Source of the DNA: Clostridiales bacterium
GTDB taxonomy: Bacteria > Bacillota > Clostridia > Christensenellales > Borkfalkiaceae
Reading direction: 5' to 3'
Assembly (NCBI GenBank): GCA_015055655.1
Contig: SVHW01000004.1
Span: 43,420-107,419, forward strand
Length of the DNA: 64,000 bases
Part shown: one piece after another, positions 1 to 64,000 of the stretch
Numbering within the stretch: the stretch's first letter is position 1
How the letters are laid out: every line of letters starts with the position of its first letter
The notes under the pieces: model-generated
What the model was told of the DNA's origin: nothing
The model's input: only the letters and a program-made list of their open reading frames with translations
Databases searched by the model: none
Position numbers and translations under genes: made by a program

Positions 1-38
1 CCAATAAATCCTGCCCCACCCGTAACAATTATCGTCAT
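1..38 (-). CDS. rfbB: dTDP-glucose 4,6-dehydratase, N-terminal fragment (gene runs off the window)
   Basis: Only the first 12 codons are inside the window. They read MTIIVTGGAGFI, the Rossmann NAD-binding start (GGxGFIG) of extended short-chain dehydrogenases. A strong AAGGAGGA ribosome binding site lies 5-12 bases before the ATG. The gene follows rfbA and rfbC on the same strand, and in dTDP-L-rhamnose clusters the expected partner is RfbB, which converts dTDP-glucose to the 4-keto-6-deoxy sugar. The identity is inferred from context plus this fragment; another SDR such as rfbD is possible but its N-terminus usually differs. Confidence 0.7.
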   Translation of the reverse strand, partial: MTIIVTGGAGFI

Positions 39-48
39 GTTATCCTCC

Positions 49-609
49 TTAAAAAGCCATTTTTATTTCTTGCAGTTTCGGGAGTTTCTTATCTTTTTCA
101 CTTAAAATAATCTCCCCATCGCCCAATTGCGCCATCCAATCAATATTTAAAGACGGGTCGTCGTACGCTATCCCCCCCTCGTCTTCGGGATGATATCTAT
201 CGTCACATTTATAAGCGAATTCCGCATAATCGCTCACTACTAAAAAGCCATGCGCAAACCCGCGCGGAATCATAAATTGACGTTTGTTTTCTTCCGAAAG
301 GAGTACGCCTTGCCATTGTCCGTACGTTTTACTGTTTTTTCGTAAATCCACCGCCACGTCGTACACTTCGCCTTTCAACACTCTTACAAGCTTTGCTTGC
401 GGATATGTCTTTTGAAAATGTAAACCACGCAATACACCTCTTCTAGAACTTGATTGGTTGTCTTGTAAAAATTCGTATTGTAAACCCGCAGCGAGAAACT
501 CGTCTTTATTGTACGTTTCCATAAAATAGCCGCGATTATCGCCAAATACAGTGGGTTCTATTATGTATACATCTTTTATTTTCGTTTCTATAAATTTAAA
601 TTTACTCAT
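49..609 (-). CDS. rfbC: dTDP-4-dehydrorhamnose 3,5-epimerase
   Basis: Cytosolic cupin-fold enzyme that epimerises dTDP-4-keto-6-deoxyglucose at C3 and C5, the third step of dTDP-L-rhamnose synthesis. Family landmarks are visible: FGDNRGYFMETYN near the N-terminus, the QDNQSSSRRGVLRGLHFQ block with its catalytic His, and IPRGFAHGF. At about 186 residues it has the usual length. The ORF track starts 11 codons earlier, but that extension overlaps the end of rfbA. The internal ATG (MSKFKF) has GAGG about six bases upstream, so it is chosen. It lies between rfbA and rfbB in one transcription unit. Confidence 0.95.
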   Translation of the reverse strand: MSKFKFIETKIKDVYIIEPTVFGDNRGYFMETYNKDEFLAAGLQYEFLQDNQSSSRRGVLRGLHFQKTYPQAKLVRVLKGEVYDVAVDLRKNSKTYGQWQGVLLSEENKRQFMIPRGFAHGFLVVSDYAEFAYKCDDRYHPEDEGGIAYDDPSLNIDWMAQLGDGEIILSEKDKKLPKLQEIKMAF

Positions 610-616
610 AATAACC

Positions 617-1504
617 TCAATACTGTATCTTACCCGTCGCAACGTTTTTCAAATGTTCGCCATACGGGGACTTACCATATTTTTGCGCCGCTTGCAACAG
701 CTCTTCTTTCGTTATCCAGCCATATTTATATGCAATTTCTTCCGGCGCGGAAATTTCAATTCCCTGTCTTGACTGCACCATCTTTACAAAATTGGTCGCT
801 TCCGCCAAGCTATCCATCGTTCCTGTGTCTAACCAAGCAAAACCTCTTCCTAAAAGCTGTACGTCTAATGCACTTTCTTGCAAATACATTTCGTTTAACG
901 TAGTGATTTCCAATTCCCCACGGGCAGACGGTTTCACGGCATTTGCCTTCTCGCTAACCTTTTTAGGATAAAAATATAAACCTGTTACCGCGTAATTACT
1001 CTTGGGCGTTTTGGGCTTTTCTTCAATGGAAATCACCTTTCCATTATCGTCGAATTCTACCACGCCAAAACGTTCGGGGTCGGTTACGTAATAGCCAAAT
1101 ACGGTTGCCCGATTATTTTCTTCCGCGTTTTGTACAGCTGTTTTTAACGTTTTTGAAAAACCGTTTCCATAAAAAATATTATCCCCAAGCACCATAGCGC
1201 ACGCGTCATCACCGATAAATTCTTCACCCAAAATAAACGCTTGCGCTAAACCGTCGGGCGAAGGCTGTACTTTATAGGAGAAATGTACACCATACGCCGA
1301 GCCATCACCGAGCAATCTTTCAAAATTAGGCAAATCCGTAGGCGTAGAAATAATTAAAATATCCTTTATCCCAGCAAGCATCAACGTCGATAATGGATAA
1401 TATATCATAGGCTTATTGTATATAGGCAATAACTGTTTTGAAGTAACCATCGTCAACGGATACAATCTTGTGCCTGCGCCACCAGCAAGTATAATTCCTT
1501 TCAT
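617..1504 (-). CDS. rfbA: Glucose-1-phosphate thymidylyltransferase
   Basis: Makes dTDP-glucose from glucose-1-phosphate and dTTP, the committed step to dTDP-L-rhamnose. The N-terminal nucleotide-binding signature [11 protein letters not shown] and the following [19 protein letters not shown] block are diagnostic, as is VLGDNIFYG. Its 295 residues are full length for the family. An AGGAAG-type ribosome binding site precedes the ATG. It is separated by a 51-base gap from the upstream glycosyltransferase and is followed directly by rfbC. With rfbB it shows that rhamnose is one building block of the polysaccharide; rfbD is not in the window and may lie just beyond the left edge. Confidence 0.97.
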
Positions 1505-1555
1505 TTTTCTTTCTTCCTGTAATTTTATTTTATTTATAGCCGCTATAATTTTATA

Positions 1556-2512
1556 TTAATAATACCCAACGTCATAAACGAAACGCTGTTTATATTTTCC
1601 ACCATTTAGCGCGTTTGCCACGGACGACCCATTAGTTCTTCCACCAACGAAGCACGCACATTTCGATAATAATATTATTTTTAATAAATAAGTCATATTG
1701 ATTTCATCAATGCTACCTTTTCTTTCGGCCGCTTCCAATATCATCTCGCCGGATTTATAATCAGTTACAAACTCGTTTTCATCTAAAATAAATATCTTTT
1801 CCCCGTAACGTTCTTTTGCTTTTTGATACATATTGATATCTTCCGTCACCAAGAAAATCCTCTCCAATCCTTCTCGTTCCAAAAACTCTTCTATTTTATC
1901 TACTAAATCTTCAAACGTGGGTTGAATCGGATGGCCACCCGGTTTTAAAGCAAAATAATCCGTTCCTCTCATATATAATCCAAGACATTTTTCAGGAAGA
2001 ATCTTTTGGCTTACTTCTTCTAGTTTCTCTAAAACTACGTCCGAAAATGCCACGTATTTTTCAAACAACGCATACTTTTGCTCATTGAACTCCGTGTTAA
2101 TCCAATTGCACCAACCGGGATACACAGGTTTTTCCCCATTACCGGACAGCAATACGTTCTTGCTTTGATAAACTTCTTCGCGCGTCAAATCCGTCTTTAA
2201 GGTAAAATAACGGGCAAATCTCGAAGGCACCCCTTCTTGTTCTAAATCCACAAAAGGTATCATACCGTTTCTATCCGCATAATCAATACGTCCCATAACG
2301 TATACGAAAATGGAAAGCAATCCTTCACCGATTGAATAAGGTTTTCGGATTAAATAAATCGTCTTATCTGGATTTAAATCGCCAAAACATTCAAAGTGTT
2401 CAAACCTCTCAGGATTCTTTCTTCTAGCACGCTTGTTAATTATCTTATTCCAACGTTTTTCGCCAAAAAATGCGTAACCCGCCTTCTTTAATTTTTCAAC
2501 AAATTTTCCCAT
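1556..2512 (-). CDS. Putative glycosyltransferase, O-fucosyltransferase-like fold
   Basis: A 318-residue protein without an obvious signal peptide or membrane segment. The middle-to-C-terminal part has LYMRGTDYFA followed by a helix and an IFLVTEDINMYQKAKERY block. This resembles the R-G-T-D motif and nucleotide-binding half of GT-B enzymes in the GT11/GT23/POFUT superfamily, which use GDP-fucose or related donors. The donor here is unknown and rhamnose or FucNAc nucleotides are made by its neighbours. It sits between the UDP-FucNAc genes and rfbA, which supports a transferase role in repeat-unit assembly. Family assignment is tentative. Confidence 0.5.
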   Translation of the reverse strand: MGKFVEKLKKAGYAFFGEKRWNKIINKRARRKNPERFEHFECFGDLNPDKTIYLIRKPYSIGEGLLSIFVYVMGRIDYADRNGMIPFVDLEQEGVPSRFARYFTLKTDLTREEVYQSKNVLLSGNGEKPVYPGWCNWINTEFNEQKYALFEKYVAFSDVVLEKLEEVSQKILPEKCLGLYMRGTDYFALKPGGHPIQPTFEDLVDKIEEFLEREGLERIFLVTEDINMYQKAKERYGEKIFILDENEFVTDYKSGEMILEAAERKGSIDEINMTYLLKIILLSKCACFVGGRTNGSSVANALNGGKYKQRFVYDVGYY

Positions 2513-2541
2513 TTATCTTCTTTCTCCTTCTCGTTTTCTCT

Positions 2542-3732
2542 TTAATATTTTCTCCAAACCATCTTATCAACGACGCCCGTATAGCTTTGAATAAGTTTCA
2601 CCACTTTCGTCGACACGTTCTCCTCTACGTAATCTGGCACGGGGATACCGTGATTACCGTCCACCGTCAATTGCACGGCAGTATCCACCGCTTGCAAAAG
2701 ATGCTTTTCGTCAATACCTGCCAGCACGAAACACGCCTTATCCAGCGCTTCGGGACGCTCCGTCGAGGTACGGATACAAACGGCAGGGAAGGGTTTGCCA
2801 ATCGACGTAAAGAAACTGCTCTCTTCCGGCAAAGTACCGCTATCAGACACCACCGCAAACGCGTTCATTTGCAATTTGTTATAATCGTGAAATCCCAAAG
2901 GCTGTTGACACATAACTCTCTTATCCAAAACGAAACCGCTTGCTTCCAAACGCTTTTTGCTTCTGGGATGGCAGGAATACAGTATGGGCATATCGTATTT
3001 TTCCGCCATTTTATTGATAGCCGTGAAAAGGGAAAGGAAATTCTTTTCCGTATCGATATTCTCTTCTCTGTGCGCAGATAAAAGAATATATTTTTTCGCC
3101 TGCAACCCAAGCCTATCCAAAACGTCACTCTTCTCAATATCGGTAAGATTGTTATGCAACACTTCCGCCATAGGCGAACCCGTCACGTACGTGCGTTCTT
3201 TGGGAAGTCCGCAATCCGCAAGATATCGACGTGCGTGTTCGGAATACGCCAAGTTCACGTCGGAAATAATATCTACGATACGGCGGTTCGTTTCTTCAGG
3301 CAAACACTCGTCCTTGCAACGATTGCCTGCTTCCATATGGAAAATAGGAATATGCAACCGCTTTGCAGCAATCGCGGAAAGGCAGCTGTTCGTATCCCCC
3401 AAAATAAGAAGCGCGTCCGGCTTGCACGCCACCATCAGTTTATACGAGCAGTTGATAATATTCCCCACCGTCGCGCCCAAATCGTCGCCCACCGCGTCCA
3501 TATACACTTCGGGGTCGGCAAGTTTCAAATCCTTAAAGAATACGCCGTTGAGGTTATAATCGTAATTTTGTCCCGTATGCGCCAAAATACAATCAAAATA
3601 TTGACGCGCCTTGTTGATAACCGCCGCCAAGCGAATGATTTCCGGGCGAGTACCCACGACAATCAATAACTTTAATTTCCCGTTGTCTTGGAATTTTACG
3701 TCCGAATAATCCAATCTAATTTTCGTTTCCAT
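2542..3732 (-). CDS. capG: UDP-N-acetylglucosamine 2-epimerase family, CapG/FnlC-type
   Basis: Non-hydrolysing UDP-GlcNAc 2-epimerase fold (GT-B-like). Landmarks include LLIVVGTRPEIIRLAAV, HTGQNYDYNLN, the HMEAGNRC motif and the SAHREENI block. In the CapE-CapF-CapG pathway this enzyme performs the last C2 epimerisation, giving UDP-N-acetyl-L-fucosamine. The presence of capE and capF upstream makes that role more likely than general ManNAc production, though both use this fold. The ORF track start was moved 10 codons in: METKIRL has GGAGAAAC upstream and overlaps the preceding gene by 17 bases, suggesting translational coupling. Confidence 0.88.
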   Translation of the reverse strand: METKIRLDYSDVKFQDNGKLKLLIVVGTRPEIIRLAAVINKARQYFDCILAHTGQNYDYNLNGVFFKDLKLADPEVYMDAVGDDLGATVGNIINCSYKLMVACKPDALLILGDTNSCLSAIAAKRLHIPIFHMEAGNRCKDECLPEETNRRIVDIISDVNLAYSEHARRYLADCGLPKERTYVTGSPMAEVLHNNLTDIEKSDVLDRLGLQAKKYILLSAHREENIDTEKNFLSLFTAINKMAEKYDMPILYSCHPRSKKRLEASGFVLDKRVMCQQPLGFHDYNKLQMNAFAVVSDSGTLPEESSFFTSIGKPFPAVCIRTSTERPEALDKACFVLAGIDEKHLLQAVDTAVQLTVDGNHGIPVPDYVEENVSTKVVKLIQSYTGVVDKMVWRKY

Positions 3733-4972
3733 TTTTTTGTTTCTCCTCGCCTTGCGGCTCAAATATTTTCAGTTGTTCATAAATTTGTTTGCGCTTTTTC
3801 GCTTCGGGCAACGTCTTTGATAAAGGCGCTCGTTTCCCTATGCACATTAAAAATAGATTTTTAATCACTTTCCAAACGAAGATAAACGGATAAATTATCC
3901 ACACCTTTTTCACGATAGGATACCGCCAAACGATAGATACGTGTAACGAGTGCATCAGCGTAGCAAAAGGTCCTCTTCGTTTTCCGTCTTTATTTTCTAT
4001 CAGTTGCGCGCTTTTCGAATACGCTTTGTCTTTCTTTCCAAAATTCCCGGCGGTAAACATATCGATAAGCAACCGTTCGCAAAGCTTCAACGGCGCTTCC
4101 TGCGCCCAATCGGGGCAACCGATGCCTAAATACACGGCGCACATCTTCGTCAACGCACACGCATAACGGTATACGCCGATTTCCTTGAATAAGGGAAGCA
4201 GAGCTTCCTGCCAATACCCTTCCTTTTGCGTTTTTTGCACGTACGCCGCCCAATCGCATAAATGCCGAAGCCCTACGCCGTATCCCGTTTGATGACTTAA
4301 CGCGTGCAACAAAATAATTACGCCGTGATATAAATCGTTGGGTGTCTTTGCCGTAAAAAGCTCGTTTTCACGCACGACGCACGTTTCAAAAATCGGTTCA
4401 CAAAAAGCGCGCGTTCGTTGCCCCAACGTCCCGTCGGGCATACCTGGTAAATCGAAATGCATTTCGACAGTCACGTTATCCTTTTTAAAATTAACGTGAT
4501 AAACGTGCGATTCCCTTTGATTGACGTATCCGTTTTCTTCCAACAGCTTTTCTATTTCTGCGCATTTGTCTTTTTCTATATAGAAATCAATATCGCCTAA
4601 AATCCGTAAATTGGGGTTGGGATAATATTCCGCCGCCGACGTTCCTTTTAAAATCACGTAGGCATATTTATATTCTTTTAATAGAGCGCATAACTCAGCT
4701 TGCACTTGCGATAAACGCAACGCTGTTTGCATTTGCGCAATCGCCGTATTTTTCCACTTGGCGTATATGGCTTGCGGGACATAGTTTTTATAAACGGCAA
4801 CGCTATCAAAGCATAACAGCGACACCGTTTGGTCCACGCTTTCTTGGTATACAGCCTCCCAATCGAGGCTCTTTAACTCCTCTTCTTCATAAACGGGCGT
4901 GGCTGAATAAGCGGACAATCCCCGTTCCGCCAAATGCAATACCATTTGTTGTTCTTTCGTCCACGCCGCCAT
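3716..4972 (-). CDS. Nucleotidyltransferase family protein (NTP_transf_5-like)
   Basis: A 418-residue protein whose central part (VILKGTSAAEYYP followed by LGDIDFYI) matches the uncharacterised nucleotidyltransferase family PF14907: an LKG helix, then a G-D-x-D metal-binding pair. The N-terminal HLAERGLSAY region and a helical C-terminus, including a hydrophobic IIYPFIFVWKVI stretch, complete it. Members occur in capsule and peptide-modification clusters, but no reaction is established. It is inserted between capF and capG, with six bases between it and capF and an overlap with capG, so it is co-expressed with UDP-FucNAc synthesis. Function not known. Confidence 0.7.
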   Translation of the reverse strand: MAAWTKEQQMVLHLAERGLSAYSATPVYEEEELKSLDWEAVYQESVDQTVSLLCFDSVAVYKNYVPQAIYAKWKNTAIAQMQTALRLSQVQAELCALLKEYKYAYVILKGTSAAEYYPNPNLRILGDIDFYIEKDKCAEIEKLLEENGYVNQRESHVYHVNFKKDNVTVEMHFDLPGMPDGTLGQRTRAFCEPIFETCVVRENELFTAKTPNDLYHGVIILLHALSHQTGYGVGLRHLCDWAAYVQKTQKEGYWQEALLPLFKEIGVYRYACALTKMCAVYLGIGCPDWAQEAPLKLCERLLIDMFTAGNFGKKDKAYSKSAQLIENKDGKRRGPFATLMHSLHVSIVWRYPIVKKVWIIYPFIFVWKVIKNLFLMCIGKRAPLSKTLPEAKKRKQIYEQLKIFEPQGEEKQKNGNEN

Positions 4973-4977
4973 ATTTT

Positions 4978-6180
4978 TTATTCCACCACTTCAAAAAACG
5001 TATCAGGACGTTCGTTATCAAATTGCTCGTTCGCCCACATCACCGTCACCAAATTTTCCGTATTGGAAAGATTGATAATATTGTGGGTGTACCCGGGCAA
5101 CATATGCACCGCTTGAATTCTTTCTCCGCTCACCTCAAAATTGAACACCTCGTCCGTGCCAATTTTTCTTTGTTGAATTAAGCCTTTCCCGGATACGACG
5201 ATGAAAAACTCCCATTTCGTATGGTGCCAATGCTGCCCTTTCGTAATCCCGGGCTTGGAGATGTTAATAGACACTTGTCCACACTTTTCCGTCTTTAAAA
5301 GCTCGGTAAAGCTGCCCCTACTATCTTCGTTCGTATGTAAATCAAACGCCACTTTTTCTTTGGGCAAATAGCTTAAATACGTCGAATAAAGTTTCTTTGC
5401 GAAACTCCCGTTAGGAATTTCGGGAATCACCAACGTTTCGCTTTGCGCGCGGAAGGTATGCAATAAATCCACGATTTCGCCAAGCGTAACTTTATGCGTC
5501 GTAGGCACGTAATAATACCTGCCCGTCTGGCTTTCCACGGGCGTTAATCCCTCGTAATCGCAACGATGCCCTTTCCCCTCTAATAAATCGAGCATTTCTT
5601 GCACCAAATCGTCGATATATAACAATTCAAGCTCTACCGCCCTGTCGCTTACCGTGATAGGCAAATCGTTAGCGATGTTATTGCAAAAGGTAGCCACGGC
5701 GCTGTTGTAATTGGGGCGACACCATTTCCCAAAGAGATTAGGGAAACGGTAAACGCATACCTGCCCACCGCTTTCTTGGGCGTACGCAAAGAAAAGTTCT
5801 TCCCCCGCCTTTTTGCTCTTGCCGTATTCCCCTTCGGCATAACGCCCAATAAGCGTCGCTTGGATAGAGGAAGAAAGCATTACACTTGCTTTATTTCCGT
5901 ATTTTTTAAGCGTATTCAAAAGCGTAGAAGCAAAGCCGAAATTGCCTTGCATAAACTCTTCTTGGGTTTTTGGACGGTTTACGCCCGCAAGGTTGAACAC
6001 GAAATCCGCGTCTTGACAATACGCGTCCAAATCAGCAGGATTGCTGTCGATATCGTATTCGTAAACGGCGTCAATCTTCAACGTCGGACGCGTCCTATCC
6101 TTCCCGTCTTTTAAGTTGTATAAAGCCGCGCAAAGATTTTTCCCTACGAATCCTTTTGCGCCCGTTACAAGAATTTTCAT
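4978..6180 (-). CDS. capF: CapF-type bifunctional SDR/cupin enzyme of UDP-L-FucNAc synthesis
   Basis: Two-domain protein of 400 residues. Residues 1 to about 270 form a Rossmann SDR (TGAKGFVGKNL, FNLAGVNRP), and the C-terminal 120 residues form a cupin (GITKGQHWHHTKWEFF, MLPGYTHNI). In the Staphylococcus aureus pathway CapF epimerises at C3 through the cupin and reduces the 4-keto sugar through the SDR, between CapE and CapG. The active-site SDR tyrosine may be in GRYAEGEYGKSKK. It directly follows capE with a 9-base gap. The domain architecture is distinctive, so the assignment is strong. Confidence 0.93.
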   Translation of the reverse strand: MKILVTGAKGFVGKNLCAALYNLKDGKDRTRPTLKIDAVYEYDIDSNPADLDAYCQDADFVFNLAGVNRPKTQEEFMQGNFGFASTLLNTLKKYGNKASVMLSSSIQATLIGRYAEGEYGKSKKAGEELFFAYAQESGGQVCVYRFPNLFGKWCRPNYNSAVATFCNNIANDLPITVSDRAVELELLYIDDLVQEMLDLLEGKGHRCDYEGLTPVESQTGRYYYVPTTHKVTLGEIVDLLHTFRAQSETLVIPEIPNGSFAKKLYSTYLSYLPKEKVAFDLHTNEDSRGSFTELLKTEKCGQVSINISKPGITKGQHWHHTKWEFFIVVSGKGLIQQRKIGTDEVFNFEVSGERIQAVHMLPGYTHNIINLSNTENLVTVMWANEQFDNERPDTFFEVVE

Positions 6181-6189
6181 GGCTTGTCC

Positions 6190-7227
6190 TTATTTTTTCA
6201 GTTCTTCTTGAATATATTGCAAAGAGGCAATTTTCGCCTTCGTTTCTTCCACGCTTAAAAGTTGCGTGTTGTTGGAATTGAATTCCGTCAAAGGATTGCG
6301 CTCTTTATCGCCTTGCTTGAAATATTTATCGTAGTTAAGCCCACGTTTATCGCAAGGTACTCGATAGAAATTGCCTAAATCAATAGCGTTTGCGCACTCC
6401 TCGTTGGTAAGCAACGTTTCGTACATTTTTTCGCCGTGACGGATACCAATCACTTTGATATTGTTCTTATCGCCGCCAAAGAGCTCGCACACTGCTTCCG
6501 CTTGCGTTTGTATGGTACAAGCAGGCGCTTTTTGTACGAGGATATCGCCGCTTTCTCCGTTTTCGAAAGCAAAAAGCACGAGGTCTACGGCTTCTTCCAA
6601 GGACATAATGAAACGAGTCATATTAGGGTCGGTCAGCGTAATAGGCTTACCTGCGCGGATTTGGTCAATCCAAAGGGGAATAACGCTGCCGCGGCTGCAC
6701 ATAACGTTGCCGTAACGGGTGCAGCAAATCTTCGTCTTGTCGGGGGAAACGGTACGTGATTTTGCCACGATAACCTTTTCCATCATCGCCTTGCTCGTTC
6801 CCATTGCGTTTACGGGATACGCTGCCTTGTCGGTCGAAAGACAAACGATATTTTTCACCCCTGCTTCGATTGCCGCCGTCAATACGTTTTCCGTACCGAT
6901 AACGTTAGTTTTCACCGCTTCGATGGGGAAGAATTCGCAAGAAGGCACTTGTTTTAACGCTGCTGCGTGGAATATGTAATCTACGCCGTGCATTGCGTTT
7001 TTAACGCTAGCGATATCGCGCACGTCGCCGATATAAAATTTAATTTTTTCTGCCGCTTCGGGCATTTTTGCCTGAAACTCGTGACGCATATCGTCTTGTT
7101 TTTTCTCGTCGCGCGAGAAGATACGAATTTCCCCAATATCCGTTTTCAAAAAACGGTTAAGCACGGCGTTACCAAAGCTCCCCGTGCCGCCCGTAATTAA
7201 TAACGTTTTTCCTGTAAATACTCCCAT
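6190..7227 (-). CDS. capE: UDP-N-acetylglucosamine 4,6-dehydratase (5-inverting), CapE-type
   Basis: Short polysaccharide-synthesis SDR of 345 residues. It shows LLITGGTGSFGNAV at the N-terminus, a FHAAALKQVPSCEF block, and CLSTDKAAYPVNAMG with the catalytic lysine region. The C-terminal GLNYDKYF and EFNSNNTQLLSVEE region is typical of CapE/FnlA rather than PseB. It removes water from UDP-GlcNAc and inverts C5, giving the 4-keto L-arabino-hexosulose. That product feeds CapF, and chemically it is also the PseB product used by PseC, encoded a few genes upstream. No other pseB-like gene is seen in the window, so this enzyme may serve both pathways. Confidence 0.93.
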   Translation of the reverse strand: MGVFTGKTLLITGGTGSFGNAVLNRFLKTDIGEIRIFSRDEKKQDDMRHEFQAKMPEAAEKIKFYIGDVRDIASVKNAMHGVDYIFHAAALKQVPSCEFFPIEAVKTNVIGTENVLTAAIEAGVKNIVCLSTDKAAYPVNAMGTSKAMMEKVIVAKSRTVSPDKTKICCTRYGNVMCSRGSVIPLWIDQIRAGKPITLTDPNMTRFIMSLEEAVDLVLFAFENGESGDILVQKAPACTIQTQAEAVCELFGGDKNNIKVIGIRHGEKMYETLLTNEECANAIDLGNFYRVPCDKRGLNYDKYFKQGDKERNPLTEFNSNNTQLLSVEETKAKIASLQYIQEELKK

Positions 7228-7228
7228 T

Positions 7229-8269
7229 TTATTTTTCTCCTTTTAATATATTTTTTATTTCTGTTATCGTATAATTTGCCCCTTTTCCGTCCGTTACGCT
7301 ACGCATTTTCTCACGCAACGTTTGACGTAATAGGGAATTTTTCCTTAATTCATTTATCGAAAGCATAATTTCTTTCACAAAATCGGGTTTTTCTCGAATA
7401 TCCCCTATTGAAATCATTATGCCCTGTTCCGCAAACGCTTTTGCCGCGCGTACCTGGTTATCAGCCAATACGTACGTTACAGTCGGCACGCCGCAGGCGC
7501 ATAACTCGTATAAAGTACTTCCACTTGCCGAAACAGCCAAATCACAAGCACGCATCAGCTCACTCATCTTCGTTACGTTTCGATGTAGAACGACGTTCTC
7601 GCATTGTTTTGCCAGCGCTTCTATTTGCGGCAAATCCTTATTCAATGCGCCTATGACAAAATGGAATTCTATATCTCTTTCATTTTCCGTCGCAACATAC
7701 TGCATAATTTGTAACGCAACGTGCTCGGTGTCCGCGCCACCCGTCGATATCAGCACTTTTTCCACAACCTGTGAAAAAGGTTGTTCGCAAGATTGAAACT
7801 CTTCTCTTAATGGCGCAAAGCGCGGTCCTAAAACATAGCGTACTTGCTCTTCGCTTCCGTTATATACCACCCGATATTCTTTCTCATTAGCATAGATATT
7901 ATAATTGATTAATATATCCACGGGATATGCAAAAGCCAATATATCGTCTATATACGCCACCGTAACGAGTTTTCTTATCTGCTCGAAATAATTTTTCGTA
8001 ACGAAATACCCATCCACAATCAATATCTTAGGCGATAAGTCTTTGATAATTTTTTCCAACTGTGGAATCTCGTCATCCATCGCGTTATACGGAGTTTGTA
8101 ACTGATAGCAATCAAATCCCTTATCTAAAACCAATCTCTTCTCCGTTTCCCGCGCAACGCAAAAAGTACAGTCTATCCCCTGCCTTTTTGCCTCTTGCGC
8201 CAAAGATAGACATCGCATCAAATGTCCCATCCCTATATTTTGGTTTGCATCCGTTCTAAATACTATCAT
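7229..8269 (-). CDS. pseG: UDP-2,4-diacetamido-2,4,6-trideoxy-beta-L-altropyranose hydrolase
   Basis: GT-B-like hydrolase that releases UDP from the diacetamido-altrose intermediate of pseudaminic acid synthesis. The N-terminal RTDANQNIGMGHLMRCL motif is the hallmark of PseG, with the catalytic His in GMGH. The C-terminal half has the GGADTEH nucleotide-binding loop and the SASGSTLYELCACGVPT motif. At 346 residues it is standard length. Its ATG overlaps the stop of pseH as ATGA, indicating coupled translation. It is followed by capE after one base. Confidence 0.92.
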   Translation of the reverse strand: MIVFRTDANQNIGMGHLMRCLSLAQEAKRQGIDCTFCVARETEKRLVLDKGFDCYQLQTPYNAMDDEIPQLEKIIKDLSPKILIVDGYFVTKNYFEQIRKLVTVAYIDDILAFAYPVDILINYNIYANEKEYRVVYNGSEEQVRYVLGPRFAPLREEFQSCEQPFSQVVEKVLISTGGADTEHVALQIMQYVATENERDIEFHFVIGALNKDLPQIEALAKQCENVVLHRNVTKMSELMRACDLAVSASGSTLYELCACGVPTVTYVLADNQVRAAKAFAEQGIMISIGDIREKPDFVKEIMLSINELRKNSLLRQTLREKMRSVTDGKGANYTITEIKNILKGEK

Positions 8270-8739
8270 ATCCGCTTCTTATAGGTGATAAAATGTCCTT
8301 GTTTGTTTTTTCTTTGAAACCCCATTTTCTCTACCAAGCGCACCGACGGCAAATTCCCCTCGTGGATTTCGGCAATCGCCGTATGTACACCCCATTTTCT
8401 CGCGGCTTCTTCCATCAACCACGAAACAGCCTCTTTTGCGTAACCTTTTCCCTGCGCAACGGGTTTTAACAAATAATTCACTTCCGCGCTTTCGCCATCC
8501 ACTTTTTTAATCCCAAACACGCCAATGGGTTCTTCGGTGTTTTGCAAACACGCGATATAATCCACACGCGTATCGTCTTGTAAATACCTTTCGTTATACC
8601 ATTTCAAATGTTCTTCTAAAGTAATTTTATGTGCGAAGACAAAATACTGATATACGTTTGGGTCAGAACGCCAAGCCACGATATTTTCCGCGTCTTTTTC
8701 CGTAATTTCCGTAAAACGCAGTCGTTCGCTGTTATTCAT
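8266..8739 (-). CDS. pseH: GNAT N-acetyltransferase, probable PseH
   Basis: A compact GNAT of about 157 residues. It has WRSDPNVYQYFVF near the N-terminus, as in PseH and RimJ/RimL-like proteins, and the acetyl-CoA loop PVAQGKGYAKEA. In the pathway PseH acetylates the 4-amino group made by PseC, using acetyl-CoA. Position between pseI and pseG supports this role. The ORF track starts at a TTG. The ATG at MNNSERL has GAGG about seven bases upstream and is preferred. The gene overlaps pseI and forms an ATGA junction with pseG. Confidence 0.85.
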   Translation of the reverse strand: MNNSERLRFTEITEKDAENIVAWRSDPNVYQYFVFAHKITLEEHLKWYNERYLQDDTRVDYIACLQNTEEPIGVFGIKKVDGESAEVNYLLKPVAQGKGYAKEAVSWLMEEAARKWGVHTAIAEIHEGNLPSVRLVEKMGFQRKNKQGHFITYKKRI

Positions 8740-9778
8740 ATTTTTCCTCAATCATTTCTTTCGTCAACGGTTCCCCATAGGCAATATCTCTCGTTGCCGT
8801 TTTGCCCAACACTTGCGCGTAATATTTGGGCGCCAAGCCGTTAGAAGGACGAATACTGCGTACGTTTTCAGGAGAGAATTTTTCCCCTTTTTTCATTTCT
8901 TTTACCACGAATAGACTTCTTCTAAATTTTAAATTCCCTTTTTCTCCCAAGTTCGGGCCGTAATGCACGTTCCCTTTTGCCGCAACGGTGTTTTTCACGT
9001 CCTGTACCATCTGCGCAAATTCCTCGATTTCCATACTGAAATCGCTGTCGGGATTTTTAATACTTCTGGAAATGCAAATATGTTTCTCAACAACGCACGC
9101 CCCTAAGGCCACACCGACGATAGCGCCTAAACTTCCCATACTGTGGTCGGACAAACCAATGGGAACGGAAAATTTCTTTTGCATATCGGGAATATTCTTC
9201 AAATGCATATCTTCCCAAACGGTTGGATACTCGCTGCAACATTTCAATAAAACGATTTGCGAATTCCCCACCCGCAAACAAGCGTCGATGGCGTCTTGGA
9301 TTTCCTGTTCACTTCCCATACCGCAGGATATAATCATAGGCTTGCCTTTTGATGCGGTATATTCAATCAGCGGAATATCCACCAATTCAAAGCTTGCAAT
9401 TTTATACGCCTCACAGCCCAAGCTTTCCAAAAAATCCACCGCCGAATTATCAAACGGCGTAGATAAAAAATCGACACCGCATTTTTCGCACTCTTCTTTT
9501 ATCCGCGCTTGCCACTCCCACGGCGTACCGGCGTCCGTATATAAATCGTGTAATTTATAACCGTCCCAAAGCCCTCCGCGAATTTTAAAATACTCTTTAT
9601 CGCAATCGATTGTAATGGTATCGGCTGTGTAGGTTTGTATTTTTACGCAATCAGCGCCTGCTTTTGCCGCTTGACGCACGATTTCCAAAGCGTTCTCCAA
9701 TTTCCCCGCGTGGTTCGCGCTCATTTCAGCAATGATATATACGTCGCCTTTTTGAATTTTTTCAAACATCTTAAACAT
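8732..9778 (-). CDS. pseI: Pseudaminic acid synthase
   Basis: NeuB-superfamily enzyme condensing the trideoxy sugar with phosphoenolpyruvate to make pseudaminic acid. The TIM-barrel domain carries IIAEMSANHAG, VKIQTYTADTIT and KEYFKIRGGLWDGYKL. The last is PseI-like and separates it from sialic acid synthases. A C-terminal SAF (antifreeze-like) domain of about 60 residues contains FRRSLFVVKEMKKGE and NVRSIRPSNGL. GAGG lies seven bases before the chosen ATG (MFKMFEK). It overlaps the end of pseF by 8 bases and pseH by a few bases. Confidence 0.95.
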   Translation of the reverse strand: MFKMFEKIQKGDVYIIAEMSANHAGKLENALEIVRQAAKAGADCVKIQTYTADTITIDCDKEYFKIRGGLWDGYKLHDLYTDAGTPWEWQARIKEECEKCGVDFLSTPFDNSAVDFLESLGCEAYKIASFELVDIPLIEYTASKGKPMIISCGMGSEQEIQDAIDACLRVGNSQIVLLKCCSEYPTVWEDMHLKNIPDMQKKFSVPIGLSDHSMGSLGAIVGVALGACVVEKHICISRSIKNPDSDFSMEIEEFAQMVQDVKNTVAAKGNVHYGPNLGEKGNLKFRRSLFVVKEMKKGEKFSPENVRSIRPSNGLAPKYYAQVLGKTATRDIAYGEPLTKEMIEEKYE

Positions 9779-10478
9779 GTTCGCCCTCTTTCCCTATGAT
9801 AAACGTTTTATATTTCACTTCCGCCAACACCCAATCGGTCATCGTGTCGATATCCTGCACTTCCTCTTCAGGCACGATATACGCAATCGCTTGCGACGAA
9901 ATCACCGAACGGTTTTTCTTAAACGCCTCCACCTTGCAAACATAAAATTGCCCGCAATCGTGATAAACAGGCTCTAAATCCTGGCTTCTCGCCTTTGCGA
10001 ATTCAGGATATTGAAACTGTAAATTCCCTTCGCGTATTACCAACGCTCTTTGCGGCGGAAACCCGTATTTCACCACGGGCGTCAACGATTCCGCTGGCGA
10101 TTGTATCAACGTTTTGGTCGCTTCTTTTAATTTTTCCCCCGTCACGAACGGCGCCGTCGGGTAAATACAACAAAATACGTCGAAAGTTTTCCCCACTTTT
10201 TCATAGCCGTCCAATACTTCTTCAATCACATCCGCCGTAGTGGCATAATCGTTGCTTGTTTTTTCGCTACGCAAAAAGGGAACTCGCGCTCCATACTTTT
10301 TTGCAATTGCCGCAATTTCTTCGCTGTCCGTCGACACCATCACTTCGTCGAAAACACCACTTTGTAACGCCGCCTCTATGCTATACGCAATAATCGGCTT
10401 GCCACAAAATTCTTTGATGTTTTTCTTCGGTATTCTTTTAGAGCCGCCTCGGGCTGTAATAATCGCAATCGTTTTCAT
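9771..10478 (-). CDS. pseF: Pseudaminic acid cytidylyltransferase
   Basis: Activates pseudaminic acid to CMP-Pse, the donor for a transferase. The N-terminal IAIITARGGSKRIPKKNIKEF motif is the CMP-nonulosonate synthetase signature, and VMVSTDSEEIA and CCIYPTAPF are also typical of PseF. At 235 residues it is full length. The ribosome binding site is weak (GTAAGTGCC), and the gene begins eight bases after pseC, so translation may depend on the upstream gene. The identity as PseF rather than NeuA rests on pseC, pseI and pseG beside it. Confidence 0.93.
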   Translation of the reverse strand: MKTIAIITARGGSKRIPKKNIKEFCGKPIIAYSIEAALQSGVFDEVMVSTDSEEIAAIAKKYGARVPFLRSEKTSNDYATTADVIEEVLDGYEKVGKTFDVFCCIYPTAPFVTGEKLKEATKTLIQSPAESLTPVVKYGFPPQRALVIREGNLQFQYPEFAKARSQDLEPVYHDCGQFYVCKVEAFKKNRSVISSQAIAYIVPEEEVQDIDTMTDWVLAEVKYKTFIIGKEGEHV

Positions 10479-10486
10479 ATAGGCAC

Positions 10487-11695
10487 TTACTTTTTATAAT
10501 TTTCCACCACTTTTTTAACTGCGTGAATCACGTCCGCCACGTCTTGGTCGTTCATTTTAGGATAAAGCGGAATACTTACAATCCCCTTGTAAATTTGTTC
10601 CGCAACAGGGCATAAGCCTTTGTTATACCCCAGCTTTCTATAATAAGGGAACCAATATACGGGGATATAGTGAATTTGGCATTGTACGTTTTCAGCGCTC
10701 ATCGCGTCAAAAAACTCTCTACGGGTACAGGTGAGTTTATCCAAATCCAACTGCACGATATACAAATGTCTGCAAGTATCCGATTCAGGGATTTCTTTTT
10801 GCACGATAATTTCGGGCACGTCCTTAAACGCTTCGTCGTACTTTTTCACAATTTCTTTACGACGCGCCGCAAAGGAATCCAATTTCTTCATCTGGTTCAC
10901 AATCAAAGCCGCTTGGAAATCCGTAATTCTGTAATTATACCCCAAGGCGATTTCCTCGTAATACCAAGGTCCTTCGTGCGGAGCGTCTTCCATCAACGCC
11001 GCGTCGTGCGTAATCCCGTGCGTATGCGCCAAAACCACCCTCTTATGATATTCGTCGTTATTCGTCAATACCGCGCCACCTTCGCCGCCGGTTATCGTCT
11101 TTACGGGATGAAAACTGAAACAAGTCATATCTGCCAAGCTTCCCACTTGTTTTCCATTGTATTTTGTCGCAATCGAGTGCGCCGCATCCTCAATAAAAAT
11201 CAAGTTAAACTCGTCGCAAATTTCGCGGATTTCTTTATTTTTAACGGCTTGTCCCGTAAAATCCACCGCGATAATCGCCTTCGTTTTCGGTGTAATTTTC
11301 TCACGAATACTGTTAGGGTCAATATTATACGTATCTGCTTCTACGTCGGCAAAAACAGGCGTACCGCCGCAATACAATACGCAGTTTGCGCTTGCCGCAA
11401 ATGTCAAAGGCGTCGTAATAACCTCATCCCCAGGCCCAATCCCCGCAGCCAAACAAGCGCAGTGCAAGGCCGCCGTACCGTTGCTTACTGCAACGGCGTG
11501 TTTTGCGCCCGTGTATTTTTCCAAAGTGCGCTCCAACTCTTCTACTTTAGGACCACAAGTAATATAATCCCCTCTTAAAACGTTTGCAACTGCTTCCACG
11601 TCACTTTCGTCAATCCATTGACGACCGTAATAAATTTTTCCACTGCGAACGGGATAGCCACCTTTGATTGCCAATTTTTCCATTTCTTTATCCAT
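10487..11695 (-). CDS. pseC: UDP-4-amino-4,6-dideoxy-N-acetyl-beta-L-altrosamine transaminase
   Basis: DegT/DnrJ/EryC1-type PLP aminotransferase of about 400 residues. It has YYGRQWIDESDVEAV at the start, AVSNGTAALHCACL for the phosphate-binding loop, and FSFHPVKTITGGEGG with the PLP lysine. The PWYYEEIALGYNYR block is characteristic of PseC. It transfers an amino group to C4 of the 4-keto sugar, the product of a PseB/CapE-type dehydratase. There are two possible ATGs four codons apart (MDKEM and MEKLA), both near AAAGGATGG; the start is unresolved. Confidence 0.94.
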   Translation of the reverse strand: MDKEMEKLAIKGGYPVRSGKIYYGRQWIDESDVEAVANVLRGDYITCGPKVEELERTLEKYTGAKHAVAVSNGTAALHCACLAAGIGPGDEVITTPLTFAASANCVLYCGGTPVFADVEADTYNIDPNSIREKITPKTKAIIAVDFTGQAVKNKEIREICDEFNLIFIEDAAHSIATKYNGKQVGSLADMTCFSFHPVKTITGGEGGAVLTNNDEYHKRVVLAHTHGITHDAALMEDAPHEGPWYYEEIALGYNYRITDFQAALIVNQMKKLDSFAARRKEIVKKYDEAFKDVPEIIVQKEIPESDTCRHLYIVQLDLDKLTCTRREFFDAMSAENVQCQIHYIPVYWFPYYRKLGYNKGLCPVAEQIYKGIVSIPLYPKMNDQDVADVIHAVKKVVENYKK

Positions 11696-11710
11696 CCTTT
11701 CTTTTTTTCC

Positions 11711-13129
11711 TTACATATTATTTTTTGTTTTATCCGTCAAATACTGCACGTATTGTTCGTATTCTTTCTCGTCCAGTAATTTCTTCGTGAAATCTTGCAA
11801 ATCCTGTTCATTCAACACTTCCCATACGTCAAACTCGTAAATATCCTTCGCCAATACGCCGTTATATCGAAAAGATATGGTTGGCGCGCCGAATTCCGCC
11901 GCCTCGTATAGGCTTGTAGAAGAAACCGTCAACTGCACGAAACTGCGCAGCAACAACTCGTATAATTGTGACGTGTTATCATATATTTCTACGCCGTCCA
12001 ACTCTTTTCGGTACAGCTCTATCGCGCCGTTGTCTTCCCGTGGATGTAGCTTTATCGCCAATCGATATCTCTTCCAACGCTCGTCCGCCGCCATAATCTC
12101 TTGCACTTTTTTCAGGCGCTTAATCATTAACGAGTAATAATTTTGTCCAACGCCGTCTTGTTCGTACGGTTGCGAGGCGAACAATATCAAATCACGTTCT
12201 TCTGCTTTCACCCCAAACACTTTTTTATACGTTTGCGTTCGAGGATTCCCTATCACCTCTACGTTTTCCGCGTCAAAGATTGATTGCTCGCATAAAATCC
12301 GTTTCGTCTTATCTCCATATACGAGTATTTTTCTTTTGAAAAACGCCAAATCAATATTTTTCACAAATGCAGGATAAACGTACCCGACGTGATGATTGGT
12401 AATAATCCCATGTTGCAATTCAATCGACTGCGGATTATTTCTTAACACAGGGATAATATTCTCCCTCGCGCCGCCCCAAAAATCAATCGCGTATTGTACG
12501 TTTTTATATCGCTTGAAAAACTTACCAAACAGCTTTTGATAAATGACCGTCGTGGCGTAAGCGTCCGGAAAATGCTCCAATAGATAAGCAACTGCCTTTT
12601 GCTCGTTTTCCGTTTCCGTAGGCGTTTTTGCAAATTGCGGCACTATCGTTTGACGACACTCCTCACACAACCTTGCATATTCCTTTTTATGGAATATTGA
12701 GTACAGTTTCAATCGCACGGAAAAATAATCAAGCGGACAATACTTATCCTTATTCACGTCGGTAAAATACCCGTTATCATACGCCGCATTTCGGCTAGGC
12801 CACTCGAAAACAACCCCGTCAGGATAATGGTCCAATAAATACTCTGCCGCCAAGTTTCGTCCGTTATCCCTGCGATAAACGGTGGACGTAAAAATCAGCG
12901 TTTGCTTCTTCCTAAATTTTCTCTTTTTGAAAAAACCGTTGATAACACGCTTTATTGATACGCCGTCTTTCCTCTGTGCTTGCACGGAAGACACCGCCTT
13001 TTGTCCATCCTGCAACAGCTGCATAACGCCGTCGCGAAAACTTGTATAAATTGGCACGCCCCCAACGAGAATATCGTATAAAAACGGATATTTATTTTCA
13101 AAAGCAAATAATTCGCTTTTTTGTTTCAC
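11711..13129 (-). CDS. Putative GT-B glycosyltransferase, candidate pseudaminyltransferase
   Basis: A 472-residue protein I cannot place in a named family. The C-terminal half has IELQHGIITNHHVGYVYP, then AIKLHPRED and TVSSTSLYEAAEFGAPTISF. This pattern of QHG, KxHPxE and SSTSLYEA resembles GT-B capsule transferases and glycerophosphotransferase- or polysialyltransferase-like proteins. No signal peptide is seen; it is probably cytosolic or peripheral. It lies directly upstream of pseC with a 15-base gap. Because no other transferase adjoins the CMP-pseudaminate genes, it is a reasonable candidate to transfer Pse. That is inference only. Confidence 0.5.
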   Translation of the reverse strand: MKQKSELFAFENKYPFLYDILVGGVPIYTSFRDGVMQLLQDGQKAVSSVQAQRKDGVSIKRVINGFFKKRKFRKKQTLIFTSTVYRRDNGRNLAAEYLLDHYPDGVVFEWPSRNAAYDNGYFTDVNKDKYCPLDYFSVRLKLYSIFHKKEYARLCEECRQTIVPQFAKTPTETENEQKAVAYLLEHFPDAYATTVIYQKLFGKFFKRYKNVQYAIDFWGGARENIIPVLRNNPQSIELQHGIITNHHVGYVYPAFVKNIDLAFFKRKILVYGDKTKRILCEQSIFDAENVEVIGNPRTQTYKKVFGVKAEERDLILFASQPYEQDGVGQNYYSLMIKRLKKVQEIMAADERWKRYRLAIKLHPREDNGAIELYRKELDGVEIYDNTSQLYELLLRSFVQLTVSSTSLYEAAEFGAPTISFRYNGVLAKDIYEFDVWEVLNEQDLQDFTKKLLDEKEYEQYVQYLTDKTKNNM

Positions 13130-13139
13130 GTTTTACTCC

Positions 13140-14201
13140 TTATTTTTTTCCGTATTTTTTCAAGCAATCTTCGAAGTATGTTTCGTATTCTTTAATTAAC
13201 ACTGACCAACGATATTTTTGTATAGTATTAAACGCATTGCTCGACATCTTTTGGTATTCCTCGGGATTGTCTAAAAGATATTGCAATTTATCTTGCATCT
13301 CTTGTAAATTCGCCACCCCGTAGCCGTTTACGCCGTCTTGGATAAAATCTACCGTGTAATTTTCATTGATATAAATGCTTGGCAAGGAATTTAATGCCGC
13401 TTCTTGAATTACCTTGGGTAAGCCTTCAAATTCCGAAGTCATTAACAGGACGTCACACGTTTGCATATGTTCATATACTTGTTCGTTGGGTATACGCCCC
13501 GTCAATATCAAATTCGTCAATTCGTATTCTTGAATCGCTCCCTCCACCTGCTTTTGCATATCCCCGTCGCCAATCATAATAAATTGTAATTGAGGAAAGC
13601 GTTTTGCACACTCAACCAATAACATCGGTCTTTTGTTTTCTTTAACGTTACCAACCCAGACTACTTTATGAATCTTTGTTTTGCCTTCTTTTTTTCCTTC
13701 GCCTCTTTCAAGCACCCCAAGCGGCAACACGGGAAGAGGCTCACCGTAAAATTTCTTTACGCTTTCCGCTATACAATTACTGATAGCGAAAGATTCATCC
13801 ATGATGTTCAAGAAATAATCTTTTAACGCAGGCGTATTATTCGTAGTTTCCGTTATCACCCCTTCCACGGAAGAAAGGAAGACTTTGCCTTTGCCTTTAT
13901 GTTTTTTTGCAAAAGTTATATCCATTTCTTCTATCTTCGGCAAATAGTAAATATCACATTTTGCGCGACGCATCGCCCAAAGCTTGCTCCATTTCCAAAC
14001 GATTCTACGATGCCAAAGCCTGTGCAGTTTTATTCCTGCCTCTTTATATTTTTTCTTATCAATAGGCATCATCGTCGTGTACATGGTATGCACTTCAAAC
14101 TTATCCTTATCCAAATATTTGGCAATATTATCGCAATTGATATTTTGCGCGTTGGCAAAATTGACGTACGCGCCCAAGAATATCTTTATCTTTTTATTCA
14201 T
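13140..14201 (-). CDS. GT4-family glycosyltransferase
   Basis: GT-B retaining transferase of 353 residues. The C-terminal donor-binding half is recognisable: VWVGNVKENKRP, FIMIGDGDMQKQVE, LILTGRIPNEQVYE, and the DVLLMTSEFEGLPKVIQEAA motif with its conserved E-x7-E region. The N-terminal acceptor half is divergent. No membrane segments are seen, so it probably acts at the inner membrane face on the lipid-linked repeat unit. Donor and acceptor cannot be told from the sequence. It lies between tagD and the previous unassigned transferase. Confidence 0.85.
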   Translation of the reverse strand: MNKKIKIFLGAYVNFANAQNINCDNIAKYLDKDKFEVHTMYTTMMPIDKKKYKEAGIKLHRLWHRRIVWKWSKLWAMRRAKCDIYYLPKIEEMDITFAKKHKGKGKVFLSSVEGVITETTNNTPALKDYFLNIMDESFAISNCIAESVKKFYGEPLPVLPLGVLERGEGKKEGKTKIHKVVWVGNVKENKRPMLLVECAKRFPQLQFIMIGDGDMQKQVEGAIQEYELTNLILTGRIPNEQVYEHMQTCDVLLMTSEFEGLPKVIQEAALNSLPSIYINENYTVDFIQDGVNGYGVANLQEMQDKLQYLLDNPEEYQKMSSNAFNTIQKYRWSVLIKEYETYFEDCLKKYGKK

Positions 14202-14217
14202 AAAGCCCTCTCGCTTT

Positions 14218-14607
14218 TTATTTCTTCAATTCCTTTTTAATCTGCGTCGTGGAAATTTCAGGTGTTCTCGGTAAATACACTACGTCGCAATACTCTTTAA
14301 GAAAATCAAATTTACCTTCCCAGTCATCCCCCATAACGAACGTATCAATATGGTATTCCTTTACGTCCGTCACCTTTTGTTCCCAGTTTTCTTCGGGGAT
14401 TACGAGGTCTACGTAACGAATCGCTTCCAACAACTTTTTTCTCTGTTCGTACGAAAAGAAACACTTCTTTTGCTTTTGATTCCAGTTAAATTCGTCCGTA
14501 GAAAGCACGACCACCAAATAATCTCCAAGCGCCTTTGCGCGACGCAATAAGTTGATATGTCCGTAATGCAATAAATCGAACGTTCCGTAAGTGATAACCC
14601 TCTTCAT
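14218..14607 (-). CDS. tagD: Glycerol-3-phosphate cytidylyltransferase
   Basis: Small nucleotidyltransferase (129 residues, the usual TagD length) making CDP-glycerol from CTP and glycerol-3-phosphate. The ITYGTFDLLHYGHINLL motif has the catalytic HxGH, and RTPEISTTQIKK is the second family signature. It is followed in expression order by a GT4 gene and preceded by a CDP-glycerol glycerophosphotransferase. The pair therefore supplies and uses CDP-glycerol, adding glycerol phosphate to the polysaccharide or making a teichoic-acid-like polymer. An AAAGGAG-type ribosome binding site lies upstream. Confidence 0.95.
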   Translation of the reverse strand: MKRVITYGTFDLLHYGHINLLRRAKALGDYLVVVLSTDEFNWNQKQKKCFFSYEQRKKLLEAIRYVDLVIPEENWEQKVTDVKEYHIDTFVMGDDWEGKFDFLKEYCDVVYLPRTPEISTTQIKKELKK

Positions 14608-14620
14608 CCTTTTTCTCCTT

Positions 14621-16189
14621 TTATAAATCCGTCGGCCAATTTTCCACGTCGTAACGTACCGCCGTCGGCAATTTTTTATCTTTTGCGTAAATATGCCCTA
14701 TGCGCAAATCTCCCCAAATCCGTCTGCGCTCTCTCGCCCCAAACGCGCGCAGCCGCGCAAGCGCATTTTTGTTTCCAAAACACTTATACAGGGCGCGCAA
14801 CCGTCTTTCCTTTCGTCTTTCCTTGGGAGAAAGTCGGTTATACACGTTCAGCGACGTATACTCTATCTCCGTCCAACGTTGTACGTTCCCCGAATATTTC
14901 CCAAGCACGAACACAAACCGATACTTTTGCCCTTCTAACTTTTCCCTCATGGTAAAGAGTTCTTCTTCCGTAACGGGGAAATCGATAATATATAGGTCGG
15001 TAGGCTCTATCTCCTTTTGCGGTTTCTCTCCCAACATCTTCTCAACCGCCTGTTTTGCCGCAGCCGCGTTATCGTATTTGCAAAATCTCTCCACGAACTC
15101 GGGATATTCCTTTTTCGTATCGTCTTTTACGAAACGCAATAACTCCTCGTAAGTGTAGGCAATATCAAACGGCAAATTCTCTTCGGCTTCCTTATATACG
15201 CCCCTATCCTTAAAATACTCGTCTTTGTCGTATTGATAGAGCACGATTTTCTTGCCCGTATTCGCAAAATCGAAAAACACGCTCGAATAATCGGTGATAA
15301 GCACGTCCACCGCGTTCAAAAATTCGTACACTTCTATATCGGCAGGCATCGGCAAGCAGTATTGAAACGCCGTGTTCGCATTTTGCATAGCCGGGTGGAA
15401 TTTTACGTATACGCGATATCCCTCGCCCAGTTCTTTTGCCAGCCGTTCTATCTCGCTGATTTGGTCTACTTTTTCTATCCCACACGCCGTACCTCGCCAA
15501 GTGGGCATATAAAAAACAGACTTCACGTTATCCAAGCTATATTTCTTCTTGACTTCTTTTCCGTATTCTTCCTCAAAAAATACGCTATTGCGTGGGTACC
15601 CGCCAAGGAACAACTCCCCTTGCATAATTCCTTGTACCATATACTCGTCTTCATATACTCGTTTGGTCAAGTCATTTGGCGCTAAAAGATAATTACTCAT
15701 CAAATAATTTCTTTGCCCGTTTATACAAGCAAACGGGTCGCCTGCAACACTACGTCCCAACGTTTTTAACGGCGTGCCGTGCCAAGTATTCAAATAGACT
15801 TGGCCCTCTTTTTTGATAAAATCCATCGGGAAGGATATGTTATTCACAAGATACTTTGCGTGCGTCACCGCCTCGCGATATTCTCTCGTCCCCGTTTGCA
15901 CGATTTTCACACGCTCGTCTATCAAACCACGCGTCGTTAATTCTTTACGTAAGGCTTCGGGATTTTTATGCGCTATCACGATTTGGAAACGCGCGTATTT
16001 CTCTTTTAATAATTCCTTATAAATATAATAAGGATTGCCTTGGAAATTATTTCCCCCAAACGATTCCAAGAAAAACGTATCTTCCCATACGACGCCGTCG
16101 TTAAAAAACTCAGTATACTCCCAGTATCTACTTTTCTTGGTATTTCGCGCGCTATCTATTCTTGCTTTTATGCTCTTAAAAGGATTCAT
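14621..16189 (-). CDS. CDP-glycerol glycerophosphotransferase family protein
   Basis: TagB/TagF-type enzyme of 522 residues. Family motifs are clear: LNTWHGTPLKTLG (with the catalytic His), VFYMPTWRG, VYVKFHP and the nucleotide-binding ITDYSSVFFDFA. It transfers glycerol phosphate from CDP-glycerol. The region after about residue 400 (ERFCKY, then a basic LRALYKCFGNKNALARLRAF segment) is an extension not needed for catalysis. It may contact membrane or partner. TagD is encoded 13 bases downstream and a glycerophosphodiesterase-like gene just upstream. Whether it adds one residue or polymerises is not readable. Confidence 0.92.
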   Translation of the reverse strand: MNPFKSIKARIDSARNTKKSRYWEYTEFFNDGVVWEDTFFLESFGGNNFQGNPYYIYKELLKEKYARFQIVIAHKNPEALRKELTTRGLIDERVKIVQTGTREYREAVTHAKYLVNNISFPMDFIKKEGQVYLNTWHGTPLKTLGRSVAGDPFACINGQRNYLMSNYLLAPNDLTKRVYEDEYMVQGIMQGELFLGGYPRNSVFFEEEYGKEVKKKYSLDNVKSVFYMPTWRGTACGIEKVDQISEIERLAKELGEGYRVYVKFHPAMQNANTAFQYCLPMPADIEVYEFLNAVDVLITDYSSVFFDFANTGKKIVLYQYDKDEYFKDRGVYKEAEENLPFDIAYTYEELLRFVKDDTKKEYPEFVERFCKYDNAAAAKQAVEKMLGEKPQKEIEPTDLYIIDFPVTEEELFTMREKLEGQKYRFVFVLGKYSGNVQRWTEIEYTSLNVYNRLSPKERRKERRLRALYKCFGNKNALARLRAFGARERRRIWGDLRIGHIYAKDKKLPTAVRYDVENWPTDL

Positions 16190-16191
16190 TT

Positions 16192-17016
16192 TTACTCCTT
16201 GCGCAAATCGCTGTCATACAGGAAATCGCTAAAAATACCCGTAATCCCCCGTTCCTTCCAGTATCTATAAGTTTTTACGGTATTCACCGTATAAGCAAAC
16301 GTGCAAATATTGTTTTTTTCAAATATTTCCCAGCCAAAACGCTCTTGCAAGGCTTTCGTCGAAATCGATACCGCGCCGATATGATACTTAATACACGTTT
16401 GCAGCGTTTGTACGTAATCGGTTGCCAACATGCACACGTGTAACGTCTTAAAATCGTATACCGAGCGCACCTGCAAAACATTTTCTTCGTTAAACACCTG
16501 TATCACCACACGGTCTAACGCCGTTTCATCTACGACGTATTCTTTTATCAGCCTTGCAAAATCCGTTAGATTTGAAAACTTGCAATCGAAAATCACGGTA
16601 ATATCGGGATAGGTTTTTAAATTATCCAAACATTTTTCGATAGACATCGGCGAAAAACGTCCGTCCAAATCCATTGTTTCGCCGTTTTCCACGTGCGCCA
16701 ATACAAACGCGCCGTTTTTTTCGTCCACGTCGTATTCGAATACGCGGTTGCCTTTTTCGTAATAATACGGAAACGCCTCTTCACAATTGAGATAGGCAAG
16801 CCCTTGCAAACCGCCACCGGCGTGCGTAATCACGCCTATCCTCGCAAAAAACGCATCGCGCGCGTTGGCGTTAGGAAACGCTTGCCCCCAGTCCGCTTCC
16901 GCCTTTTCTTTGGCTTTTTCTTTTTGGGCAATCTTGCATTGTATTCTATTGTCCAATTTTACAAACGGACGGCACAACAGCCGTATACCGCGATAAACCA
17001 CCGACGAAAAGCCCAT
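16192..17016 (-). CDS. Glycerophosphodiester phosphodiesterase-like protein
   Basis: TIM-barrel GDPD-family protein of about 274 residues. The first catalytic His is in GVITHAGGGLQG, the metal-binding E and D are in FEYDVDEK, and the second His is in FVLAHVEN; all appear intact. The HAGGG plus YLNCEEAF pattern fits a GDPD subgroup seen beside surface polymer genes. It may process or recycle glycerophosphate decorations made by its downstream neighbours. No signal peptide is evident, so it probably acts inside the cell. The ORF track start is 18 codons too early. MGFSSVV begins immediately after the wzx stop codon. Confidence 0.82.
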   Translation of the reverse strand: MGFSSVVYRGIRLLCRPFVKLDNRIQCKIAQKEKAKEKAEADWGQAFPNANARDAFFARIGVITHAGGGLQGLAYLNCEEAFPYYYEKGNRVFEYDVDEKNGAFVLAHVENGETMDLDGRFSPMSIEKCLDNLKTYPDITVIFDCKFSNLTDFARLIKEYVVDETALDRVVIQVFNEENVLQVRSVYDFKTLHVCMLATDYVQTLQTCIKYHIGAVSISTKALQERFGWEIFEKNNICTFAYTVNTVKTYRYWKERGITGIFSDFLYDSDLRKE

Positions 17017-17018
17017 AA

Positions 17019-18701
17019 TTATTCCAGTCCCTCTATGTTTTCTTTCTCGTCGACAATTGTTTCGACACACTCGGCTTTGGTATTATCCCCCGCCGTGTCT
17101 TCCGCAAAAATCGACGTATCTTCCGCCTTTTCCCCGTCGCTATTCGTCTCCAATACGGGCGAAACGTTCTTCCTTCTTACTTTATTGAGAAATCCTCCCA
17201 TAAAGCCCGTTACCAAGCCTCTTTCTTCTTTATTCATACCAAGGCAGAACGCATACACGGCAAACAATACGGAATAAATACCAATTTTCAAGAATAGCCA
17301 CAACCAAGAAACGTTAGGGAGCAAGAAATTAATCCCTATCCCCACCGCAACAAGTGGCGCTAATTTTAACAAAAGTATAGAAATATTCGCCCAAAATCTG
17401 CCAATGCCCAAGCCAATCTTCTTTTTATAATACCAATTGATAATGATGCCTTTCGTTACAAGCGTGGTTAGCCCTGTGCAAATTGCGCACCCAAGCGGGC
17501 CAAAATAGATAGCCGCAGGAATACTTGTCGCCACGTTCAAAACGGCACAAATTACGTATAAAATCGATTTAAATTGATGTTTATTGACGGCTTGTAATAC
17601 CTGTACGGGAATCGCTTGTATATTGGGGATAACTGCAGGAAGAGCCAACGCTAAAGCAATCCAATAGGCAATCGCGTATTCCTCACCTACCCATAAATAT
17701 ATAAACTCTTGTCCAAATAACGCAAATCCGCTACACAATAAAAACGCTAAAAAGAACTGTATGCGACCCACGCGTATGGAAAGGTTGGTCATATCCTCCA
17801 TCGTCGCGCCATTTGTAATTTGCGAAGTTACCCGTGGAAAAAACACGCTAGAAACAATCCCTGGGATTTGTTGAATATACCCATACAATTGATATCCAAC
17901 CGAACAAATAGCAACGGCTATTTCTCCGCTTACTATGCCCAAGATAATGTTATCCGTTCCATCGTTTAGCTGTCCTACTATCATCCCCAAAAAGATAAAG
18001 AAGGAATACCCTAATATCTCTTTGAAGATACTAAAATCCATATCTTTCTTTTTAAAAGATATTTTTACGTGTAATTTCCCGTGTACGTATAAAACGTGTA
18101 TCAAATTAAGCATTTGCTGTAAAACCAACGCCACGAGAGAAAGAGCTATGGCTTTGTATCCCCAAATTAAGAGGGGAATCATAACGAGTGGCTTTAATAC
18201 GGTATAGATAAAATCTGCAATTTTAATAAACGTAAAACGCTCGTATGATTGTACAATCGCGTGATAGGGTTGCGTGGCAAACGTCAACGCCAAATTCACC
18301 ACCATAATCAAGATAATCATACGCAGCTCAAAATACCCTCTTGCGCCCGTTTCCACCTTGAAAATATAGCTCGACAAAATACATATCACTGCGCCGACGA
18401 CTAAAATAATCATTGCCAAGAAAGCATACAGCCGCATAAACATACCGTATAAACCAGCGGTTTTATTTTCATTTCCTTCCGCGCGGTATTTAGAAGCGTA
18501 ACGTACAACGGCTGAACCAAAACCAAACTCCGCCAACCCCAAAAAGCTAACGGCGGATTGCCCCATGTTGTACAAACCGTATTGTTGTTGTCCCAACGAA
18601 TCTAATAAGAACGGAGTATACGTTAAAGAAACGATAATGCCAGCCACCATCGTTATATAGGAAAAAATAACCCCTAATTTTAGATTCTTCGTGCTTTCCA
18701 T
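17019..18701 (-). CDS. wzx: Oligosaccharide flippase (Wzx-type)
   Basis: Polytopic membrane protein of 560 residues in the MOP exporter superfamily. It begins LGVIFSYITMVAGIIVSLTYTPFLL, then GLYNMGQSAVSFLGLAEFGFGSAVVRY, both typical of Wzx/RfbX-like flippases. About 12 to 14 membrane segments can be counted by eye up to residue 490. It moves the lipid-linked repeat unit across the membrane before Wzy polymerisation. The last 60 residues form an acidic, low-complexity cytosolic tail. Together with wzy in the same operon, this indicates a Wzx/Wzy-dependent pathway. Confidence 0.9.
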   Translation of the reverse strand: MESTKNLKLGVIFSYITMVAGIIVSLTYTPFLLDSLGQQQYGLYNMGQSAVSFLGLAEFGFGSAVVRYASKYRAEGNENKTAGLYGMFMRLYAFLAMIILVVGAVICILSSYIFKVETGARGYFELRMIILIMVVNLALTFATQPYHAIVQSYERFTFIKIADFIYTVLKPLVMIPLLIWGYKAIALSLVALVLQQMLNLIHVLYVHGKLHVKISFKKKDMDFSIFKEILGYSFFIFLGMIVGQLNDGTDNIILGIVSGEIAVAICSVGYQLYGYIQQIPGIVSSVFFPRVTSQITNGATMEDMTNLSIRVGRIQFFLAFLLCSGFALFGQEFIYLWVGEEYAIAYWIALALALPAVIPNIQAIPVQVLQAVNKHQFKSILYVICAVLNVATSIPAAIYFGPLGCAICTGLTTLVTKGIIINWYYKKKIGLGIGRFWANISILLLKLAPLVAVGIGINFLLPNVSWLWLFLKIGIYSVLFAVYAFCLGMNKEERGLVTGFMGGFLNKVRRKNVSPVLETNSDGEKAEDTSIFAEDTAGDNTKAECVETIVDEKENIEGLE

Positions 18702-18712
18702 ACTCTCACCTT

Positions 18713-19783
18713 TTATTTTTCTACGGCGTTTTCTTCCGCTTGTTCTTCTATCTCGTTTTGCTTTTTCTTGTTTCGTATTTTTTGTCCTATCCGTTCGATA
18801 AAGGCCACTTCTTTCGTATTTACAATCGTCACCAATTTATCTATACTTACGCAAAGCGCAAATATAGCCAAGTTTACCGCCAAATAGTACCCGACAAACC
18901 ACCAAGCCTCGCAAAAGGCTTCTACGTGTAACCACTTCGTATATAAAATGGATACCAATGCCGGATTCGCCGTAATCAAATATACGGCCAAAATATTGCC
19001 TGCGATAGAAGAAATCCATTTTCCACGAATATGTATTTTAGCAAAGAACATAAACAATGCAATCGCTGAACAAAGCAAAAATACGTAGCGAAGCCCTTCG
19101 TCTAAGAGCGAATGTTCTATCCCTAATTTTCTCGCCAAAAATCTTTCAGCGACGTACGCCGCCATAGCAACCCCATACGCCAAAAGTATCCATATCTTTT
19201 TGCAATTTTCGTACGGTTTAAATTTCTTTAAATAATACCCAATAACGTAGGCAAGCAATCCTTCCATCAAGGTATAACTCGCGTACATAATACAAGTGTT
19301 ATTGATAAGCAACGCCGCTATTATCAATAAAAATTGCGGTTTTGATAAGCTGTCCAATCCGGGAATAAGTAAGAAAGATAACACGTATAACACAAGATAT
19401 ACGGATACAAACCAGTATCTATTGAAAATTACAGGGAAAAATGATTTAATCGTATATCCAATCCCCACGTCAGGATTTACCCCGACGATAAATATAATCA
19501 ACGTAATAAAAAAGGAATAAAACCACGTTTTCCGTTGAATAAACAGCGCTTTCCCCATTTTCGGTTTTTTTGCAAAAAAACCTGCCAGCAAGAAAAATAA
19601 CGTATTGCCAATTTGACAAAAGAAATAAATCGGCATAATGATAAAATAATTAACGTTATTTGCCGTCAATTTATTTACTGCGCCGCCCCAACCCAAGAAA
19701 TGCGCCGACATAATCATAAAAATTGCAATAATTCGCAATAAATCCAACGACGCGTTTCTTTCTTCTTTTACAGGTAACTCCAT
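18713..19783 (-). CDS. Membrane acyltransferase, acyltransferase family 3
   Basis: Integral membrane O-acyltransferase of 356 residues. The N-terminal NASLDLLRIIAIFMIMSAHF motif is the family signature, with the conserved His in SAHF. It is followed by about ten membrane segments and a QIGNTLFFLLAGFF segment. Such proteins move acetyl or other acyl groups onto surface sugars. Here it probably decorates the repeat unit or polymer. The C-terminus ends in a charged tail rich in Glu and Lys. It lies between the wzx and a putative transferase gene with gaps of about a dozen bases. Confidence 0.88.
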   Translation of the reverse strand: MELPVKEERNASLDLLRIIAIFMIMSAHFLGWGGAVNKLTANNVNYFIIMPIYFFCQIGNTLFFLLAGFFAKKPKMGKALFIQRKTWFYSFFITLIIFIVGVNPDVGIGYTIKSFFPVIFNRYWFVSVYLVLYVLSFLLIPGLDSLSKPQFLLIIAALLINNTCIMYASYTLMEGLLAYVIGYYLKKFKPYENCKKIWILLAYGVAMAAYVAERFLARKLGIEHSLLDEGLRYVFLLCSAIALFMFFAKIHIRGKWISSIAGNILAVYLITANPALVSILYTKWLHVEAFCEAWWFVGYYLAVNLAIFALCVSIDKLVTIVNTKEVAFIERIGQKIRNKKKQNEIEEQAEENAVEK

Positions 19784-19795
19784 AATCTCTCCTTA

Positions 19796-20647
19796 TTAGA
19801 ACAACGAGCGGAATCGGTTAAAGCATTTTTTAATAATTTGCCAAAACGTATATTGTTTCATAATTGTCTTCATAGTTTTGGCTTCCCATTCTTCCATGGT
19901 TATCGTACCACGAATATTGTAGTCTACTTCAATATTGTTAGATTGGAAAAGATCTGTCAACAGCGGATGCAACATCCACTTTCCATTTACCACACAATAA
20001 CAGCCTTTCTCCCATAAATAGTTGAATATCGAAGGAGAATACACACGATAAACCTTTTCTTTATACTTCCAACGCTTTGCGCGCTTCGCTCCGCAGCTTT
20101 CAAAAGCCCAAATCGTTTCGTGCGGTCTTAACCATTGTTTAAGAACAGACTTTCGCCATATAACAGGCACAAAACAAACCTTTGCTTTATCGTCCCCGAT
20201 TTGCTGTAAATCCATAACGTCGGTGATTGTATTTTTTCTTTCATTATCACAGTTCATTCTTGTTCCGTAAAATTGCACTTGAGACATCAACGGATCTTGG
20301 TCCATTTGATCAAGAATAGTTTCAATGAGTTCCGTTTGCACCCTTTCACGCAAGAAGAAATCCTCAATTAAAATAAACACGTATTCTTCTTCAATGCGAT
20401 CAAGAACATCCAACATCCGTCTACTCCAAGTCGTTTTATTAGGATTTCTTTTCTCTTTTAAATTCAAGGTTTGCACCGAAAAATTAGCATAGGACTTATC
20501 GTATTTAACACTTTCCGTATTCAAATATACCGAATACGGAATATCCTCCCAATACTTATCCATCAATTGAAAAAACGGATCCCAAACATCTTGATACGTG
20601 TCACAACTAGAGATTATCACTGCGCAACGTTTCTTCTTGTTCAACAT
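19796..20647 (-). CDS. Putative glycosyltransferase of unknown family
   Basis: A 283-residue soluble protein. The start (CAVIISSCDTYQDVWDPFF), the YVFILIEDFFLR stretch with acidic residues, and a VNGKWMLHPLL segment resemble glycosyltransferase-like proteins of capsule loci that have a GT-A-like nucleotide fold. I recognise no named family and the DxD equivalent is uncertain (possibly EDF). A strong GAGGAGG ribosome binding site lies eight bases from the ATG. The start lies 41 bases inside the end of wzy, so the two are probably translationally coupled. Donor and acceptor are unknown. Confidence 0.55.
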   Translation of the reverse strand: MLNKKKRCAVIISSCDTYQDVWDPFFQLMDKYWEDIPYSVYLNTESVKYDKSYANFSVQTLNLKEKRNPNKTTWSRRMLDVLDRIEEEYVFILIEDFFLRERVQTELIETILDQMDQDPLMSQVQFYGTRMNCDNERKNTITDVMDLQQIGDDKAKVCFVPVIWRKSVLKQWLRPHETIWAFESCGAKRAKRWKYKEKVYRVYSPSIFNYLWEKGCYCVVNGKWMLHPLLTDLFQSNNIEVDYNIRGTITMEEWEAKTMKTIMKQYTFWQIIKKCFNRFRSLF

Positions 20648-21851
20648 ACAACGCCTCCTCTTTTGCAGCCTTAGCCGCCTTCTTTTTATAAGCTATTATC
20701 CAGGCAATCAACACCCAAAACAAACACGCCTCCGTACTGCCTACGGCGAACATAAACGATTCACTCCACGCCGCAAGCATAAGTTCTAATGCCATAATCA
20801 CGGCAATTTGTATAATCGACATTTGCCCTTTCACCATATTCGTTTTCCAAGCGCCCTTGAACACAAAAAACACGCCTATCAAAAGCAACGCACTTCCCCA
20901 AATACCCACTTCCGCAAGTATCGTGATATAACTGTTATGGAAATCGTAATTTTCCATCCCTTTCATATCGTTATAGCTTGCAGAAACGGAATACCCGCAA
21001 CCAAAAACAGGGAAACGCTTCCATACGTCAATACCTAACTCCCAAATCTCACCGCGCGAAGTATCACCTTCCAATAATCTTTCTAGTGATTTTAAGCCAA
21101 ACGTACCCAATCTGCCCGTTAGTAACAACACGGCAAACGTCGTCATAAACACCGCAAAAGCAAGGCGATAAATCGGTTTTTTTATTTTGATAAAAGCAAC
21201 GATAACGCCGTTAAACGCCAAAGCAACCAATGCCGTTCTCGAACCGGACATAATCGCCGTCACCGCCGAAGCGATAATGATAAAAAAGAAGCCCCATTTC
21301 CCTCTTTTCGTCTTCGCTTTCGGCAACAAATATGCCGCCGCCAATACGGATATATTCGAATATATGCCTAAGGTATTCGGGTTCGTCGTCACGCCCGTCG
21401 CTCTATCGCCATTCCCCAAACCCAACAACAAGCAACCCACGCTTTGCAACTCAAATAAAATAGCAATCCACAAAATTGTTTTTGCGGCAATTTCCAAGTC
21501 TTCAAGACTTTCTAAAGAGTTAAAATAGATATACGTGCCCCATAACACGATAACGAGGGAAAGAATTTTAATCAGCGATTCCATCTTATCGTTGCTGTAA
21601 AAAACAGACGGTAAAACGGCCAGTAAAAATAAAATCAACAATTTAGGCGGTTCACCGATTTTTACGCCGTCGATAAGCAAAGCGCAACCAATCAGCGCCC
21701 CCAAAAACAGCCAACGTAAGATATACGGAACGGGTATGCGTAAATATCTCGAATTCAACGAGAAAAACACCCACATCATAATAAAGAAGAGGGTTTTTTC
21801 TATTTTCTTTACGCTTATCCTATCGTTTTGTAGCGTTCTACTCCGTTGCAT
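20607..21851 (-). CDS. wzy: O-antigen ligase/polymerase family protein (Wzy-type)
   Basis: Polytopic membrane protein of 414 residues with about 10 to 12 hydrophobic segments. It has a long loop in the second half carrying RGEIWELGIDVWKRFPVFGCGYSVS and DFHNSYITILAEVGIWGS. The W-x-fPvfGcG and HNsyi-l-ae-GiwG pattern is the Wzy_C/O-antigen ligase signature. It probably polymerises repeat units on the outer face of the membrane. The C-terminus is cytosolic and charged. It overlaps both neighbours, by 14 bases upstream and 41 downstream. Confidence 0.88.
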   Translation of the reverse strand: MQRSRTLQNDRISVKKIEKTLFFIMMWVFFSLNSRYLRIPVPYILRWLFLGALIGCALLIDGVKIGEPPKLLILFLLAVLPSVFYSNDKMESLIKILSLVIVLWGTYIYFNSLESLEDLEIAAKTILWIAILFELQSVGCLLLGLGNGDRATGVTTNPNTLGIYSNISVLAAAYLLPKAKTKRGKWGFFFIIIASAVTAIMSGSRTALVALAFNGVIVAFIKIKKPIYRLAFAVFMTTFAVLLLTGRLGTFGLKSLERLLEGDTSRGEIWELGIDVWKRFPVFGCGYSVSASYNDMKGMENYDFHNSYITILAEVGIWGSALLLIGVFFVFKGAWKTNMVKGQMSIIQIAVIMALELMLAAWSESFMFAVGSTEACLFWVLIAWIIAYKKKAAKAAKEEALYVEQEETLRSDNL

Positions 21852-22959
21852 CCTTTATCGCCCCTAAAAAGCTTTGTAAATAGTATTCAAAATTCCATTT
21901 TTGCATCATCGCCGTAGACTGTTCTCCCAGCGCAGATACGTCTTTTTGTAAGATGTCTTTCATTACGGCAGTCAATTCTTCTACATTCCCGTCCTCAAAG
22001 ACAAACCCGTTCTTCCCTTCTACCACTAGGTCCTTACGGCATCCCACTTTCGACGATGCGATAACGGGCAATCCCATTATCATCGCCTCGTTCACCACAA
22101 GCCCCCAAGGCTCGTGCAAAGACGGCAACACAAACACGTCTGCCATCTTGTAATATTCCACGTTTTGCGGAAACCCAACGTATCCTGCAAAAAGCACGTT
22201 CTCGCATCCCAAACTCGCGGCTTGTCTTTCCAACGTTTCTTTCAAATTCCCGTCGCCAACAAGACAAAGCGCCATTTCTTTTTCCTGTTTTTGCAGCGTA
22301 GCAAACGCATCAATCAGCAACGCCACGTTTTTCACTTCGGTCAATCTACCGACAAACAAAAACACCTTCTTGCCCTGCAACGCGTATTTTTCCTTCAACG
22401 CTTCCTTTTCGGGCAATGCTTCCGCCGCCTTCAATAAACGCGCCTCGCTGATAGACATCGGCATTATATAACATTTGTTTTCAGGCACGCCGTAGTATAA
22501 GAAATTCTCTTTTTGCAGCGTACCGCCTGGGAAAGCGTAACAGTATTTCGAAGAGAGCAATCTTTTCAAATACCATTTTTTCAAATACGCCTTTATTTTT
22601 GAAGAAGGGATATGCAACGGCGTATCCGATTCAATCGCGAACGGTATTTTTTTCTTTTTGCAGTATTTTATCGCCGCCACCTGTTCTACGCCAACGTACC
22701 CGTTGATAACGGCAAAATCCGGTTGAAAGCGAGCCAATTCCTCACAAATTTGTCTTTCTCTTTCTTTTTTATCCCCGTGAAAAATCACAGAATTGTTCGG
22801 CAATTCCAAATTGTCCTTGCCCGTAACGGACGCATAGCAATACGCGTATCGATACTCGTAATCGGTTTTTTCATACACTTCGCGTATCAAGTCAAACCCG
22901 TAATGCATCGGCTCTACGAACAGCACGAATATTTTTTTGCCACCAGCGTTATTTTGCAT
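21838..22959 (-). CDS. GT4-family glycosyltransferase
   Basis: GT-B transferase of 373 residues. The C-terminal half shows FLFVGRLTEVKNV, LCLVGDGNLKETLE, VLFAGYVGFPQNV and the DVFVLPSLHEPWGLVVNEAM motif, which carries the family E-x7-E pair. No membrane segments are seen. It should transfer one sugar to the growing lipid-linked repeat unit in the cytosol, but the donor is not evident. It overlaps wzy at its 3' end and the GNAT-like gene at its 5' end by 11 bases, showing tight coupling. Confidence 0.9.
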   Translation of the reverse strand: MQNNAGGKKIFVLFVEPMHYGFDLIREVYEKTDYEYRYAYCYASVTGKDNLELPNNSVIFHGDKKERERQICEELARFQPDFAVINGYVGVEQVAAIKYCKKKKIPFAIESDTPLHIPSSKIKAYLKKWYLKRLLSSKYCYAFPGGTLQKENFLYYGVPENKCYIMPMSISEARLLKAAEALPEKEALKEKYALQGKKVFLFVGRLTEVKNVALLIDAFATLQKQEKEMALCLVGDGNLKETLERQAASLGCENVLFAGYVGFPQNVEYYKMADVFVLPSLHEPWGLVVNEAMIMGLPVIASSKVGCRKDLVVEGKNGFVFEDGNVEELTAVMKDILQKDVSALGEQSTAMMQKWNFEYYLQSFLGAIKDATE

Positions 22960-24007
22960 GTTTTTTATAAAACCTCTTCAAAAATTTACTGCCGTACACA
23001 ATTTTTTTCAAGCGTGGCCGCCATTTCAGCGCCACCTTTTTCTTCCACCGCGCAAATCTACGACGGTATACGCACACGGTATAATTGGAATCCAAAGAGC
23101 ACTCCCACCGCGCCTTAAAATCATAATCGCCGCGCATAAAATCCACTTTATCGTATCCGTTGGCAAACGCGTCTTTAATCACCTGATAAAACAGCATTTG
23201 CCCGGGGAAGGCGTCCTTATATTCCATCTTAAACGCCACCAGCCAAATATACACGCTGTTACGATATTTCATAGCGACTAAAAAACCTACGGGCTTTCCG
23301 TTATCGCGCGCGATATAAACGTCTAAAAGATTTTGCGCGTTCATTTCCCTGATTACCGTAATCGCCCAAGAAATATCGTGGCTGCCGCCTCGCACCTCTT
23401 GCCTGTTGTCAAAAATCTCTTGAATTTCTTCGCAAACCTTCTCGTTCACTTCTTCCGCTTGCATCGTCAGCCCTTTTTTCAACCCGACCTTAATCGTCTT
23501 GTTTCGCATACTTTGACTGAGCAAGGCAAAATACTCTTCAAACGAGCCGTATTTCTCTCTTTGCACCCACATCGTCCTCGTCGTTTGGTAGCAAAGATAT
23601 TTTTTCTTTTCGCAAAGCACCTTTTGTACGATATGTAGCTGGGTATCCCCCGCCGCCATCTCTTGTAAACGCAGCGCGTATTTTTTCTCCAATAACAGCT
23701 GTAAAACGCCCTCGATAACAGGTACTTCCTTTTGGTATACGACAAACCTACCGTAATCCATGTCCCTGCCGCCGATAAACTCAATCCAGCCGTCTTTCAA
23801 GACGAACGGCGCATAGCCGAACACCTTCTTTCCCTCAAAGGCTTTGATTACGTATAACGAATCGACGGGCTCGTTATTCTTCCACCAAATATAATTCCAC
23901 TCCCACGTTTGAAAGGGACTGGCGTTTGGCATTTTGGCGCAAATCTCCGTCCAAGTATCCTTTTCCGCAATCAACGCGTCTTCGTCTGTGATAATTTTAT
24001 AATCCAT
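22949..24007 (-). CDS. GNAT/FemAB-like acyltransferase (CelD/BcsL-type fold)
   Basis: A 352-residue protein with the double-GNAT architecture of PF13480 or FemAB-like enzymes. It has an N-terminal NASPFQTWEWNYIWW motif, and a C-terminal half with LDVYIARDNGKPVGFLVAM, AFPGQMLFYQVIKDAF and YDKVDFMRGDYDFKARW. Relatives add acyl or aminoacyl groups to surface polymers or act in exopolysaccharide synthesis. It may N-acylate an amino sugar, possibly one freed by the polysaccharide deacetylase encoded two genes away. The substrate is unknown. It begins immediately after the upstream GT4 gene. Confidence 0.75.
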   Translation of the reverse strand: MDYKIITDEDALIAEKDTWTEICAKMPNASPFQTWEWNYIWWKNNEPVDSLYVIKAFEGKKVFGYAPFVLKDGWIEFIGGRDMDYGRFVVYQKEVPVIEGVLQLLLEKKYALRLQEMAAGDTQLHIVQKVLCEKKKYLCYQTTRTMWVQREKYGSFEEYFALLSQSMRNKTIKVGLKKGLTMQAEEVNEKVCEEIQEIFDNRQEVRGGSHDISWAITVIREMNAQNLLDVYIARDNGKPVGFLVAMKYRNSVYIWLVAFKMEYKDAFPGQMLFYQVIKDAFANGYDKVDFMRGDYDFKARWECSLDSNYTVCVYRRRFARWKKKVALKWRPRLKKIVYGSKFLKRFYKKHAK

Positions 24008-25159
24008 TTATTTCCTCTTACAAACGTTTTCGTACGTGTTTTTAACCGCCCGCGCAGAATGTATCCATTGATACGTATCCACAATCGTCTTTCTTGCCGT
24101 TTTTCCCATCTCCACACGTTTTTCTTCGTCTTGCAACGAAATGATACAATCCACAATTTGCTCAACGTTATGATTGTCCACCAAATATCCGTTTTCGCCC
24201 TCAACGATAATTTCGTCAATACCGTTTTTACGGCACCCAACGGCTGGAACGCCACACGCCATAGCTTCCAAGTATACGCAGCCAATCGCCTCGTAATAGG
24301 ACGGCAGGATAAACGCGTCGGAATTTTGCATCAGCGTCACAATCTCGCTATAGGGAACGTACCCAAGGAATTCTACGTAGTCTTGCAATCCCAAATCCGC
24401 CGCCAGTTCTTTTAATTCTTCTTCTAAGTACCCACGTCCAGCAATTACGCATTTAAGGTTGTGGTATCCCTTTTCTATCGCAATTTGCAAGGCTTGTAAC
24501 AAGTATTTATGCCCTTTTAGCGGAATCAAATTCCCCACGGAACTTATCGTAAATACGTCCTTTTTCTCCCTTTCTATCGGGCAGAACTTATCCGTATCCA
24601 CACCGTTATACGCCACGTATCCTTTCGTGGATACGTCCACACGTTTTTGTATCATATCCAGCACTTTTTGGCTGACGCCGATAACGGCGTCGGCGTTTTC
24701 ATAAACGAGTTGACAGGTTTGCGCTATCTTATCGCAATTTTTCTCCCCTGCGTAACTCTCGTCGAAAAACACGTCCAAACCGTGTCCGTGCACCACGAAC
24801 GGAACGCCGTATTTTTTCGAAGCTTTCATCACGGCAGTCCCCGTAGGCAACGGCGAATCGGCGTGATACACGTCAAAACTCTTCAAATCGAGTTTTTTAT
24901 CCAAACGGCGGAAAAGAGAGTTCCCCATTTTATGAAAATCTCTCGTTCCGGGCAGCTTGAAAAATTTGATATACCGAATTTTTACGCCCTCGTATTCCCA
25001 CTCTTTCACTTTCACTTCTCTGTCGTAAAAGACGATAGGAACGACGACCGTCACGTCCACGCCGGCCTTTTGTAACGCCTTAACCTGTTCGTGACAAAAA
25101 ATCCCTTTTTGCGGATAGGCAGGCGTAGGATACATCCCCGTTAAATACAATACTCTCAT
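24008..25159 (-). CDS. GT4-family glycosyltransferase
   Basis: GT-B transferase of 383 residues with a near-canonical pattern. It has YLTGMYPTPAYPQKGIFCHEQVKAL at the acceptor end, then SSVGNLIPLKGHKYLLQAL, CVIAGRGYLEEELK, VEFLGYVPYSEIV and DAFILPSYYEAIGCVYLEAMACG. This resembles the teichuronic/colanic acid-type mannosyl- or galactosyl-transferases. The specific donor cannot be deduced. The protein appears soluble and works on the inner membrane face. It sits 13 bases after the deacetylase gene in the long operon. Confidence 0.92.
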   Translation of the reverse strand: MRVLYLTGMYPTPAYPQKGIFCHEQVKALQKAGVDVTVVVPIVFYDREVKVKEWEYEGVKIRYIKFFKLPGTRDFHKMGNSLFRRLDKKLDLKSFDVYHADSPLPTGTAVMKASKKYGVPFVVHGHGLDVFFDESYAGEKNCDKIAQTCQLVYENADAVIGVSQKVLDMIQKRVDVSTKGYVAYNGVDTDKFCPIEREKKDVFTISSVGNLIPLKGHKYLLQALQIAIEKGYHNLKCVIAGRGYLEEELKELAADLGLQDYVEFLGYVPYSEIVTLMQNSDAFILPSYYEAIGCVYLEAMACGVPAVGCRKNGIDEIIVEGENGYLVDNHNVEQIVDCIISLQDEEKRVEMGKTARKTIVDTYQWIHSARAVKNTYENVCKRK

Positions 25160-25172
25160 CGCATTCCTCTTA

Positions 25173-25916
25173 TCAATACTCGTATTTGGTTACGCGTTGT
25201 TTACGGATAGACGCAAGCCATAACCGCAAACGCTGCAATTTCCCTTTCCAGTTTAATTTCCCCTTCAACTTCTTTTCGAACACTTCCATCGAATCGGTGT
25301 TAGAAACCCCAATCCTCGGGAGTAGCCCTCCCTTTTGCAATTTCCGTTTTCTCACCATACCGTAGAAAGAGCCCAAAACGTACTTGTATTTCCCCGACCT
25401 TTTCAAAAGCCTCAGCGATTTTCTATCGTACGTACCAAACGGCAAACAAATCGCGTTTGGCAAATACCCCAATTCTGCGGCGAATTTTTCTTGCGATTTT
25501 TGTATCTCTTCCGTCATGTCTTCTTTAGAAAGCGTACGGATATCCACGTGATTATGGGTATGCGCTTGCATCTCAAAATCCTTATTTGTCTGCAACGCTT
25601 TCACCATATCCCACGTCATAAATTTCTCGTCGTTTCCAATATACGCCGTAGGTAAATACACGTTTCCTTTCACGCCGTACTTTCGCATAATCGGCGCGGC
25701 TTTTTCATATACGGAGAGGAACCCGTCGTCAAAGGAAATGATTATAGGTTTTTCAGGCAACGGCTTATCCAGCTGAGAGAAAAATAACGTCGTATAGCCG
25801 TTTTCTTGCAAATAGCGCATTTGCTCTTCAAACTTTTCTTCTTCAATCTTTTGATAGGCTGCGCCTTCTCCCTTTTTCACAACCTCGTGATAATAAAGAA
25901 TCAGCAATTTTTTCAT
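25173..25916 (-). CDS. Polysaccharide deacetylase (NodB domain)
   Basis: Carbohydrate esterase family 4-type enzyme of 247 residues. Motif 1 is IISFDDGFLSVYEKA, with the general base and metal-binding Asp pair. Motif 2 is MQAHTHNHVDIRTL (HxxxH), and motif 3 is CLPFGTYD. It removes N-acetyl groups from amino sugars. No signal peptide is evident, so it may act on the lipid-linked intermediate inside the cell, unlike secreted peptidoglycan deacetylases. The first residues, KKLLILYYHEVVKKGEGAA, resemble the PgaB/IcaB-like start. It is located between two GT4 genes. Confidence 0.9.
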   Translation of the reverse strand: MKKLLILYYHEVVKKGEGAAYQKIEEEKFEEQMRYLQENGYTTLFFSQLDKPLPEKPIIISFDDGFLSVYEKAAPIMRKYGVKGNVYLPTAYIGNDEKFMTWDMVKALQTNKDFEMQAHTHNHVDIRTLSKEDMTEEIQKSQEKFAAELGYLPNAICLPFGTYDRKSLRLLKRSGKYKYVLGSFYGMVRKRKLQKGGLLPRIGVSNTDSMEVFEKKLKGKLNWKGKLQRLRLWLASIRKQRVTKYEY

Positions 25917-25920
25917 AACC

Positions 25921-27018
25921 TTATTTCTCCGTTTTGCTGCCTTCGAAAATACACTCGATAACCGTTTTCTTTTTCGTTTCTTTTTCTTGCTCGTTCGGTT
26001 CGTAATAGGGCAATTCGCCTTGAATCACTTGTTTCATAAGGCTTGCCAATTTCTCCGCGTCGTGAATCCCGTAAAAATACGCGTTTTCATATCCTTCCAA
26101 GCTCTCACGGCAAAACGGCATATCGGACGCCAATACGACGGCTTTCATCTTTCGCGCCTCCAACGGCGGCAAACCGAACGTTTCCAAATAGGACGGGAAT
26201 AACACCACCGATTTGCTGTAATAATCAAACACTTCGTCCTTGGAAATAATCCCCGTAAATTCTATCGGCAGTTCTTTTTCCTTTGCCTCTTTTGCCACGC
26301 CTGCGGAAAACGATGAAACGCCGTCCATCGTAAACACCACTTTATATCCGTTTGCAATCCCCTCGTTTTTTAATATTTCGCACGCGTCGAGGATAATCTT
26401 ATGATTTTTATGCACGCCGTCGCCGGCAGGATAGAAAAATATAGGCTCTTGTAAGCGATACGGTTTTTGCAATAATCTCTCGTCAATCGACACTTTGGGG
26501 TTGACTACGCTGATTTTATTCTCATCAAAAGGAATCCATTTCGCCGACGCTTCCTTAAACCATTTCGTTTGTACGATAATACGGTCTGCCTTTTTCAAAT
26601 GCCGCTTATAAATACGGCAAATAAACTTTTGTCGTATCGCGTACATACGTTGCGCCTTGTCAAACAACGAAAACTTCACGGGCGAAAATTGTAAAGACTG
26701 ATGAAAATACACCACTTGCTCCACCTTGGCCCTTTTCACAGGCTCGTTCTGCATAGAATATATCAAATCAATCTTCTTTTCTTTTACAACCTTTTGCACG
26801 CAAAACGTATCGAAATACCAACGGTGCAACCACGATTTTTTAATCCACGGCTCGCGGATAATCGTCACGTTTTCACTATCCTGCAGCTTGTCCGTCGACA
26901 CGAGAAAATACCAATGAATACTCTTGTCGGGATAATCGAGCACTTCCCGATAAAAATTTTCCAGTATGGTCATCGCGCCGGCGTATTCCGCCGCCAAGTT
27001 GTACACCAAAACGTTCAT
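25921..27018 (-). CDS. GT4-family glycosyltransferase
   Basis: GT-B transferase of about 365 residues. The N-terminal VYNLAAEYAGAMTILENFY and the donor half (FFYPAGDGVHKNH, FTGIISKDEVFDYY, SVVLFPSYLETFGLPPLEARKM) are typical of rhamnosyl/mannosyltransferase-like GT4 proteins. The ETFGLPPLEA motif supplies the conserved acidic pair. The ORF track start is a TTG; the ATG two codons later is preferred. The sugar added is unknown, though TDP-rhamnose made at the operon end is one possibility. Confidence 0.88.
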   Translation of the reverse strand: MNVLVYNLAAEYAGAMTILENFYREVLDYPDKSIHWYFLVSTDKLQDSENVTIIREPWIKKSWLHRWYFDTFCVQKVVKEKKIDLIYSMQNEPVKRAKVEQVVYFHQSLQFSPVKFSLFDKAQRMYAIRQKFICRIYKRHLKKADRIIVQTKWFKEASAKWIPFDENKISVVNPKVSIDERLLQKPYRLQEPIFFYPAGDGVHKNHKIILDACEILKNEGIANGYKVVFTMDGVSSFSAGVAKEAKEKELPIEFTGIISKDEVFDYYSKSVVLFPSYLETFGLPPLEARKMKAVVLASDMPFCRESLEGYENAYFYGIHDAEKLASLMKQVIQGELPYYEPNEQEKETKKKTVIECIFEGSKTEK

Positions 27019-27024
27019 AAGCAA

Positions 27025-27897
27025 TTACTTCTCTTCTTTTTGTTCTTCCGTCGCCGTTTCCAGCGCCTTCATTTCTTTTTTCTTTTCGTAAATTTTCGCG
27101 TCCACCAAGAAACGATACCAGTACGCTTGTAAAAAGGCGAAAATCTTTCCCTCTTTTCCATCTAAAAATCCCAATTTCAAATAGTAGCGATACCAATAAT
27201 ACAACTTGGCTCTAAATCCCATTGGAAGTTTATAATAAATCTTAAATTTCACGAACCGCTTGAACTTCGCGCTGCCGTGCAAAGCCGTTCCCTCTTGCGA
27301 TTGTTCACGGTTAAAATAATCGATAACCTCGCGGTTAGAATATTTATTATGTCTTTCCACCCACGCGTATAAACTCTTAAAATCTTGATGCAGACAATCG
27401 TTTTTCATATCGATGGAACGTCCTTCGTTGATAACGATGTGTTCGTCCATATTTCGCGCTTCCATGTGCGCGTATCCCTTTTTGAAGATACGCAACACCT
27501 TGATAGGATAAATGCCGCCGTGGCGCAGCGGTTTGCCCATAAAACTCACCTCAAACCGCACGACTATGCCGTTTACGTCGTCTTCCGCGTGTTCCACCGT
27601 CAACGCTTCCAATTCCGCCGCCGATTTTTCGGTAAAACGCTCGTCCGCGTCAATACGCAAAATCCATTTCGTATCGATATCAAGCGTATCGATGGCATAG
27701 ATAAATTGTTGCGCCTGATTGACAAATTCGTGCGCGATAACTTCCGCCCCCATTTCTTTGGCTATTTCCACCGTCTTATCGGTGCTGAAACTATCCACCA
27801 CGACAATGCGTTTGGCGATAGATTGAATCGATGCAATACACTCCCGTATATTCTTTTCCTCGTTAAGCGTCAATATAATCGCCGTTAAATCCGCCAT
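27025..27897 (-). CDS. GT2-family glycosyltransferase
   Basis: GT-A inverting transferase of 290 residues. LTAIILTLNEEKNIRECIAS at the N-terminus, the RIVVVDSFSTDKTVEIA nucleotide block and KWILRIDADERFTE with its DxD metal site are diagnostic. It resembles the WaaE/KdtX-like or SpsA-type GT2 proteins involved in LPS and capsule assembly. The last 40 residues are Lys/Glu rich and probably peripheral. Donor unknown. It follows wbuB after three bases. Confidence 0.9.
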   Translation of the reverse strand: MADLTAIILTLNEEKNIRECIASIQSIAKRIVVVDSFSTDKTVEIAKEMGAEVIAHEFVNQAQQFIYAIDTLDIDTKWILRIDADERFTEKSAAELEALTVEHAEDDVNGIVVRFEVSFMGKPLRHGGIYPIKVLRIFKKGYAHMEARNMDEHIVINEGRSIDMKNDCLHQDFKSLYAWVERHNKYSNREVIDYFNREQSQEGTALHGSAKFKRFVKFKIYYKLPMGFRAKLYYWYRYYLKLGFLDGKEGKIFAFLQAYWYRFLVDAKIYEKKKEMKALETATEEQKEEK

Positions 27898-27900
27898 CGT

Positions 27901-29124
27901 TTATCTCCTCAAATACGTATCCATTTCGTCCATCAGCGTCGTCTTGTCAAAATATTTATCGCTGTACGCCTTTGCATTTTCACCCAACACCGCAATATCG
28001 CTACGTTGCATCAACTCGCAAATCGCGTCCGCCAACGCCTGTTCGTTGCCAATCTCGCAGCACACGCCGCAATTCGCCTCACGGATAATCTTCTCCGTTT
28101 CCCCCGACGCCGAAGCAAGTATCGGCATACCGCACGCCATATACGATTGCATCTTTGCGGGAATCGTATTCGCCCACAAGGGATTGTCCATATAGGACAC
28201 GAACGCCATATCGCACGCGCATAAATATGCGGGAATTTCCTCTGCAGGTTGACGGGGAATTAAGGTGAAATAATCTTCCACGCCCCTTTCCGCAATTTCG
28301 TTAAGCAACTGTTCCTTTTCTCTGCCGTCGCCAACGATAACGAAATTCACTTTCGTTTTTCTTTCTTTCAACACCGCCGCCGTCTTGGGTAAAATATCCA
28401 AACCTTGCGCCTTGCCAATATTCCCCGTGAAAATAATTTTAAAGACGTCGCAAGGCAACTCGTCCGCCTTGGTATTTTCCGTAGGCTGATAAAAGCTTTC
28501 CGCGTACTGCGGCCAATATTTCACTTTCTCTTTATTCTCGTACACTCGTTTTTGAATTTCACCAACGAAGCTTTCGCTCGTCCCAAAAATCAAATCGCAA
28601 CGGCGGTAAATTTTATCCACCATTTTCCCGATACGCTTTAAGATGAATTTGTTGTTAATCCCCGTCACCGTTTGCACGTTTTCCGGCCATAAATCCTGCA
28701 CGTACAAATAGTGCGGAATCTTGCGTCTTTTCGAGTACCACATAGGCACGAGCGCCTGCGTCATCGGCGAGACTTCAAACGTGAATACGGCGTCCGCTTT
28801 CAAACGGGTAAACAACTTCCAAAACCACCCCGATATCACGAAGGAATAATAATTCAACACCAATCGAATTTTCCCTTTCCCCCTTGAAATAATGGGGATA
28901 CGGATAATATCGATGCCGTTCCAAGTTTCCTTCCGTTTTTTGCACCAGCCGTACCCTTTGTAGAATTTCCCTTCAGGATAATTGGGAATCCCCGTCAAAA
29001 CGGTCACTTTATATCCACGCTTTACCCACTCTTGACACATATCGTTGATACGGAAAGGCTCGGGATAAAAATATTGACTGACGACGAGGATATGTTTTTT
29101 CTTTTCCGTCGTAGTTTCCGTCAT
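27901..29124 (-). CDS. wbuB: WbuB-like glycosyltransferase, probable L-FucNAc transferase
   Basis: GT4 enzyme of 407 residues. It has SQYFYPEPFRINDMCQEWVKRGYKVTVLTGIPNYPEGKFY at its start, quoted here in two overlapping parts: FYPEPFRIND and TGIPNYPEGKFY. It also has VQDLWPENVQTVTGI, FTGNIGKAQGLD and CDMAFVSYMDNPLWANTIPAK. This set matches the WbuB/CapL-like family, members of which transfer N-acetyl-L-fucosamine. The presence of capE-capF-capG in the same operon supports this donor. It lies third in the operon, consistent with adding an early sugar. Its ATG overlaps the stop of the upstream SDR gene (ATGA). Confidence 0.85.
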   Translation of the reverse strand: MTETTTEKKKHILVVSQYFYPEPFRINDMCQEWVKRGYKVTVLTGIPNYPEGKFYKGYGWCKKRKETWNGIDIIRIPIISRGKGKIRLVLNYYSFVISGWFWKLFTRLKADAVFTFEVSPMTQALVPMWYSKRRKIPHYLYVQDLWPENVQTVTGINNKFILKRIGKMVDKIYRRCDLIFGTSESFVGEIQKRVYENKEKVKYWPQYAESFYQPTENTKADELPCDVFKIIFTGNIGKAQGLDILPKTAAVLKERKTKVNFVIVGDGREKEQLLNEIAERGVEDYFTLIPRQPAEEIPAYLCACDMAFVSYMDNPLWANTIPAKMQSYMACGMPILASASGETEKIIREANCGVCCEIGNEQALADAICELMQRSDIAVLGENAKAYSDKYFDKTTLMDEMDTYLRR

Positions 29125-29993
29125 TGTTCCGTCGCCTCAATCGATTCGTCCAGCGTTTTTAATCGGTAATCTTGTTTATATTCGCTCATCGCCAAATCGT
29201 AAGTAAAACTGCCAAACGCCTTATTGATAAGCCCGGTAAACAAGCTCATAAACTTCACCGCCCAGCCAAAGCCTTTCACAAGCCGCACTTTTCTCCCGTG
29301 CGCCGCGCCGATTTTCTTGACGATTTCCGACGTATTGCCGTACTCGGCGTTTTGCGGAAAGAACGTGCCGCTTTCTTCGTTGACAATCATAAGCCGCACG
29401 AATTCGAGCAGGTTTTCAATGTACAACATCGAACGCTGATTTTTTACGTACGGGAAGAAAGGCAATTTTTTCCCAAACTTGGAAAGCGTGGGATAATTCC
29501 CCTTGCTCCCTTTGCCGTAAATCATCGGGGGGCGCAGAATAACCAACTTGAAATTTTCGTCCTCCAATTCCCGCAACCCAATTTCCGCTTGCACCTTGCT
29601 ATCCGAATAACAATTTTCAGGAGCAACGGGGGTATCAGCGGTAATCATCTTCGTCTTTCCTATCTTCGCGCTTTTTCCGTAAACGATGGCGCTGCTCATA
29701 AAGATAAACTGTTTCACGCCGTCTGCTTTCGCCTTCTTCGCCGTTTCAATCGTCAAATCGGTGTTGACGGCGTAATAAAGTTTTTTCTTCTCTTCGCTTA
29801 TCTTGCCGTTATCCGAATGCGCAATGCCTGCCACGTGATATACGCAATCGTACGCGGAAAAATCTTTTTCGCGCCAAGCGCCGTCAATCATATCAACGGT
29901 TTCCACGCAAACCTCGTCCGCAAAATTTTGCATATACGTTGCAAAGGAAACGCCGATATAACTATTCGCCCCCGTAATCAAAACTCTTTTCAT
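29121..29993 (-). CDS. CapN/WbjF-like NAD-dependent sugar epimerase/reductase
   Basis: Extended SDR of 290 residues. RVLITGANSYIGVSFATYM is the NAD-binding start, MSSAIVYGKS leads to the catalytic region, and CYSDSKVQAE carries the YxxxK-type active site. The ILRPPMIYGKGSKGNYPTL block is typical. The family includes CapN, WbpV and WbjF, which reduce UDP-4-keto-D-QuiNAc to UDP-D-FucNAc or UDP-D-QuiNAc for the initiating transferase beside them. The matching CapD/WbpM-type dehydratase is not in this window. Assignment to a specific product is therefore open. Confidence 0.8.
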   Translation of the reverse strand: MKRVLITGANSYIGVSFATYMQNFADEVCVETVDMIDGAWREKDFSAYDCVYHVAGIAHSDNGKISEEKKKLYYAVNTDLTIETAKKAKADGVKQFIFMSSAIVYGKSAKIGKTKMITADTPVAPENCYSDSKVQAEIGLRELEDENFKLVILRPPMIYGKGSKGNYPTLSKFGKKLPFFPYVKNQRSMLYIENLLEFVRLMIVNEESGTFFPQNAEYGNTSEIVKKIGAAHGRKVRLVKGFGWAVKFMSLFTGLINKAFGSFTYDLAMSEYKQDYRLKTLDESIEATEQ

Positions 29994-29994
29994 A

Positions 29995-30702
29995 TCACTT
30001 TATCTCCGTCGTATCTTCCGCCGCGTCGGCAACCGCCGCCTCCGCCACGACGGGCGTTTCTTCTTCCGCCGCCGTTTGCGCTTGCATAGCCGCCTCTTCT
30101 TGTTTATGTATTTCTCCCGTGCCGCCCTCTACGACGCCGTCGCTTTTCAACACGGAAAAGAACGTCCCAAAGAAACACTTGCAATCGAAGAAGAATCCCA
30201 TCTTCTCTACGTACTCTCCGTCGAGTTTCGCCTTCACGGGAATCTCCAATTCGTCCCTGCCGTTAATTTGCGCCCAGCCCGTCAGCCCGGGGCGAACGTC
30301 GTTTGCGCCGTATTTATCTCTTTCCGCGATTAAATCGTCCTGATTCCAAAGCGCAGGTCTGGGCCCGATAATCGACATATGCCCAACAAAGATGTTGAAA
30401 ATCTGGGGCAATTCGTCCAAGGAAGTCTTCCGTAAAAAGCCACCCACTTTGGTAATCCATTTTTTCGGGTCGGCAAGTTCGTGCGTAGGCGCGTCTTTCG
30501 GCGTATCTACACGCATCGTGCGGAATTTCAAAATAGTAAACTGTTTTTTATGGATACCGATTCTCTTTTGCTTAAAAAAAGCAGGCCCTTTGCTGTCGCA
30601 TTTGATAGCAAGAATAATAATCAGCATCGGGAGCAATAAAATGCAAATCCCGATAAAGGACAGAAAAATATCAATAACCCTCTTGAAAAAATGCTTATAC
30701 AT
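29995..30702 (-). CDS. Initiating phosphoglycosyltransferase (bacterial sugar transferase)
   Basis: Monotopic phosphoglycosyltransferase that links the first sugar phosphate to undecaprenyl phosphate. It has one N-terminal hydrophobic re-entrant segment (about residues 12 to 33). This is followed by KGPAFFKQKRIG, ILKFRTMR, RKTSLDELPQIFNIFVG with the catalytic Asp-Glu pair, SIIGPRPAL and RPGLTGWAQINGRDELE. The short form resembles PglC and CapM, suggesting an N-acetylated di- or trideoxy sugar as first residue. The last 35 residues are an Ala/Glu-rich tail foreign to the family. First gene of the operon; AAGGG lies before its ATG. Confidence 0.94.
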   Translation of the reverse strand: MYKHFFKRVIDIFLSFIGICILLLPMLIIILAIKCDSKGPAFFKQKRIGIHKKQFTILKFRTMRVDTPKDAPTHELADPKKWITKVGGFLRKTSLDELPQIFNIFVGHMSIIGPRPALWNQDDLIAERDKYGANDVRPGLTGWAQINGRDELEIPVKAKLDGEYVEKMGFFFDCKCFFGTFFSVLKSDGVVEGGTGEIHKQEEAAMQAQTAAEEETPVVAEAAVADAAEDTTEIK

Positions 30703-30764
30703 ACAAAGTCCCTTCTACGTTTTCTTATGCGTGTAACGCGCGCGTAAAAAATGCGCACATAAAA
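30703..30764 (-). promoter_or_regulatory. 5' untranslated leader of the polysaccharide operon
   Basis: About 56 bases separate the predicted start point (near 30758) from the first ATG. The leader contains a GC-rich alternating stretch (GCGCG) and a small hairpin GCGT-TAC-ACGC, followed by the AAGGG ribosome binding site. No full riboswitch or JUMPstart-like motif is recognised. Confidence 0.45.
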
Positions 30765-30793
30765 ATTATATCATAAGATATAATTGTTGTCAA
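30765..30793 (-). promoter_or_regulatory. Promoter of the polysaccharide operon
   Basis: On the minus strand TTGACA (30793-30788) and TATAAT (30770-30765) are separated by exactly 17 bases, and TG-A precedes the -10, giving an extended -10. It is a consensus housekeeping promoter and the only strong one found before 31 collinear genes. Confidence 0.88.
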
Positions 30794-30802
30794 TACACAA
30801 AG

Positions 30803-30835
30803 AAAAAAAACACCCTTTGAAACGGATGTTTTTTT
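30803..30835 (-). terminator. Rho-independent terminator downstream of the TfoX-N gene
   Basis: On the minus strand an 11-base stem AAAAAACATCC / GGGTGTTTTTT (one G-U pair) with an 8-base loop is followed by further T residues. It lies just upstream of the polysaccharide promoter and would isolate that operon from readthrough. On the plus strand the G-U becomes a C/A mismatch, favouring the minus orientation. Confidence 0.75.
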
Positions 30836-30915
30836 ACGTTTTTTTACAAAATAAATAGGCATATCCCTACAAAACGGGCAATTTTGTGCAAAGGCTAAAC
30901 ATTACACAACACAGT

Positions 30916-30994
30916 TCGCGCAATTCTCGTGCAAGGTATGGCTTGCCTTGCGCACGGTCACGTTCACGCCTATCGGCGTTCACTTATCTCGTCC
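30916..30994. repeat. Hairpin-bearing dispersed repeat, copy 1
   Basis: This 79-base segment matches 31655-31737 with a few substitutions and a 4-base indel. It holds two inverted repeats, GCAAGG...CCTTGC and CGCC-TATC-GGCG. The pairing arms are conserved between copies while a loop base differs, suggesting a REP-like element or structured RNA. No ORF explains it. Confidence 0.7.
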
Positions 30995-31038
30995 GTATAA
31001 GGGTTTGCACCCATTCCGTTCGATAAATTGGAATTTGT

Positions 31039-31338
31039 TTATTTCTTCGGTTCGGGAAGCTTCTCGTGCATAGCTTCAAACAGTTTTTTCAAAAGCTCTC
31101 TATCCTCGATATCTTCTACAAGAAGCATCTCCTTTGCACCTTCGTATGGCAGTTCTCTCGGTGCGTTTGGCAGCAAAGCAACTGCCGATTTCGTAGGCTT
31201 TACAAGTAAGCGGTTATCGTAAACGCCGCCAACGACCTTGCCGCCATAGTACAGCACATATTCGCCCATCATAGCACGAGCAGACAAGCCGCTACATTGC
31301 TCCAATACGAAATCTAAATATTCTTTACTACTTGCCAT
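31039..31338 (-). CDS. TfoX/Sxy N-terminal domain protein
   Basis: A 99-residue protein consisting of one TfoX-N domain. ARAMMGEYVLYYGGKVVGGVYDNRLLVK is the family core, quoted here by its parts MMGEYVLYYGGK and VGGVYDNRLLVK. In Gammaproteobacteria TfoX/Sxy regulates competence, but stand-alone TfoX-N proteins in Firmicutes have no established role and often sit alone, as here. A GAGGGAA ribosome binding site and a clear promoter precede it, and a terminator follows after a repeat. Cytosolic; no DNA-binding motif is apparent. Confidence 0.88.
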   Translation of the reverse strand: MASSKEYLDFVLEQCSGLSARAMMGEYVLYYGGKVVGGVYDNRLLVKPTKSAVALLPNAPRELPYEGAKEMLLVEDIEDRELLKKLFEAMHEKLPEPKK

Positions 31339-31376
31339 AGTTCCCTCTCGTCAAATTCTTATTTATCGGTGAGTTT

Positions 31377-31405
31377 ATTATAGCACATAAATCAACAATA
31401 ATCAA
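31377..31405 (-). promoter_or_regulatory. Promoter of the TfoX-N gene
   Basis: Minus-strand TTGATT (31405-31400), a 17-base spacer, and TATAAT (31382-31377) preceded by TGC, an extended -10. The predicted start point is about 30 bases before the ATG. Confidence 0.8.
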
Positions 31406-31524
31406 GAAATTTCCAATAAATCAATCATTAAACGATACCCGATAAAATTAAACGAAAAGGCGATAAAGCGAACGATTAATATTTTTTGCCACATAACCTA
31501 TTAAAAAACCCTGTTTCAGCAATA

Positions 31525-31571
31525 AAAAAAACCACCTACCCTCTCTGGGTGGTGGTTTTTTTGGTCGAGGC
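31525..31571. repeat. 47-base direct repeat, copy 1 (tRNA-Pro 3' end plus terminator)
   Basis: Identical over 47 bases to 31821-31867. It contains the whole terminator hairpin and the last 10 bases of tRNA-Pro (GCCTCGACCA on the minus strand), after which the tRNA body is missing. It is either a remnant att site or a partial duplication. Confidence 0.85.
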
Positions 31572-31820
31572 TCTTTCGGGTTTCTGCCTTTTAGGCAGAG
31601 CTTCGCCTATGACGTATCCTTTCGCTCTGCTCTGCTTTATTCAGCTTCATAGGCTCGCGCGATTCTCGTGCAAGGTATGGTTTGCCTTGCACTCGGTCAC
31701 GTTCACGCCTACCTATCGGCGTTCACTTATCTCGTCCCTACAAGACGTTATCAACGCCTTGTTTAACGGGCAACTCGTCCCACGATAACACGTTTTTTCT
31801 TCCTACCCGTCGCCAAGGTC
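31572..31820. other. Intergenic segment between the two 47-base repeats
   Basis: No gene with coding character is seen. It contains the second copy of the hairpin-bearing repeat (31655-31737) and a palindromic stretch TCTGCCTTTTAGGCAGA just after the first 47-base repeat. ORFs on the track here follow repeat sequence and tRNA antisense. Confidence 0.6.
31655..31737. repeat. Hairpin-bearing dispersed repeat, copy 2
   Basis: Second copy of the element at 30916-30994. Here the first hairpin is a perfect 8-base stem, GTGCAAGG / CCTTGCAC, and the second has four extra bases beside its loop. Conservation of stems supports a selected structure or a mobile palindrome. Confidence 0.7.
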
Positions 31821-31857
31821 AAAAAAACCACCTACCCTCTCTGGGTGGTGGTTTTTT
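31821..31857 (-). terminator. Terminator of tRNA-Pro
   Basis: On the minus strand AAAAAAACCACC pairs with GGTGGTTTTTTT (12 bases), extended inside by ACCC/GGGT across a one-base bulge, starting right after the tRNA CCA. It is part of the second 47-base repeat. Confidence 0.85.
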
Positions 31858-31933
31858 TGGTCGAGGCGACGGGATTCGAACCCACGACCTTTGCGTCCCG
31901 AACGCAACGCGCTACCAACTGCGCTACGCCTCG
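31858..31933 (-). tRNA. tRNA-Pro (anticodon CGG)
   Basis: Cloverleaf on the minus strand: acceptor CGAGGCG / CGCCTCG, D-arm GCGC...GCGC, and anticodon stem TTGCG / CGCAA with loop TTCGGGA giving anticodon CGG. The T-loop is TTCGAAT and CCA is encoded. It is 76 bases long. A consensus promoter lies 30 bases upstream and a terminator follows directly. Confidence 0.95.
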
Positions 31934-31970
31934 ATATAAAAATGCGTTCCCTGTGACGAGAAACGCATAC

Positions 31971-31999
31971 ATTATAGCAAATATATTTTCAATTGTCAA
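31971..31999 (-). promoter_or_regulatory. Promoter of tRNA-Pro
   Basis: Minus-strand TTGACA (31999-31994), 17-base spacer, TATAAT (31976-31971) with TGC before it. The predicted start is about 31 bases upstream of the mature tRNA 5' end. Confidence 0.88.
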
Positions 32000-32129
32000 T
32001 TCTTTTTCAGGGCTAAAAAGAGGGTATTTTCAAAAATTTCATTTCGCCGAATCAATCCACCCTTTTCAATAAAAAAGCAGAGTTTCGTTGCGTACCTACC
32101 CCCTACCTTTTTCTACTATCCATACCTGC

Positions 32130-32981
32130 CTACTTGTTTTTCGCCAAAAAAGCAACCGCCGCGTGCGCCGCCACGTTGCCTTCGCCCACCGCTTTTGCGT
32201 ATTGATACGGCCTACCCGTACAATCACCTGCCGCAAAACAGCCGTCTAAATTCGTCTTGCACTCTCTATCCACGCATACGTGCCCGTTTTCCGTTTGCAC
32301 CCCCGGCACAAGGGCAGAAGGAGAAATCGCGCTCTTTAAGAAGAACACGCCGTCCACGGCAATCTCCTCGTCCTTTAAACGTATCGCCGTCACCTTCTTG
32401 TCGCCGATAATTTCCGTAATCACACCACGCACGGTTTCCACTTTCTCTCCAAACGCCGCCGCCGTTTTATACGTAGGCACAAAATACGCTTTTGCCGCTA
32501 TCCCTGCAAGATACGCCGCCTCGTGTTCGTATTCCTTCGACGCACAAACGATAGCAATCGTTTTATCTTTATATAAAAAACCGTCGCAAGTAGCGCAATA
32601 GCTAACGCCTCGTCCCAAAAATTCCAATTCCCCTTTGGTCGGCTTCAGCGTTTCCACACCCGTCGCCAAAATCACCGTTTTCGCTTCAAAAATCTCCTTA
32701 TCGCAAGCAACGGCGTAATGGCTGCCAAGCGCGTACACGCCCGTCACCACCTTTTCCGTCATCTCTATCCCCATCTCCGCAACGTGCGAAGATAACGCCT
32801 TTGCCAAATCGCCCCCCGTCACAAAAGGCAGCCCAGGATAATTACGGACAAGTTCCGCCTTACGGATTTTTTCCGACAGTTCCTTTTTCCCAAACCAAAT
32901 AAACGTTTTATTCAACGCCTGTAACGTCACCGCCGCAGACACCCCTGCCGCGCCGCCGCCTATAATCGCCACGTCGTACAT
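32130..32981 (-). CDS. Thioredoxin reductase-like flavoprotein lacking NADPH motifs
   Basis: Two-domain FAD disulfide reductase of 283 residues. The FAD motif is AIIGGGAAGVSAA at the N-terminus, the redox-active pair is C129-A-T-C132 in SYCATCDGF, and the C-terminal FAD motif is FAAGDCTGRPYQYA. In the inserted domain, NADPH-dependent enzymes have GxGxxA and HRRxxxR. Here IAIVCASKEYEHEA and AYFVPTYKTAA occupy those places, so NADPH binding looks lost. This matches the ferredoxin-linked thioredoxin reductases described in clostridia. It may therefore take electrons from ferredoxin. It follows sfp by 18 bases in one operon. Confidence 0.88.
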   Translation of the reverse strand: MYDVAIIGGGAAGVSAAVTLQALNKTFIWFGKKELSEKIRKAELVRNYPGLPFVTGGDLAKALSSHVAEMGIEMTEKVVTGVYALGSHYAVACDKEIFEAKTVILATGVETLKPTKGELEFLGRGVSYCATCDGFLYKDKTIAIVCASKEYEHEAAYLAGIAAKAYFVPTYKTAAAFGEKVETVRGVITEIIGDKKVTAIRLKDEEIAVDGVFFLKSAISPSALVPGVQTENGHVCVDRECKTNLDGCFAAGDCTGRPYQYAKAVGEGNVAAHAAVAFLAKNK

Positions 32982-32999
32982 TTCCTTCCCCTTTTTGTC

Positions 33000-33629
33000 T
33001 TATAAATAGCTTTCTACAATTTGATAACGGATAGTATCCAATCCCTCGCCAGCCACGGAAAGGCAATACGTTTCCCCTTGTATTTCTATCCATTTCGTTG
33101 CCGTATGATACATCTTCGTATCTATTTGCTTAGGCAAAAACGCGCCTTGTCCATACTCTTTAAAAATACTCTCTTTTTGCGTCCACCTTTCCAATAAAAA
33201 CGGCAATCGTTGTTCTTCTCGCAGCAACGCAAACGCTTTCTTCTCATCGTCCGTCAAATATTTTTCACGGGCGCGTAACAACTTATCCCGCTTCCTTTCC
33301 ACGTCCACGCCAACCGTCTTCGAAGACACGGCCACCGCCACTACGTTTCCGCCGTGCGATAAGGAAAAACAACATCCTTCCGCCGTCCATTTTCCACCAT
33401 CCCGTTTTTCGAACGTTTTCGGTGCGTTCTCTTTTCCAAACGTATCACGTAAAGCGTATTCCAATAATTTCCAAACGCAATACTTCTCTCGTCGCGTCTT
33501 CTCGCTTTTGCACGCCGCAATCTCGTCATTGCGCGCAGCGCATTGCACGGGAAACGTCTCCACCGCCGTAGGGATAACGCCCACGTACACGTCGATAAAC
33601 GGCAATTGCGTAAATAACGTTTTTTCCAT
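33000..33629 (-). CDS. 4'-phosphopantetheinyl transferase (Sfp-type)
   Basis: Transfers the phosphopantetheine arm of CoA to acyl or peptidyl carrier proteins. Motifs are CCFSLSHGGNVVAVAVSS, VGVDVERKRD with the magnesium-binding Asp and Glu, and LLERWTQKESIFKEYG. The WxxKEA signature appears as WTQKES. At 209 residues it is typical for the Sfp class. No carrier protein or NRPS gene is present in the window, so it may be the general AcpS replacement or serve a distant cluster. It is the first gene of a two-gene operon with the thioredoxin reductase-like gene. Confidence 0.9.
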   Translation of the reverse strand: MEKTLFTQLPFIDVYVGVIPTAVETFPVQCAARNDEIAACKSEKTRREKYCVWKLLEYALRDTFGKENAPKTFEKRDGGKWTAEGCCFSLSHGGNVVAVAVSSKTVGVDVERKRDKLLRAREKYLTDDEKKAFALLREEQRLPFLLERWTQKESIFKEYGQGAFLPKQIDTKMYHTATKWIEIQGETYCLSVAGEGLDTIRYQIVESYL

Positions 33630-33667
33630 TGTAAACGCCCCCCTAAACGATGTTTCTTTACCGACTT

Positions 33668-33696
33668 ATTATAACATATCCTCTATGTGATTTCAA
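33668..33696 (-). promoter_or_regulatory. Promoter of the sfp/thioredoxin reductase operon
   Basis: Minus-strand TTGAAA (33696-33691), 17-base spacer, TATAAT (33673-33668) preceded by TGT. The predicted start lies about 30 bases before the sfp ATG. Confidence 0.82.
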
Positions 33697-33703
33697 GCCT
33701 TTT

Positions 33704-33744
33704 ATCAAAAAAACACCGCAGCTGCCGTTTGGCAACCGCGGTGT
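33704..33744 (-). terminator. Terminator of glyA
   Basis: On the minus strand ACACCGC pairs with GCGGTGT, with an inner TGCC/GGCA stem, followed by a run of seven T residues. It lies 13 bases after the glyA stop codon. Confidence 0.88.
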
Positions 33745-33757
33745 AATCGCGCCGTAG

Positions 33758-35008
33758 TTATTGAATATCGTTTGCGTATACGGGGAACTTTTCGCAAAGC
33801 GCTTTCACTTCCGCCGTTACTTCTTCAAAGCAAGCTTCCTTTTCTTTGATGACACGCGCAACGAGTTGCGCAACCTTACGGCACTCCGCTTCCTTAAATC
33901 CGCGGGAGGTAACCGCAGGCGTACCGATACGAAGACCGCTGGTAATAAACGGCGACGTCGTTTCGAAAGGAATCGTGTTCTTGTTTGCCGTGATATGCAC
34001 TTCGTCGAGCATCTTTTCAAGTTCCTTACCCGTAACGCCCGTTTCACGAAGGTCTAAAAGCATCAAATGGTTATCCGTGCCGCCCGACACCAAACGTACG
34101 CCGTTCTTTTGGAACTCGTCCGCCATAGCCGCTGCGTTTTTCACGATTTGCGCTTGGTATGCCTTAAATTCCTCCGAAAGAGCTTCTTTGAAAGCCACCG
34201 CCTTTGCCGCGATAACGTGCATCAAAGGCCCGCCTTGGTTTCCGGGGAATACCGATTTGTCAATTTGTTTTGCATACGCTTCTTTGCACATAATAACACC
34301 GCCGCGAGGCCCACGAAGCGTTTTGTGCGTCGTCGTAGTAACGAAATCCGCGTAAGGCACGGGGGAAGGATGTTGTCCTGCCACGACAAGCCCTGCAATA
34401 TGCGCGATGTCCACCATCATGTACGCGCCCACTTTATCACAAATTTCTCTAATACGCTTAAAATCAAGTACGCGAGGATACGCGCTTGCGCCGGACACGA
34501 TAAGCTTGGGTTGGCACTCGATAGCAATTTTTTCCATTTCGTCGTAATCAATCGTTTCCGTTTCAGGAGAAACGCCGTACGCAACGAAATTGAAATAGCT
34601 GCCCGACATATTCACAGGCGAACCGTGCGTCAAATGTCCACCGTGAGAAAGGTTCATACCCATAACGGTATCGCCGGGTTTAAGCATAGCGAAATACACC
34701 GCCATATTTGCTTGCGCGCCGCTGTGCGGTTGTACGTTGCAATGGTCGCAACCAAACAATTCCTTCAAACGTTCTCTTGCGAGGTTTTCCACAACGTCTA
34801 CGTATTGGCAACCGCCGTAATAACGTTTCCCAGGCAAACCTTCCGCATATTTGTTGGTAAGATGCGAACCCATCGCCGCCATAACGGCAGGCGAAACCAT
34901 ATTTTCGCTGGCAATCAGCTCGATATTATCGCGTTGACGGCAAAGTTCGTCGTTCATCGCCGCATACACTTCGGGGTCAGCACTTTGAATCAAAGACATA
35001 TCAATCAT
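33758..35008 (-). CDS. glyA: Serine hydroxymethyltransferase
   Basis: PLP enzyme interconverting serine and glycine with tetrahydrofolate, the main one-carbon source. The sequence is canonical: [33 protein letters not shown], the ALBE-like [14 protein letters not shown] block, and [16 protein letters not shown] with the PLP lysine. Its 416 residues are standard. AGAGGAACG lies seven bases before the ATG, a consensus promoter upstream and a terminator downstream, so it is a single-gene unit. No glycine riboswitch or other leader structure is seen in the 45-base leader. Confidence 0.98.
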
Positions 35009-35053
35009 AATCGTTCCTCTTCTTAAAAGTAAGATTTTATTTATTGTAAAAAT

Positions 35054-35083
35054 ATTATATCACATTATATTGTATACTGTCAA
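35054..35083 (-). promoter_or_regulatory. Promoter of glyA
   Basis: Minus-strand TTGACA (35083-35078), 18-base spacer, TGATATAAT (extended -10, TATAAT at 35059-35054). Start point predicted near 35047. Confidence 0.85.
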
Positions 35084-35149
35084 ACGAATAACGGAAATTT
35101 ATCTTCATAATACGGCATTTTTCATAAAAAGCGCGTTTTTTCTTGCAAA

Positions 35150-36424
35150 TTACTGCCCTTCCTCACCCGTCAACATCTGTTGTTGCCAAATCGGTTTTTT
35201 ATCGCGCAAGCGGCGCAAGGTAAAGAACACGACAATCGCCGCCAACGGGAATATCGCCCCCACGAGCAACCCTGCGCGCATCCCCAATTGTTCCGCCGTC
35301 ATCCCCCATTGCATAGCCAAATCAATAAAATAGCCGCTTTGCGCCACCGAATCGGTAACCACGCCGACAAGTTGCGGTGCAATCGACGCGCCCAAATCCC
35401 CACCGGCCGCCATCAACGCATACACGAGTACGCCACCGTTTGGAAATCTGTCGGAAGCGATAACAAGGCTTCCGGGCCACATCATCGACACGAAAAAGCC
35501 CGTTGCGCCGCAGGCAACCAACCCGATGACAGGCACGGGTACGAAAATGGCAACGAAGTAACACAAACACGCGCCCACCGCGCCCCACGACAAAATCTTG
35601 CCGATATTTTTGCCAAACTTCGCGTATAAAGTACGTCCTATTGCCAGCGCCAATCCAAATAACGCAACGCCGCAAATATCCCCCCAAACCTTAGGGATAT
35701 TCAACGCCTTTTCCAAATAACTGGAACTCCATTGCGACATCACCACTTCGCTTGCGCCGCCAAGGAAAATCGCCAACACACACAGCCACAGCCCACCGTT
35801 TTTAAAGAAAGCGATTGCCCCCGACGTTTTTTCAGGAGTTTGCATTTTCGGCACGTCCGCGCCGACGAACGCCACCGATGCCACGACGGGAATCACAGCA
35901 AACAAAACGGCAAGCCATTGCCAATTCTCGTTTCCAAACACCCGTAAAAAGAGGGTGGATACAATCACGACGCCCACCGTGCCCCACGCATAAACCGCGT
36001 GCAGCTTACTCATTTCCCTATCGGGATTTTCCGACGGAATCGCCGCGATAACGGGGCTAATCAACACTTCGGCAAGCCCGCTGGACGCTGAAAAAATCAC
36101 CGTACCGATAACCAACCCCAAATACACGGCGTTAGGGAACATCACAGGCGCAAGCGCGAAAACGACCAACCCCACCGCCGCAATCATCGGCGTAGCCTTA
36201 ACCGTCAACGGAATATTAAACTTGTGCGAGAAAAAGGAAAACACCAAATCCACGCCCAACTGCGTACAAAAATTGATAAGCACCAGCGTGCCGAGCAAGG
36301 AATAAGAAATCCCGTATAAAGAACGAAAGGTTAAAAACAGCAACGGCGAAAGCATCGCCACCACCGACATTGTCGTATTCGTCATATAGCAGGAAAACTT
36401 CACTCTGCGATACGTTTTATCCAT
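35150..36424 (-). CDS. MFS transporter
   Basis: Integral membrane permease of 424 residues with about 12 hydrophobic segments in two halves. The start, FSCYMTNTTMSVVAMLSPLLFLTF, resembles sugar or drug major facilitator proteins, and the region after the sixth segment holds a basic/polar loop (ADVPKMQTPEKTSG). The second half shows SMMWPGSLVIASDRFPNGG, as in FucP-like and related sugar carriers. Substrate is not evident. It has its own promoter and stands between glyA and the branching enzyme, so sugar uptake is plausible but unproven. Confidence 0.85.
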   Translation of the reverse strand: MDKTYRRVKFSCYMTNTTMSVVAMLSPLLFLTFRSLYGISYSLLGTLVLINFCTQLGVDLVFSFFSHKFNIPLTVKATPMIAAVGLVVFALAPVMFPNAVYLGLVIGTVIFSASSGLAEVLISPVIAAIPSENPDREMSKLHAVYAWGTVGVVIVSTLFLRVFGNENWQWLAVLFAVIPVVASVAFVGADVPKMQTPEKTSGAIAFFKNGGLWLCVLAIFLGGASEVVMSQWSSSYLEKALNIPKVWGDICGVALFGLALAIGRTLYAKFGKNIGKILSWGAVGACLCYFVAIFVPVPVIGLVACGATGFFVSMMWPGSLVIASDRFPNGGVLVYALMAAGGDLGASIAPQLVGVVTDSVAQSGYFIDLAMQWGMTAEQLGMRAGLLVGAIFPLAAIVVFFTLRRLRDKKPIWQQQMLTGEEGQ

Positions 36425-36465
36425 ACCGTCACCTCAATGGAAAACCCAAAACGAATTTCACGTAC

Positions 36466-36494
36466 ATTATAGCAAAGCCCCACGGAAAAAGCAA
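36466..36494 (-). promoter_or_regulatory. Promoter of the MFS transporter gene
   Basis: Minus-strand TTGCTT (36494-36489), 17-base spacer, TATAAT (36471-36466) preceded by TGC. The predicted start is about 35 bases before the ATG, followed by a GAGGTGA ribosome binding site. Confidence 0.75.
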
Positions 36495-36540
36495 CGTTTT
36501 ACCACGCGTTTTTCGAAGAAAAAACGTAAAAAAAATCATT

Positions 36541-36570
36541 AAAAAAACGCCCCGTAAAAGAGCGTTTTTC
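36541..36570 (-). terminator. Terminator of the branching enzyme gene
   Basis: AAAAACGC pairs with GCGTTTTT (8 bases) around an 11-base loop, with a T-rich run on the minus strand after it. It lies about 23 bases beyond the stop codon. Confidence 0.8.
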
Positions 36571-36592
36571 CTTACTTTATCAAGCGCTTTTT

Positions 36593-38590
36593 TTATTGTT
36601 TTTTCAATACGATAGCGCAGCGGTTGGGAAGATAACATTGGAAACCAATCCACTTGTCGGGCGTTTCCTTCGCCTCGTACACCGCCGCGTTATCCACGCG
36701 CGAATATCCCCCGAATTCCCCGTCGTCGGAGGAGAGAACGACGCGATATTTCCCCACCTTGCCCACAGGCACGAAATACCCGTCAAACGATTTCGTCGGG
36801 TGGAAATTGAAGATAAACACCGTATCCCCTTTCGTATAAATAATAATTTTATCCGCCTCGTGCATCCACCGATTTTCCGCTTTCAAAGAAAGAATATCCT
36901 CTTCCTTTAATAGCTTTATCATTGCTTTATCAAAATCATTGAGCTCTCTGTATCGCAAACAATCGTTATCCACCAAACTCCATTGTCTACGGCAATAATG
37001 GTGACTCCAACCGTTGCCTTCTCGGGGGAAATCAATCCACTCGGGATGTCCAAACTCATTCCCCATAAAATTAAGATAACCTTCGCCCGCCAAAGACGCG
37101 GTGATAAGACGTATCATCTTATGCAGAGCAATGCCCCTGTCCACGACGAGATTGCCGCCAAACTTATTCATCCCCGTATACATTTCCGCGTCGCAAAGAC
37201 GGAACATAATCGTCTTGTCGCCAACCAACGCTTGGTCGTGCGATTCGCTGTACCCGATATTTTTCTCTTGCACGCGGCGGGCGGTAAGCTCGTACCACAG
37301 TTTTGCCATATCCCAAGTATCGTCGCTGTATTCTTTAATATATTTAATCCACAAATCAGGCACGCCCATAGACAAGCGGTAATCGAACCCAATCCCCCCG
37401 TCTTTAATGGGAATACACATCCCGGGCATCCCCGACATATCCTCCGCTATCGTAATCGCGTTGGGATTGATTTCGTGAATCAATTCGTTGGCGAGTTGCA
37501 AATACGTCACCGCTTCCGTATCCGTATTCAAGGAGAAATACATACCGTAATTCGTAAACGCGCTCCCCAACCCGTGGTCGTGATAGAGCATACTCGTCAC
37601 GCCGTCGAAACGGAACCCGTCAAAATGGAATACTTCCATCCAATATTTAAGATTGGATAGCAAGAAATGTAACACTTCGTTTTTGCCGTAGTTAAACAGT
37701 TTCGTACCCCAAGCGCTGTGTTCGCCCTTGCCCCCCTCGTGGAAGAATTGATACGTCGTGCCGTCAAACTCGTTCAGCCCCTCGTTCGTATTCTTAACCG
37801 CGTGCGAATGCACGACGTCAAGCAATACGGCAATCCCCAATTCGTGCGCGGTGTTGATAAGCTCTTTCAAATCGTAACTCGTCCCAAAGCGGGAAGACGG
37901 CGCAAAAAAGTTGGACACCTGATATCCAAACGAGCCGTAGTACGGGTGTTCCATAATCGCCATAATTTGTATCGTGTTATAACCGAGTTCTTTAATTCTC
38001 GGCAGAATATTTTGGGTAAATTCTTTATACGAGCCAATGTCGCACTTTTCCTGCGCCATACCGATATGACACTCGTAAATAAACGGGGTTTTTTCAGGCG
38101 CAAAAAGTTGGTCCGTCCAAGGGAACGGAGCGAACGTATCTTCCACTTCAGCGCACCATAAATACGTTTGCTTATCCTGCACCACACGCGTCGCATAGGT
38201 AGGGATACGGCGGAGCATTTTTCCGTCTTTCCAAACGATAGCCTGCACCTTTTGTCCCGTTTTCAGCGCGTCCCTGCCCTGTATAAACGTTTCAAAAACG
38301 CCGTTTTCCAGCTTAGTCATCGGGCAGTTTTGCGTATCCCAGCCGTTAAAATCGCCCGTAAAAAACATTGCGTCAGCGGCAGGCGCCCACTCTCTATACA
38401 CCCAGCCGTTTCCTTCGCGGCGAATTCCAAAATAGTTATGCCCGTTGGCAAAATTCTTTATTTTTCTGCCGTTGCCAAGCAATTCTTTTTTCTTTGCACG
38501 AAAGAGCTCCGCGCGCAAATTCAAATCGTTTGCGTACGGAGATAACGTAGGGTCGATTTCTAAAATTTTATTTTTTATACGTTTGCCCAT
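36593..38590 (-). CDS. glgB: 1,4-alpha-glucan branching enzyme, eukaryotic-type (GH13_8-like)
   Basis: Introduces alpha-1,6 branches into glycogen. Of its 665 residues, about 50 to 150 form the CBM48-like domain (YFGIRREGNGWVYREWAP), the catalytic barrel follows, and a beta C-terminal domain ends at the YLPNRCAIVL segment. The nucleophile is D329 in FHFDGFRFDGVTSM, the acid/base E383 in ITIAEDMSGMP, and the third site is in YSESHDQALVGDK. Motifs such as HSHAVKNTNEGLNEFDGT and ESHDQALVGDKT are those of plant/animal branching enzymes rather than E. coli GlgB. No other glycogen genes lie nearby; own promoter and terminator. Confidence 0.93.
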   Translation of the reverse strand: MGKRIKNKILEIDPTLSPYANDLNLRAELFRAKKKELLGNGRKIKNFANGHNYFGIRREGNGWVYREWAPAADAMFFTGDFNGWDTQNCPMTKLENGVFETFIQGRDALKTGQKVQAIVWKDGKMLRRIPTYATRVVQDKQTYLWCAEVEDTFAPFPWTDQLFAPEKTPFIYECHIGMAQEKCDIGSYKEFTQNILPRIKELGYNTIQIMAIMEHPYYGSFGYQVSNFFAPSSRFGTSYDLKELINTAHELGIAVLLDVVHSHAVKNTNEGLNEFDGTTYQFFHEGGKGEHSAWGTKLFNYGKNEVLHFLLSNLKYWMEVFHFDGFRFDGVTSMLYHDHGLGSAFTNYGMYFSLNTDTEAVTYLQLANELIHEINPNAITIAEDMSGMPGMCIPIKDGGIGFDYRLSMGVPDLWIKYIKEYSDDTWDMAKLWYELTARRVQEKNIGYSESHDQALVGDKTIMFRLCDAEMYTGMNKFGGNLVVDRGIALHKMIRLITASLAGEGYLNFMGNEFGHPEWIDFPREGNGWSHHYCRRQWSLVDNDCLRYRELNDFDKAMIKLLKEEDILSLKAENRWMHEADKIIIYTKGDTVFIFNFHPTKSFDGYFVPVGKVGKYRVVLSSDDGEFGGYSRVDNAAVYEAKETPDKWIGFQCYLPNRCAIVLKKQ

Positions 38591-38613
38591 AATCCGCCTC
38601 CGTTTCTATCGAC

Positions 38614-38643
38614 ATTATAACACATACCGGCAAATAATGTCAA
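38614..38643 (-). promoter_or_regulatory. Promoter of the branching enzyme gene
   Basis: Minus-strand TTGACA (38643-38638), 18-base spacer, TATAAT (38619-38614) preceded by TGT. A GGAGGCGG ribosome binding site lies between it and the ATG. Confidence 0.85.
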
Positions 38644-38699
38644 TAGCGCTTTGAAATTTCTTCTTCGAAGAATTAAAAAACGTACGAAAATAGTTTGGT

Positions 38700-38736
38700 C
38701 GTTTATCGAATATTCTAAACGGACGGTGCATATAAT
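38700..38736 (+). promoter_or_regulatory. tspO promoter region with inverted repeat
   Basis: TATAAT at 38731-38736 lies only six bases before the tspO ATG. No good -35 is seen; the -35 area is occupied by CGTTTA...TAAACG (38700-38721, 10-base centre containing GAATATTC). This may be a binding site for an activator or repressor. Confidence 0.55.
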
Positions 38737-38742
38737 AGTTTT

Positions 38743-39204
38743 ATGAAAAAAGCAAAATCTTACATCTTTTCTATTTTACTTGCCGTCACCGTCGGTGGCT
38801 TATCAGCGTTATCCATCGCCAATACGATGAATATCTTTGATACGATTACCCCTCCGCCCCTGTCGCCACCCGGCTGGCTGTTCCCCGTTGTCTGGGCGGT
38901 ATTATTTATCTTAATGGGCATTAGCGCGGCAATCGTTTTTACAAGCAATTCCACAAAAAAAGACGACGCGCTTTTTATCTACGCCGTCAGCCTCGTCCTC
39001 AATTTTTCGTGGAGCATATTTTTCTTTAATATGCAATCTTTTATCGTATCCTTTATTATTCTCGTTGCGCTTTGGCTGTCAATTATCGCCACCATTATCT
39101 ATTATTATAAAATCCATAAACTAGCCGCGTGGTTGCAAATCCCTTACCTGCTTTGGGTAACGTTTGCAGGGTATTTAAATCTTGCCATTGCGCTATTAAA
39201 TTAA
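38743..39204 (+). CDS. tspO: TspO/MBR family membrane protein
   Basis: Five-helix membrane protein of 153 residues binding tetrapyrroles or related ligands in known relatives. It has GWLFPVVWAVLFILMGISAA (quoted by PPGWLFPVVWAVLF), ALFIYAVSLVLNFSWSIFFF and LLWVTFAGYLNLAIALLN; the last is the W-x-x-FA-YLN signature. It is a single gene on the plus strand, divergent from the branching enzyme gene. No Shine-Dalgarno sequence precedes the ATG, and the -10 is so close that the mRNA may be leaderless. A strong bidirectional terminator follows. Confidence 0.92.
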   Translation: MKKAKSYIFSILLAVTVGGLSALSIANTMNIFDTITPPPLSPPGWLFPVVWAVLFILMGISAAIVFTSNSTKKDDALFIYAVSLVLNFSWSIFFFNMQSFIVSFIILVALWLSIIATIIYYYKIHKLAAWLQIPYLLWVTFAGYLNLAIALLN

Positions 39205-39307
39205 CCCCGTAATGCAATATGCGTTAACGGTAGTCCACCCGTCGTCAGGCGTATATACCATTATAGAATGCCCTACGCCACTTCCCTACGTACGAATTTT
39301 TAATTTT

Positions 39308-39340
39308 AAAAAAGCTGTATCGCAATGATACAGCTTTTTT
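39308..39340. terminator. Bidirectional terminator between tspO and the alpha-galactosidase gene
   Basis: A 14-base perfect stem AAAAAAGCTGTATC / GATACAGCTTTTTT with a 5-base loop serves both convergent genes, since T-runs are present on either strand. Confidence 0.93.
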
Positions 39341-39408
39341 ATCCGCGTAAAACAATTTTGCTTTTTATGGAAACTTACCCCTCGCGCAATAAGACGTCCA
39401 AATATTGA

Positions 39409-41487
39409 TTATCGCGTCGATTTGCTTTTCAGCTCGAAAAACGCAGCGCTATCTACACACGCAAAGTCCACAATCAGTTTTCCGTCCTCTATTTTGTATG
39501 CAATATCTGCTCCGCTTGAATAGGTCAATGCAATACGCTCAATTTCCCTATCTAAAGCCACAGCCACCCGCTTATTCTCCCGCAAACACCACACGGCAAG
39601 ATAAATATTTTCTCCCGATATAAATCCCGACGCAACGTTCTCCACGCCAAAACGCGTGAACCCGTTGGGGAAATAGGGCAAAGCGTTCTTCTTTGCGTTT
39701 ACGAGACTGTTATAATAGCGTACTCCTTCTTTCACAAGCGCAAACTGCTCTTCGTTTAAAAGTTCTAAATGGCTCGCAAGATGCATACGTCCCAAAAAAC
39801 TGTTAATCATATTCAAAGCTATGCGCTCTTTCGAAATATTCTCTGCCACCCAACCTTCATCATAAGGCAACGGCAAACCGGGTTCGCCTGCATCGATAGG
39901 ATAACTCCATACGGCAGCCTGCTCGGGCAAAACCGCCGACAAAATATTCCCCACGATATATGGATACTTGTGATGGCTCACTTGGTCGGACGTGGATACG
40001 ATGGAGAAATGAGAAAGCGTTTGATAATCCATACGCATCCCGCCCGAAGAACAGGCCTCAAATAAGACGTTTGGAAAGCGACTTCTCATGGCGTCCACCC
40101 AAGCCAAATATGCCTTCGCCGCTTGTTCTAACCCTTCCCCCGGCGCATCCGCGAGGTAATCCGTGCCCACGCCACAGTCTTGGTTATAATCCAATTTAAT
40201 ATATTCCGCGCCGTATTCTTTTACCATTCTGCGAATGGTTTCACTCATATACGCAACCACTTTTTTCGCGCGAAAATCCAAGAAATATCTGCCGTTTACG
40301 CAAATCTTTTTCCCGTGCCGCTGTAAAAAGCAATCCTCGTCGTAATAAGCGAGCATTTCCAGACAATTCTTGCCGATGATTTCAGGTTCTATCCAAAGCC
40401 CTGCTTTCATCCCCAGCGAACGTATATAATCGGTGGTAGCCTTCACGCCGTTGGGAAAGCGCTTATTACTTTCATACCATTTCCCAACGAACGGATAAAT
40501 GATATCGCCGTCCTCTTCGTCATGCCACCCACAGTCGATAACGTAATACTCCACGCCTGTTTTGGCAACGATAGGCGCAATTTTTCTCGTTTGCGCCTCG
40601 GAAGGAGAATCCCAAGAAAGATACATATATTCGTTAAAGATACTTGGCAAGTGTGCGTCCACCGCGCATTTACCGGCAATATGACGGCGATATTTCGTCA
40701 TTTCCCCAACGGCTTCGTTTACCGTTTTACCAAACGATAAAACCACGTTTGGAGTACGATATCGTTCCCCTTGTTCAAGTTTTTTACACCAACCGCCAAA
40801 GGAAGAATTCGCGCCGCCTAAATAGAGATAATACTCCCCCATGCTATCGGCAATTTCATAATACCAAGCTTGGTTGCTTTCTATTTGAAACATCGTTATC
40901 TCGCCACGCGCTTTATCTTCAATAAGCCCTTGCGGCAATTCTTCTTTTGTCGACCAGCTGCCAACGTTGGCAAAAGCAATTCGTTTTTGGCTCTCCACGT
41001 TTGCGCGATATAACCCTAACGAAGGGAAAGAATACGTCTGCGGTTGACATTCGACGTGGTGGCTTTGGATAAAGCGCGTAAAATACAAGTCGCCCGCGCT
41101 ATCAATCCCCTTTTCTCCAATACCTCCACACATAAAAGAAGAAATCTCTTCCAAGACAATCGCCTCTCGGGAAATATTTTCCGCCTCGGTATATACGCGG
41201 ATAGCATTGCTATTTTCATAGCAAGTAAACACCGTCGTCGTTTCTATCAAATGGGAGCGTTGTTTTAGAATAAGTGTATCTTCCGTTTGCGTGTGCGAAT
41301 AATATCTCAAACGGTAAGCTTCCGAGGAGTTTGCCATTTTTACCCCCATATGCGAAGATTTATCTTCTCCCGCAACTTGCGCTTCAACGCATATCCTTCC
41401 TTTATCCGTGTATAAATTCCCACACTTTTTTATTAAAGCTCTACCGTCAACAACGTCTATTACAATCCCTTTAAATTCAATCACCAT
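39409..41487 (-). CDS. Alpha-galactosidase, GH36 family
   Basis: Hydrolyses alpha-galactosides such as raffinose or melibiose. The 692-residue protein has an N-terminal beta-supersandwich, a catalytic barrel and a C-terminal beta domain, as in GH36 clan D. Signature segments are VEYYVIDCGWH, GLWIEPEIIG, YIKLDYNQDCG (nucleophile Asp), EACSSGGMRMD and VSTSDQV (acid/base Asp). No signal peptide, so the sugar must be imported first. The ORF track start is five codons early. The ATG at MVIEFKG has GGGAGTG eight bases upstream. A dyad lies in its promoter; no transporter or LacI-type regulator gene is adjacent. Confidence 0.93.
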   Translation of the reverse strand: MVIEFKGIVIDVVDGRALIKKCGNLYTDKGRICVEAQVAGEDKSSHMGVKMANSSEAYRLRYYSHTQTEDTLILKQRSHLIETTTVFTCYENSNAIRVYTEAENISREAIVLEEISSFMCGGIGEKGIDSAGDLYFTRFIQSHHVECQPQTYSFPSLGLYRANVESQKRIAFANVGSWSTKEELPQGLIEDKARGEITMFQIESNQAWYYEIADSMGEYYLYLGGANSSFGGWCKKLEQGERYRTPNVVLSFGKTVNEAVGEMTKYRRHIAGKCAVDAHLPSIFNEYMYLSWDSPSEAQTRKIAPIVAKTGVEYYVIDCGWHDEEDGDIIYPFVGKWYESNKRFPNGVKATTDYIRSLGMKAGLWIEPEIIGKNCLEMLAYYDEDCFLQRHGKKICVNGRYFLDFRAKKVVAYMSETIRRMVKEYGAEYIKLDYNQDCGVGTDYLADAPGEGLEQAAKAYLAWVDAMRSRFPNVLFEACSSGGMRMDYQTLSHFSIVSTSDQVSHHKYPYIVGNILSAVLPEQAAVWSYPIDAGEPGLPLPYDEGWVAENISKERIALNMINSFLGRMHLASHLELLNEEQFALVKEGVRYYNSLVNAKKNALPYFPNGFTRFGVENVASGFISGENIYLAVWCLRENKRVAVALDREIERIALTYSSGADIAYKIEDGKLIVDFACVDSAAFFELKSKSTR

Positions 41488-41508
41488 AGTCTTCACTCCC
41501 ATACGTAT

Positions 41509-41537
41509 ATTGTAACACAGGTGTTATGAAATTGCAA
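41509..41537 (-). promoter_or_regulatory. Alpha-galactosidase promoter with an embedded operator-like dyad
   Basis: Minus-strand TTGCAA (41537-41532), 17-base spacer, TACAAT (41514-41509). A perfect inverted repeat TAACAC-AG-GTGTTA (41513-41526) fills the spacer and touches the -10. A repressor bound there would block polymerase. Confidence 0.72.
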
Positions 41538-41864
41538 CCCCATTATTTCTTTTTTCAATGTTTAATCCAGCTTTTAATGGCAAACAAACTCTTATATAAC
41601 GCAGTTATTTATGTTGGAAACGAAGGCATTTTAGCTACGCCAAAGCCTCCTCGCTCGTCGCGCGCTCCCACACCAATTCCCTCCCTCAAACCCCTTCGTG
41701 GGTTCGGCACATACCAAAGAAACGGACACCCAACAGGGTGTCCGTTTCTTTGTCTGTTACGAACGATTCTGCTGTAAAATAGGTTTTAGTACTGACTTGA
41801 ACCCGGCGGGAATATCGTCAACAACAAGGCATCAAAATATTTTATCCCTTCTCCTCTTTACATA
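41538..41864. other. Intergenic segment with no gene seen
   Basis: Apart from the 75-base direct repeat at 41678-41752 and its terminator hairpin, nothing is recognised. The part left of the repeat (GCGCGCTCCCACACC) is GC-rich, and the part right of it falls into AT-rich island sequence. Confidence 0.6.
41678..41752. repeat. 75-base direct repeat, left copy (island boundary)
   Basis: Matches 45855-45929 at 73 of 75 positions (differences at AAACCCC/AAATCCC and GGCACAT/GGTACAT). It includes the complete tRNA-Leu terminator hairpin but not the tRNA. It marks the left edge of the AT-rich island. Confidence 0.9.
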
Positions 41865-43775
41865 TCACCAAACCCCTTGTATCCCTGGAGGGACGTCATC
41901 CTTTGATATTCTCCCCATTTCATATAGTTCACAAATATGAGCAATTTGTAGTTTTCTATTCAGACAATAATCAAATAAAAAGTCGTTATCAATTTGCCCG
42001 CGCCAATCATTTATTTTGATTCTTTCATCGATAATTTCACAACTCCCTATTTGATAGGGAACCTTGAAAATTTCAATCAAGTTATTATATTCAAAAAAAT
42101 GCACCGGATAACGATAATATCCTATTATTTTTGACGCCGTTACGGATCCTGATAAAAACTCTTTGATTTTTGGAAATTTTTCACTTAAATATTCCGTCAT
42201 CTGATCTCGTCCAAAAGGAATGAAAAACTTTGAAATATCCATTAATATTACACTATCTTTCTCGATAATTTCATGTACAAACTGAGAATAAATTACAAAT
42301 TTTATGATTTTTTTGTATTTAATGTTTTTGTATCCTGCTTTCTTAAAAGCCGTTTGAACAAAACTTGGATGCGCCTCATAAAAAGTTGAAATCCGATTTA
42401 TTTGATAAATATCATCATCCATATCATTTACAAAAAATTCATTCGATTTATTTATGTTACGATTCTTACACTCGCAAAGACATAATGTATCGTCAATCAA
42501 AAACGCTACATCACACTCAAACTCTTCACCGTTAAATTTATTATGTAACTTTACCACCGGAAGTCTAAAATATTTTAAAACATCTAATACATGTCTTTCA
42601 AATGTAGCCCCTTTAAAATCAATGCCTCTTTTGTTGCTAAATTTAGACAATAGGACTTTTCCGACATCCATATCTTTTATCATCCAAGGAATAATGAAAT
42701 ACCCCGCTTCACATGGAATAAATGGATTATCATATAGGTCAACCGATTTTTTATCTAAAATCAAAGATATAAACAACTTTTCAGCGTATATAGGTTCAAC
42801 CCCATATTTTACCATTATAGCAATCCACTGGGCACTATTTTGTATCCATATTTTCTTCTTTTTTGAATCCTTTACAAACAGTTTTAATGCAATATACGCC
42901 TTCATCCACTCTATTGCAGGTATGCTGTTTATTTTAATAGAATCTATGTCGCATAAATACTTTTTTTCTAAAAGGAATCGACTATGATCAAATAGATGTT
43001 TTTGACTATTTAAATCTCGCAATACGTCTATTCCTTGAAGCATCCCATAATAAAAATCATATAAGTAATTAATTATAATCTCTTTTAAATTCGTTTGATA
43101 AAAGAACAAAAGCGAATCATCCGATATGGATGAAACTATCCTTTCCCCTTGCATTAAAAATGTTCTATATCCAGCCTTCCATTCTTCGTATTCTTCTTCA
43201 AAAGCACAAGTTATAAATGAATCTTCAATATACTGTTCTGCAATTTTCATTTCGTCATTAAAAAACAACGAAAAATAATTACATTTTTTAAAAAGAAATT
43301 TCCCTCCGTTAAAAATTTGATTATCATAAACTAAACTTTTTAAGGTATTATTTATTAACTCCATTGCTTTATCATAATAGATTACAGCTCTACGCCTCGC
43401 GATTTTTTGTCTTTTTTGTATTGTAGTCAATATAGCATACAATCTATTACGCGGAGAAATTGAGTTAATGTTTTTTTGTAGCTTATAAGATTCCGCAAAA
43501 AGCTTATTTATTATTTTTACTTCTAACAGATATTTCTTGAAATAGTTCGGTAAGTGCTCAAATTTTAATAATTGCTCGACCAAATCAATATCAATATTTG
43601 TTCCGCGGCGGTCAATAAAAAGTTCCGACTTTTTTAGCAGTTTCACTTTTTGCTCATCATTAAACTCTATCAATATTACATCTAAATTGCCAATCAATTC
43701 ACTTATAGATTGCCTATTTTTCTTAAGATTGTTTTCTATTTCTTTAAGAATCTTTTTCTCATCTTTAGTTAACAT
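41865..43775 (-). CDS. Large protein with PD-(D/E)XK nuclease signature, unknown family
   Basis: A 636-residue Lys/Ile-rich protein I do not recognise. The first 150 residues are strongly helical and charged, probably coiled coil. Residues 200-370 look helical with several hydrophobic cores but no convincing membrane segment. A restriction-endonuclease-like core follows: an E393-bearing helix (GATFERHVLDVLKYF), D422 in FECDVAFLID, then E435-C-K437 in LCLCECKN. This E...D...ExK order is the PD-(D/E)XK pattern of Mrr-like and related nucleases. No helicase or methyltransferase is nearby. It is the distal gene of the toxin-antitoxin-chaperone island, so a defence effector role is plausible but inferred. 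Confidence 0.6.
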   Translation of the reverse strand: MLTKDEKKILKEIENNLKKNRQSISELIGNLDVILIEFNDEQKVKLLKKSELFIDRRGTNIDIDLVEQLLKFEHLPNYFKKYLLEVKIINKLFAESYKLQKNINSISPRNRLYAILTTIQKRQKIARRRAVIYYDKAMELINNTLKSLVYDNQIFNGGKFLFKKCNYFSLFFNDEMKIAEQYIEDSFITCAFEEEYEEWKAGYRTFLMQGERIVSSISDDSLLFFYQTNLKEIIINYLYDFYYGMLQGIDVLRDLNSQKHLFDHSRFLLEKKYLCDIDSIKINSIPAIEWMKAYIALKLFVKDSKKKKIWIQNSAQWIAIMVKYGVEPIYAEKLFISLILDKKSVDLYDNPFIPCEAGYFIIPWMIKDMDVGKVLLSKFSNKRGIDFKGATFERHVLDVLKYFRLPVVKLHNKFNGEEFECDVAFLIDDTLCLCECKNRNINKSNEFFVNDMDDDIYQINRISTFYEAHPSFVQTAFKKAGYKNIKYKKIIKFVIYSQFVHEIIEKDSVILMDISKFFIPFGRDQMTEYLSEKFPKIKEFLSGSVTASKIIGYYRYPVHFFEYNNLIEIFKVPYQIGSCEIIDERIKINDWRGQIDNDFLFDYCLNRKLQIAHICELYEMGRISKDDVPPGIQGVW

Positions 43776-43796
43776 ATATTATATTCCTATTAAAAT

Positions 43797-43825
43797 AAAA
43801 TCGGCAAAGTTGACTCGCCGATTTT
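43797..43825 (-). terminator. Hairpin between the SecB-like gene and the nuclease-like gene
   Basis: AAAATCGGC pairs with GCCGATTTT (9 bases, 11-base loop), followed on the minus strand by T-rich sequence. It could partly terminate or attenuate transcription into the downstream 636-codon gene. No clear promoter was found between the two. Confidence 0.7.
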
Positions 43826-43873
43826 GAATGTTGTGATTTATATAAATGTTTTAATTAAAAAATGCAAAGTCCT

Positions 43874-44302
43874 TTAATTTTCAGATTTTTCCCATAACTT
43901 TACTACATTAATCGGCTGTAAAAGAATAGGCATAAGCCCTGGTTGAGTAGTTACTACCGATACTTGAGATCTGATAAATGGAAACATAATAGCAACTGCA
44001 TTATACTTAAATATAGTTATCTTTTCTTCTTCGGACAATGTTGTATTATTCAATTCAAAAATGCCATTCGCAACCACTTTCACAGCAATTTTTTCTTTAT
44101 TTTCATTAATTACAACTGCAATAATAATTTCTCGGGTATTAGGCTCATCATTAAAACCTTTAATTTCTATTTGATAATTAACTGATAAGTCCATCTTTCC
44201 AAGATCGTAAATATTTTTCTTTTGAATACACTCTAAATGTGAAAAATAGATATCTTTCATTTTTAAATCACTTTGTGATTCTTCTGCAATGATTTTTCTC
44301 AT
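43874..44302 (-). CDS. SecB-like chaperone of a toxin-antitoxin-chaperone module
   Basis: A 142-residue protein with the SecB fold pattern: an N-terminal strand (MKDIYFSHLECI), KVVANGIFELNN, then FKYNAVAIMFPFIRSQVSVVTTQPGLMPILLQPINV. The last block corresponds to the SecB segment ending in P-x-l-PPiNv. Stand-alone SecB-like proteins next to toxin-antitoxin genes protect the antitoxin (as Rv1957 does in Mycobacterium). The ORF track start overlaps the antitoxin gene. An AGGAG site overlapping the antitoxin stop points to the ATG at MRKIIAEE; the ATG one codon earlier is an alternative. Gram-positive bacteria normally lack SecB, reinforcing the specialised role. Confidence 0.85.
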   Translation of the reverse strand: MRKIIAEESQSDLKMKDIYFSHLECIQKKNIYDLGKMDLSVNYQIEIKGFNDEPNTREIIIAVVINENKEKIAVKVVANGIFELNNTTLSEEEKITIFKYNAVAIMFPFIRSQVSVVTTQPGLMPILLQPINVVKLWEKSEN

Positions 44303-44312
44303 CATAATCTCC

Positions 44313-44906
44313 TTATATCGCAAACGCAGGCTCTTTTCGAGAAGAGAATTCTCCTTCGGTAAGTCCATAAGAATCATTATAACATGTTGACATATTTGTC
44401 GTTGCTAAAATATTCGAATTAACATTAAACCCTACTGCTATAATTTTTACTACTGCTTTCATCGCCTTCTTAAACGCAGACGCTGTAATTCGTGATTGAT
44501 TTTCTTCCAAGCAATTTTTAAACTCTATTGGATTGTTTAACAACTTTTTTAACACTCTAGAATAACTCGCATTAGCAATCGTTCCACTATAATACCTTTT
44601 TATCGTCGCAACACCACATCCAACTAAAACAGCCAGCGCCTCCAAACTAATTTTATATTTCCCCAAAATTTGACCAATTTCTTCTTGTGTAATTAATCCT
44701 TTTTGAATGCAATATCCTTGTCTAATTCTTTTAAGATTTTCATCTTCTACTTTTGCTACATAAACTCTTCCACCGCAACATTTACATTGCGCAAACTGCT
44801 CTTTATACTTAATAGCCACATCTCTAAACACAAACTCTAAATCTTCTTCATTAAGTATATAGTCAACATAATCGCCACAATTGAGACATATTTCTTTTCT
44901 TTTCAT
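44313..44906 (-). CDS. MqsA/YgiT-type antitoxin with C-terminal extension
   Basis: A 197-residue protein. Residues 1-50 form a YgiT-type zinc finger (CLNCG at 7-10 and C41-K-C-C44). Residues 70-120 form a helix-turn-helix (LITQEEIGQILGKYKISLEALAVLVGC, quoted by parts; recognition region GVATIKRYYSG). This is the MqsA layout, which is about 130 residues in E. coli. Here some 70 more residues follow (SAFKKAMKAVVKIIAVGFNV and beyond). In chaperone-dependent modules such an extension is the chaperone-addiction segment. It lies between the MqsR-like toxin (24-base gap) and the SecB-like gene. It probably autoregulates the operon. Confidence 0.85.
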   Translation of the reverse strand: MKRKEICLNCGDYVDYILNEEDLEFVFRDVAIKYKEQFAQCKCCGGRVYVAKVEDENLKRIRQGYCIQKGLITQEEIGQILGKYKISLEALAVLVGCGVATIKRYYSGTIANASYSRVLKKLLNNPIEFKNCLEENQSRITASAFKKAMKAVVKIIAVGFNVNSNILATTNMSTCYNDSYGLTEGEFSSRKEPAFAI

Positions 44907-44930
44907 TTCCTTTACCTCTCTCTATTTATC

Positions 44931-45380
44931 TTATGCCAACTTATTATAATTCCTATACATGGGATCATTTGGCTCATGTAGAGAAATCAATAAAACCACC
45001 TTTTTATTCCCTTTGATTTGCAATAATTCCATTTTTACATACACATCAACTTTCTCAAATTTAATTCCGTCTTTTGATAAATTTGGAGATATTAAATATA
45101 TGTACATATTCTGTCCATTTCGCAACCGTTCTGGTCTTTCGTCTAATTGTATATCCGCAATATCTTTACTCGTCAAATTCTCCAATAATAATTTTTTTAC
45201 ACCTTCCCACTCCTCAATACCATACTCTAGCCGAAATTTTTTATTTTTTTCTCTTTCAGCACCATCGTCTAATTCTTCTAAAAAAGGAGGTTTTTGTCCG
45301 GATTTCAAAATATTTAAAATTTTTCTAGTTGTATCGTCTATATCTTTTTTAGTAAATTGTTTTAAGATACTTTCAGACAT
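44931..45380 (-). CDS. MqsR-like toxin
   Basis: A 149-residue protein. The C-terminal strand pair VDVYVKMELLQI...KKVVLLISLHE lines up by eye with the VYLKITVIHDVLIVSFK end of MqsR, an mRNA interferase of the RelE/RNase-toxin fold. The preceding GIEEWEGVKKLLLENLTSKDI region also parallels MqsR. Extra residues at the N-terminus and an insertion (YLISPNLSKDGIKF) make it longer than the 98-residue E. coli protein. The MqsA-like gene downstream supports the call. The start is unusual. AAGGAGG serves a 4-codon ORF that overlaps this ATG (MSESILK). The longer ORF start would place the Shine-Dalgarno inside the gene. Confidence 0.72.
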   Translation of the reverse strand: MSESILKQFTKKDIDDTTRKILNILKSGQKPPFLEELDDGAEREKNKKFRLEYGIEEWEGVKKLLLENLTSKDIADIQLDERPERLRNGQNMYIYLISPNLSKDGIKFEKVDVYVKMELLQIKGNKKVVLLISLHEPNDPMYRNYNKLA

Positions 45381-45387
45381 TATCCAT
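45373..45387 (-). CDS. Four-codon leader ORF overlapping the toxin start
   Basis: ATG-GAT-AAT-GTC-TGA begins seven bases after a perfect AAGGAGG and its last codons overlap the toxin ATG in another frame. The toxin itself is 14 bases from that ribosome binding site, so its translation may depend on re-initiation. Could be accidental. Confidence 0.4.
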   Translation of the reverse strand: MDNV

Positions 45388-45419
45388 TTAACTACCTCCT
45401 TATATAATATACCCAAAAT

Positions 45420-45435
45420 CGTATCAAATGATACG
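45420..45435. promoter_or_regulatory. Operator-like palindrome in the toxin-antitoxin leader
   Basis: Perfect 16-base dyad CGTATCA-AA-TGATACG, just downstream of the proximal -10. A third half-site GTATCA lies at 45449-45454. It is a natural site for the MqsA-like antitoxin. Confidence 0.7.
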
Positions 45436-45442
45436 CTTTTAT

Positions 45443-45474
45443 ATTATAGTATCAAAAAAAAACAGAAAAATCAA
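45443..45474 (-). promoter_or_regulatory. Proximal promoter of the toxin-antitoxin-chaperone operon
   Basis: Minus-strand TTGATT (45474-45469) pairs with TACTAT (17-base spacer) or the overlapping TATAAT at 45448-45443 (20-base spacer). Weaker than the distal promoter and next to the operator. Confidence 0.5.
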
Positions 45475-45507
45475 GTCTTTTTTAAAATTTTTATGATATT
45501 TTTTTGA

Positions 45508-45535
45508 ATTATATCACTTAATACTTTTTTGTCAA
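45508..45535 (-). promoter_or_regulatory. Distal promoter of the toxin-antitoxin-chaperone operon
   Basis: Minus-strand TTGACA (45535-45530), 16-base spacer, TGATATAAT (TATAAT 45513-45508). Consensus strength; reads through the proximal promoter and operator toward the toxin gene. Confidence 0.78.
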
Positions 45536-45644
45536 GAGGCTACTGCCAACTTTTTAATCTTTTTTAAATCTAGACTTCCTTAAAGAAACTTTGAGTACCG
45601 ATAGATATTTATCTAAATTCCATTAATGTTTACTAATTTTGTTA

Positions 45645-45673
45645 TATAATAGAATCCCAATAGTATCTATTGG
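45645..45673 (+). promoter_or_regulatory. Promoter and operator-like dyad of a truncated gene
   Basis: TATAAT at 45645-45650 without a good -35, followed by CCAATA-GTATC-TATTGG (45657-45673) over the expected start point, then AAGGAG eight bases before an ATG. Confidence 0.5.
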
Positions 45674-45698
45674 AATAATTATCTAAGGAGTCTTCATT

Positions 45699-45760
45699 AT
45701 GCAACCAAAGTACACAAATGAACAAATCAAAAAATGCTGTTTAGCTTATCGTCGCGGCGC
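45699..45760 (+). pseudogene. 5' remnant of an interrupted gene
   Basis: A well-placed AAGGAG and promoter precede an ATG encoding MQPKYTNEQIKKCCLAYRRGA. That reads like the first helix of a helix-turn-helix or transposase-type protein. At about 45755 the sequence switches to GC-rich hairpin-bearing repeat (GGCGCGCC onward). The open frame continues to 46289 only by crossing that repeat and antisense tRNA-Leu, so the continuation is not coding. It seems that the rest of the gene was deleted or replaced at the island junction. Confidence 0.55.
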
Positions 45761-45854
45761 GCCCCGCTCGACAATTATCAATTGTCGCCTTTGCCTTCAA
45801 ATACTTTGTAATACATACTTACTTTGGCAAAGCGTTTTGCTCTCGCAAAACGGC
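45761..45854. repeat. Hairpin-rich repeat segment beside the tRNA-Leu terminator
   Basis: Contains GACAATT-ATC-AATTGTC (45770-45786), CTTTGGCAAAG, and CGTTTTGC-TCTC-GCAAAACG (45833-45852). It abuts the 75-base repeat. No coding character; the short ORFs here look like translated repeat. Confidence 0.6.
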
Positions 45855-45929
45855 TCCCTCCCTCAAATCCCTTCGTGGGTTCGGTACATACCAAAGAAAC
45901 GGACACCCAACAGGGTGTCCGTTTCTTTG
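45855..45929. repeat. 75-base direct repeat, right copy (island boundary at tRNA-Leu)
   Basis: Partner of 41678-41752 (73/75 identical). It ends inside the CCA of tRNA-Leu, so the repeat comprises the tRNA terminator and flank. TCAAATCCCTTCGT within it is an inverted copy of part of the tRNA T-arm. Confidence 0.9.
45893..45928 (-). terminator. Terminator of tRNA-Leu and the upstream gene run
   Basis: A 16-base stem, AAAGAAACGGACACCC / GGGTGTCCGTTTCTTT, with a 4-base loop directly after the tRNA 3' end. The T-run is within the stem rather than after it. Confidence 0.85.
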
Positions 45930-46012
45930 GTGCGGACGAAGGGATTTGAACCCACACGGTGTTACCCACAGGAACCTGAAACCTGCGCGTCTGCCAATTT
46001 CGCCACGTCCGC
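45928..46012 (-). tRNA. tRNA-Leu (anticodon CAG)
   Basis: Minus-strand cloverleaf of 85 bases: acceptor GCGGACG / CGTCCGC, discriminator A and encoded CCA, a class II long variable arm (GGGTAACACC), T-loop TTCAAAT. The anticodon loop TTCAGGT gives CAG. The stem closes with a T-T mismatch at its base next to the loop (31-39). The gene lies 17 bases after the peptidase E-like gene, so it may be co-transcribed. Confidence 0.93.
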
Positions 46013-46029
46013 GTATTTCGGGAAATCGC

Positions 46030-46728
46030 TTATATCTCCGCGATTTCCTCTTTTTCTATCTTGCCGTCCTTTACGGTTAACCTCCACGCTTTGCCACCGC
46101 TGGATATACTCCCGACGATTTCGCCGTTTTCTATCACGATTGCCGCGTTGTCTTCTATCCCTAAAGCACTTTCGTAATTATAGCACACAATTTTATCGAA
46201 GTCAAGCGTTCTTGCGTTATAATGGGGAGAAATTACGCCTTTTTTCCAACCTAAACCTTGGAACATCGCATACTTTTCATCACCGTTAACCAAAGCCGAA
46301 TCGGTGTAGATGTCCGAAAACCAACAAATTGCCCCCGCCGACAGCCCTGCAAGGATAACTCCTCTTTCATACGCTTCTTTTATCAGCGGCAACAAGCCCG
46401 TTTCTTCCCAACTACGCATCATAAACACGGTGTCCCCACCGCCTACGTATATCACGTCTGCTTTTTCAAATTTCGCTTTCAACCGTTCTAAATCAGGCTC
46501 TTTAAACACGGTTAACGCCACGTCCGTCTTGATGTCGAAAACACCCGTATAGACCTTATGAAACGTGTTATAATAAGGCATAAAATCGTGGCTTGCCGTC
46601 GGGATAAACAGCGCGTTTGCCCGTTTTTCGCCTGCGCGCGCCTTGGCAAGCCCCGCGATATATTCGTCAATTTTCAGCGTGGTTCTCTCTTTCAGTTCCC
46701 CACCGCCGATGGCTATAATTCGTTGCAT
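46030..46728 (-). CDS. Peptidase E-like serine hydrolase (S51 family)
   Basis: A 232-residue cytosolic protein of the class I glutamine amidotransferase-like fold. IIAIGGGELKERTT begins the fold, VIYVGGGDTVFMM follows, and the nucleophile Ser lies in LAGLSAGAICWFSD. The C-terminal VISPHYNARTLDF carries a conserved His. Family members cleave aspartyl dipeptides or cyanophycin-like dipeptides; the substrate here is unknown. Last protein gene of the long minus-strand run before tRNA-Leu. Confidence 0.88.
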   Translation of the reverse strand: MQRIIAIGGGELKERTTLKIDEYIAGLAKARAGEKRANALFIPTASHDFMPYYNTFHKVYTGVFDIKTDVALTVFKEPDLERLKAKFEKADVIYVGGGDTVFMMRSWEETGLLPLIKEAYERGVILAGLSAGAICWFSDIYTDSALVNGDEKYAMFQGLGWKKGVISPHYNARTLDFDKIVCYNYESALGIEDNAAIVIENGEIVGSISSGGKAWRLTVKDGKIEKEEIAEI

Positions 46729-46756
46729 ATACCCCTACCCGTACGCGTTTTATGCC

Positions 46757-47209
46757 TTATTTGCAATACTTTTCTTCCAACGCCTTAATTTTCGCAACTC
46801 GACGTTCGTGCCGTTCTCCACCTTCAAATTCCGTATTTAAGAAAGTGTAAACCAATTCTTGCATCATCCCTTCGCCAATCACCTTTTCGCCAAAGGCAAT
46901 CATGTTGGCGTCGTTGTGCAAACGCGTATATTTCGCGCAGTACAAATCGTGACAATGCGCACAGCGCACCCCAGGCACTTTGTTGGCAACGATGGATACG
47001 CCGATACCCGAAGAACATACTACGATGCCTCTATCGCACTCGCCGTTTGCCACCGCTTCCGCAGCAGCCGCCGCAAAATCGGGATAATCGCACGAATCTT
47101 TGGTGTACGTACCAAAATCCACCGTTTCGTGTCCAAGTTTTTCTACGTACGCCTTCATTGCGTTTTTAAGATTTAAACCACCGTGGTCACAAGCAATTGC
47201 TATTTTCAT
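46757..47209 (-). CDS. rpiB: Ribose-5-phosphate isomerase B
   Basis: Interconverts ribose-5-phosphate and ribulose-5-phosphate in the pentose phosphate pathway. IAIACDHGGLNLKNAM at the N-terminus and GIVVCSSGIGVSIVANK with the catalytic Cys region are diagnostic. HNDANMIAFGEKVIG follows. At 150 residues it is full length. Its ATG overlaps the stop of the phosphatase gene (ATGA), giving translational coupling. Confidence 0.95.
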   Translation of the reverse strand: MKIAIACDHGGLNLKNAMKAYVEKLGHETVDFGTYTKDSCDYPDFAAAAAEAVANGECDRGIVVCSSGIGVSIVANKVPGVRCAHCHDLYCAKYTRLHNDANMIAFGEKVIGEGMMQELVYTFLNTEFEGGERHERRVAKIKALEEKYCK

Positions 47210-47838
47210 TTTTTCTCTCCTTTTTTGTTGGTATTTTTATTGGTTATATTTTTCGCAACCCCTTTATTTTTCTGGGTTTGCGGCTTTTTTTGCGCCGTTT
47301 TTTTCGTCGTGTTCGTCTTGGGCGTTTCACGCAATTTTTTGCGGATTGGCTCGGGCAATAATTTATCCGCCAACGCAGACATACCCCCTTCAATCAACTC
47401 GTAAACGTATTGATAGCACGATATATCCTTGCCGTACGGGTCCATCACTTGATAACCCGTTATCTCCGAAAAGGAATACACGTTGTTTTCTATCTCCTCT
47501 TCGCCTGCCGCGCGCAAAACCTGCCAACGCATTTCCATCAGCATATCCCTTTGCGCATCCGTCATGCAAACAATGGCAAGCGACTGTTTCAGCACCCTTT
47601 CATCGACGGGTTTCGCCTGAAACGTAACCGTGTCAAACCCTTTATTTCTAAGGATTTCCGCCGATTTTTCGTTGATTTTATCTCCTTTCTTTGCGTGCGT
47701 GCCTGCGGACGCCACTTTCAGCTTTACCAAGCCCATTTCTTCCGCTTTTTTACGGAAAATATACTCCGCCATAGGGGAACGGCAGGTATTGCCCGTACAT
47801 ACGAACACAATCAGTTTTTTCAACGTCTTTCTTTTCAA
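47206..47838 (-). CDS. Low-molecular-weight protein phosphatase with basic tail
   Basis: LMW-PTP fold of about 160 residues. The P-loop VFVCTGNTCRSPMAEYIF bears the CX5RS signature, and the acid Asp is in YQVMDPYGKD. A Thr after the P-loop glycine (GNT) is the mark of protein-arginine phosphatases such as YwlE, so dephosphorylation of phosphoarginine is possible. The last 45 residues are Lys/Thr/Asn-rich and disordered-looking, beyond the usual length. It lies between sua5 and rpiB, the same neighbourhood as ywlC-ywlE-ywlF in Bacillus subtilis. Confidence 0.92.
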   Translation of the reverse strand: MKRKTLKKLIVFVCTGNTCRSPMAEYIFRKKAEEMGLVKLKVASAGTHAKKGDKINEKSAEILRNKGFDTVTFQAKPVDERVLKQSLAIVCMTDAQRDMLMEMRWQVLRAAGEEEIENNVYSFSEITGYQVMDPYGKDISCYQYVYELIEGGMSALADKLLPEPIRKKLRETPKTNTTKKTAQKKPQTQKNKGVAKNITNKNTNKKGEKK

Positions 47839-47869
47839 CGCGTACCTACCTCCCTTTTTCTTTCGTCCC

Positions 47870-48898
47870 TTAATGATTGCCGTGCGGAATATCTTCCGAC
47901 GCGCACGCCTTTTGCAAACGGTTCATAACCCCCGTCATCACGCCGCCTTTTTCCGTCGGCTCTATCACGATTAGCGTATCGCAAAGCCCTTCCGCCTCGC
48001 GAAGCAAACCGTACAGCCGCGTAGCCATTTCCGTCTGATTTTTCCCAAGGTTTAGGCATTTAGCGCCGATTTTTTCAAAAATGCAAATCCACTTTTCTTC
48101 ACACAGAACCGCTACGCCTTTATTTTCCTGCGTTTCCTGCCTATATCGCAAAACTGCGTTTTCTACGTTTTCCGCAGGAAAAAGCAACGTTTTACAGCGC
48201 GGTGAGTAGTGCTTGTACAACACCCCGGGGCTTTTCACTTTTTCCCCTTGCCCGATTTTAGGAACGTATTCTTCACAGCGTCCAACAACCGACGCAATCA
48301 TTTCTTTCGTGATAAGCCCGGGACGGAGAATTACGGGATATTCCCCCGTGCAATCGCACACCGTACTTTCAATGCCGCCCGTACAATTACCCCCGTCTAA
48401 AATCAACGGGATTTTTCCGTCAAAATCGTCGAAAACGTGTTTTGCGGAAGTGGGACTGACGTGTCTTGACAAATTGGCACTGGGCGCAACGATAGGCACG
48501 CCTACTTCGCGCAAAAATGCCTGCGCGCCCTCGTGCGAAGGTACGCGCACGGCAAGCGTGTCCAATCCGCAAGAAACGTACGGGCTGACCTTCCCCTTCG
48601 ACGGATATACCATCGTCAAAGGACCGGGCAAAAATGCCGCGCGCAATTTTTCCGCATACGGCGGAATACTGTCGACAATTGTTGACAAATCGTAATCGAT
48701 ATGTACGTGCGCTATCAACGGATTGTCGTTGGGACGACCTTTAACCTCGAATATCTTTTTCACCGCGCCATCGTCAAAGGCGTTGCCGCCTAAACCGTAC
48801 ACCGTTTCCGTCGGGATTGCTACCACACCGCCGTTAAATATGATATTTTTCGCCTCTTGTAAACTTTCGGGCGTAATCTCTTTTATCTTCGTTTGCAT
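47870..48898 (-). CDS. ywlC: L-threonylcarbamoyladenylate synthase (Sua5 type)
   Basis: Makes threonylcarbamoyl-AMP for t6A37 tRNA modification. Residues 1 to about 200 form the YrdC domain: GGVVAIPTETVYGLGGNAF, KGRPNDNPLIAHV, PGPLTMVYPSKG and VAPSANLSRHVSPTSA. A linker leads to the C-terminal Sua5 domain (SPGVLYKHYSPRC onward). At 342 residues it is the long Sua5 form. Gene order with the phosphatase and rpiB is conserved in many Firmicutes. Confidence 0.95.
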   Translation of the reverse strand: MQTKIKEITPESLQEAKNIIFNGGVVAIPTETVYGLGGNAFDDGAVKKIFEVKGRPNDNPLIAHVHIDYDLSTIVDSIPPYAEKLRAAFLPGPLTMVYPSKGKVSPYVSCGLDTLAVRVPSHEGAQAFLREVGVPIVAPSANLSRHVSPTSAKHVFDDFDGKIPLILDGGNCTGGIESTVCDCTGEYPVILRPGLITKEMIASVVGRCEEYVPKIGQGEKVKSPGVLYKHYSPRCKTLLFPAENVENAVLRYRQETQENKGVAVLCEEKWICIFEKIGAKCLNLGKNQTEMATRLYGLLREAEGLCDTLIVIEPTEKGGVMTGVMNRLQKACASEDIPHGNH

Positions 48899-48902
48899 AC
48901 CG

Positions 48903-50408
48903 TTAATAGGGCAATTCTTCGTCTTCTATGCCTTGCAAATCCCCTTTACGCATAGGCGGTTCGGGGGGAATATAATCGTCTTCGGGCGCAACGTATTCTT
49001 GGTCCTCTTCCTCGTATTCTTGCGGGGCGTGGGAATACGCGGGCGGTTCTTCTTCCCGATTTTGTTCGTCCACGTCCACGAATTTCGTGCATTCGCCGAT
49101 GAATTTCAAAGATACTCTGCCTTGCGCGCCGTTTCTATGCTTTGCCAAAATCAATTCCGCCGCGCCTCTTACCACTTTGCCCGTTTCAATCTCTTCGCTG
49201 GTTGCCGTCGCCTCGGGACGATTGATGAACATTACGATATCCGCGTCTTGTTCGATAGCGCCCGATTCACGAAGGTCGGAAAGCGTAGGTTCTTTCGACT
49301 GAATACGACGAAGCTGGGAAAGCGCCACGACGGGCACGCTTAATTCCTTTGCCATAATCTTTAAATCACGCGTGATGGACGCGACTTCTTGTTGTCTGTT
49401 TTCTGCGCCTGCCGTACGGGAATCTCCGCTGGACATAAGCTGGATATAGTCTATCATTACCAAATCTAAACTGCCCACCGTCGATTTTAAACGACGGCAT
49501 TTCGAAATGATTTCCCCAGGCGTTACGCGCGAAGAATCGTCAATAAAAATATTGCTCTTCTTCAATTTATCTGCGGCTACCATCAATTTTTTCCACTCTT
49601 TCGCGCTCAATTTACCAGCCAACGCGTTTGCCATGCTCACGTTTGCATACGAGCATATCAATCTTTGCACGATTTCCCTTCTCGGCATTTCCAGCGAGAA
49701 CACGGCGCACGTTTTACCAGCGCGCAAAGCCGCGTGTTCGACGAGGTTCATCGCGAGCGACGTTTTACCCATACCGGGACGGGCGGCAAGGACGATTAAC
49801 GCGCCTGCCTGCAAACCGTTGGTCATTCTATCCAAATGCTTAAAGCCCGTAGGTACGCCTTTGAACGAATCGGGGTCCGTTTGCAACATCTCGAATTTAT
49901 GCAAAACTTCCCCGATGATATCCCCTTCTTCCATCCCTACCAGCGCAGAGGATTCCGTTTCACGGGAAATATCGTAAACCATTTTTTCCGCATACGAAAG
50001 CGCCGTCTTTTCGTCGGTGGACGACGTGGACGTTTCGATGATTTTTCTCGCCGCGCGAATCAGCTTTCTATTGACGCTGTCACGAATAACGATGTCGTAA
50101 TACGATTTATAGTTTGCCGCGCTGGGCGTGATTTGAGAAAGTTCGGTAAGATACGCGATACCGCCCGCTTTATCCAAGTTTCCTTCGCTATCCAAAAAAT
50201 CGGATACCGTAACGAGGTCCACTGGTTTTCGCGCCGCGAATACTTTGCGCATTGCGCGTATAATAAACTTGTGCGATTCTTGATAAAAATCCTCTTCCGT
50301 CACCTTTTCAACGAGTTCGGCGGTGATATCGTTATCCATAAGGAAACAGCCCAAAAGCGCCATCTCCGCATCGCGGTTATAAGGCATTGTGGTTACGTTG
50401 GTTGCCAT
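48903..50408 (-). CDS. dnaB: Replicative DNA helicase
   Basis: Hexameric 5'-3' helicase of the replisome, 501 residues. An N-terminal DnaB-N domain (NRDAEMALLGCFLMDNDI) precedes a RecA-like core with Walker A ARPGMGKTSLAMN, Walker B MIDYIQLM and ALSQLRRIQSKEPTLSDLRESGAIEQDAD (quoted by parts; SGAIEQDADIVMF). After the core there is an acidic, Pro/Tyr-rich tail of about 55 residues, longer than usual. It sits between pepF and sua5. The DnaD-like protein at 62 kb could act with it at loading. Confidence 0.96.
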   Translation of the reverse strand: MATNVTTMPYNRDAEMALLGCFLMDNDITAELVEKVTEEDFYQESHKFIIRAMRKVFAARKPVDLVTVSDFLDSEGNLDKAGGIAYLTELSQITPSAANYKSYYDIVIRDSVNRKLIRAARKIIETSTSSTDEKTALSYAEKMVYDISRETESSALVGMEEGDIIGEVLHKFEMLQTDPDSFKGVPTGFKHLDRMTNGLQAGALIVLAARPGMGKTSLAMNLVEHAALRAGKTCAVFSLEMPRREIVQRLICSYANVSMANALAGKLSAKEWKKLMVAADKLKKSNIFIDDSSRVTPGEIISKCRRLKSTVGSLDLVMIDYIQLMSSGDSRTAGAENRQQEVASITRDLKIMAKELSVPVVALSQLRRIQSKEPTLSDLRESGAIEQDADIVMFINRPEATATSEEIETGKVVRGAAELILAKHRNGAQGRVSLKFIGECTKFVDVDEQNREEEPPAYSHAPQEYEEEDQEYVAPEDDYIPPEPPMRKGDLQGIEDEELPY

Positions 50409-50444
50409 AATCTTTTCTTCCTTGTTCGTAATATTCTTTACTGC

Positions 50445-52226
50445 TTATAATAATTTCTTAAATTCTTCCAGCGTATCGGCGAATTCTTGCATTGCCGCTT
50501 TAAACGGCGTTTCCGTCGTTAAATCTACGCCCGCTTTTTGCAAAATGGAGATAGGGTCTGCGCTGCCACCGGCAGAAAGGAAATCGAAATAATCTTTTAC
50601 CGCGCTTTCCCCTTCCGTTAAAATACGCTTGACTATGGAGATTGCCGAAATAATACCCGTCGCGTATTTATACACGTAAAACGCATTATAAAAATGGGGA
50701 ATTCTTGCCCACTCGTAGGCGATTTTATCGTCGTGCACGACGCCGTCGCCATAGTATTGCTTATTCAACCCGTAATACAACTGACAAAGGCTGTCTTTCG
50801 TCAACGGTTCGCCTTTCTCCACCGCCTCGTGCGCCTTTTGTTCGAATTCCGCAAACTGCGTTTGTCTAAACAGCGTGGCGCGGATGGTGTCCATATAATA
50901 ATTGAGCAGGTATTTTTTTAAGTTCTTATCCTTGCTTTCTTTATACAAATATTTGAGAAGCAAAACTTCGTTTACCGTGCTGGCTATCTCCGCCAAGAAG
51001 ATGGTGTAACTTGCCTTGGCGTGCGGCTGCGCGCTCGTTGATTTATACGTATGCAACGCGTGCCCCATTTCGTGCGCTATCGTAAAGATATCGTTAGTGG
51101 TCGGCTGATAATTCAAAAGCACGTACGGGTGCGGCGCATCGTACGCGCCAGCGCTATACGCGCCGTTGCGTTTCCCTTCGTTTTCGTAAACGTCTATCCA
51201 GCCTTCCTTTCTTGCCTTTTCCAACAACGATTGATATTCCTTCCCCAAAACGCCCAAGCCTTTCACGACCAAATCGTACGCCTCGTCGAAAGGTAACTCC
51301 ATATCCGCGTCTGCCACAAGCGGCACGTACAAATCGTAAATGTGTTGCTCTTTCTCCGCCAATACGCGTTGGCGCGTAGAGATATAGTCGTGCATCGTAG
51401 GCAAAGCCGCGTGCGTCGATTGAATAAGATTGTCGTATACGATAGGCGTTACGTCTTCGTCAAACAACGCCATTTCCAAACAACTGTTATAGCCTCGCAC
51501 CGTTTTATACAAGACGTTTTTCTTTACGTTGTTATAGTACGTTTGCGTAATTGCATCCATAAGTTTGATATACGAATCGTAATATTTACCAAACCACTCC
51601 TTACGCTCTTCCGCCGTTCCCGTATGCAAAACCACGCCGTACATACCGTGGCTCATCTGTACTTCTTCTCCCTTAAACGTCGCCGTGGGCAAATTGAGAT
51701 TGGCGTTATCCAGCATCATAAACACGTCTTGAAAGCCACCGAATACGTCGCTGCTTAACGCCAGCAGTTTTTCTTCCTTTTCGCTTAATACGTGCGCTTT
51801 GCTTGCCGCAACTTTTTTCAACTTATAATCGTACGCGGAAAAATCCTTATCGTCGATAAACGATTGCAACGTTGCATCCTCCAACGCGGTAAGCTGTGGG
51901 TCGATAAACGCAAACTGCGAAAACACCTTGGAGAACAGGGACGTAATGCGGGCAAGCGCCGCCGTCGTATCCCCGTCGCGAACGTCTTCGTCGTGGCGAA
52001 GATGCGCGTATATATACAGTTTCTCCATACGGCGTTCTACTTCGTCGCAAAGCGACAAACAACGAAGGAGTGTGTTTTTATCCGCAAGTTTACCGTCAAA
52101 CGCAGAAACGTCGATTGCGCCGTACTCCTTTTCTACCGCTTGGTATTCCTTTTCCCACGCCGCGTCGTTTTCAAATAACGCGCCCGTGTTCCATTTTTTA
52201 TTTTCCGCTATTTCTTTTCTTTCCAT
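50445..52226 (-). CDS. pepF: Oligoendopeptidase F (M3 family)
   Basis: Cytosolic zinc metallopeptidase degrading short peptides. The metal site is FTIAHEMGHALHTYKS, with the third ligand downstream in FLAEIASTVNEVLL. The upstream PHPYVLLNYQPTTNDIFT block is typical of PepF. The N-terminal 200 residues are the helical PepF-N domain. At 593 residues it is full length. It is preceded by the PFL gene with an 11-base gap and followed by dnaB. Confidence 0.95.
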   Translation of the reverse strand: MERKEIAENKKWNTGALFENDAAWEKEYQAVEKEYGAIDVSAFDGKLADKNTLLRCLSLCDEVERRMEKLYIYAHLRHDEDVRDGDTTAALARITSLFSKVFSQFAFIDPQLTALEDATLQSFIDDKDFSAYDYKLKKVAASKAHVLSEKEEKLLALSSDVFGGFQDVFMMLDNANLNLPTATFKGEEVQMSHGMYGVVLHTGTAEERKEWFGKYYDSYIKLMDAITQTYYNNVKKNVLYKTVRGYNSCLEMALFDEDVTPIVYDNLIQSTHAALPTMHDYISTRQRVLAEKEQHIYDLYVPLVADADMELPFDEAYDLVVKGLGVLGKEYQSLLEKARKEGWIDVYENEGKRNGAYSAGAYDAPHPYVLLNYQPTTNDIFTIAHEMGHALHTYKSTSAQPHAKASYTIFLAEIASTVNEVLLLKYLYKESKDKNLKKYLLNYYMDTIRATLFRQTQFAEFEQKAHEAVEKGEPLTKDSLCQLYYGLNKQYYGDGVVHDDKIAYEWARIPHFYNAFYVYKYATGIISAISIVKRILTEGESAVKDYFDFLSAGGSADPISILQKAGVDLTTETPFKAAMQEFADTLEEFKKLL

Positions 52227-52237
52227 AATTCTCTCTC

Positions 52238-53593
52238 TTAATTTTTAAAGCTGTGAATCGGCGCAGGGATATTGCCGCCGCGCAAAATCAATTTGGACGA
52301 ATCACAACCGTGTACGGGCATAATCGGGGCTCTACCCAAAAGGCCGCCGTAATTGACGGTGTCGCCTACCCCTTTCCCTACGGCAGGGATAATACGTACA
52401 GCCGTCGTTTTATTGTTTATCATACCGATTGCCGCCTCGTCTGCTATCATTGCCGATATCGTCGTTGCCGGCGTATCACCAGGGATAGCTATCATATCCA
52501 ACCCTACGCTGCATACGCACGTCATCGCCTCCAATTTATCCAAGGTAATCGCGCCTTTTTCCGCCGCGCGTATCATACCGATATCCTCCGAAACGGGAAT
52601 AAACGCGCCAGAGAGCCCACCCACGCGCGAACTTGCCATAACGCCGCCTTTTTTTACCGCGTCGTTCAACAGCGCAAGCGCCGCCGTCGTGCCGTGGCCA
52701 CCTACCGTTTCAATGCCCATTTCTTCTAATATTTGCGCCACTGAATCGCCTACCGCCGGCGTGGGCGCAAGCGATAAATCTACGATACCAAACTGCGCGT
52801 TTAAGCGTTTTGCCGCTTCTTTGGCAACGAGCTGGCCAGCGCGCGTTATCTTGAACGCCGTGCGTTTGATTTGTTCCGCCACTTCCGTTAAATCGGCGTT
52901 AGGGATTTGTTCGAGCGCGTGTTTGACTACGCCAGGGCCGGATACCCCTACGTTGACCACCGTATCCGCTTCGCCGACGCCGTGGAAAGCGCCTGCCATA
53001 AACGGATTATCTTCTACAGCGTTACAAAACGCCACCAATTTCGCCGCACCAATGCCGTCTTTGTCTTTGGTGAGTTCCGCGGCTTTTTTGAAGGTTTCCC
53101 CAAGCAATTTCACCGCTTCCATATTGATACCCGATTTCGTAGAACCAACGTTGACGGATGCGCAAAGACGTTCCGTCGTCGCCAAGACTTCGGGAATCGT
53201 TTGAATAAAAATCCTTTCGTAATCCGCCGTCGATTTATGCACGAGCGCAGAATAGCCGCCAAGGAAATCTATGCCTAACGTCTTCGCCGCTTTATCTAAC
53301 GCGTTGCCAACGACGGGAGATTTCTCGGGAAACGCCGCCGTGATAAGACTGACGGGCGTTACCGATACGCGTTTATTGACGATGGGTATACCGTATTCCC
53401 CCGATAAATCCTTCGCCGTTTGAACGATTTTTTCCGCCTTTTTACAAACCAAATCGTAGACCTTTCTCGCCGTTTCTTCCGCGCTGTCTCGAATACAGGA
53501 AAAGAGCGATATCCCCATCGTTATCGTGCGAATATCTAAATGCTCTTTCTCCACCATCGCTATCGTTTCCAATACGTCGTTATTACTGAACAT
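52238..53593 (-). CDS. PFL-family protein (UPF0210/DUF711)
   Basis: A 451-residue protein of the glycyl-radical-fold-like UPF0210 family. It has [30 protein letters not shown] at its start (quoted by [14 protein letters not shown]), [26 protein letters not shown] and [18 protein letters not shown]. The biochemical role is not established. It is nearly always encoded with a small UPF0237 ACT protein, as here, which suggests that the two act together. No radical SAM activase is nearby, and the family is not thought to be a true formate-lyase. Confidence 0.92.
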
Positions 53594-53614
53594 ATCTTCT
53601 CTCCTTACGCCGCA

Positions 53615-53884
53615 TTAAACGTTGTGCATCGCGTTGAATATGTCTTCGTGCTGCATATATATGGACATACCGATTTGTTTACCCATAGCGGCGCACTCGC
53701 TCGCCAATACAGCCAACTCTTCCTTCGCGTTGGATACGTCCACAATCATAATCATCGCAAAATATTCGCCTAAAATCGTCTGCGAAATATCTTCGATGTT
53801 TGCGCCTTTTTCCCAAAGAAAGTTACTTACTTTGGCGATAATGCCCGTGCTATCTTTGCCCGTTACCGTTACAACTGCCCTCAT
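53615..53884 (-). CDS. ACT-domain protein (UPF0237)
   Basis: Single ACT domain of 89 residues (VVTVTGKDSTGIIAKVSNFLWEKGANIEDIS), quoted by parts, with GKDSTGIIAKV as ligand-loop start. Such domains bind amino acids or other small molecules and usually regulate a partner. The partner is probably the PFL protein encoded immediately downstream. The start overlaps the stop of the membrane protein gene as ATGA. Confidence 0.93.
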   Translation of the reverse strand: MRAVVTVTGKDSTGIIAKVSNFLWEKGANIEDISQTILGEYFAMIMIVDVSNAKEELAVLASECAAMGKQIGMSIYMQHEDIFNAMHNV

Positions 53885-54486
53885 TGTTCTTCTCCTTCTT
53901 CCGTTTCTACCGCACTTTCTACTTCGTCTTCTTCGTCGTCTTCTTCGTATTCGCTGAATTCGTAAGCGTGCTTTTCTATGATTTCATACTGCACCAAAAA
54001 ATTGCCCTGCGATACGTATCGCACGTAATCGCCGTTGCCAAAATCGGGACGCGGTTTCTCTACGTCGAAATATACTTCACGCTCTAACCACTCTTGACGT
54101 TTTTTACTCCACGTTTCAAACACGCAACCGATAACGTCGATATTGTCCTTTTGCAGTTCCTTTTCGCGAAACGAATAAAAATAATTATTCTCTTCCATTT
54201 TTATCCCTTCGCTGACGTAAAAGAGCATTTTGCAGTATTTTCTACTACGCGCATATTTGATGGACATATACGGGAATATACCGATAAAATACAAACCCGT
54301 CGTCACGTACGCTACCGCTTTGGGCACAACGTCTTCCTTCGCTGCGTACGGCAAAGAAATATGATAAATAAGCATCGCTATGCACGTCGCCAAATATATC
54401 GCCGTCATCACGATGAAACCCGTGAAAATACGTCGTTTTTGTTTGTACGCCGCCAAATAATCGGCGTCGGTGTAAACGGAAATCAT
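53881..54486 (-). CDS. Membrane protein of unknown function with acidic tail
   Basis: A 201-residue protein not recognised. Two hydrophobic helices lie near the N-terminus (IFTGFIVMTAIYLATCIAMLIY, quoted by FIVMTAIYLATCIAML; and AVAYVTTGLYFIGIFPYMSI). A cytosolic domain of about 100 residues includes VIGCVFETWSKKRQEWLERE. The last 30 residues are almost wholly Glu/Asp. It is coupled to the ACT gene. Possibly a Firmicute-specific envelope protein; no function is offered. Confidence 0.75.
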   Translation of the reverse strand: MISVYTDADYLAAYKQKRRIFTGFIVMTAIYLATCIAMLIYHISLPYAAKEDVVPKAVAYVTTGLYFIGIFPYMSIKYARSRKYCKMLFYVSEGIKMEENNYFYSFREKELQKDNIDVIGCVFETWSKKRQEWLEREVYFDVEKPRPDFGNGDYVRYVSQGNFLVQYEIIEKHAYEFSEYEEDDEEDEVESAVETEEGEEQ

Positions 54487-54509
54487 TTTTCGTCCTCTTG
54501 CTTTTAACC

Positions 54510-55355
54510 TTATTTATTGTAAATGAACAATACGCCTAACGTGCCTTTACCACAATGGCTGGTGATGATAGACCCCGCAACCGTTTCTATGATTTCGTCG
54601 AAATGGAAAAGTTCCGCCACCTTCGCTTTCGCCATATCTACTACTTCTTTATCCGCGCTGGAGTGCGTAACGAAACAACGCGTCGTATCGTACGAGCCGT
54701 ACGTCGCCGCTAATTCTTCGATATATTTGGAAATGCAACGTTCTATGCTGCCTTTATACGTGCCGCCTTGTTGCAATTTGCCGTCAACCATCACGATTTT
54801 CGGGTGAATTTTTAAAATGTTCGCCGCGAGCATTTTCATACTGGAACATCTGCCGCCTTTATGCAAATAATCAAGCGTGTCAGGCACGAAGGACGTGTTT
54901 ACTCTATCTCTTAATACGCAAATTTCTTTCTCAATTTCTTCGCCGCTCTTGCCCGCGTCGCGCATATCCGCCGCCTTTAATACGAGCAATCCTTGCCCAG
55001 AAGAGAGCGCCTTCGAATCGATAACACGAACTTTGCCACCAAACGAGTTCGCCGCTTCTTTGGCGAAATTGTGCGAGCCAGACGCTTGCGCGGAAATGTT
55101 GAAATGGATAAGTTCGTCGTATCCGTTTAACTCTTTTTCAAAAAATTCTTCGTATTCGCCAATGCTGGGCGCGGCGGTTTTGGGAAGAATTTTCGTTTCG
55201 CTTACAAAATTAAAAATGTCCTGCGGCGTGATATCTACGCCGTCACGATACGCATTGTCGCCCAAATTGACTTGGAAAGGCAATATGCCAATGTCACGCG
55301 TGGTGACGAGTTCGTTTAAATCGCAAGTGCTGTCCGAGGTAATTCTAATTTTCAT
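54510..55355 (-). CDS. DegV-family fatty-acid-binding protein
   Basis: Two-domain lipid-binding protein of 281 residues. RITSDSTCDL holds the conserved Ser-rich entry motif, followed by LPFQVNLGDNAYRDGVDIT, the ISAQASGSHNFAKEAA loop and the KGGRCSS motif (YLHKGGRCSS). DegV/FakB proteins present fatty acids to the FakA kinase for phospholipid synthesis. No fakA lies nearby. Cytosolic, standard length, AGGAG ribosome binding site. Confidence 0.93.
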   Translation of the reverse strand: MKIRITSDSTCDLNELVTTRDIGILPFQVNLGDNAYRDGVDITPQDIFNFVSETKILPKTAAPSIGEYEEFFEKELNGYDELIHFNISAQASGSHNFAKEAANSFGGKVRVIDSKALSSGQGLLVLKAADMRDAGKSGEEIEKEICVLRDRVNTSFVPDTLDYLHKGGRCSSMKMLAANILKIHPKIVMVDGKLQQGGTYKGSIERCISKYIEELAATYGSYDTTRCFVTHSSADKEVVDMAKAKVAELFHFDEIIETVAGSIITSHCGKGTLGVLFIYNK

Positions 55356-55381
55356 AATATACTCCTTTATTTGTTTCTTTT

Positions 55382-56047
55382 TTATTTGCTACATTTATGG
55401 AATAAGAAAAGACTTAATATTCCATCGTGTTTTATCGCCCAATCGGGCACGACGCCATAGACGTCTTCCGCTTTGTATAATCTATCCGCCAATTGCGAAT
55501 GATTCGTCTTATAACGGCTATCTTTACTGTTTTGGCGATTGTCACCAAGAAAAAAAATTTCGCCTTCCTGAACTTCGTACATTTCAAAACTGTAATTTTC
55601 CGCGCCCCTCATATAGTAGGCGTACGGTTCGCTTATCGCTACGTAATCGCCAACGCCGCCGTATTGTACGTACACCTGACCGTTTTCACAGTAGACTTTG
55701 TCGCCGCCTTTGGCAATCAGGCGTTTGATGATGTAATCGGGAGAGCCTACTTCTTGAAATTCGGGATAGTTCCCTACGTACACCACGATAACGTCGCCGT
55801 AATCCGCCTGATGTTTTTCGTCCACGGGACGCATCAGTAACCGCTGGCCGTCGTGCAACGTTTGATTCATCGACGCACCGTCGATAACTACCCCCCCAAA
55901 CGCCTTGGTGAAATAAATGCGCACGCCTAAAATTAACAACAAGAACAACGCCAAAAACACGGCGAGATAACGGAAAATGGGTTTCCGTTCTTTTTCGTTG
56001 AAATTCTGTTCTTCTAAATCGCCGTTCTCGAGCATTCTTGGAGACAT
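55382..56047 (-). CDS. lepB: Signal peptidase I
   Basis: Membrane-anchored serine peptidase that removes signal peptides. One transmembrane helix (YLAVFLALFLLLILGVRIY) follows a cytosolic N-terminus. The catalytic Ser is in VIDGASMNQTL and the Lys in DYIIKRLIAKGGD; the FLGDNRQNSKDSR box completes the family pattern. The usual SMxPTL motif is SMNQTL here. At 221 residues it is typical of Gram-positive SipS-like enzymes. Confidence 0.94.
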   Translation of the reverse strand: MSPRMLENGDLEEQNFNEKERKPIFRYLAVFLALFLLLILGVRIYFTKAFGGVVIDGASMNQTLHDGQRLLMRPVDEKHQADYGDVIVVYVGNYPEFQEVGSPDYIIKRLIAKGGDKVYCENGQVYVQYGGVGDYVAISEPYAYYMRGAENYSFEMYEVQEGEIFFLGDNRQNSKDSRYKTNHSQLADRLYKAEDVYGVVPDWAIKHDGILSLFLFHKCSK

Positions 56048-56050
56048 TGT

Positions 56051-56242
56051 CTATTCCTTTTCCTGATTCATTTTTTTCATCTCTTTAACGCGTTTTTTGA
56101 TTTCGTCACGCGTTAGATTGACGAATTTTCCACAAGTGGTACAACGCAGTTTGACGTCTACACCAAGACGTACCACTTCCCAATCTCTTCCGCCGCAAGG
56201 ATGCGGTTTCTTCATTGTTAAAATATCGTTTACGCCGTACAT
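56051..56242 (-). CDS. DUF951 protein
   Basis: Small basic protein of 63 residues. KKPHPCGGRDWEVVRLGVD and LRCTTCGKFVNLTRDEI contain the CGG and CxxC metal-ligand pattern of DUF951, a Firmicute family of unknown role often found beside ychF, parB or lepB-type genes. It begins ten bases after the hydrolase-like gene and ends three bases before lepB. A nucleic-acid-associated role has been suggested only by its basic zinc-ribbon look. Confidence 0.9.
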   Translation of the reverse strand: MYGVNDILTMKKPHPCGGRDWEVVRLGVDVKLRCTTCGKFVNLTRDEIKKRVKEMKKMNQEKE

Positions 56243-56252
56243 CCTTTTCCCT

Positions 56253-57953
56253 TTATAGCCAAAGTATATTCGTGATTGCGAATTCTACGCCTTCCGCATC
56301 GCAACCGAACGCAAGCGATTTTCCGTCTAAAAAGTTCTTTAACGGCATACTGCTAAATTCCCCTTTGAAATCGCCTGCCTTTAAAATAATACGTTTCCAT
56401 TTGCCGCCGCCTTTTACTTCGCAAGAGCATACGTAACGTTCGAAATCCTTGCCTACTTCGCCAACGTCCACGGAAACTTTTAAATGCTCCGTTTGCTGAA
56501 AATACGCGTCGAACGCCAGCAATGCGTTCTCGTCCGGAGCGTACGTGGGAGAGCTGATTTTGAACGTCTTAACCCCGCCGACGGAATACGCGCCCTTTAC
56601 CTTGGCGTAACCGCTGACTTGTTTGGGCAAGAAATCTTTTTCTAAAAATATTTCACCGATTGCGTATTCTCTATACGACGCCACGGAAAACGTGTCCATT
56701 TCGCTGCCGGAAAACAGCATCCTGCCCTTTACCGCCACAGGGTTGGGATGGGATAATCGTTTCGACGTGATTTTCGAACATACGCGGAAACCGTTGATGT
56801 ATTTCGCGTAGGCAAATACGAATACCGCCGTCGCCCCCTCGAAAGGTTTTACCGAATAACGCACCTTTCCGTCTTTGACGATTTTTCCACTCGTTACAAA
56901 TTTCTTTTGCCAATCACGATAACCGCATTTGGTATTTACGTCCGCTTCGGCATAATAAATACCCGTTTCTTCCAAAATGCCTTCTTTATCACAATCTACT
57001 TCGATATCAATCCCCTCTTCCGTTTCCGTAATCGCTACGTTTAACGTTTCGGGAATATAAATTTCTCTTCCCTTTAAGTTCTTCTCCAAGAACAAATCCA
57101 TATCGATAAGCGCGTGCGCCCCGATACAAGCACCGCTGGTGGAAGAATAAACGAGCGCGTTATCCCCTTTATAACCGATACGGGAATACGTGTCGTACGC
57201 CCTATCACAATCGTAAACGTAATCGCGTAAGGCGCAAAGCATTAACACGGGACATTTTACGTACGGCGCATACGATTGCGCCTCTACCGCCGCAATATAG
57301 CTGTGCTGTTCGTCACTTAAATGTTTTGCGCGCCCGTCGCCGAATTTGGCAATATCCGAAAAAGATTTCCAGCCTACCGCGTTGATGGGCACACCGCATT
57401 TTAAATCGGGCGAGAGCATCGTTTGCCAAGCGATATCGCCCCCCACGCGTACCCCTACGACACCGATATTGCCGATATTGTTAAGCGATTTTAAATACTC
57501 GATGGAATACAAAGCCACGTAAGTCCACTCGAACCAACAAGTCTTCTCCACCGACAAGCCTTCCATATTTTTGTACCCTTGTCGATTTTCGTAATTACCG
57601 TGCGAAAGCGAGGGCGGATATACGGTACGCAATACCCCCTCTTTATCCCCTTGCATCTTTCCGGAATAATCGGGCATCAGCACGGCGTATCCCTTCTCTA
57701 CGAAATACGTCGCCAACTCTACGTCCACGGGTTTGCCTACGTCCCCCAGCAAAAGTATCGCAGGGTGTTTCCCCTCCTTTTGAGGACACATAAAACGCGC
57801 GTAAATACGTACGCTTTCTTCCCCTTCTTGATGCCCAAAAAACGCCACGTGACTGCAACGGATTCCGTTGTTTTCTTCCACGTGCCATTCCGTAGGTTTT
57901 AACGGCGTAGATAAATTAAATTTTTTCCATAAGGCTACTGCACTTACAATCAT
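56253..57953 (-). CDS. Alpha/beta-hydrolase-fold protein lacking the nucleophile
   Basis: A 566-residue protein. Residues 25-300 resemble acetyl-xylan-esterase or dienelactone-type alpha/beta hydrolases: KHPAILLLGDVGKPV, KGYAVLMPDYSGKMQ, and a later LCALRDYVYDCDRAY. The nucleophile elbow should read GxSxG or GxCxG but is G167-V-R169-V-G171 (NIGVVGVRVGGD), so the catalytic Ser is replaced by Arg. The C-terminal 250 residues are beta-rich (FEGATAVFVFAYAKYI), perhaps a carbohydrate-binding or immunoglobulin-like module. No signal peptide. It may be a pseudoenzyme or binding protein. Length and domain layout are unusual. Confidence 0.7.
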   Translation of the reverse strand: MIVSAVALWKKFNLSTPLKPTEWHVEENNGIRCSHVAFFGHQEGEESVRIYARFMCPQKEGKHPAILLLGDVGKPVDVELATYFVEKGYAVLMPDYSGKMQGDKEGVLRTVYPPSLSHGNYENRQGYKNMEGLSVEKTCWFEWTYVALYSIEYLKSLNNIGNIGVVGVRVGGDIAWQTMLSPDLKCGVPINAVGWKSFSDIAKFGDGRAKHLSDEQHSYIAAVEAQSYAPYVKCPVLMLCALRDYVYDCDRAYDTYSRIGYKGDNALVYSSTSGACIGAHALIDMDLFLEKNLKGREIYIPETLNVAITETEEGIDIEVDCDKEGILEETGIYYAEADVNTKCGYRDWQKKFVTSGKIVKDGKVRYSVKPFEGATAVFVFAYAKYINGFRVCSKITSKRLSHPNPVAVKGRMLFSGSEMDTFSVASYREYAIGEIFLEKDFLPKQVSGYAKVKGAYSVGGVKTFKISSPTYAPDENALLAFDAYFQQTEHLKVSVDVGEVGKDFERYVCSCEVKGGGKWKRIILKAGDFKGEFSSMPLKNFLDGKSLAFGCDAEGVEFAITNILWL

Positions 57954-57984
57954 TATCCTTGCTATCCTTTATAGATTTTCTTAA

Positions 57985-60579
57985 CTAAAACGCTTCTATT
58001 TTCAACGTTGAGCCTTTACTTTCCGTCGCCCCCGTAACCAAAATTTTATTTTCGATGCGACGTTTTAATTCTTCCACGTGGGAAATTAAGCCGACGGAAA
58101 AACTCTTACTCAATTTTCCTAACACGTCCATTACCGTTTCTACCAACTTTTCATCCAACGTACCAAACCCTTCGTCCAAGAAGAAAAATTCGATAGGGCG
58201 ACGGGATTTTTGACAGATGGATGCCGACAGGGAAAGCGCCAACGACAAGGATACCAAAAACGTTTCGCCGCCAGAAAGCGTCTTCACCGCACGAAGATTG
58301 CCCCCGTCGCGATTGTCCCCTACCTTGAATTCCTTATCGTATTGCAAGAAATACCGTCCTCCCGTTAAGGAAAGCAACGTCTTACTTGCCAATAAGCATA
58401 CTTCTTGCAAATATTCCGCCGCGATAAATTCTAAAAACTTATTTCCGCGCAGCAATTGACGGAGTTCGTCGCACGTTTGCAAAGCTTTGCGCTTCTCCGT
58501 AAGCTGTTTTTCCAGCGCTTGATACCTTTCCCGAAGAGCAAGCAAACGCTCTAATTTCGCCTCCTTGAAATTAAGCGACCTCGTTAACGCCTCGTACGTT
58601 TCTTTGGCAAGGCGCACCGCTGAGAGCGACGCGTCGAGCGCGCTTTCCGTATAGCCTTGAAATTGCGCAGTATCCGTCGTTTCGTATTGGCGGCGGCACA
58701 GGTCGTATTCCTCAAAAAACGCCGCACATTTTTTTTGACTGTTTTCGTAATCGCCAACGCTATCCGTCAAAGCCAACGCCTGCGCTTCGCTTTGGAAACC
58801 GTTTTCTTGCAACAGCGTTTGCAAAGACGTTTGCAACGACGAAATACGTTCTTCATACAGCGAAAACAATTTCTCTTGCGTTTGCATCTCGGCGTTGTGA
58901 GAATTGCCCGCTTTTTGCGCGTTTTCCAACGACGTTTGCGCGGAAGCTTGTTCCTTTTTTAAGCCGTCTATTTTCGCAACGAGTTCTTTTTCCGTCCCTA
59001 AATCTTGCAAATCGGCTATCTTCTCTATCGCAAGCTGTAAATTTTGTTTCAGGAGCGTGCCCTGCTTTTCTAACAGTTTCTTCTCCTGTTCATTTTGCAA
59101 ATACGCTTGACGGCGGTTTTCCAACGCGTCTATCTCTGCCTGCAAACGTTTGCGGCGCTGTTCCTGTTCCTTAAAAGCAAGGTTGACGGAAAGAATATCC
59201 AGACGCGTTTCCCCCGTAGACGGAAGGGTATATTTTTGCAACAACGATTGCACGTCCGTTTCAATTTCGGGATACTTTTTCGACAGCGAAAGTAAATCCA
59301 AGCGGAATTCCCCGTACGAATCGGCAAGCAACACGTTTTTGTAATTTTTCTTTAAATAATCGAGAAGCGTCGCGTCCTCGCCAAGCGCAGATAACTCTTT
59401 ATCCAACGTTTCCCGTTGCCGCGCAAAATCTTCCACGGCGCATTTATCTTTTAACGCGCGATATTGCGCCACACAAGCGGCGTATTCCTTTTGTAAACGT
59501 TCGGCGTGCGCCCTATCTTGCGCCGCGTCTTGAATCTTTTGCAGTTGTAACGACGCGCGCAATATCTTTTCGTCAAACGTATTCTCTTCCAAATACGCCT
59601 TCCAACGGCGTTCTTTTTCTATCGCCGCTTCCCTCGCCGCTTTGGCAAGTTCTGCGCGTTGCTTTGCCAATTTCTTCTGCCCGAGCGACGTATCGCGTTC
59701 TACAACCTTTTCTTTTATTGCCTGCGCCTTAGGGTATTTCTCTAACAGGGCGCGTAGCGTTTGCATTTCAGCCAAACGCGTTTGTAACAGGGAAAGGCGC
59801 GCGGAAATTTTGTCAAAAGCCAATTTCGCCTTTTGCTGTTCTGCGTAGCGTTGCGCAACGCGTTCCGCTTCGTCAAGCCTGAGCTTTGCCTGTTGCAAAA
59901 GCTCTTTTTCCGCAGCGATTTCTGCCTGCGTCGTTTGGAAAAGCTGCTCGTCGCCGCCCTCGTTTTCTTCCATTTTCGCGGTGATGAGATTGACTTCTTC
60001 TTCCGCCGCAAAATACCTTTCGTTAACCGCTTTTACCAGACGTTCGCCGTATTTTTCCAAATTGAATAATCTGGCGACGAGTTTCACCCGTTCTGCCGCC
60101 GTCGATTTGACGAGCGCCGCAAAATCGCCTTGCGGCAACGCAATACACGTCTTAAAATCGGAAAACGTTAACCCGATAATCGATTCGATACGTTCGTCCA
60201 CGTCGCGCGTGCCTTCCGCTAAGGCAAGCAGCTCTCCCGAAGAAGTACGCTCGTATAAATACGCCTTCGTCGTGCCGCTTTTTCGACGGCGTTCACGCTT
60301 GACGCGATAGGTACGCCGTACACCGTCCGTCAATATCTCAAAATCAAACGTGACGTACGCCCCGTCGCTGTGATAATTGATACAATCGTTAAAGGATTTC
60401 GGCGCGCGGTCTATTTCCCCGTATAAGGCAAAATGGATACTGTCGAGTATCGTACTCTTGCCGCTACCCGTATCCCCAAATATACCGAATACGCCGCCTT
60501 GAAGCAGTTTCGTAAAGTCTATCTGCGCTTTATCTTCGAAACTGTTTAAGCCGCAAAATTCTAAATATACGGGCTTCAT
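57985..60579 (-). CDS. sbcC: SMC-like exonuclease subunit SbcC, without zinc hook
   Basis: ATPase subunit of the SbcCD nuclease that processes hairpins and double-strand ends. The Walker A GDTGSGKSTILD is at about residues 35-46, and the ABC signature VKTLSGGETFLVSLSLALSLS and Walker B FFFLDEGFGTLDEKL are near the C-terminus. Long coiled coils fill the middle. The usual central CxxC zinc hook is absent; no CxxC occurs anywhere. At 864 residues it is shorter than E. coli SbcC (about 1050). sbcD precedes it by 37 bases. Confidence 0.95.
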   Translation of the reverse strand: MKPVYLEFCGLNSFEDKAQIDFTKLLQGGVFGIFGDTGSGKSTILDSIHFALYGEIDRAPKSFNDCINYHSDGAYVTFDFEILTDGVRRTYRVKRERRRKSGTTKAYLYERTSSGELLALAEGTRDVDERIESIIGLTFSDFKTCIALPQGDFAALVKSTAAERVKLVARLFNLEKYGERLVKAVNERYFAAEEEVNLITAKMEENEGGDEQLFQTTQAEIAAEKELLQQAKLRLDEAERVAQRYAEQQKAKLAFDKISARLSLLQTRLAEMQTLRALLEKYPKAQAIKEKVVERDTSLGQKKLAKQRAELAKAAREAAIEKERRWKAYLEENTFDEKILRASLQLQKIQDAAQDRAHAERLQKEYAACVAQYRALKDKCAVEDFARQRETLDKELSALGEDATLLDYLKKNYKNVLLADSYGEFRLDLLSLSKKYPEIETDVQSLLQKYTLPSTGETRLDILSVNLAFKEQEQRRKRLQAEIDALENRRQAYLQNEQEKKLLEKQGTLLKQNLQLAIEKIADLQDLGTEKELVAKIDGLKKEQASAQTSLENAQKAGNSHNAEMQTQEKLFSLYEERISSLQTSLQTLLQENGFQSEAQALALTDSVGDYENSQKKCAAFFEEYDLCRRQYETTDTAQFQGYTESALDASLSAVRLAKETYEALTRSLNFKEAKLERLLALRERYQALEKQLTEKRKALQTCDELRQLLRGNKFLEFIAAEYLQEVCLLASKTLLSLTGGRYFLQYDKEFKVGDNRDGGNLRAVKTLSGGETFLVSLSLALSLSASICQKSRRPIEFFFLDEGFGTLDEKLVETVMDVLGKLSKSFSVGLISHVEELKRRIENKILVTGATESKGSTLKIEAF

Positions 60580-60616
60580 ACGCCTCCCCCCTTCTTTATT
60601 ATCCCTCTATCGTTCG

Positions 60617-61777
60617 TTACGTTTCGTTAAGCGTTGCCAGCGTTTCTAAAAACAGCGTTTTTACTTCCTTCTTCGGTTCGGCATTATACGCGCTTTTATA
60701 ATACGCGTCGAAAAGCGCTTCGTCGGAAAGACCTTTTCGCGACTCGAAAACCAAATTGCCGTCGGCGTGTATTTCCGTCAACAACGACACGAGATTCTCT
60801 CGGGCGTATAACCGCAACGAATCCGCTTTGGCAAGCGGCGCAGAAAGCGTTAACGTCAACTCGATAAGCGCGTTAGGGTATTCGTCCAACAACCGTTCCC
60901 CGTCGGCTACCGTTGCCGCTTTTAAACGGCACAGCTTTCTGCCGCTGTGAAGCGGCACATCCTTGATATCCGTTACGCCAGCCGTTGTGAGCCGGAAGAC
61001 TTTTACGCTTTTATCAGGGCGTTCGTCAAAAGAATATTGCAGGGGTGAACCGCTGTAATAACAATGCCCAGCACCCATTTTTTGTTTCTTATGTAAATGC
61101 CCTAACGCTATATAATCGCTTTTGGGAAGCGCCGATAACGGCACGGCGCGCGCACCGCCTAAATCGATTTCACGCTCCCCCTCCGATACGCTGCCGCCTG
61201 CCACGAAAACGTGCGCCATAAATATCGACGGCAATTGCTCCGTATTGCCGCTTTCTCCTTCGGCTATCCAACCTTGCATACGCTCTACGTAAGAAAGTTC
61301 GGATTTCTCTTCTTTAAAACGGGCTTCGTTGGGATAAGGCAACATCGATACGAATACCCTTTCCCCTAACTCGTTTTCAAAAACGACGTAACCTTTGCCT
61401 GATTTTGTGGGACGAGTGCGTCGGTTGGTGGGTTGTACCGCCACCGCCGTACGCGCGTTTCCTACCACGTAAACGCCTTGCTCTTCCGCAAACGGCGCAA
61501 TGGAAGACAAGCGCACCCCGTCGTCGTGGTTGCCGCTGATGATAAGCACCGCACGGTGTTTGCCCGCTATCTTTTTGATTTTTGAATAAAATAATTCTTC
61601 GGCGTCCGCGCTGGGAGTGTACGTGTCAAATACGTCGCCTGCAAGAAGAACGAGCTCTATCCCTTCCCTATCGCAAACGTCAGCAATTTCGTCTAACATT
61701 TCGGCTTGCTCCGCCAAACGTTCGCGTCCCATAAGACGCTTACCGACGTGCCAATCGGACGTGTGCAAAATTTGCAT
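60617..61777 (-). CDS. sbcD: Exonuclease subunit SbcD
   Basis: Calcineurin-like metallophosphoesterase, the nuclease half of SbcCD. Motifs are ILHTSDWHVGKRL, LLAGDVFDTYTPSADAEELF, LIISGNHDDGVRLSS, SIFMAHVFVAGG and IALGHLHKKQ, covering all metal ligands. At 386 residues it is full length, with the C-terminal capping domain. AAAGGAGGGAGG lies 9-20 bases before the ATG. It is the first gene of the minus-strand run and has a consensus promoter at 61910-61938. Confidence 0.96.
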   Translation of the reverse strand: MQILHTSDWHVGKRLMGRERLAEQAEMLDEIADVCDREGIELVLLAGDVFDTYTPSADAEELFYSKIKKIAGKHRAVLIISGNHDDGVRLSSIAPFAEEQGVYVVGNARTAVAVQPTNRRTRPTKSGKGYVVFENELGERVFVSMLPYPNEARFKEEKSELSYVERMQGWIAEGESGNTEQLPSIFMAHVFVAGGSVSEGEREIDLGGARAVPLSALPKSDYIALGHLHKKQKMGAGHCYYSGSPLQYSFDERPDKSVKVFRLTTAGVTDIKDVPLHSGRKLCRLKAATVADGERLLDEYPNALIELTLTLSAPLAKADSLRLYARENLVSLLTEIHADGNLVFESRKGLSDEALFDAYYKSAYNAEPKKEVKTLFLETLATLNET

Positions 61778-61840
61778 AGCGCGTTACCTCCCTCCTTTAT
61801 ATTTTTTTTCGGCTTTTATCGAATTTTGTTGCAAAACGAC

Positions 61841-61869
61841 TTGATTTTAACAAACAAAACGAGTATAAT
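61841..61869 (+). promoter_or_regulatory. Promoter of the DnaD-like gene
   Basis: Plus-strand TTGATT (61841-61846), 17-base spacer, TATAAT (61864-61869). Start predicted near 61876, leaving a 178-base leader that contains a small TTTCAC-TAC-GTGAAA hairpin before the GGGAGG site. Confidence 0.78.
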
Positions 61870-61909
61870 AATTCTACTTTGCCGAAAATATAGACACCGA
61901 TTCTCGTTT

Positions 61910-61938
61910 ATTATACACTATTTATAAGAATAAATCAA
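61910..61938 (-). promoter_or_regulatory. Promoter of sbcD
   Basis: Minus-strand TTGATT (61938-61933), 17-base spacer, TATAAT (61915-61910). The predicted start near 61903 lies inside the leader of the opposing DnaD-like transcript, so the two promoters face each other and their transcripts overlap by roughly 27 bases. Confidence 0.78.
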
Positions 61939-62053
61939 GAAAAGTGCAAGCTATCGGCAAAAAATTTCTTAATTTTAACAAAGCTTTTTTCCTTTTTTCA
62001 CTACGTGAAAGGTTTTGTTTATCACTCTCTACAAAAGTTGCGGGAGGCGCAAA

Positions 62054-63784
62054 ATGGCGTTTTGTTCTTTTTCCAAAGACAACGACGGGAATTCCTTCGT
62101 TACCCTGGAAAACAAGTTCATCACTAAATATTTACCCGAAGCTGACGGGTTTGCCGTAAAGGTCTATCTTTACGGCTTGTATTTGTGTAAAAACGGCAAC
62201 GACGATTTCTCCTTAAACGCTATGGCTGAAGTGTTGAAAACTTCTCCTGATAAAATCGTGGAGGCGTTTGATTTTTGGGAAGATTACGATTTGGTGGATA
62301 TCATCTCTAAATCCCCTTTCACCGTGCAATATTTGCCCGTGAAATCTGCCTTGGGACGCCCTAAAAAAGTGCACTATGAACAGTACGCCGACTTTAATAA
62401 GGAACTGCAAAGAAAATTGCAAACGGTGGGGAAATTCGTGTCCGCCGGCGATTACCGCAAATATATGCGATTCTTGGAAGAAAATCCTATCCAGCCGCAA
62501 GCGCTCCTCCTTATCGTGGAATACTGCATCAACAAACAAGGAGAAACTATCTCCCCTTCGTATATATTCAATAAGGCTAAAAAATTGCTGAAAAACGGCT
62601 GCTCTACTTATGAACAAGTGGAAAAAGAACTCTCTTCCTTTAACGCTAACGAAGGGGCTTTGGTTGCCGTCTTCGCCGCGCTCGGCGGATACCAAAAACA
62701 ACCGGACGAGGGAGATTATTCGCTCTATCGAAAGTGGACGGAAACGCTCGGTTTTTCAAAAGACGCCGTCCTTGCCGCTGCCAAGCATTGTAAAAAAGGC
62801 AACGCAACTGCCTTGGATTTTCTCTTGGAAGATTTGTACGAAAAAGGCAAAACCGACGCTGCCGCTTTGGAAAACTATCTCGTCGAACGGGAAACTTTAT
62901 CCAATTGGACCTTCCGCATCGCAAGAAAATTGGGCGTGAAAGTCAGCAATCCAGATACTTATATCGACGAGTACGTGGAAAAATGGTTTACCTACGGTTA
63001 TGAAGACGCTTCCCTGCTGGACGTGGCGTTATATTGCTTGAAAACGGACAGGGGCAGCTTTGATTGTATGCATACCGTCGTTGAAAAATTGTTTGCCGCC
63101 GGCATTGTGGCACAGGAAGACGTAAAAGCATTTTTGAAAGAGCGAACGAACGAGTGGAAGCTGTTTGAAAAAATTAGGGAAATTTGCGGAAACGTACGCA
63201 AGAGCACTATGAACGTGTCTATGATACGGACTTGGAAAGATTGGACGTTTAACGACGAGATGATTTTGGCGGCGGCTACGCGCAGCGCCGGTAGCGCAAA
63301 CCCTATCCCTTATATGAACAAAATACTCGCCGAATGGAAAAAGGAAAATATCTTCTCCATAAAGGATATCCCCCAAAACGGGGCGAGTTTTGCCGCTGCA
63401 AATAACGAAAAAACGGCTGTATCCCCTACCGTGCAAGCAATTAACGCAAAGGCGGATAGAGAAAGACATTATGCCTTGCTTCGGGAAAAAGCCGTCGTCA
63501 ACGCTGATAAGATGATAGCGAAGGCAAATAAAAACACTCTGTTTAAAGACGTTTCCGCCAAACTTGCCTCTATGGAAATTACCCTTGCCAAAGCGGAGGT
63601 TTTTGAGCCGAGCAAGTTGCCCACGTTGCTGGAAGAAAAGAAACGATTGTGGGAAAAACGAAAAGCAATTTTAGCGGAAATGGGCATCCGTGAAGAAGAA
63701 TTGTTGCCGCAATATACTTGCAAAAAATGCAACGATACCGGCTTTTTGCCAAATGGAAAATCCTGTGATTGTTATCATAAATAA
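62054..63784 (+). CDS. DnaD-repeat replication protein with DnaC/DnaI-like zinc motif
   Basis: A 576-residue protein. The N-terminal 100 residues resemble a DnaD winged-helix domain (SLNAMAEVLKTSPDKIVEAFDFWEDY). Three DnaD/DnaB_2-like helical repeats follow, centred near FSKDAVLAAAKHC, YEDASLLDVALYC and FNDEMILAAATR...PYMNKILAEWKKENI. The last 90 residues change style: a coiled segment and YTCKKCNDTG...CDCYH, the CxxCxDTG-CxC zinc motif of DnaC/DnaI helicase loaders, with no ATPase after it. GGGAGG six bases before MAFCSFS sets the start 13 codons inside the ORF. Likely primosomal, acting with DnaB; the fusion is unusual. Confidence 0.82.
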   Translation: MAFCSFSKDNDGNSFVTLENKFITKYLPEADGFAVKVYLYGLYLCKNGNDDFSLNAMAEVLKTSPDKIVEAFDFWEDYDLVDIISKSPFTVQYLPVKSALGRPKKVHYEQYADFNKELQRKLQTVGKFVSAGDYRKYMRFLEENPIQPQALLLIVEYCINKQGETISPSYIFNKAKKLLKNGCSTYEQVEKELSSFNANEGALVAVFAALGGYQKQPDEGDYSLYRKWTETLGFSKDAVLAAAKHCKKGNATALDFLLEDLYEKGKTDAAALENYLVERETLSNWTFRIARKLGVKVSNPDTYIDEYVEKWFTYGYEDASLLDVALYCLKTDRGSFDCMHTVVEKLFAAGIVAQEDVKAFLKERTNEWKLFEKIREICGNVRKSTMNVSMIRTWKDWTFNDEMILAAATRSAGSANPIPYMNKILAEWKKENIFSIKDIPQNGASFAAANNEKTAVSPTVQAINAKADRERHYALLREKAVVNADKMIAKANKNTLFKDVSAKLASMEITLAKAEVFEPSKLPTLLEEKKRLWEKRKAILAEMGIREEELLPQYTCKKCNDTGFLPNGKSCDCYHK

Positions 63785-63790
63785 AAACGA

Positions 63791-63822
63791 GAAAGCGTTC
63801 CTAAACGGAGCGCTTCTTTTTT
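63791..63822 (+). terminator. Terminator of the DnaD-like gene
   Basis: AAGCGTTCC pairs with GGAGCGCTT (9 bases, one G-T pair) around a 5-base loop, followed by CTTTTTT. It begins 8 bases after the stop codon. Confidence 0.9.
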
Positions 63823-63883
63823 ATGGAAAAATAAATAGAAATAAAATTATTTTAAGATTTTTTAGAAAGACTGACAAAAACGC

Positions 63884-63912
63884 TTGCAATTTTTTAAAAA
63901 ATACAGTAATAT
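63884..63912 (+). promoter_or_regulatory. Promoter of tRNA-Ser
   Basis: Plus-strand TTGCAA (63884-63889), 17-base spacer, TAATAT (63907-63912); TATAAA overlaps it. The start would be about 20 bases before the tRNA. Confidence 0.65.
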
Positions 63913-63938
63913 AAATAAGCTGTTTAAAAAAAGCGCAC

Positions 63939-64000
63939 GCAGAGATGTCTGAGTGGTTTAAGGAGCACGATTGGAAATCGTGTGTAGGTTGAAAGCTTAC
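63939..64000 (+). tRNA. tRNA-Ser (anticodon GGA), 5' part; cut by the window end
   Basis: Starts GCAGAGATGTCTGAGTGG, then a D-arm, an anticodon stem CACGA / TCGTG with loop TTGGAAA (anticodon GGA), and the start of a long class II variable arm. The T-arm and 3' acceptor lie beyond the window. Confidence 0.92.

Follow-up and report, generated by a model that had tools for sequence, protein, structure and literature searches.

The window, by which we mean the whole 64,000-nucleotide stretch of DNA that we analyzed, contains an island of four collinear minus-strand ORFs (Table 1). The island is AT-rich, with a GC content of 29.8% versus 45% in the left flank and 47.8% in the right flank, and it lies between two direct repeats that are 90% identical across 91 bases. 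An earlier reading of the letters of this DNA (the sequence-only reading) had described four AT-rich genes, flanked by repeats and beside a tRNA-Leu, and this description is accurate: the genes have about 30% GC in a background of 45–48%, and 73 of the 75 bases in the core of the repeat are identical.

Table 1. Features of the island and its edges, in window coordinates.
Feature	Position	Strand	Remarks
Left direct-repeat copy	41662..41752	.	includes a hairpin with a 17-bp stem
PD-(D/E)XK protein, 636 aa	41865..43775	minus	nuclease domain ~385–550; helical, low-confidence N-terminus
Intrinsic terminator	43797..43825	minus	between the SecB and nuclease genes; 12-pair stem, T-rich tail
SecB-like TAC chaperone, 143 aa	43874..44305	minus	from ATG 44305
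MqsA-type antitoxin, 197 aa	44313..44906	minus	Cys4 zinc-binding domain, HTH, tail
Antitoxin C-terminal tail	44313..44480	minus	~residues 143–197, ~55 aa; stands where related antitoxins have Panacea (alignment)
MqsR-type toxin, 149 aa	44931..45380	minus	from ATG 45380
Perfect palindrome CGTATCATTTGATACG	45420..45435	.	between the promoter and the toxin gene; seen in the sequence and in a scan
Sigma-70-type promoter, TTGACA-16-TATAAT	45508..45535	minus	with extended -10; precedes the TAC operon
Right direct-repeat copy	45839..45929	.	abuts the tRNA-Leu 3' end
tRNA-Leu(CAG)	45928-46012	minus	integration hot spot in the host genus

The case for a foreign origin is based on composition and on the position at a hot spot: in relatives, the downstream side of tRNA-Leu(CAG) carries a serine recombinase, a tyrosine integrase, or barnase-barstar. 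Of the features of an integrative island, this one has direct repeats on both sides, a foreign composition, and a tRNA site. Its own integrase (there is none among the island's ORFs) and an att core inside the 3' end of the tRNA are absent. We also considered that the repeats might be the classic duplication of a tRNA 3' end by integration, and dropped this idea because they exclude the 3' end of the tRNA-Leu and overlap just its last two bases. Stretches of 31–39 bases from the direct repeat also occur elsewhere in the host genus.

The toxin gene comes first, followed by the antitoxin and SecB, with the nuclease gene beyond the terminator; all four genes share one strand and one composition. 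The promoter matches the consensus at 12 of 12 positions and is the top-scoring one in the region, and its identification is by consensus match alone. Given that the antitoxin has an HTH, the palindrome CGTATCATTTGATACG is a candidate operator for it. The antitoxin's stop codon and the start codon of SecB are 7 nt apart.

The toxin most likely starts at ATG 45380, which gives 149 amino acids; the ORF from a TTG at 45416 has 161. Y126 (in the numbering of the 161-residue ORF) occupies the position of the catalytic tyrosine of MqsR, and in an alignment of the toxin's family, a tyrosine, a lysine, a serine, and a histidine are invariant. Direct scans against Pfam, PADLOC, and NCBIfam do not name the toxin, and in the Pfam scan it has no match to PF15723 with E ≤ 1; its nearest relative, L055, reaches E = 0.01, which is under the cut-off. 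When the family as a whole is compared to PF15723-type MqsR toxins, the two are related (hhalign, 98.4%, E = 1e-14). Furthermore, each of the relatives L055–L058 adjoins a gene for an MqsA-type antitoxin. The AlphaFold2 model from the single sequence was useless (pLDDT of 42) and was discarded, so the identity of the toxin rests on profiles and gene context. Homology at the profile level, the tyrosine at the catalytic position, and the MqsA-type partner place the toxin in the MqsR family, in agreement with the sequence-only reading. No relatives of the toxin were found in 301 related genomes.

The antitoxin has its four zinc-binding cysteines at C7, C10, C41, and C44. It is similar to the MqsA family TIGR03830 of NCBIfam (E = 9.8e-14, 51.2 bits, with a cut-off of 61.8) and is 31–35% identical to antitoxins with the arrangement ZBD-HTH-Panacea. 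SocA_Panacea domains are found in the antitoxins of L055 and L057, and the Pfam scan shows none in the window's antitoxin, which instead has about 55 residues beyond the HTH. So it is indeed MqsA-like with an extra C-terminus, as had been noticed. By analogy to known TAC modules (PMC5105189), we propose that the tail is a candidate chaperone-addiction (ChAD) region. It has no recognizable ChAD sequence, but ChADs have no significant similarity to each other (PMC5105189), so homology cannot decide whether the tail is one.

The third protein was expected to be a SecB-like chaperone, and it matches PF02556 with E = 2.6e-12 (47.3 bits, over the cut-off of 26). It is also similar to CmdC (PADLOC model PD-T4-9_C, E = 3.7e-15). 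Its start is most likely ATG 44305, which has the ribosome binding site aggag, rather than 44377. Related SecBs are found in CmdTAC-like, HigBA-like, and GNAT-containing loci. SecB matches are common in the genus, and we considered whether these were TAC chaperones as well; nearly all of those that we inspected are a different SecB (MKYALRGITAEEL...), mostly present once per genome, and we therefore left them out of the TAC chaperones. The host genome also encodes this non-TAC SecB (L092).

With a SecB-family gene directly 3' of the toxin-antitoxin pair, and with a type II toxin and its cognate antitoxin upstream, the first three genes are a complete TAC module of a known kind. MqsRA-SecB from Vibrio cholerae RC385 (Bordes et al. 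2016, PMC5105189) likewise has an MqsR toxin, a C-terminally extended MqsA, and a dedicated SecB-like chaperone; in contrast, the module described here lies in an AT-rich island, its toxin is strongly diverged, and the dependence on the tail is a prediction. CmdTAC / PD-T4-9 (PMC11618068, PMC9519451) has the same order of toxin, antitoxin, and SecB, and its chaperone CmdC resembles ours. However, its toxin CmdT is an mRNA ADP-ribosyltransferase instead of an MqsR-type RNase, and its antitoxin is the short CmdA instead of a ZBD-HTH protein. Finally, MqsR(D2):PanA of Bacillus fungorum (PMC10440598), whose layout is that of L055–L058, shares the type of toxin and the ZBD-HTH core of the antitoxin, but it has a Panacea domain where our module has a short tail and a separate SecB.

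We infer how the module works, including its toxicity, its dependence on the chaperone, and its triggering by phage, from these systems. The zinc domain of the antitoxin would hold off the MqsR-type RNase, as the ZBD of a Panacea antitoxin neutralizes MqsR (PMC10440598), and the HTH would repress the TAC operon. The tail would make the antitoxin unstable unless it is bound by the SecB-like chaperone. During infection, newly made phage capsid protein might titrate the chaperone, by analogy to CmdTAC, whose chaperone CmdC senses a capsid protein (PMC11618068). The antitoxin would then be lost and the RNase would be freed to cut mRNA, which would stop both growth and phage production. As a shared toxin and antitoxin core is combined either with a tail and SecB or with Panacea, comparison of the sequences suggests that these are interchangeable sensing parts. 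Where the ZBD neutralizes the toxin, Panacea was proposed to be the sensor of an unidentified cue (PMC10440598). The natural swap between Panacea and SecB makes this proposal testable, with a SecB whose relative in CmdTAC senses capsid.

The protein encoded by the fourth gene has the residues E393, D422, and E435-x-K437 of a PD-(D/E)XK nuclease, as claimed, along with Q458 and R461. In alignments with relatives from several phyla, at 16–29% identity, E393, D422, E435, K437, and Q458 are invariant. We also ran the structure prediction that had been recommended as a check. In the AlphaFold2 model, the core has pLDDT mostly of 80–94 and the elements of the PD-(D/E)XK fold in their expected order (the mean over the whole protein is 56.6, and the model is poor outside the core). 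The structural matches include the nucleases Can2/Card1/Cdn1, McrC, and SduA, and residues 385–550 match several PD-(D/E)XK nucleases with Z of 8–10. The catalytic residues and the core fold together place the protein in this superfamily. What it shares with Can2/Card1/Cdn1, McrC, SduA, and the Upx defense proteins is the core fold and the catalytic arrangement; alignments to Upx, Shedu, and the CARF nucleases are limited to the nuclease core or to a region of poor rmsd. It has no recognized CARF domain, and its N-terminal region does not resemble recognized domains. In the literature, we found only passing mentions of Upx together with a nuclease.

Direct scans against Pfam, PADLOC, and NCBIfam do not name this nuclease, and no PADLOC model matches its sequence with E ≤ 1. 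A weak match of residues 388–461 to the NERD domain (PF08378, E = 0.063, 14.2 bits) is under the curated cut-off of 22.1. The family is without a name in Pfam, NCBIfam, PADLOC, and PHROGs. Its members usually occur alone, on plasmids, prophages, contigs from viral collections, and in phage-defense islands; for instance, one has GajA and GajB (Gabija) as neighbors (L048) and another has PglZ and DrmD (L049). Given the lack of a curated family match, one could read the 636-residue protein as a passenger, either inert or with a housekeeping role, that has no nuclease function. This is very unlikely, as the catalytic residues are intact and invariant across distant relatives, rather than mutated, and members of the family repeatedly keep company with mobile elements and defense genes.

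We found no relatives of the nuclease in the 301 related genomes or in phage records, and no real one in a sample of 398 genomes from the phylum (one partial match had E = 9.9e-4). Viral scans with the nuclease pair and the SecB pair gave nothing, nor did single-protein viral scans with the antitoxin and the toxin. In the PDB, sequence searches with the nuclease, the toxin, the antitoxin, and the chaperone turned up no relatives.

The sequence-only reading had proposed that the nuclease-like protein is a second effector or sensor in the same four-gene system as the TAC module. In such a system, TAC would sense phage, and SecB or the antitoxin would control the PD-(D/E)XK protein; for instance, occupancy of SecB or loss of the antitoxin might license a DNA nuclease as well as an RNase. 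The shared strand, composition, and island are consistent with this, as are the intact catalytic residues. However, an intrinsic terminator separates the SecB and nuclease genes (read-through is possible, which weighs against separate units), and 11 of the 12 neighborhoods of nuclease relatives have no SecB. None of the 12 has a matching toxin or antitoxin. Conversely, no such nuclease is present in the flanks that we read of twelve other loci with TAC-type SecBs. The one exception is the neighborhood of the closest relative (L047, 39% identity), where a TAC-type SecB lies at a distance of 2.1 kb, with the likely C-terminus of an antitoxin upstream of it. This is a weak point in favor of one system, and L047 might be a rearranged version of the pair; but this SecB is encoded on the other strand, and a tRNA-Ile and a gene for a 434-residue protein lie in between. 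Because of the terminator and the lack of TAC in 11 of 12 neighborhoods, the four-gene system is unsupported, and we consider it quite unlikely.

Instead, we propose, with a probability of roughly 0.72, that the island is horizontally acquired cargo with two functionally separate defense or stability units: a TAC module of a known kind beside a separate, defense-associated nuclease, as neighbors and not as one machine. A rival reading is that TAC serves only to maintain the island by addiction, which would leave the nuclease as the sole defense cargo. Type II toxin-antitoxin modules often stabilize islands, the flanking repeats might allow excision, and other toxin-antitoxin genes (PemK/Phd, RelE/MqsA, and HipA) lie near relatives of the nuclease. 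But the island's SecB is closest to CmdC, which is a proven phage sensor (PMC11618068), and as there is no integrase, excision would need help in trans, so this rival reading seems unlikely.

In our proposal of two units, the nuclease probably works on its own and cuts invading nucleic acid. It would be a stand-alone protein from an undescribed and mobile family that is associated with defense islands. With an intact active site and with relatives on plasmids, in prophages, and in defense islands, the family is a candidate for a single-gene defense protein.

The sequence-only reading had described an AT-rich island of four genes between repeats beside tRNA-Leu, and this observation is sound: the genes have about 28–33% GC, versus 45–48% in the surrounding region, and the four open reading frames and the repeats are present. 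The first three genes are a toxin-antitoxin-chaperone (TAC) module of a known kind, and the adjoining nuclease belongs to an undescribed, defense-associated family.

Features of the island, by position in the window
Feature	Position	Strand	Relation	Basis
Four collinear genes	41865-45416	minus		ORFs read from sequence
Direct-repeat copies	41662-41752 and 45839-45929		bracket the four genes	sequence comparison
tRNA-Leu(CAG)	45928-46012		abutted by right repeat copy	
Promoter	45535-45508		ahead of toxin gene	12/12 consensus match
Perfect palindrome	45420-45435		ahead of toxin gene	sequence scan
SecB gene (RBS aggag)	probable start 44305		7 nt past antitoxin stop	
Intrinsic terminator, 12-pair	43825-43797		inside 98-nt SecB-to-nuclease gap	

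The toxin has no direct match in Pfam. Searching 249 genomes of the phylum gave four clear relatives (L055–L058), each adjoining an MqsA-type antitoxin gene with a long C-terminal part, which is Panacea by Pfam in L055 and L057. One of these toxins matches MqsR_toxin weakly (E = 0.01), and the toxin-family profile matches PF15723-type MqsR loci of the phylum (98.4% probability, E = 1e-14). Furthermore, Y126 of the 161-amino-acid ORF lies at the position of the catalytic tyrosine and, with its K, S, and H neighbors, is invariant in the family. We take this tyrosine to be equivalent to Tyr81 of E. coli MqsR. The comparison for Y126 was the catalytic tyrosine of Bacillus fungorum MqsR (PMC10440598).

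The antitoxin retains the four zinc cysteines, and its match to the MqsA-family model TIGR03830 (E = 9.8e-14) falls slightly short of the cut-off. Whereas its relatives with a Panacea domain continue for about 190 residues in the alignment, this one has a tail of about 55 residues and a separate SecB instead. The chaperone matches the SecB family (E = 2.6e-12) and, best of all, PADLOC's model for CmdC, the SecB-like chaperone of CmdTAC (E = 3.7e-15). MqsRA-SecB TACs, the same kind of module, are known from V. cholerae (PMC5105189). Because related TAC-type SecBs (from genomes of the phylum and phage-labelled contigs) accompany ADP-ribosyltransferase-like, HigBA-like, and GNAT genes (ADP-ribosyltransferase and HigB assigned by eye), the chaperone is a shared part joined with many toxins.

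By analogy, we propose that the antitoxin's zinc domain neutralizes the RNase toxin; in the Panacea version, the zinc-binding domain suffices for this, and Panacea was proposed to sense a cue (PMC10440598). The tail and SecB would take over that sensing part, with SecB keeping the antitoxin alive. A competing client would then release the toxin; for CmdC, newly made capsid protein was shown to be such a client (PMC11618068). For its part, the nuclease would target invading nucleic acid by itself.

SecB matches occur in 125 of 301 genomes of the genus and family. A solitary SecB (MKYALRGITAEEL...) is found about once per genome across much of both (L092 1444-1869, from the window's own genome, and most of L014–L043). 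At L091 (1444-2876, minus strand; same class), a GNAT acetyltransferase (Pfam E = 7.9e-7), a candidate toxin, accompanies a 143-amino-acid protein of no named family and SecB, possibly an acetyltransferase TAC. About 9 of 13 proteins directly upstream of TAC-type SecBs end in Ala-Ala or Val-Ala (L045, L047, L052, L083, L085, L087, L089, L093, L094), resembling ClpX-type C-terminal degrons; the window's antitoxin ends in PAFAI, without either.

For the 636-amino-acid nuclease-like protein, no curated family match passed its cut-off (NERD scored 14.2 bits of the 22.1 needed), and PADLOC, NCBIfam, and PHROGs gave nothing. Modelled with AlphaFold2 from six sequences, the protein shows a confident core spanning roughly residues 400–500 (pLDDT mostly 80–94) with the PD-(D/E)XK order of elements; outside it the model is unreliable. 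E393, D422, E435, K437, Q458, and R461 are invariant in our alignments. Residues 385–550 match Cdn1/Can2/Card1, McrC, SduA, and other nucleases (Z about 8–10, rmsd about 3 Å); the top-ranked match is Upx (Z 11.8), although its rmsd is 8.5. Relatives are carried by plasmids (Exiguobacterium, Erwinia, Klebsiella, Priestia, Agrobacterium, Lysinibacillus), by a 2.1-Mb Fusobacterium record that bears the label plasmid, by two viral-collection contigs, by genomes of Desulfosporosinus and Alkalibacillus, and by a contig that was binned into a nanoarchaeal MAG. Two are flanked by defense genes: GajA and GajB (L048; E = 4.8e-298 and 7.3e-233) or PglZ and DrmD (L049). These neighbors suggest a defense family that merits its own test. 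The relative follows the Gabija genes and a DUF4062 protein at L048 (3856-7035), and the PglZ-DrmD genes at L049 (1-7062).

The sequence-only reading was right about the TAC module, but its further proposal, that the nuclease is a second effector or sensor of one four-gene system, now seems improbable. We ran profiles of all four proteins against 12 neighborhoods of nuclease relatives: SecB appeared in one and toxin or antitoxin in none. That one (L047) has the closest relative (39% identity over 232 residues, cut by the contig end), and its SecB, 33% identical to the window's, lies 2.1 kb away; the last 33 residues of a probable antitoxin are encoded upstream of this SecB. However, the SecB gene is on the opposite strand from the nuclease relative, beyond a 434-amino-acid gene and tRNA-Ile. 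Conversely, no relative of the nuclease turned up in the flanks read at 12 other TAC-type SecB loci (1.5 kb only for whole-genome loci). Independent cargo at a hot spot would account for all of these observations, in what is a small sample. The 434-amino-acid protein (L047 1348-2652), directly downstream of the nuclease relative, has no family assignment; the window's island lacks such a gene.

Among relatives, the DNA downstream of tRNA-Leu varies: it holds a serine recombinase in L069, a tyrosine integrase in L071, and a barnase-barstar pair in L068, so this side of the tRNA is a hot spot. The island's own genes include no integrase. The repeat copies are 90% identical across 91 bases (core, 73/75), and in the 1.38-Mb genome the full-length repeat occurs only at the two sites flanking the island. 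Since a 31–39-base stretch recurs elsewhere in the genome and genus, the two copies may belong to a dispersed element instead of being the scar of an integration event. The DNA downstream of tRNA-Leu can fold back (45839-46012, 41662-41752), forming a hairpin with a 19-bp stem, after which part of the tRNA's own T-arm is repeated in inverted orientation (TCAAATCCCTTCGT). In the predicted 174-nt RNA (−81 kcal/mol), the 3' half of tRNA-Leu pairs with this T-arm mirror. Parts of the fold-back element are also found elsewhere in the genus.

Follow-up and report, generated by a model that had tools for sequence, protein, structure and literature searches.

Here we describe a gene of 576 codons, running from an ATG at 62054 to a stop codon ending at 63784 within the window (the whole 64 kb stretch of DNA that was analysed), in which a DnaD-type replication protein is joined in one frame to what homology indicates is the N-terminal domain of a DnaC/DnaI helicase loader. 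The source is a gut bacterium (genome 96.7% complete), and the fusion is also found in many of its relatives. Features of the gene and of its presumed client are given below by coordinates and strand, with the basis of each assignment in parentheses.

62042..62047, +, GGGAGG, ribosome-binding-like, 6 nt ahead of the ATG (sequence)
62054..63784, +, whole fused gene: DnaD, DnaC/DnaI N-domain and zinc knuckle, without AAA+, 576 aa (ORF, Pfam, NCBIfam; fused form in 66/121 family genomes)
62054..62353, +, winged-helix-like N-terminal region, residues 1-100 (AlphaFold model, with helices and two strands)
62375..62680, +, DnaD-type helical repeat 1, residues 108-209 (best Pfam DnaB_2 stretch, 123-192; model)
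62708..62932, +, DnaD-type helical repeat 2, residues 219-293 (model; DnaB_2 gives three stretches overall)
62951..63187, +, DnaD-type helical repeat 3, residues 300-378 (model)
63206..63343, +, fourth repeat, partial, residues 385-430 (TIGR01446 DnaD_dom, 384-439; model)
63344..63424, +, flexible linker, residues 431-457, with low pLDDT at 443-456 (model; fast-evolving, raised pN)
63425..63682, +, loader N-domain made up of three long helices, residues 458-543, presumed to bind the helicase (NF005304 match; model pLDDT 95.5)
63719..63772, +, zinc knuckle CKKCNDTGFLPNGKSCDC, residues 556-573 (its four Cys do not vary across 51-52 loader domains)
63793..63815, +, hairpin resembling a terminator, with a T run behind it (sequence)
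48903..50408, -, replicative helicase dnaB, 501 aa, presumed client (DnaB_C E 1.5e-93; ORF)

Domain make-up and conservation of the fused protein

The three DnaD-like repeats proposed in an earlier note made from the sequence alone were recovered as three stretches of Pfam DnaB_2 (PF07261, DnaD-type; E 9e-20), and AlphaFold modelling refined this picture to three full repeats and one partial helical repeat behind a winged-helix-like N-terminal region. The model of the whole protein scored 85.2, with a disordered linker (443-456) separating the DnaD repeats from the loader domain, which was itself modelled as three long helices and a small knuckle with a mean pLDDT of 95.5. At the C-terminus, residues 471-575 matched positions 11-119 of 330 in NCBIfam NF005304 (DnaC-type 'ATP-binding protein') with an E value of 5e-13, far under the family's whole-protein cut-off, as is expected for a loader N-domain without its ATPase. 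Both the helices and the four-cysteine zinc knuckle of the loader are present, and the CxxC...CxC pattern occurs only once in the six frames of the window, at 63719. The AAA+ ATPase (Walker A/B) is absent: the match breaks off at profile position 119, where the AAA+ domain would be expected to start, and the reading frame ends there with the terminator-like hairpin next. The C-terminal CxxCxDTG...CxC loader motif, and a terminator in place of the ATPase, had both been described correctly in the earlier note.

Neither a sequence search of the PDB with the loader-domain profile nor Foldseek searches with either model gave a significant match, DnaD entries being weak hits only; identification of the loader domain therefore rests on its homology to dnaC genes. 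On this basis the C-terminus is a DnaC/DnaI loader N-domain carried on a DnaD scaffold.

Six orthologues from an independent collection (56-80% identity) have the full length in common and stop at the same point, and no ATPase gene was found downstream in these six loci. All four zinc cysteines were invariant in 51-52 related loader domains, as was, in 52 of them, the Asp that they enclose, and pN was far under pS in the loader part, which is therefore a maintained protein; the linker is loose, with raised pN. A frameshift, a concern already voiced in the earlier note, or a truncation artefact was rejected, given that the same end recurs in many independent assemblies. That the data are mostly metagenome-assembled genomes (MAGs) lends some room to an assembly or annotation artefact, or to a decaying pseudogene reading through into a dnaC remnant, but a single end point across many independent assemblies and genera, invariant zinc cysteines, low pN relative to pS, and orthologues in an independent collection make any such explanation exceedingly improbable.

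Distribution of the fusion and its relatives

The distribution of the fusion was surveyed in 121 genomes of the family (genera labelled g1-g18) and in an order-wide sample (families labelled f), both consisting mainly of MAGs. In the family sample, 66 genomes carry the fused form, three have a G39P-family gene, and about 41 have a split pair, the remainder being without a readable locus; the same protein end thus recurs in 66/121 sampled genomes, a larger observation than the single locus of the earlier note. As a single frame of about 560-620 aa, the fused form is the sole state in g1, g3, g4, g6, g9, g10, and g14, and is found in most genomes of g7. A split pair, consisting of dnaD (about 480 aa) adjoining a full dnaC (about 310 aa), is found in g2, g5, g11, g12, g13, g16, g17, and g18, and also in g8 except for one fused genome, G098, which has 7% contamination. 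In sister genera dnaD and full dnaC are adjacent or overlapping, and the motif at the end of the fused protein equals the N-domain of this neighbouring loader, so that it is not a general feature of DnaD proteins. When fused tails were aligned with dnaC N-domains from closely related genomes, z was 26 and 23 for comparisons inside one genus and 12 for the f32 pair, which shares a family.

Fused and split states also coexist within other families of the order. In f28, G190 and G239 are fused and their congeners split, while in f3, G153 is fused and G228 and G277 are split; overall, at least five families show loss of the ATPase. On a tree built from the DnaD part, nine changes of ATPase presence are required, seven of them forced by well-supported branches, although this tree was made quickly, contains a few long branches, and by itself cannot tell gain from loss; the split state is the widespread one. 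In f16, G153 (f3), and G265 and G151 (f32), the loader helices are kept and the tail ends at about the start of the zinc knuckle. Given that the knuckle is lost while the helices stay in these reduced forms, the helices are the part longest kept by selection.

Several individual loci deserve separate mention. L118-L124 and L167 are DnaD fusions with loader helices only, the zinc knuckle being lost at about its boundary. Two independent f28 fusions (L114 and L115) end in short acidic tails (IQSIDEVQL and VMKIEEVEV) that look like the usual C-terminus of DnaD in split congeners, as though the loader domain had been placed ahead of the old DnaD tail. L026 (MT835484.1), deposited as an unverified 'Bacteriophage sp.', looks like a bacterial chromosome scaffold, with an unfused dnaD-dnaC pair and metabolic genes.

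Three g7 genomes (G007, G082, and G090) encode a DnaD without the loader domain and also lack DnaC. In each of them an ORF that scores above the curated cut-off for PF11417 (the G39P family) either overlaps dnaD at its end or directly adjoins it:

L081, 2089-2688, G39P-family gene directly after dnaD
L082, 832-1434, G39P-family gene directly after dnaD
L083, 3716-4303, G39P-family gene directly after dnaD

Among the 121 genomes PF11417 is found in exactly the three without a loader domain (3/3) and in 0/118 others; the source genome has no PF11417 match. The chance of this coincidence under random placement is about 3e-6, although the three genomes form one clade and may represent one event. 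The family is that of gp39, the helicase loader of phage SPP1 (PMC6316719), and the chromosomal gene behind dnaD is apparently a domesticated phage loader.

The same module also occurs on mobile DNA. Genomes of g1, g4, g9, and g10 encode extra proteins of about 340-400 aa in which a loader-domain tail with a zinc knuckle ends at the same place, without ATPase, behind mutually unrelated heads (Lin1244_N phage initiator, winged-helix or phage-O-like, and DUF6291):

L069-L080 and L128, phage or mobile-element replication proteins with a loader-domain tail (genomes of g1, g4, g9, and g10; phage contig IMGVR_UViG_3300029305_006387)

One of these proteins lies on the IMG/VR phage contig, with genes for single-strand binding and recombination as neighbours, and is the one phage locus recovered by a viral-contig scan with a narrower alignment. 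The 14 genomes with mobile copies all belong to fused genera (about 14/70 vs 0/41, Fisher test p 0.002), in a comparison of related genomes using a search profile derived from g1 and biased towards that genus.

Probable helicase loading without a recognised loader ATPase

The earlier note had read the protein as a loader reorganised into a DnaD scaffold that recruits either a separate ATPase or DnaB. The reorganised loader is borne out by its N-domain, and of the two proposed partners it is DnaB, recruited directly, that is supported, the design being suited to this; the separate partner ATPase found no support. Searches of the source genome covering two families (loader profile and IstB) returned no separate DnaC loader ATPase, the best hits being known ATPases, namely DnaA (beside recF), ClpC, RuvB, ClpX, PhoH, ComM, Lon, and FtsH. 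First-look searches of this kind may miss a loader ATPase that has diverged too far for the profiles. DciA (PF05258; DUF721/DciA domain) had no match in the source genome and was absent in 37/37 genomes tested, and DnaB helicase was present in 30/30 genomes tested.

It follows a general pattern to assume that the fused N-domain works with an AAA+ protein in trans, such as DnaA or an unrecognised loader, since every other known dnaC/dnaI system uses an AAA+ domain and DnaA, which has one, is present. Set against this are the repeated loss of the ATPase part without any recognised substitute and the fact that, apart from DnaA and housekeeping ATPases, the source genome showed no DnaC/IstB-type ATPase. 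Extra DnaC-like AAA+ genes do occur in three fused genomes (one product of 278 aa encoded close to an integrase, another resembling it at the end of a contig, and an IstB next to IstA), but these are of the prophage DnaC-like or IS21 IstB kind, as named from sequence rather than by family search. We therefore regard a partner ATPase as unlikely.

The docking-helix region of DnaB was alike in fused and split genomes, in a comparison whose filter missed 14/30 helicases. In two f16 helicases (L200 and L201), from genomes in which the loader is most reduced, the conserved docking-helix Trp is Phe, a possible case of co-evolution with the loader.

We hold with considerable confidence that the fused protein acts as a DnaD-tethered, one-piece helicase recruiter and loader that is independent of ATP, and we infer helicase binding, ring opening, and release, as well as the order of evolutionary steps, along the following lines. 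The DnaD part would bind single-stranded DNA at the opened origin, and probably DnaA as well, as judged from the DnaD family (PMC13326638), and the C-terminal DnaC/DnaI N-domain would dock on the C-terminal face of the DnaB hexamer. With the two joined by a flexible linker, the helicase could be brought straight to the melted origin without an AAA+ loader ATPase, the DNA-binding role of which may have been taken over by single-strand binding of DnaD. Because a loader without an ATPase needs an outside release trigger, we propose that the helicase is released by ATP binding or translocation of DnaB itself, or by primase. In B. subtilis, where the tail of DnaD is a binder of single-stranded DNA, recruitment proceeds in the order DnaA, DnaD, DnaB (co-loader), DnaI, and helicase (PMC13326638). 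With the fusion this chain would become shorter, origin-bound DnaD holding the helicase directly. The fused gene presumably arose when adjoining dnaD and dnaC were joined by loss of the dnaD stop codon (or a small frame shift) and the ATPase part was lost. In favour of this reading we count the homology of the C-terminus to the loader N-domain, the adjoining dnaD and dnaC of sister genera, the lack of a recognised loader ATPase and of DciA where DnaB helicase is present, the repeated loss of the ATPase, the retention of the helices in reduced forms, and, as two natural tests independent of each other, the G39P replacement and the mobile copies.

Published work on related loaders is in part consistent with such a mechanism. 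In the DnaB-DnaI structure the helicase is contacted mainly through the N-domains (about 1,197 vs 548 square angstroms; PMC3791466). DciA, DnaC, and lambda P have one docking module on DnaB in common, and DnaI is predicted to use the same one (PMC9912922), while lambda P acts as a DnaB loader with no binding or hydrolysis of ATP (PMC6391071). As a counterpoint, the ATPase cycle of E. coli DnaC is tied to efficient loading (PMC8213410).

A different role for the fused domain would be to hold or inhibit DnaB near DnaD, with loading left to the helicase itself or to PriA-type restart proteins. Some DnaB-family helicases can self-load, and G39P-family proteins are also named helicase inhibitors (Pfam name), both of which speak for this role. 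However, the module derives from a loader gene adjoining dnaD in sister genera, it is under strong constraint, and where it is missing another loader family replaces it; a mere tether or regulator is accordingly quite improbable. Returning to ATP-independent loading, we judge it reasonably probable that the AAA+ domain of the cellular loader was lost many times in one order of Clostridia, that the DnaD-tethered N-domain (in some lineages its helices only) is a complete ATP-independent chromosomal loader, and that phages and other elements in such hosts rely on this solution too. This suggests that bacteria can initiate chromosome replication with no loader ATPase.

Comparison with known loaders

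Surveys assign to bacteria either an AAA+ loader (DnaC/DnaI, which once acquired is found in every species of a lineage, Clostridia included) or DciA, with few exceptions (PMC5109545), and we found no report of a DnaD-loader fusion in the open literature. The fusion would represent a third state, in which an AAA+ loader is cut to its presumed helicase-binding part, fused to DnaD, and reached repeatedly. It makes testable a long-standing question, namely what the loader ATPase is for and whether a helicase-binding domain tethered to an origin protein suffices, with the series of full loader, domain plus zinc, helices only, and G39P replacement providing a natural deletion experiment.

The fused protein shares with the DnaC/DnaI loader (NF005304; B. 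subtilis DnaI) the N-domain helices and the CxxCxDTG..CxC knuckle, and dnaC lies beside dnaD in sister genera; it differs in having no AAA+ ATPase domain, and no loader ATPase was found elsewhere in the genome. With the DnaD / B. subtilis DnaB primosomal family (PF07261) it shares the DnaD-type repeats and winged-helix-like start, and it is orthologous to dnaD of the sister genera; whereas in B. subtilis the end of DnaD is the part that contacts ssDNA and the co-loader DnaB (PMC13326638), that of the fused protein carries a covalent loader domain. DciA (PF05258), the loader of most bacteria, likewise has no AAA+ domain, but is unrelated to the fused module and had no match in any genome tested. 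SPP1 G39P and phage lambda P are small, ATPase-free loaders that recruit a DnaB-family helicase; they are phage proteins separate from the initiator and unrelated in sequence to the fused module, so that the likeness is one of mode of work only, and in three relatives a G39P homologue stands in for the loader module.
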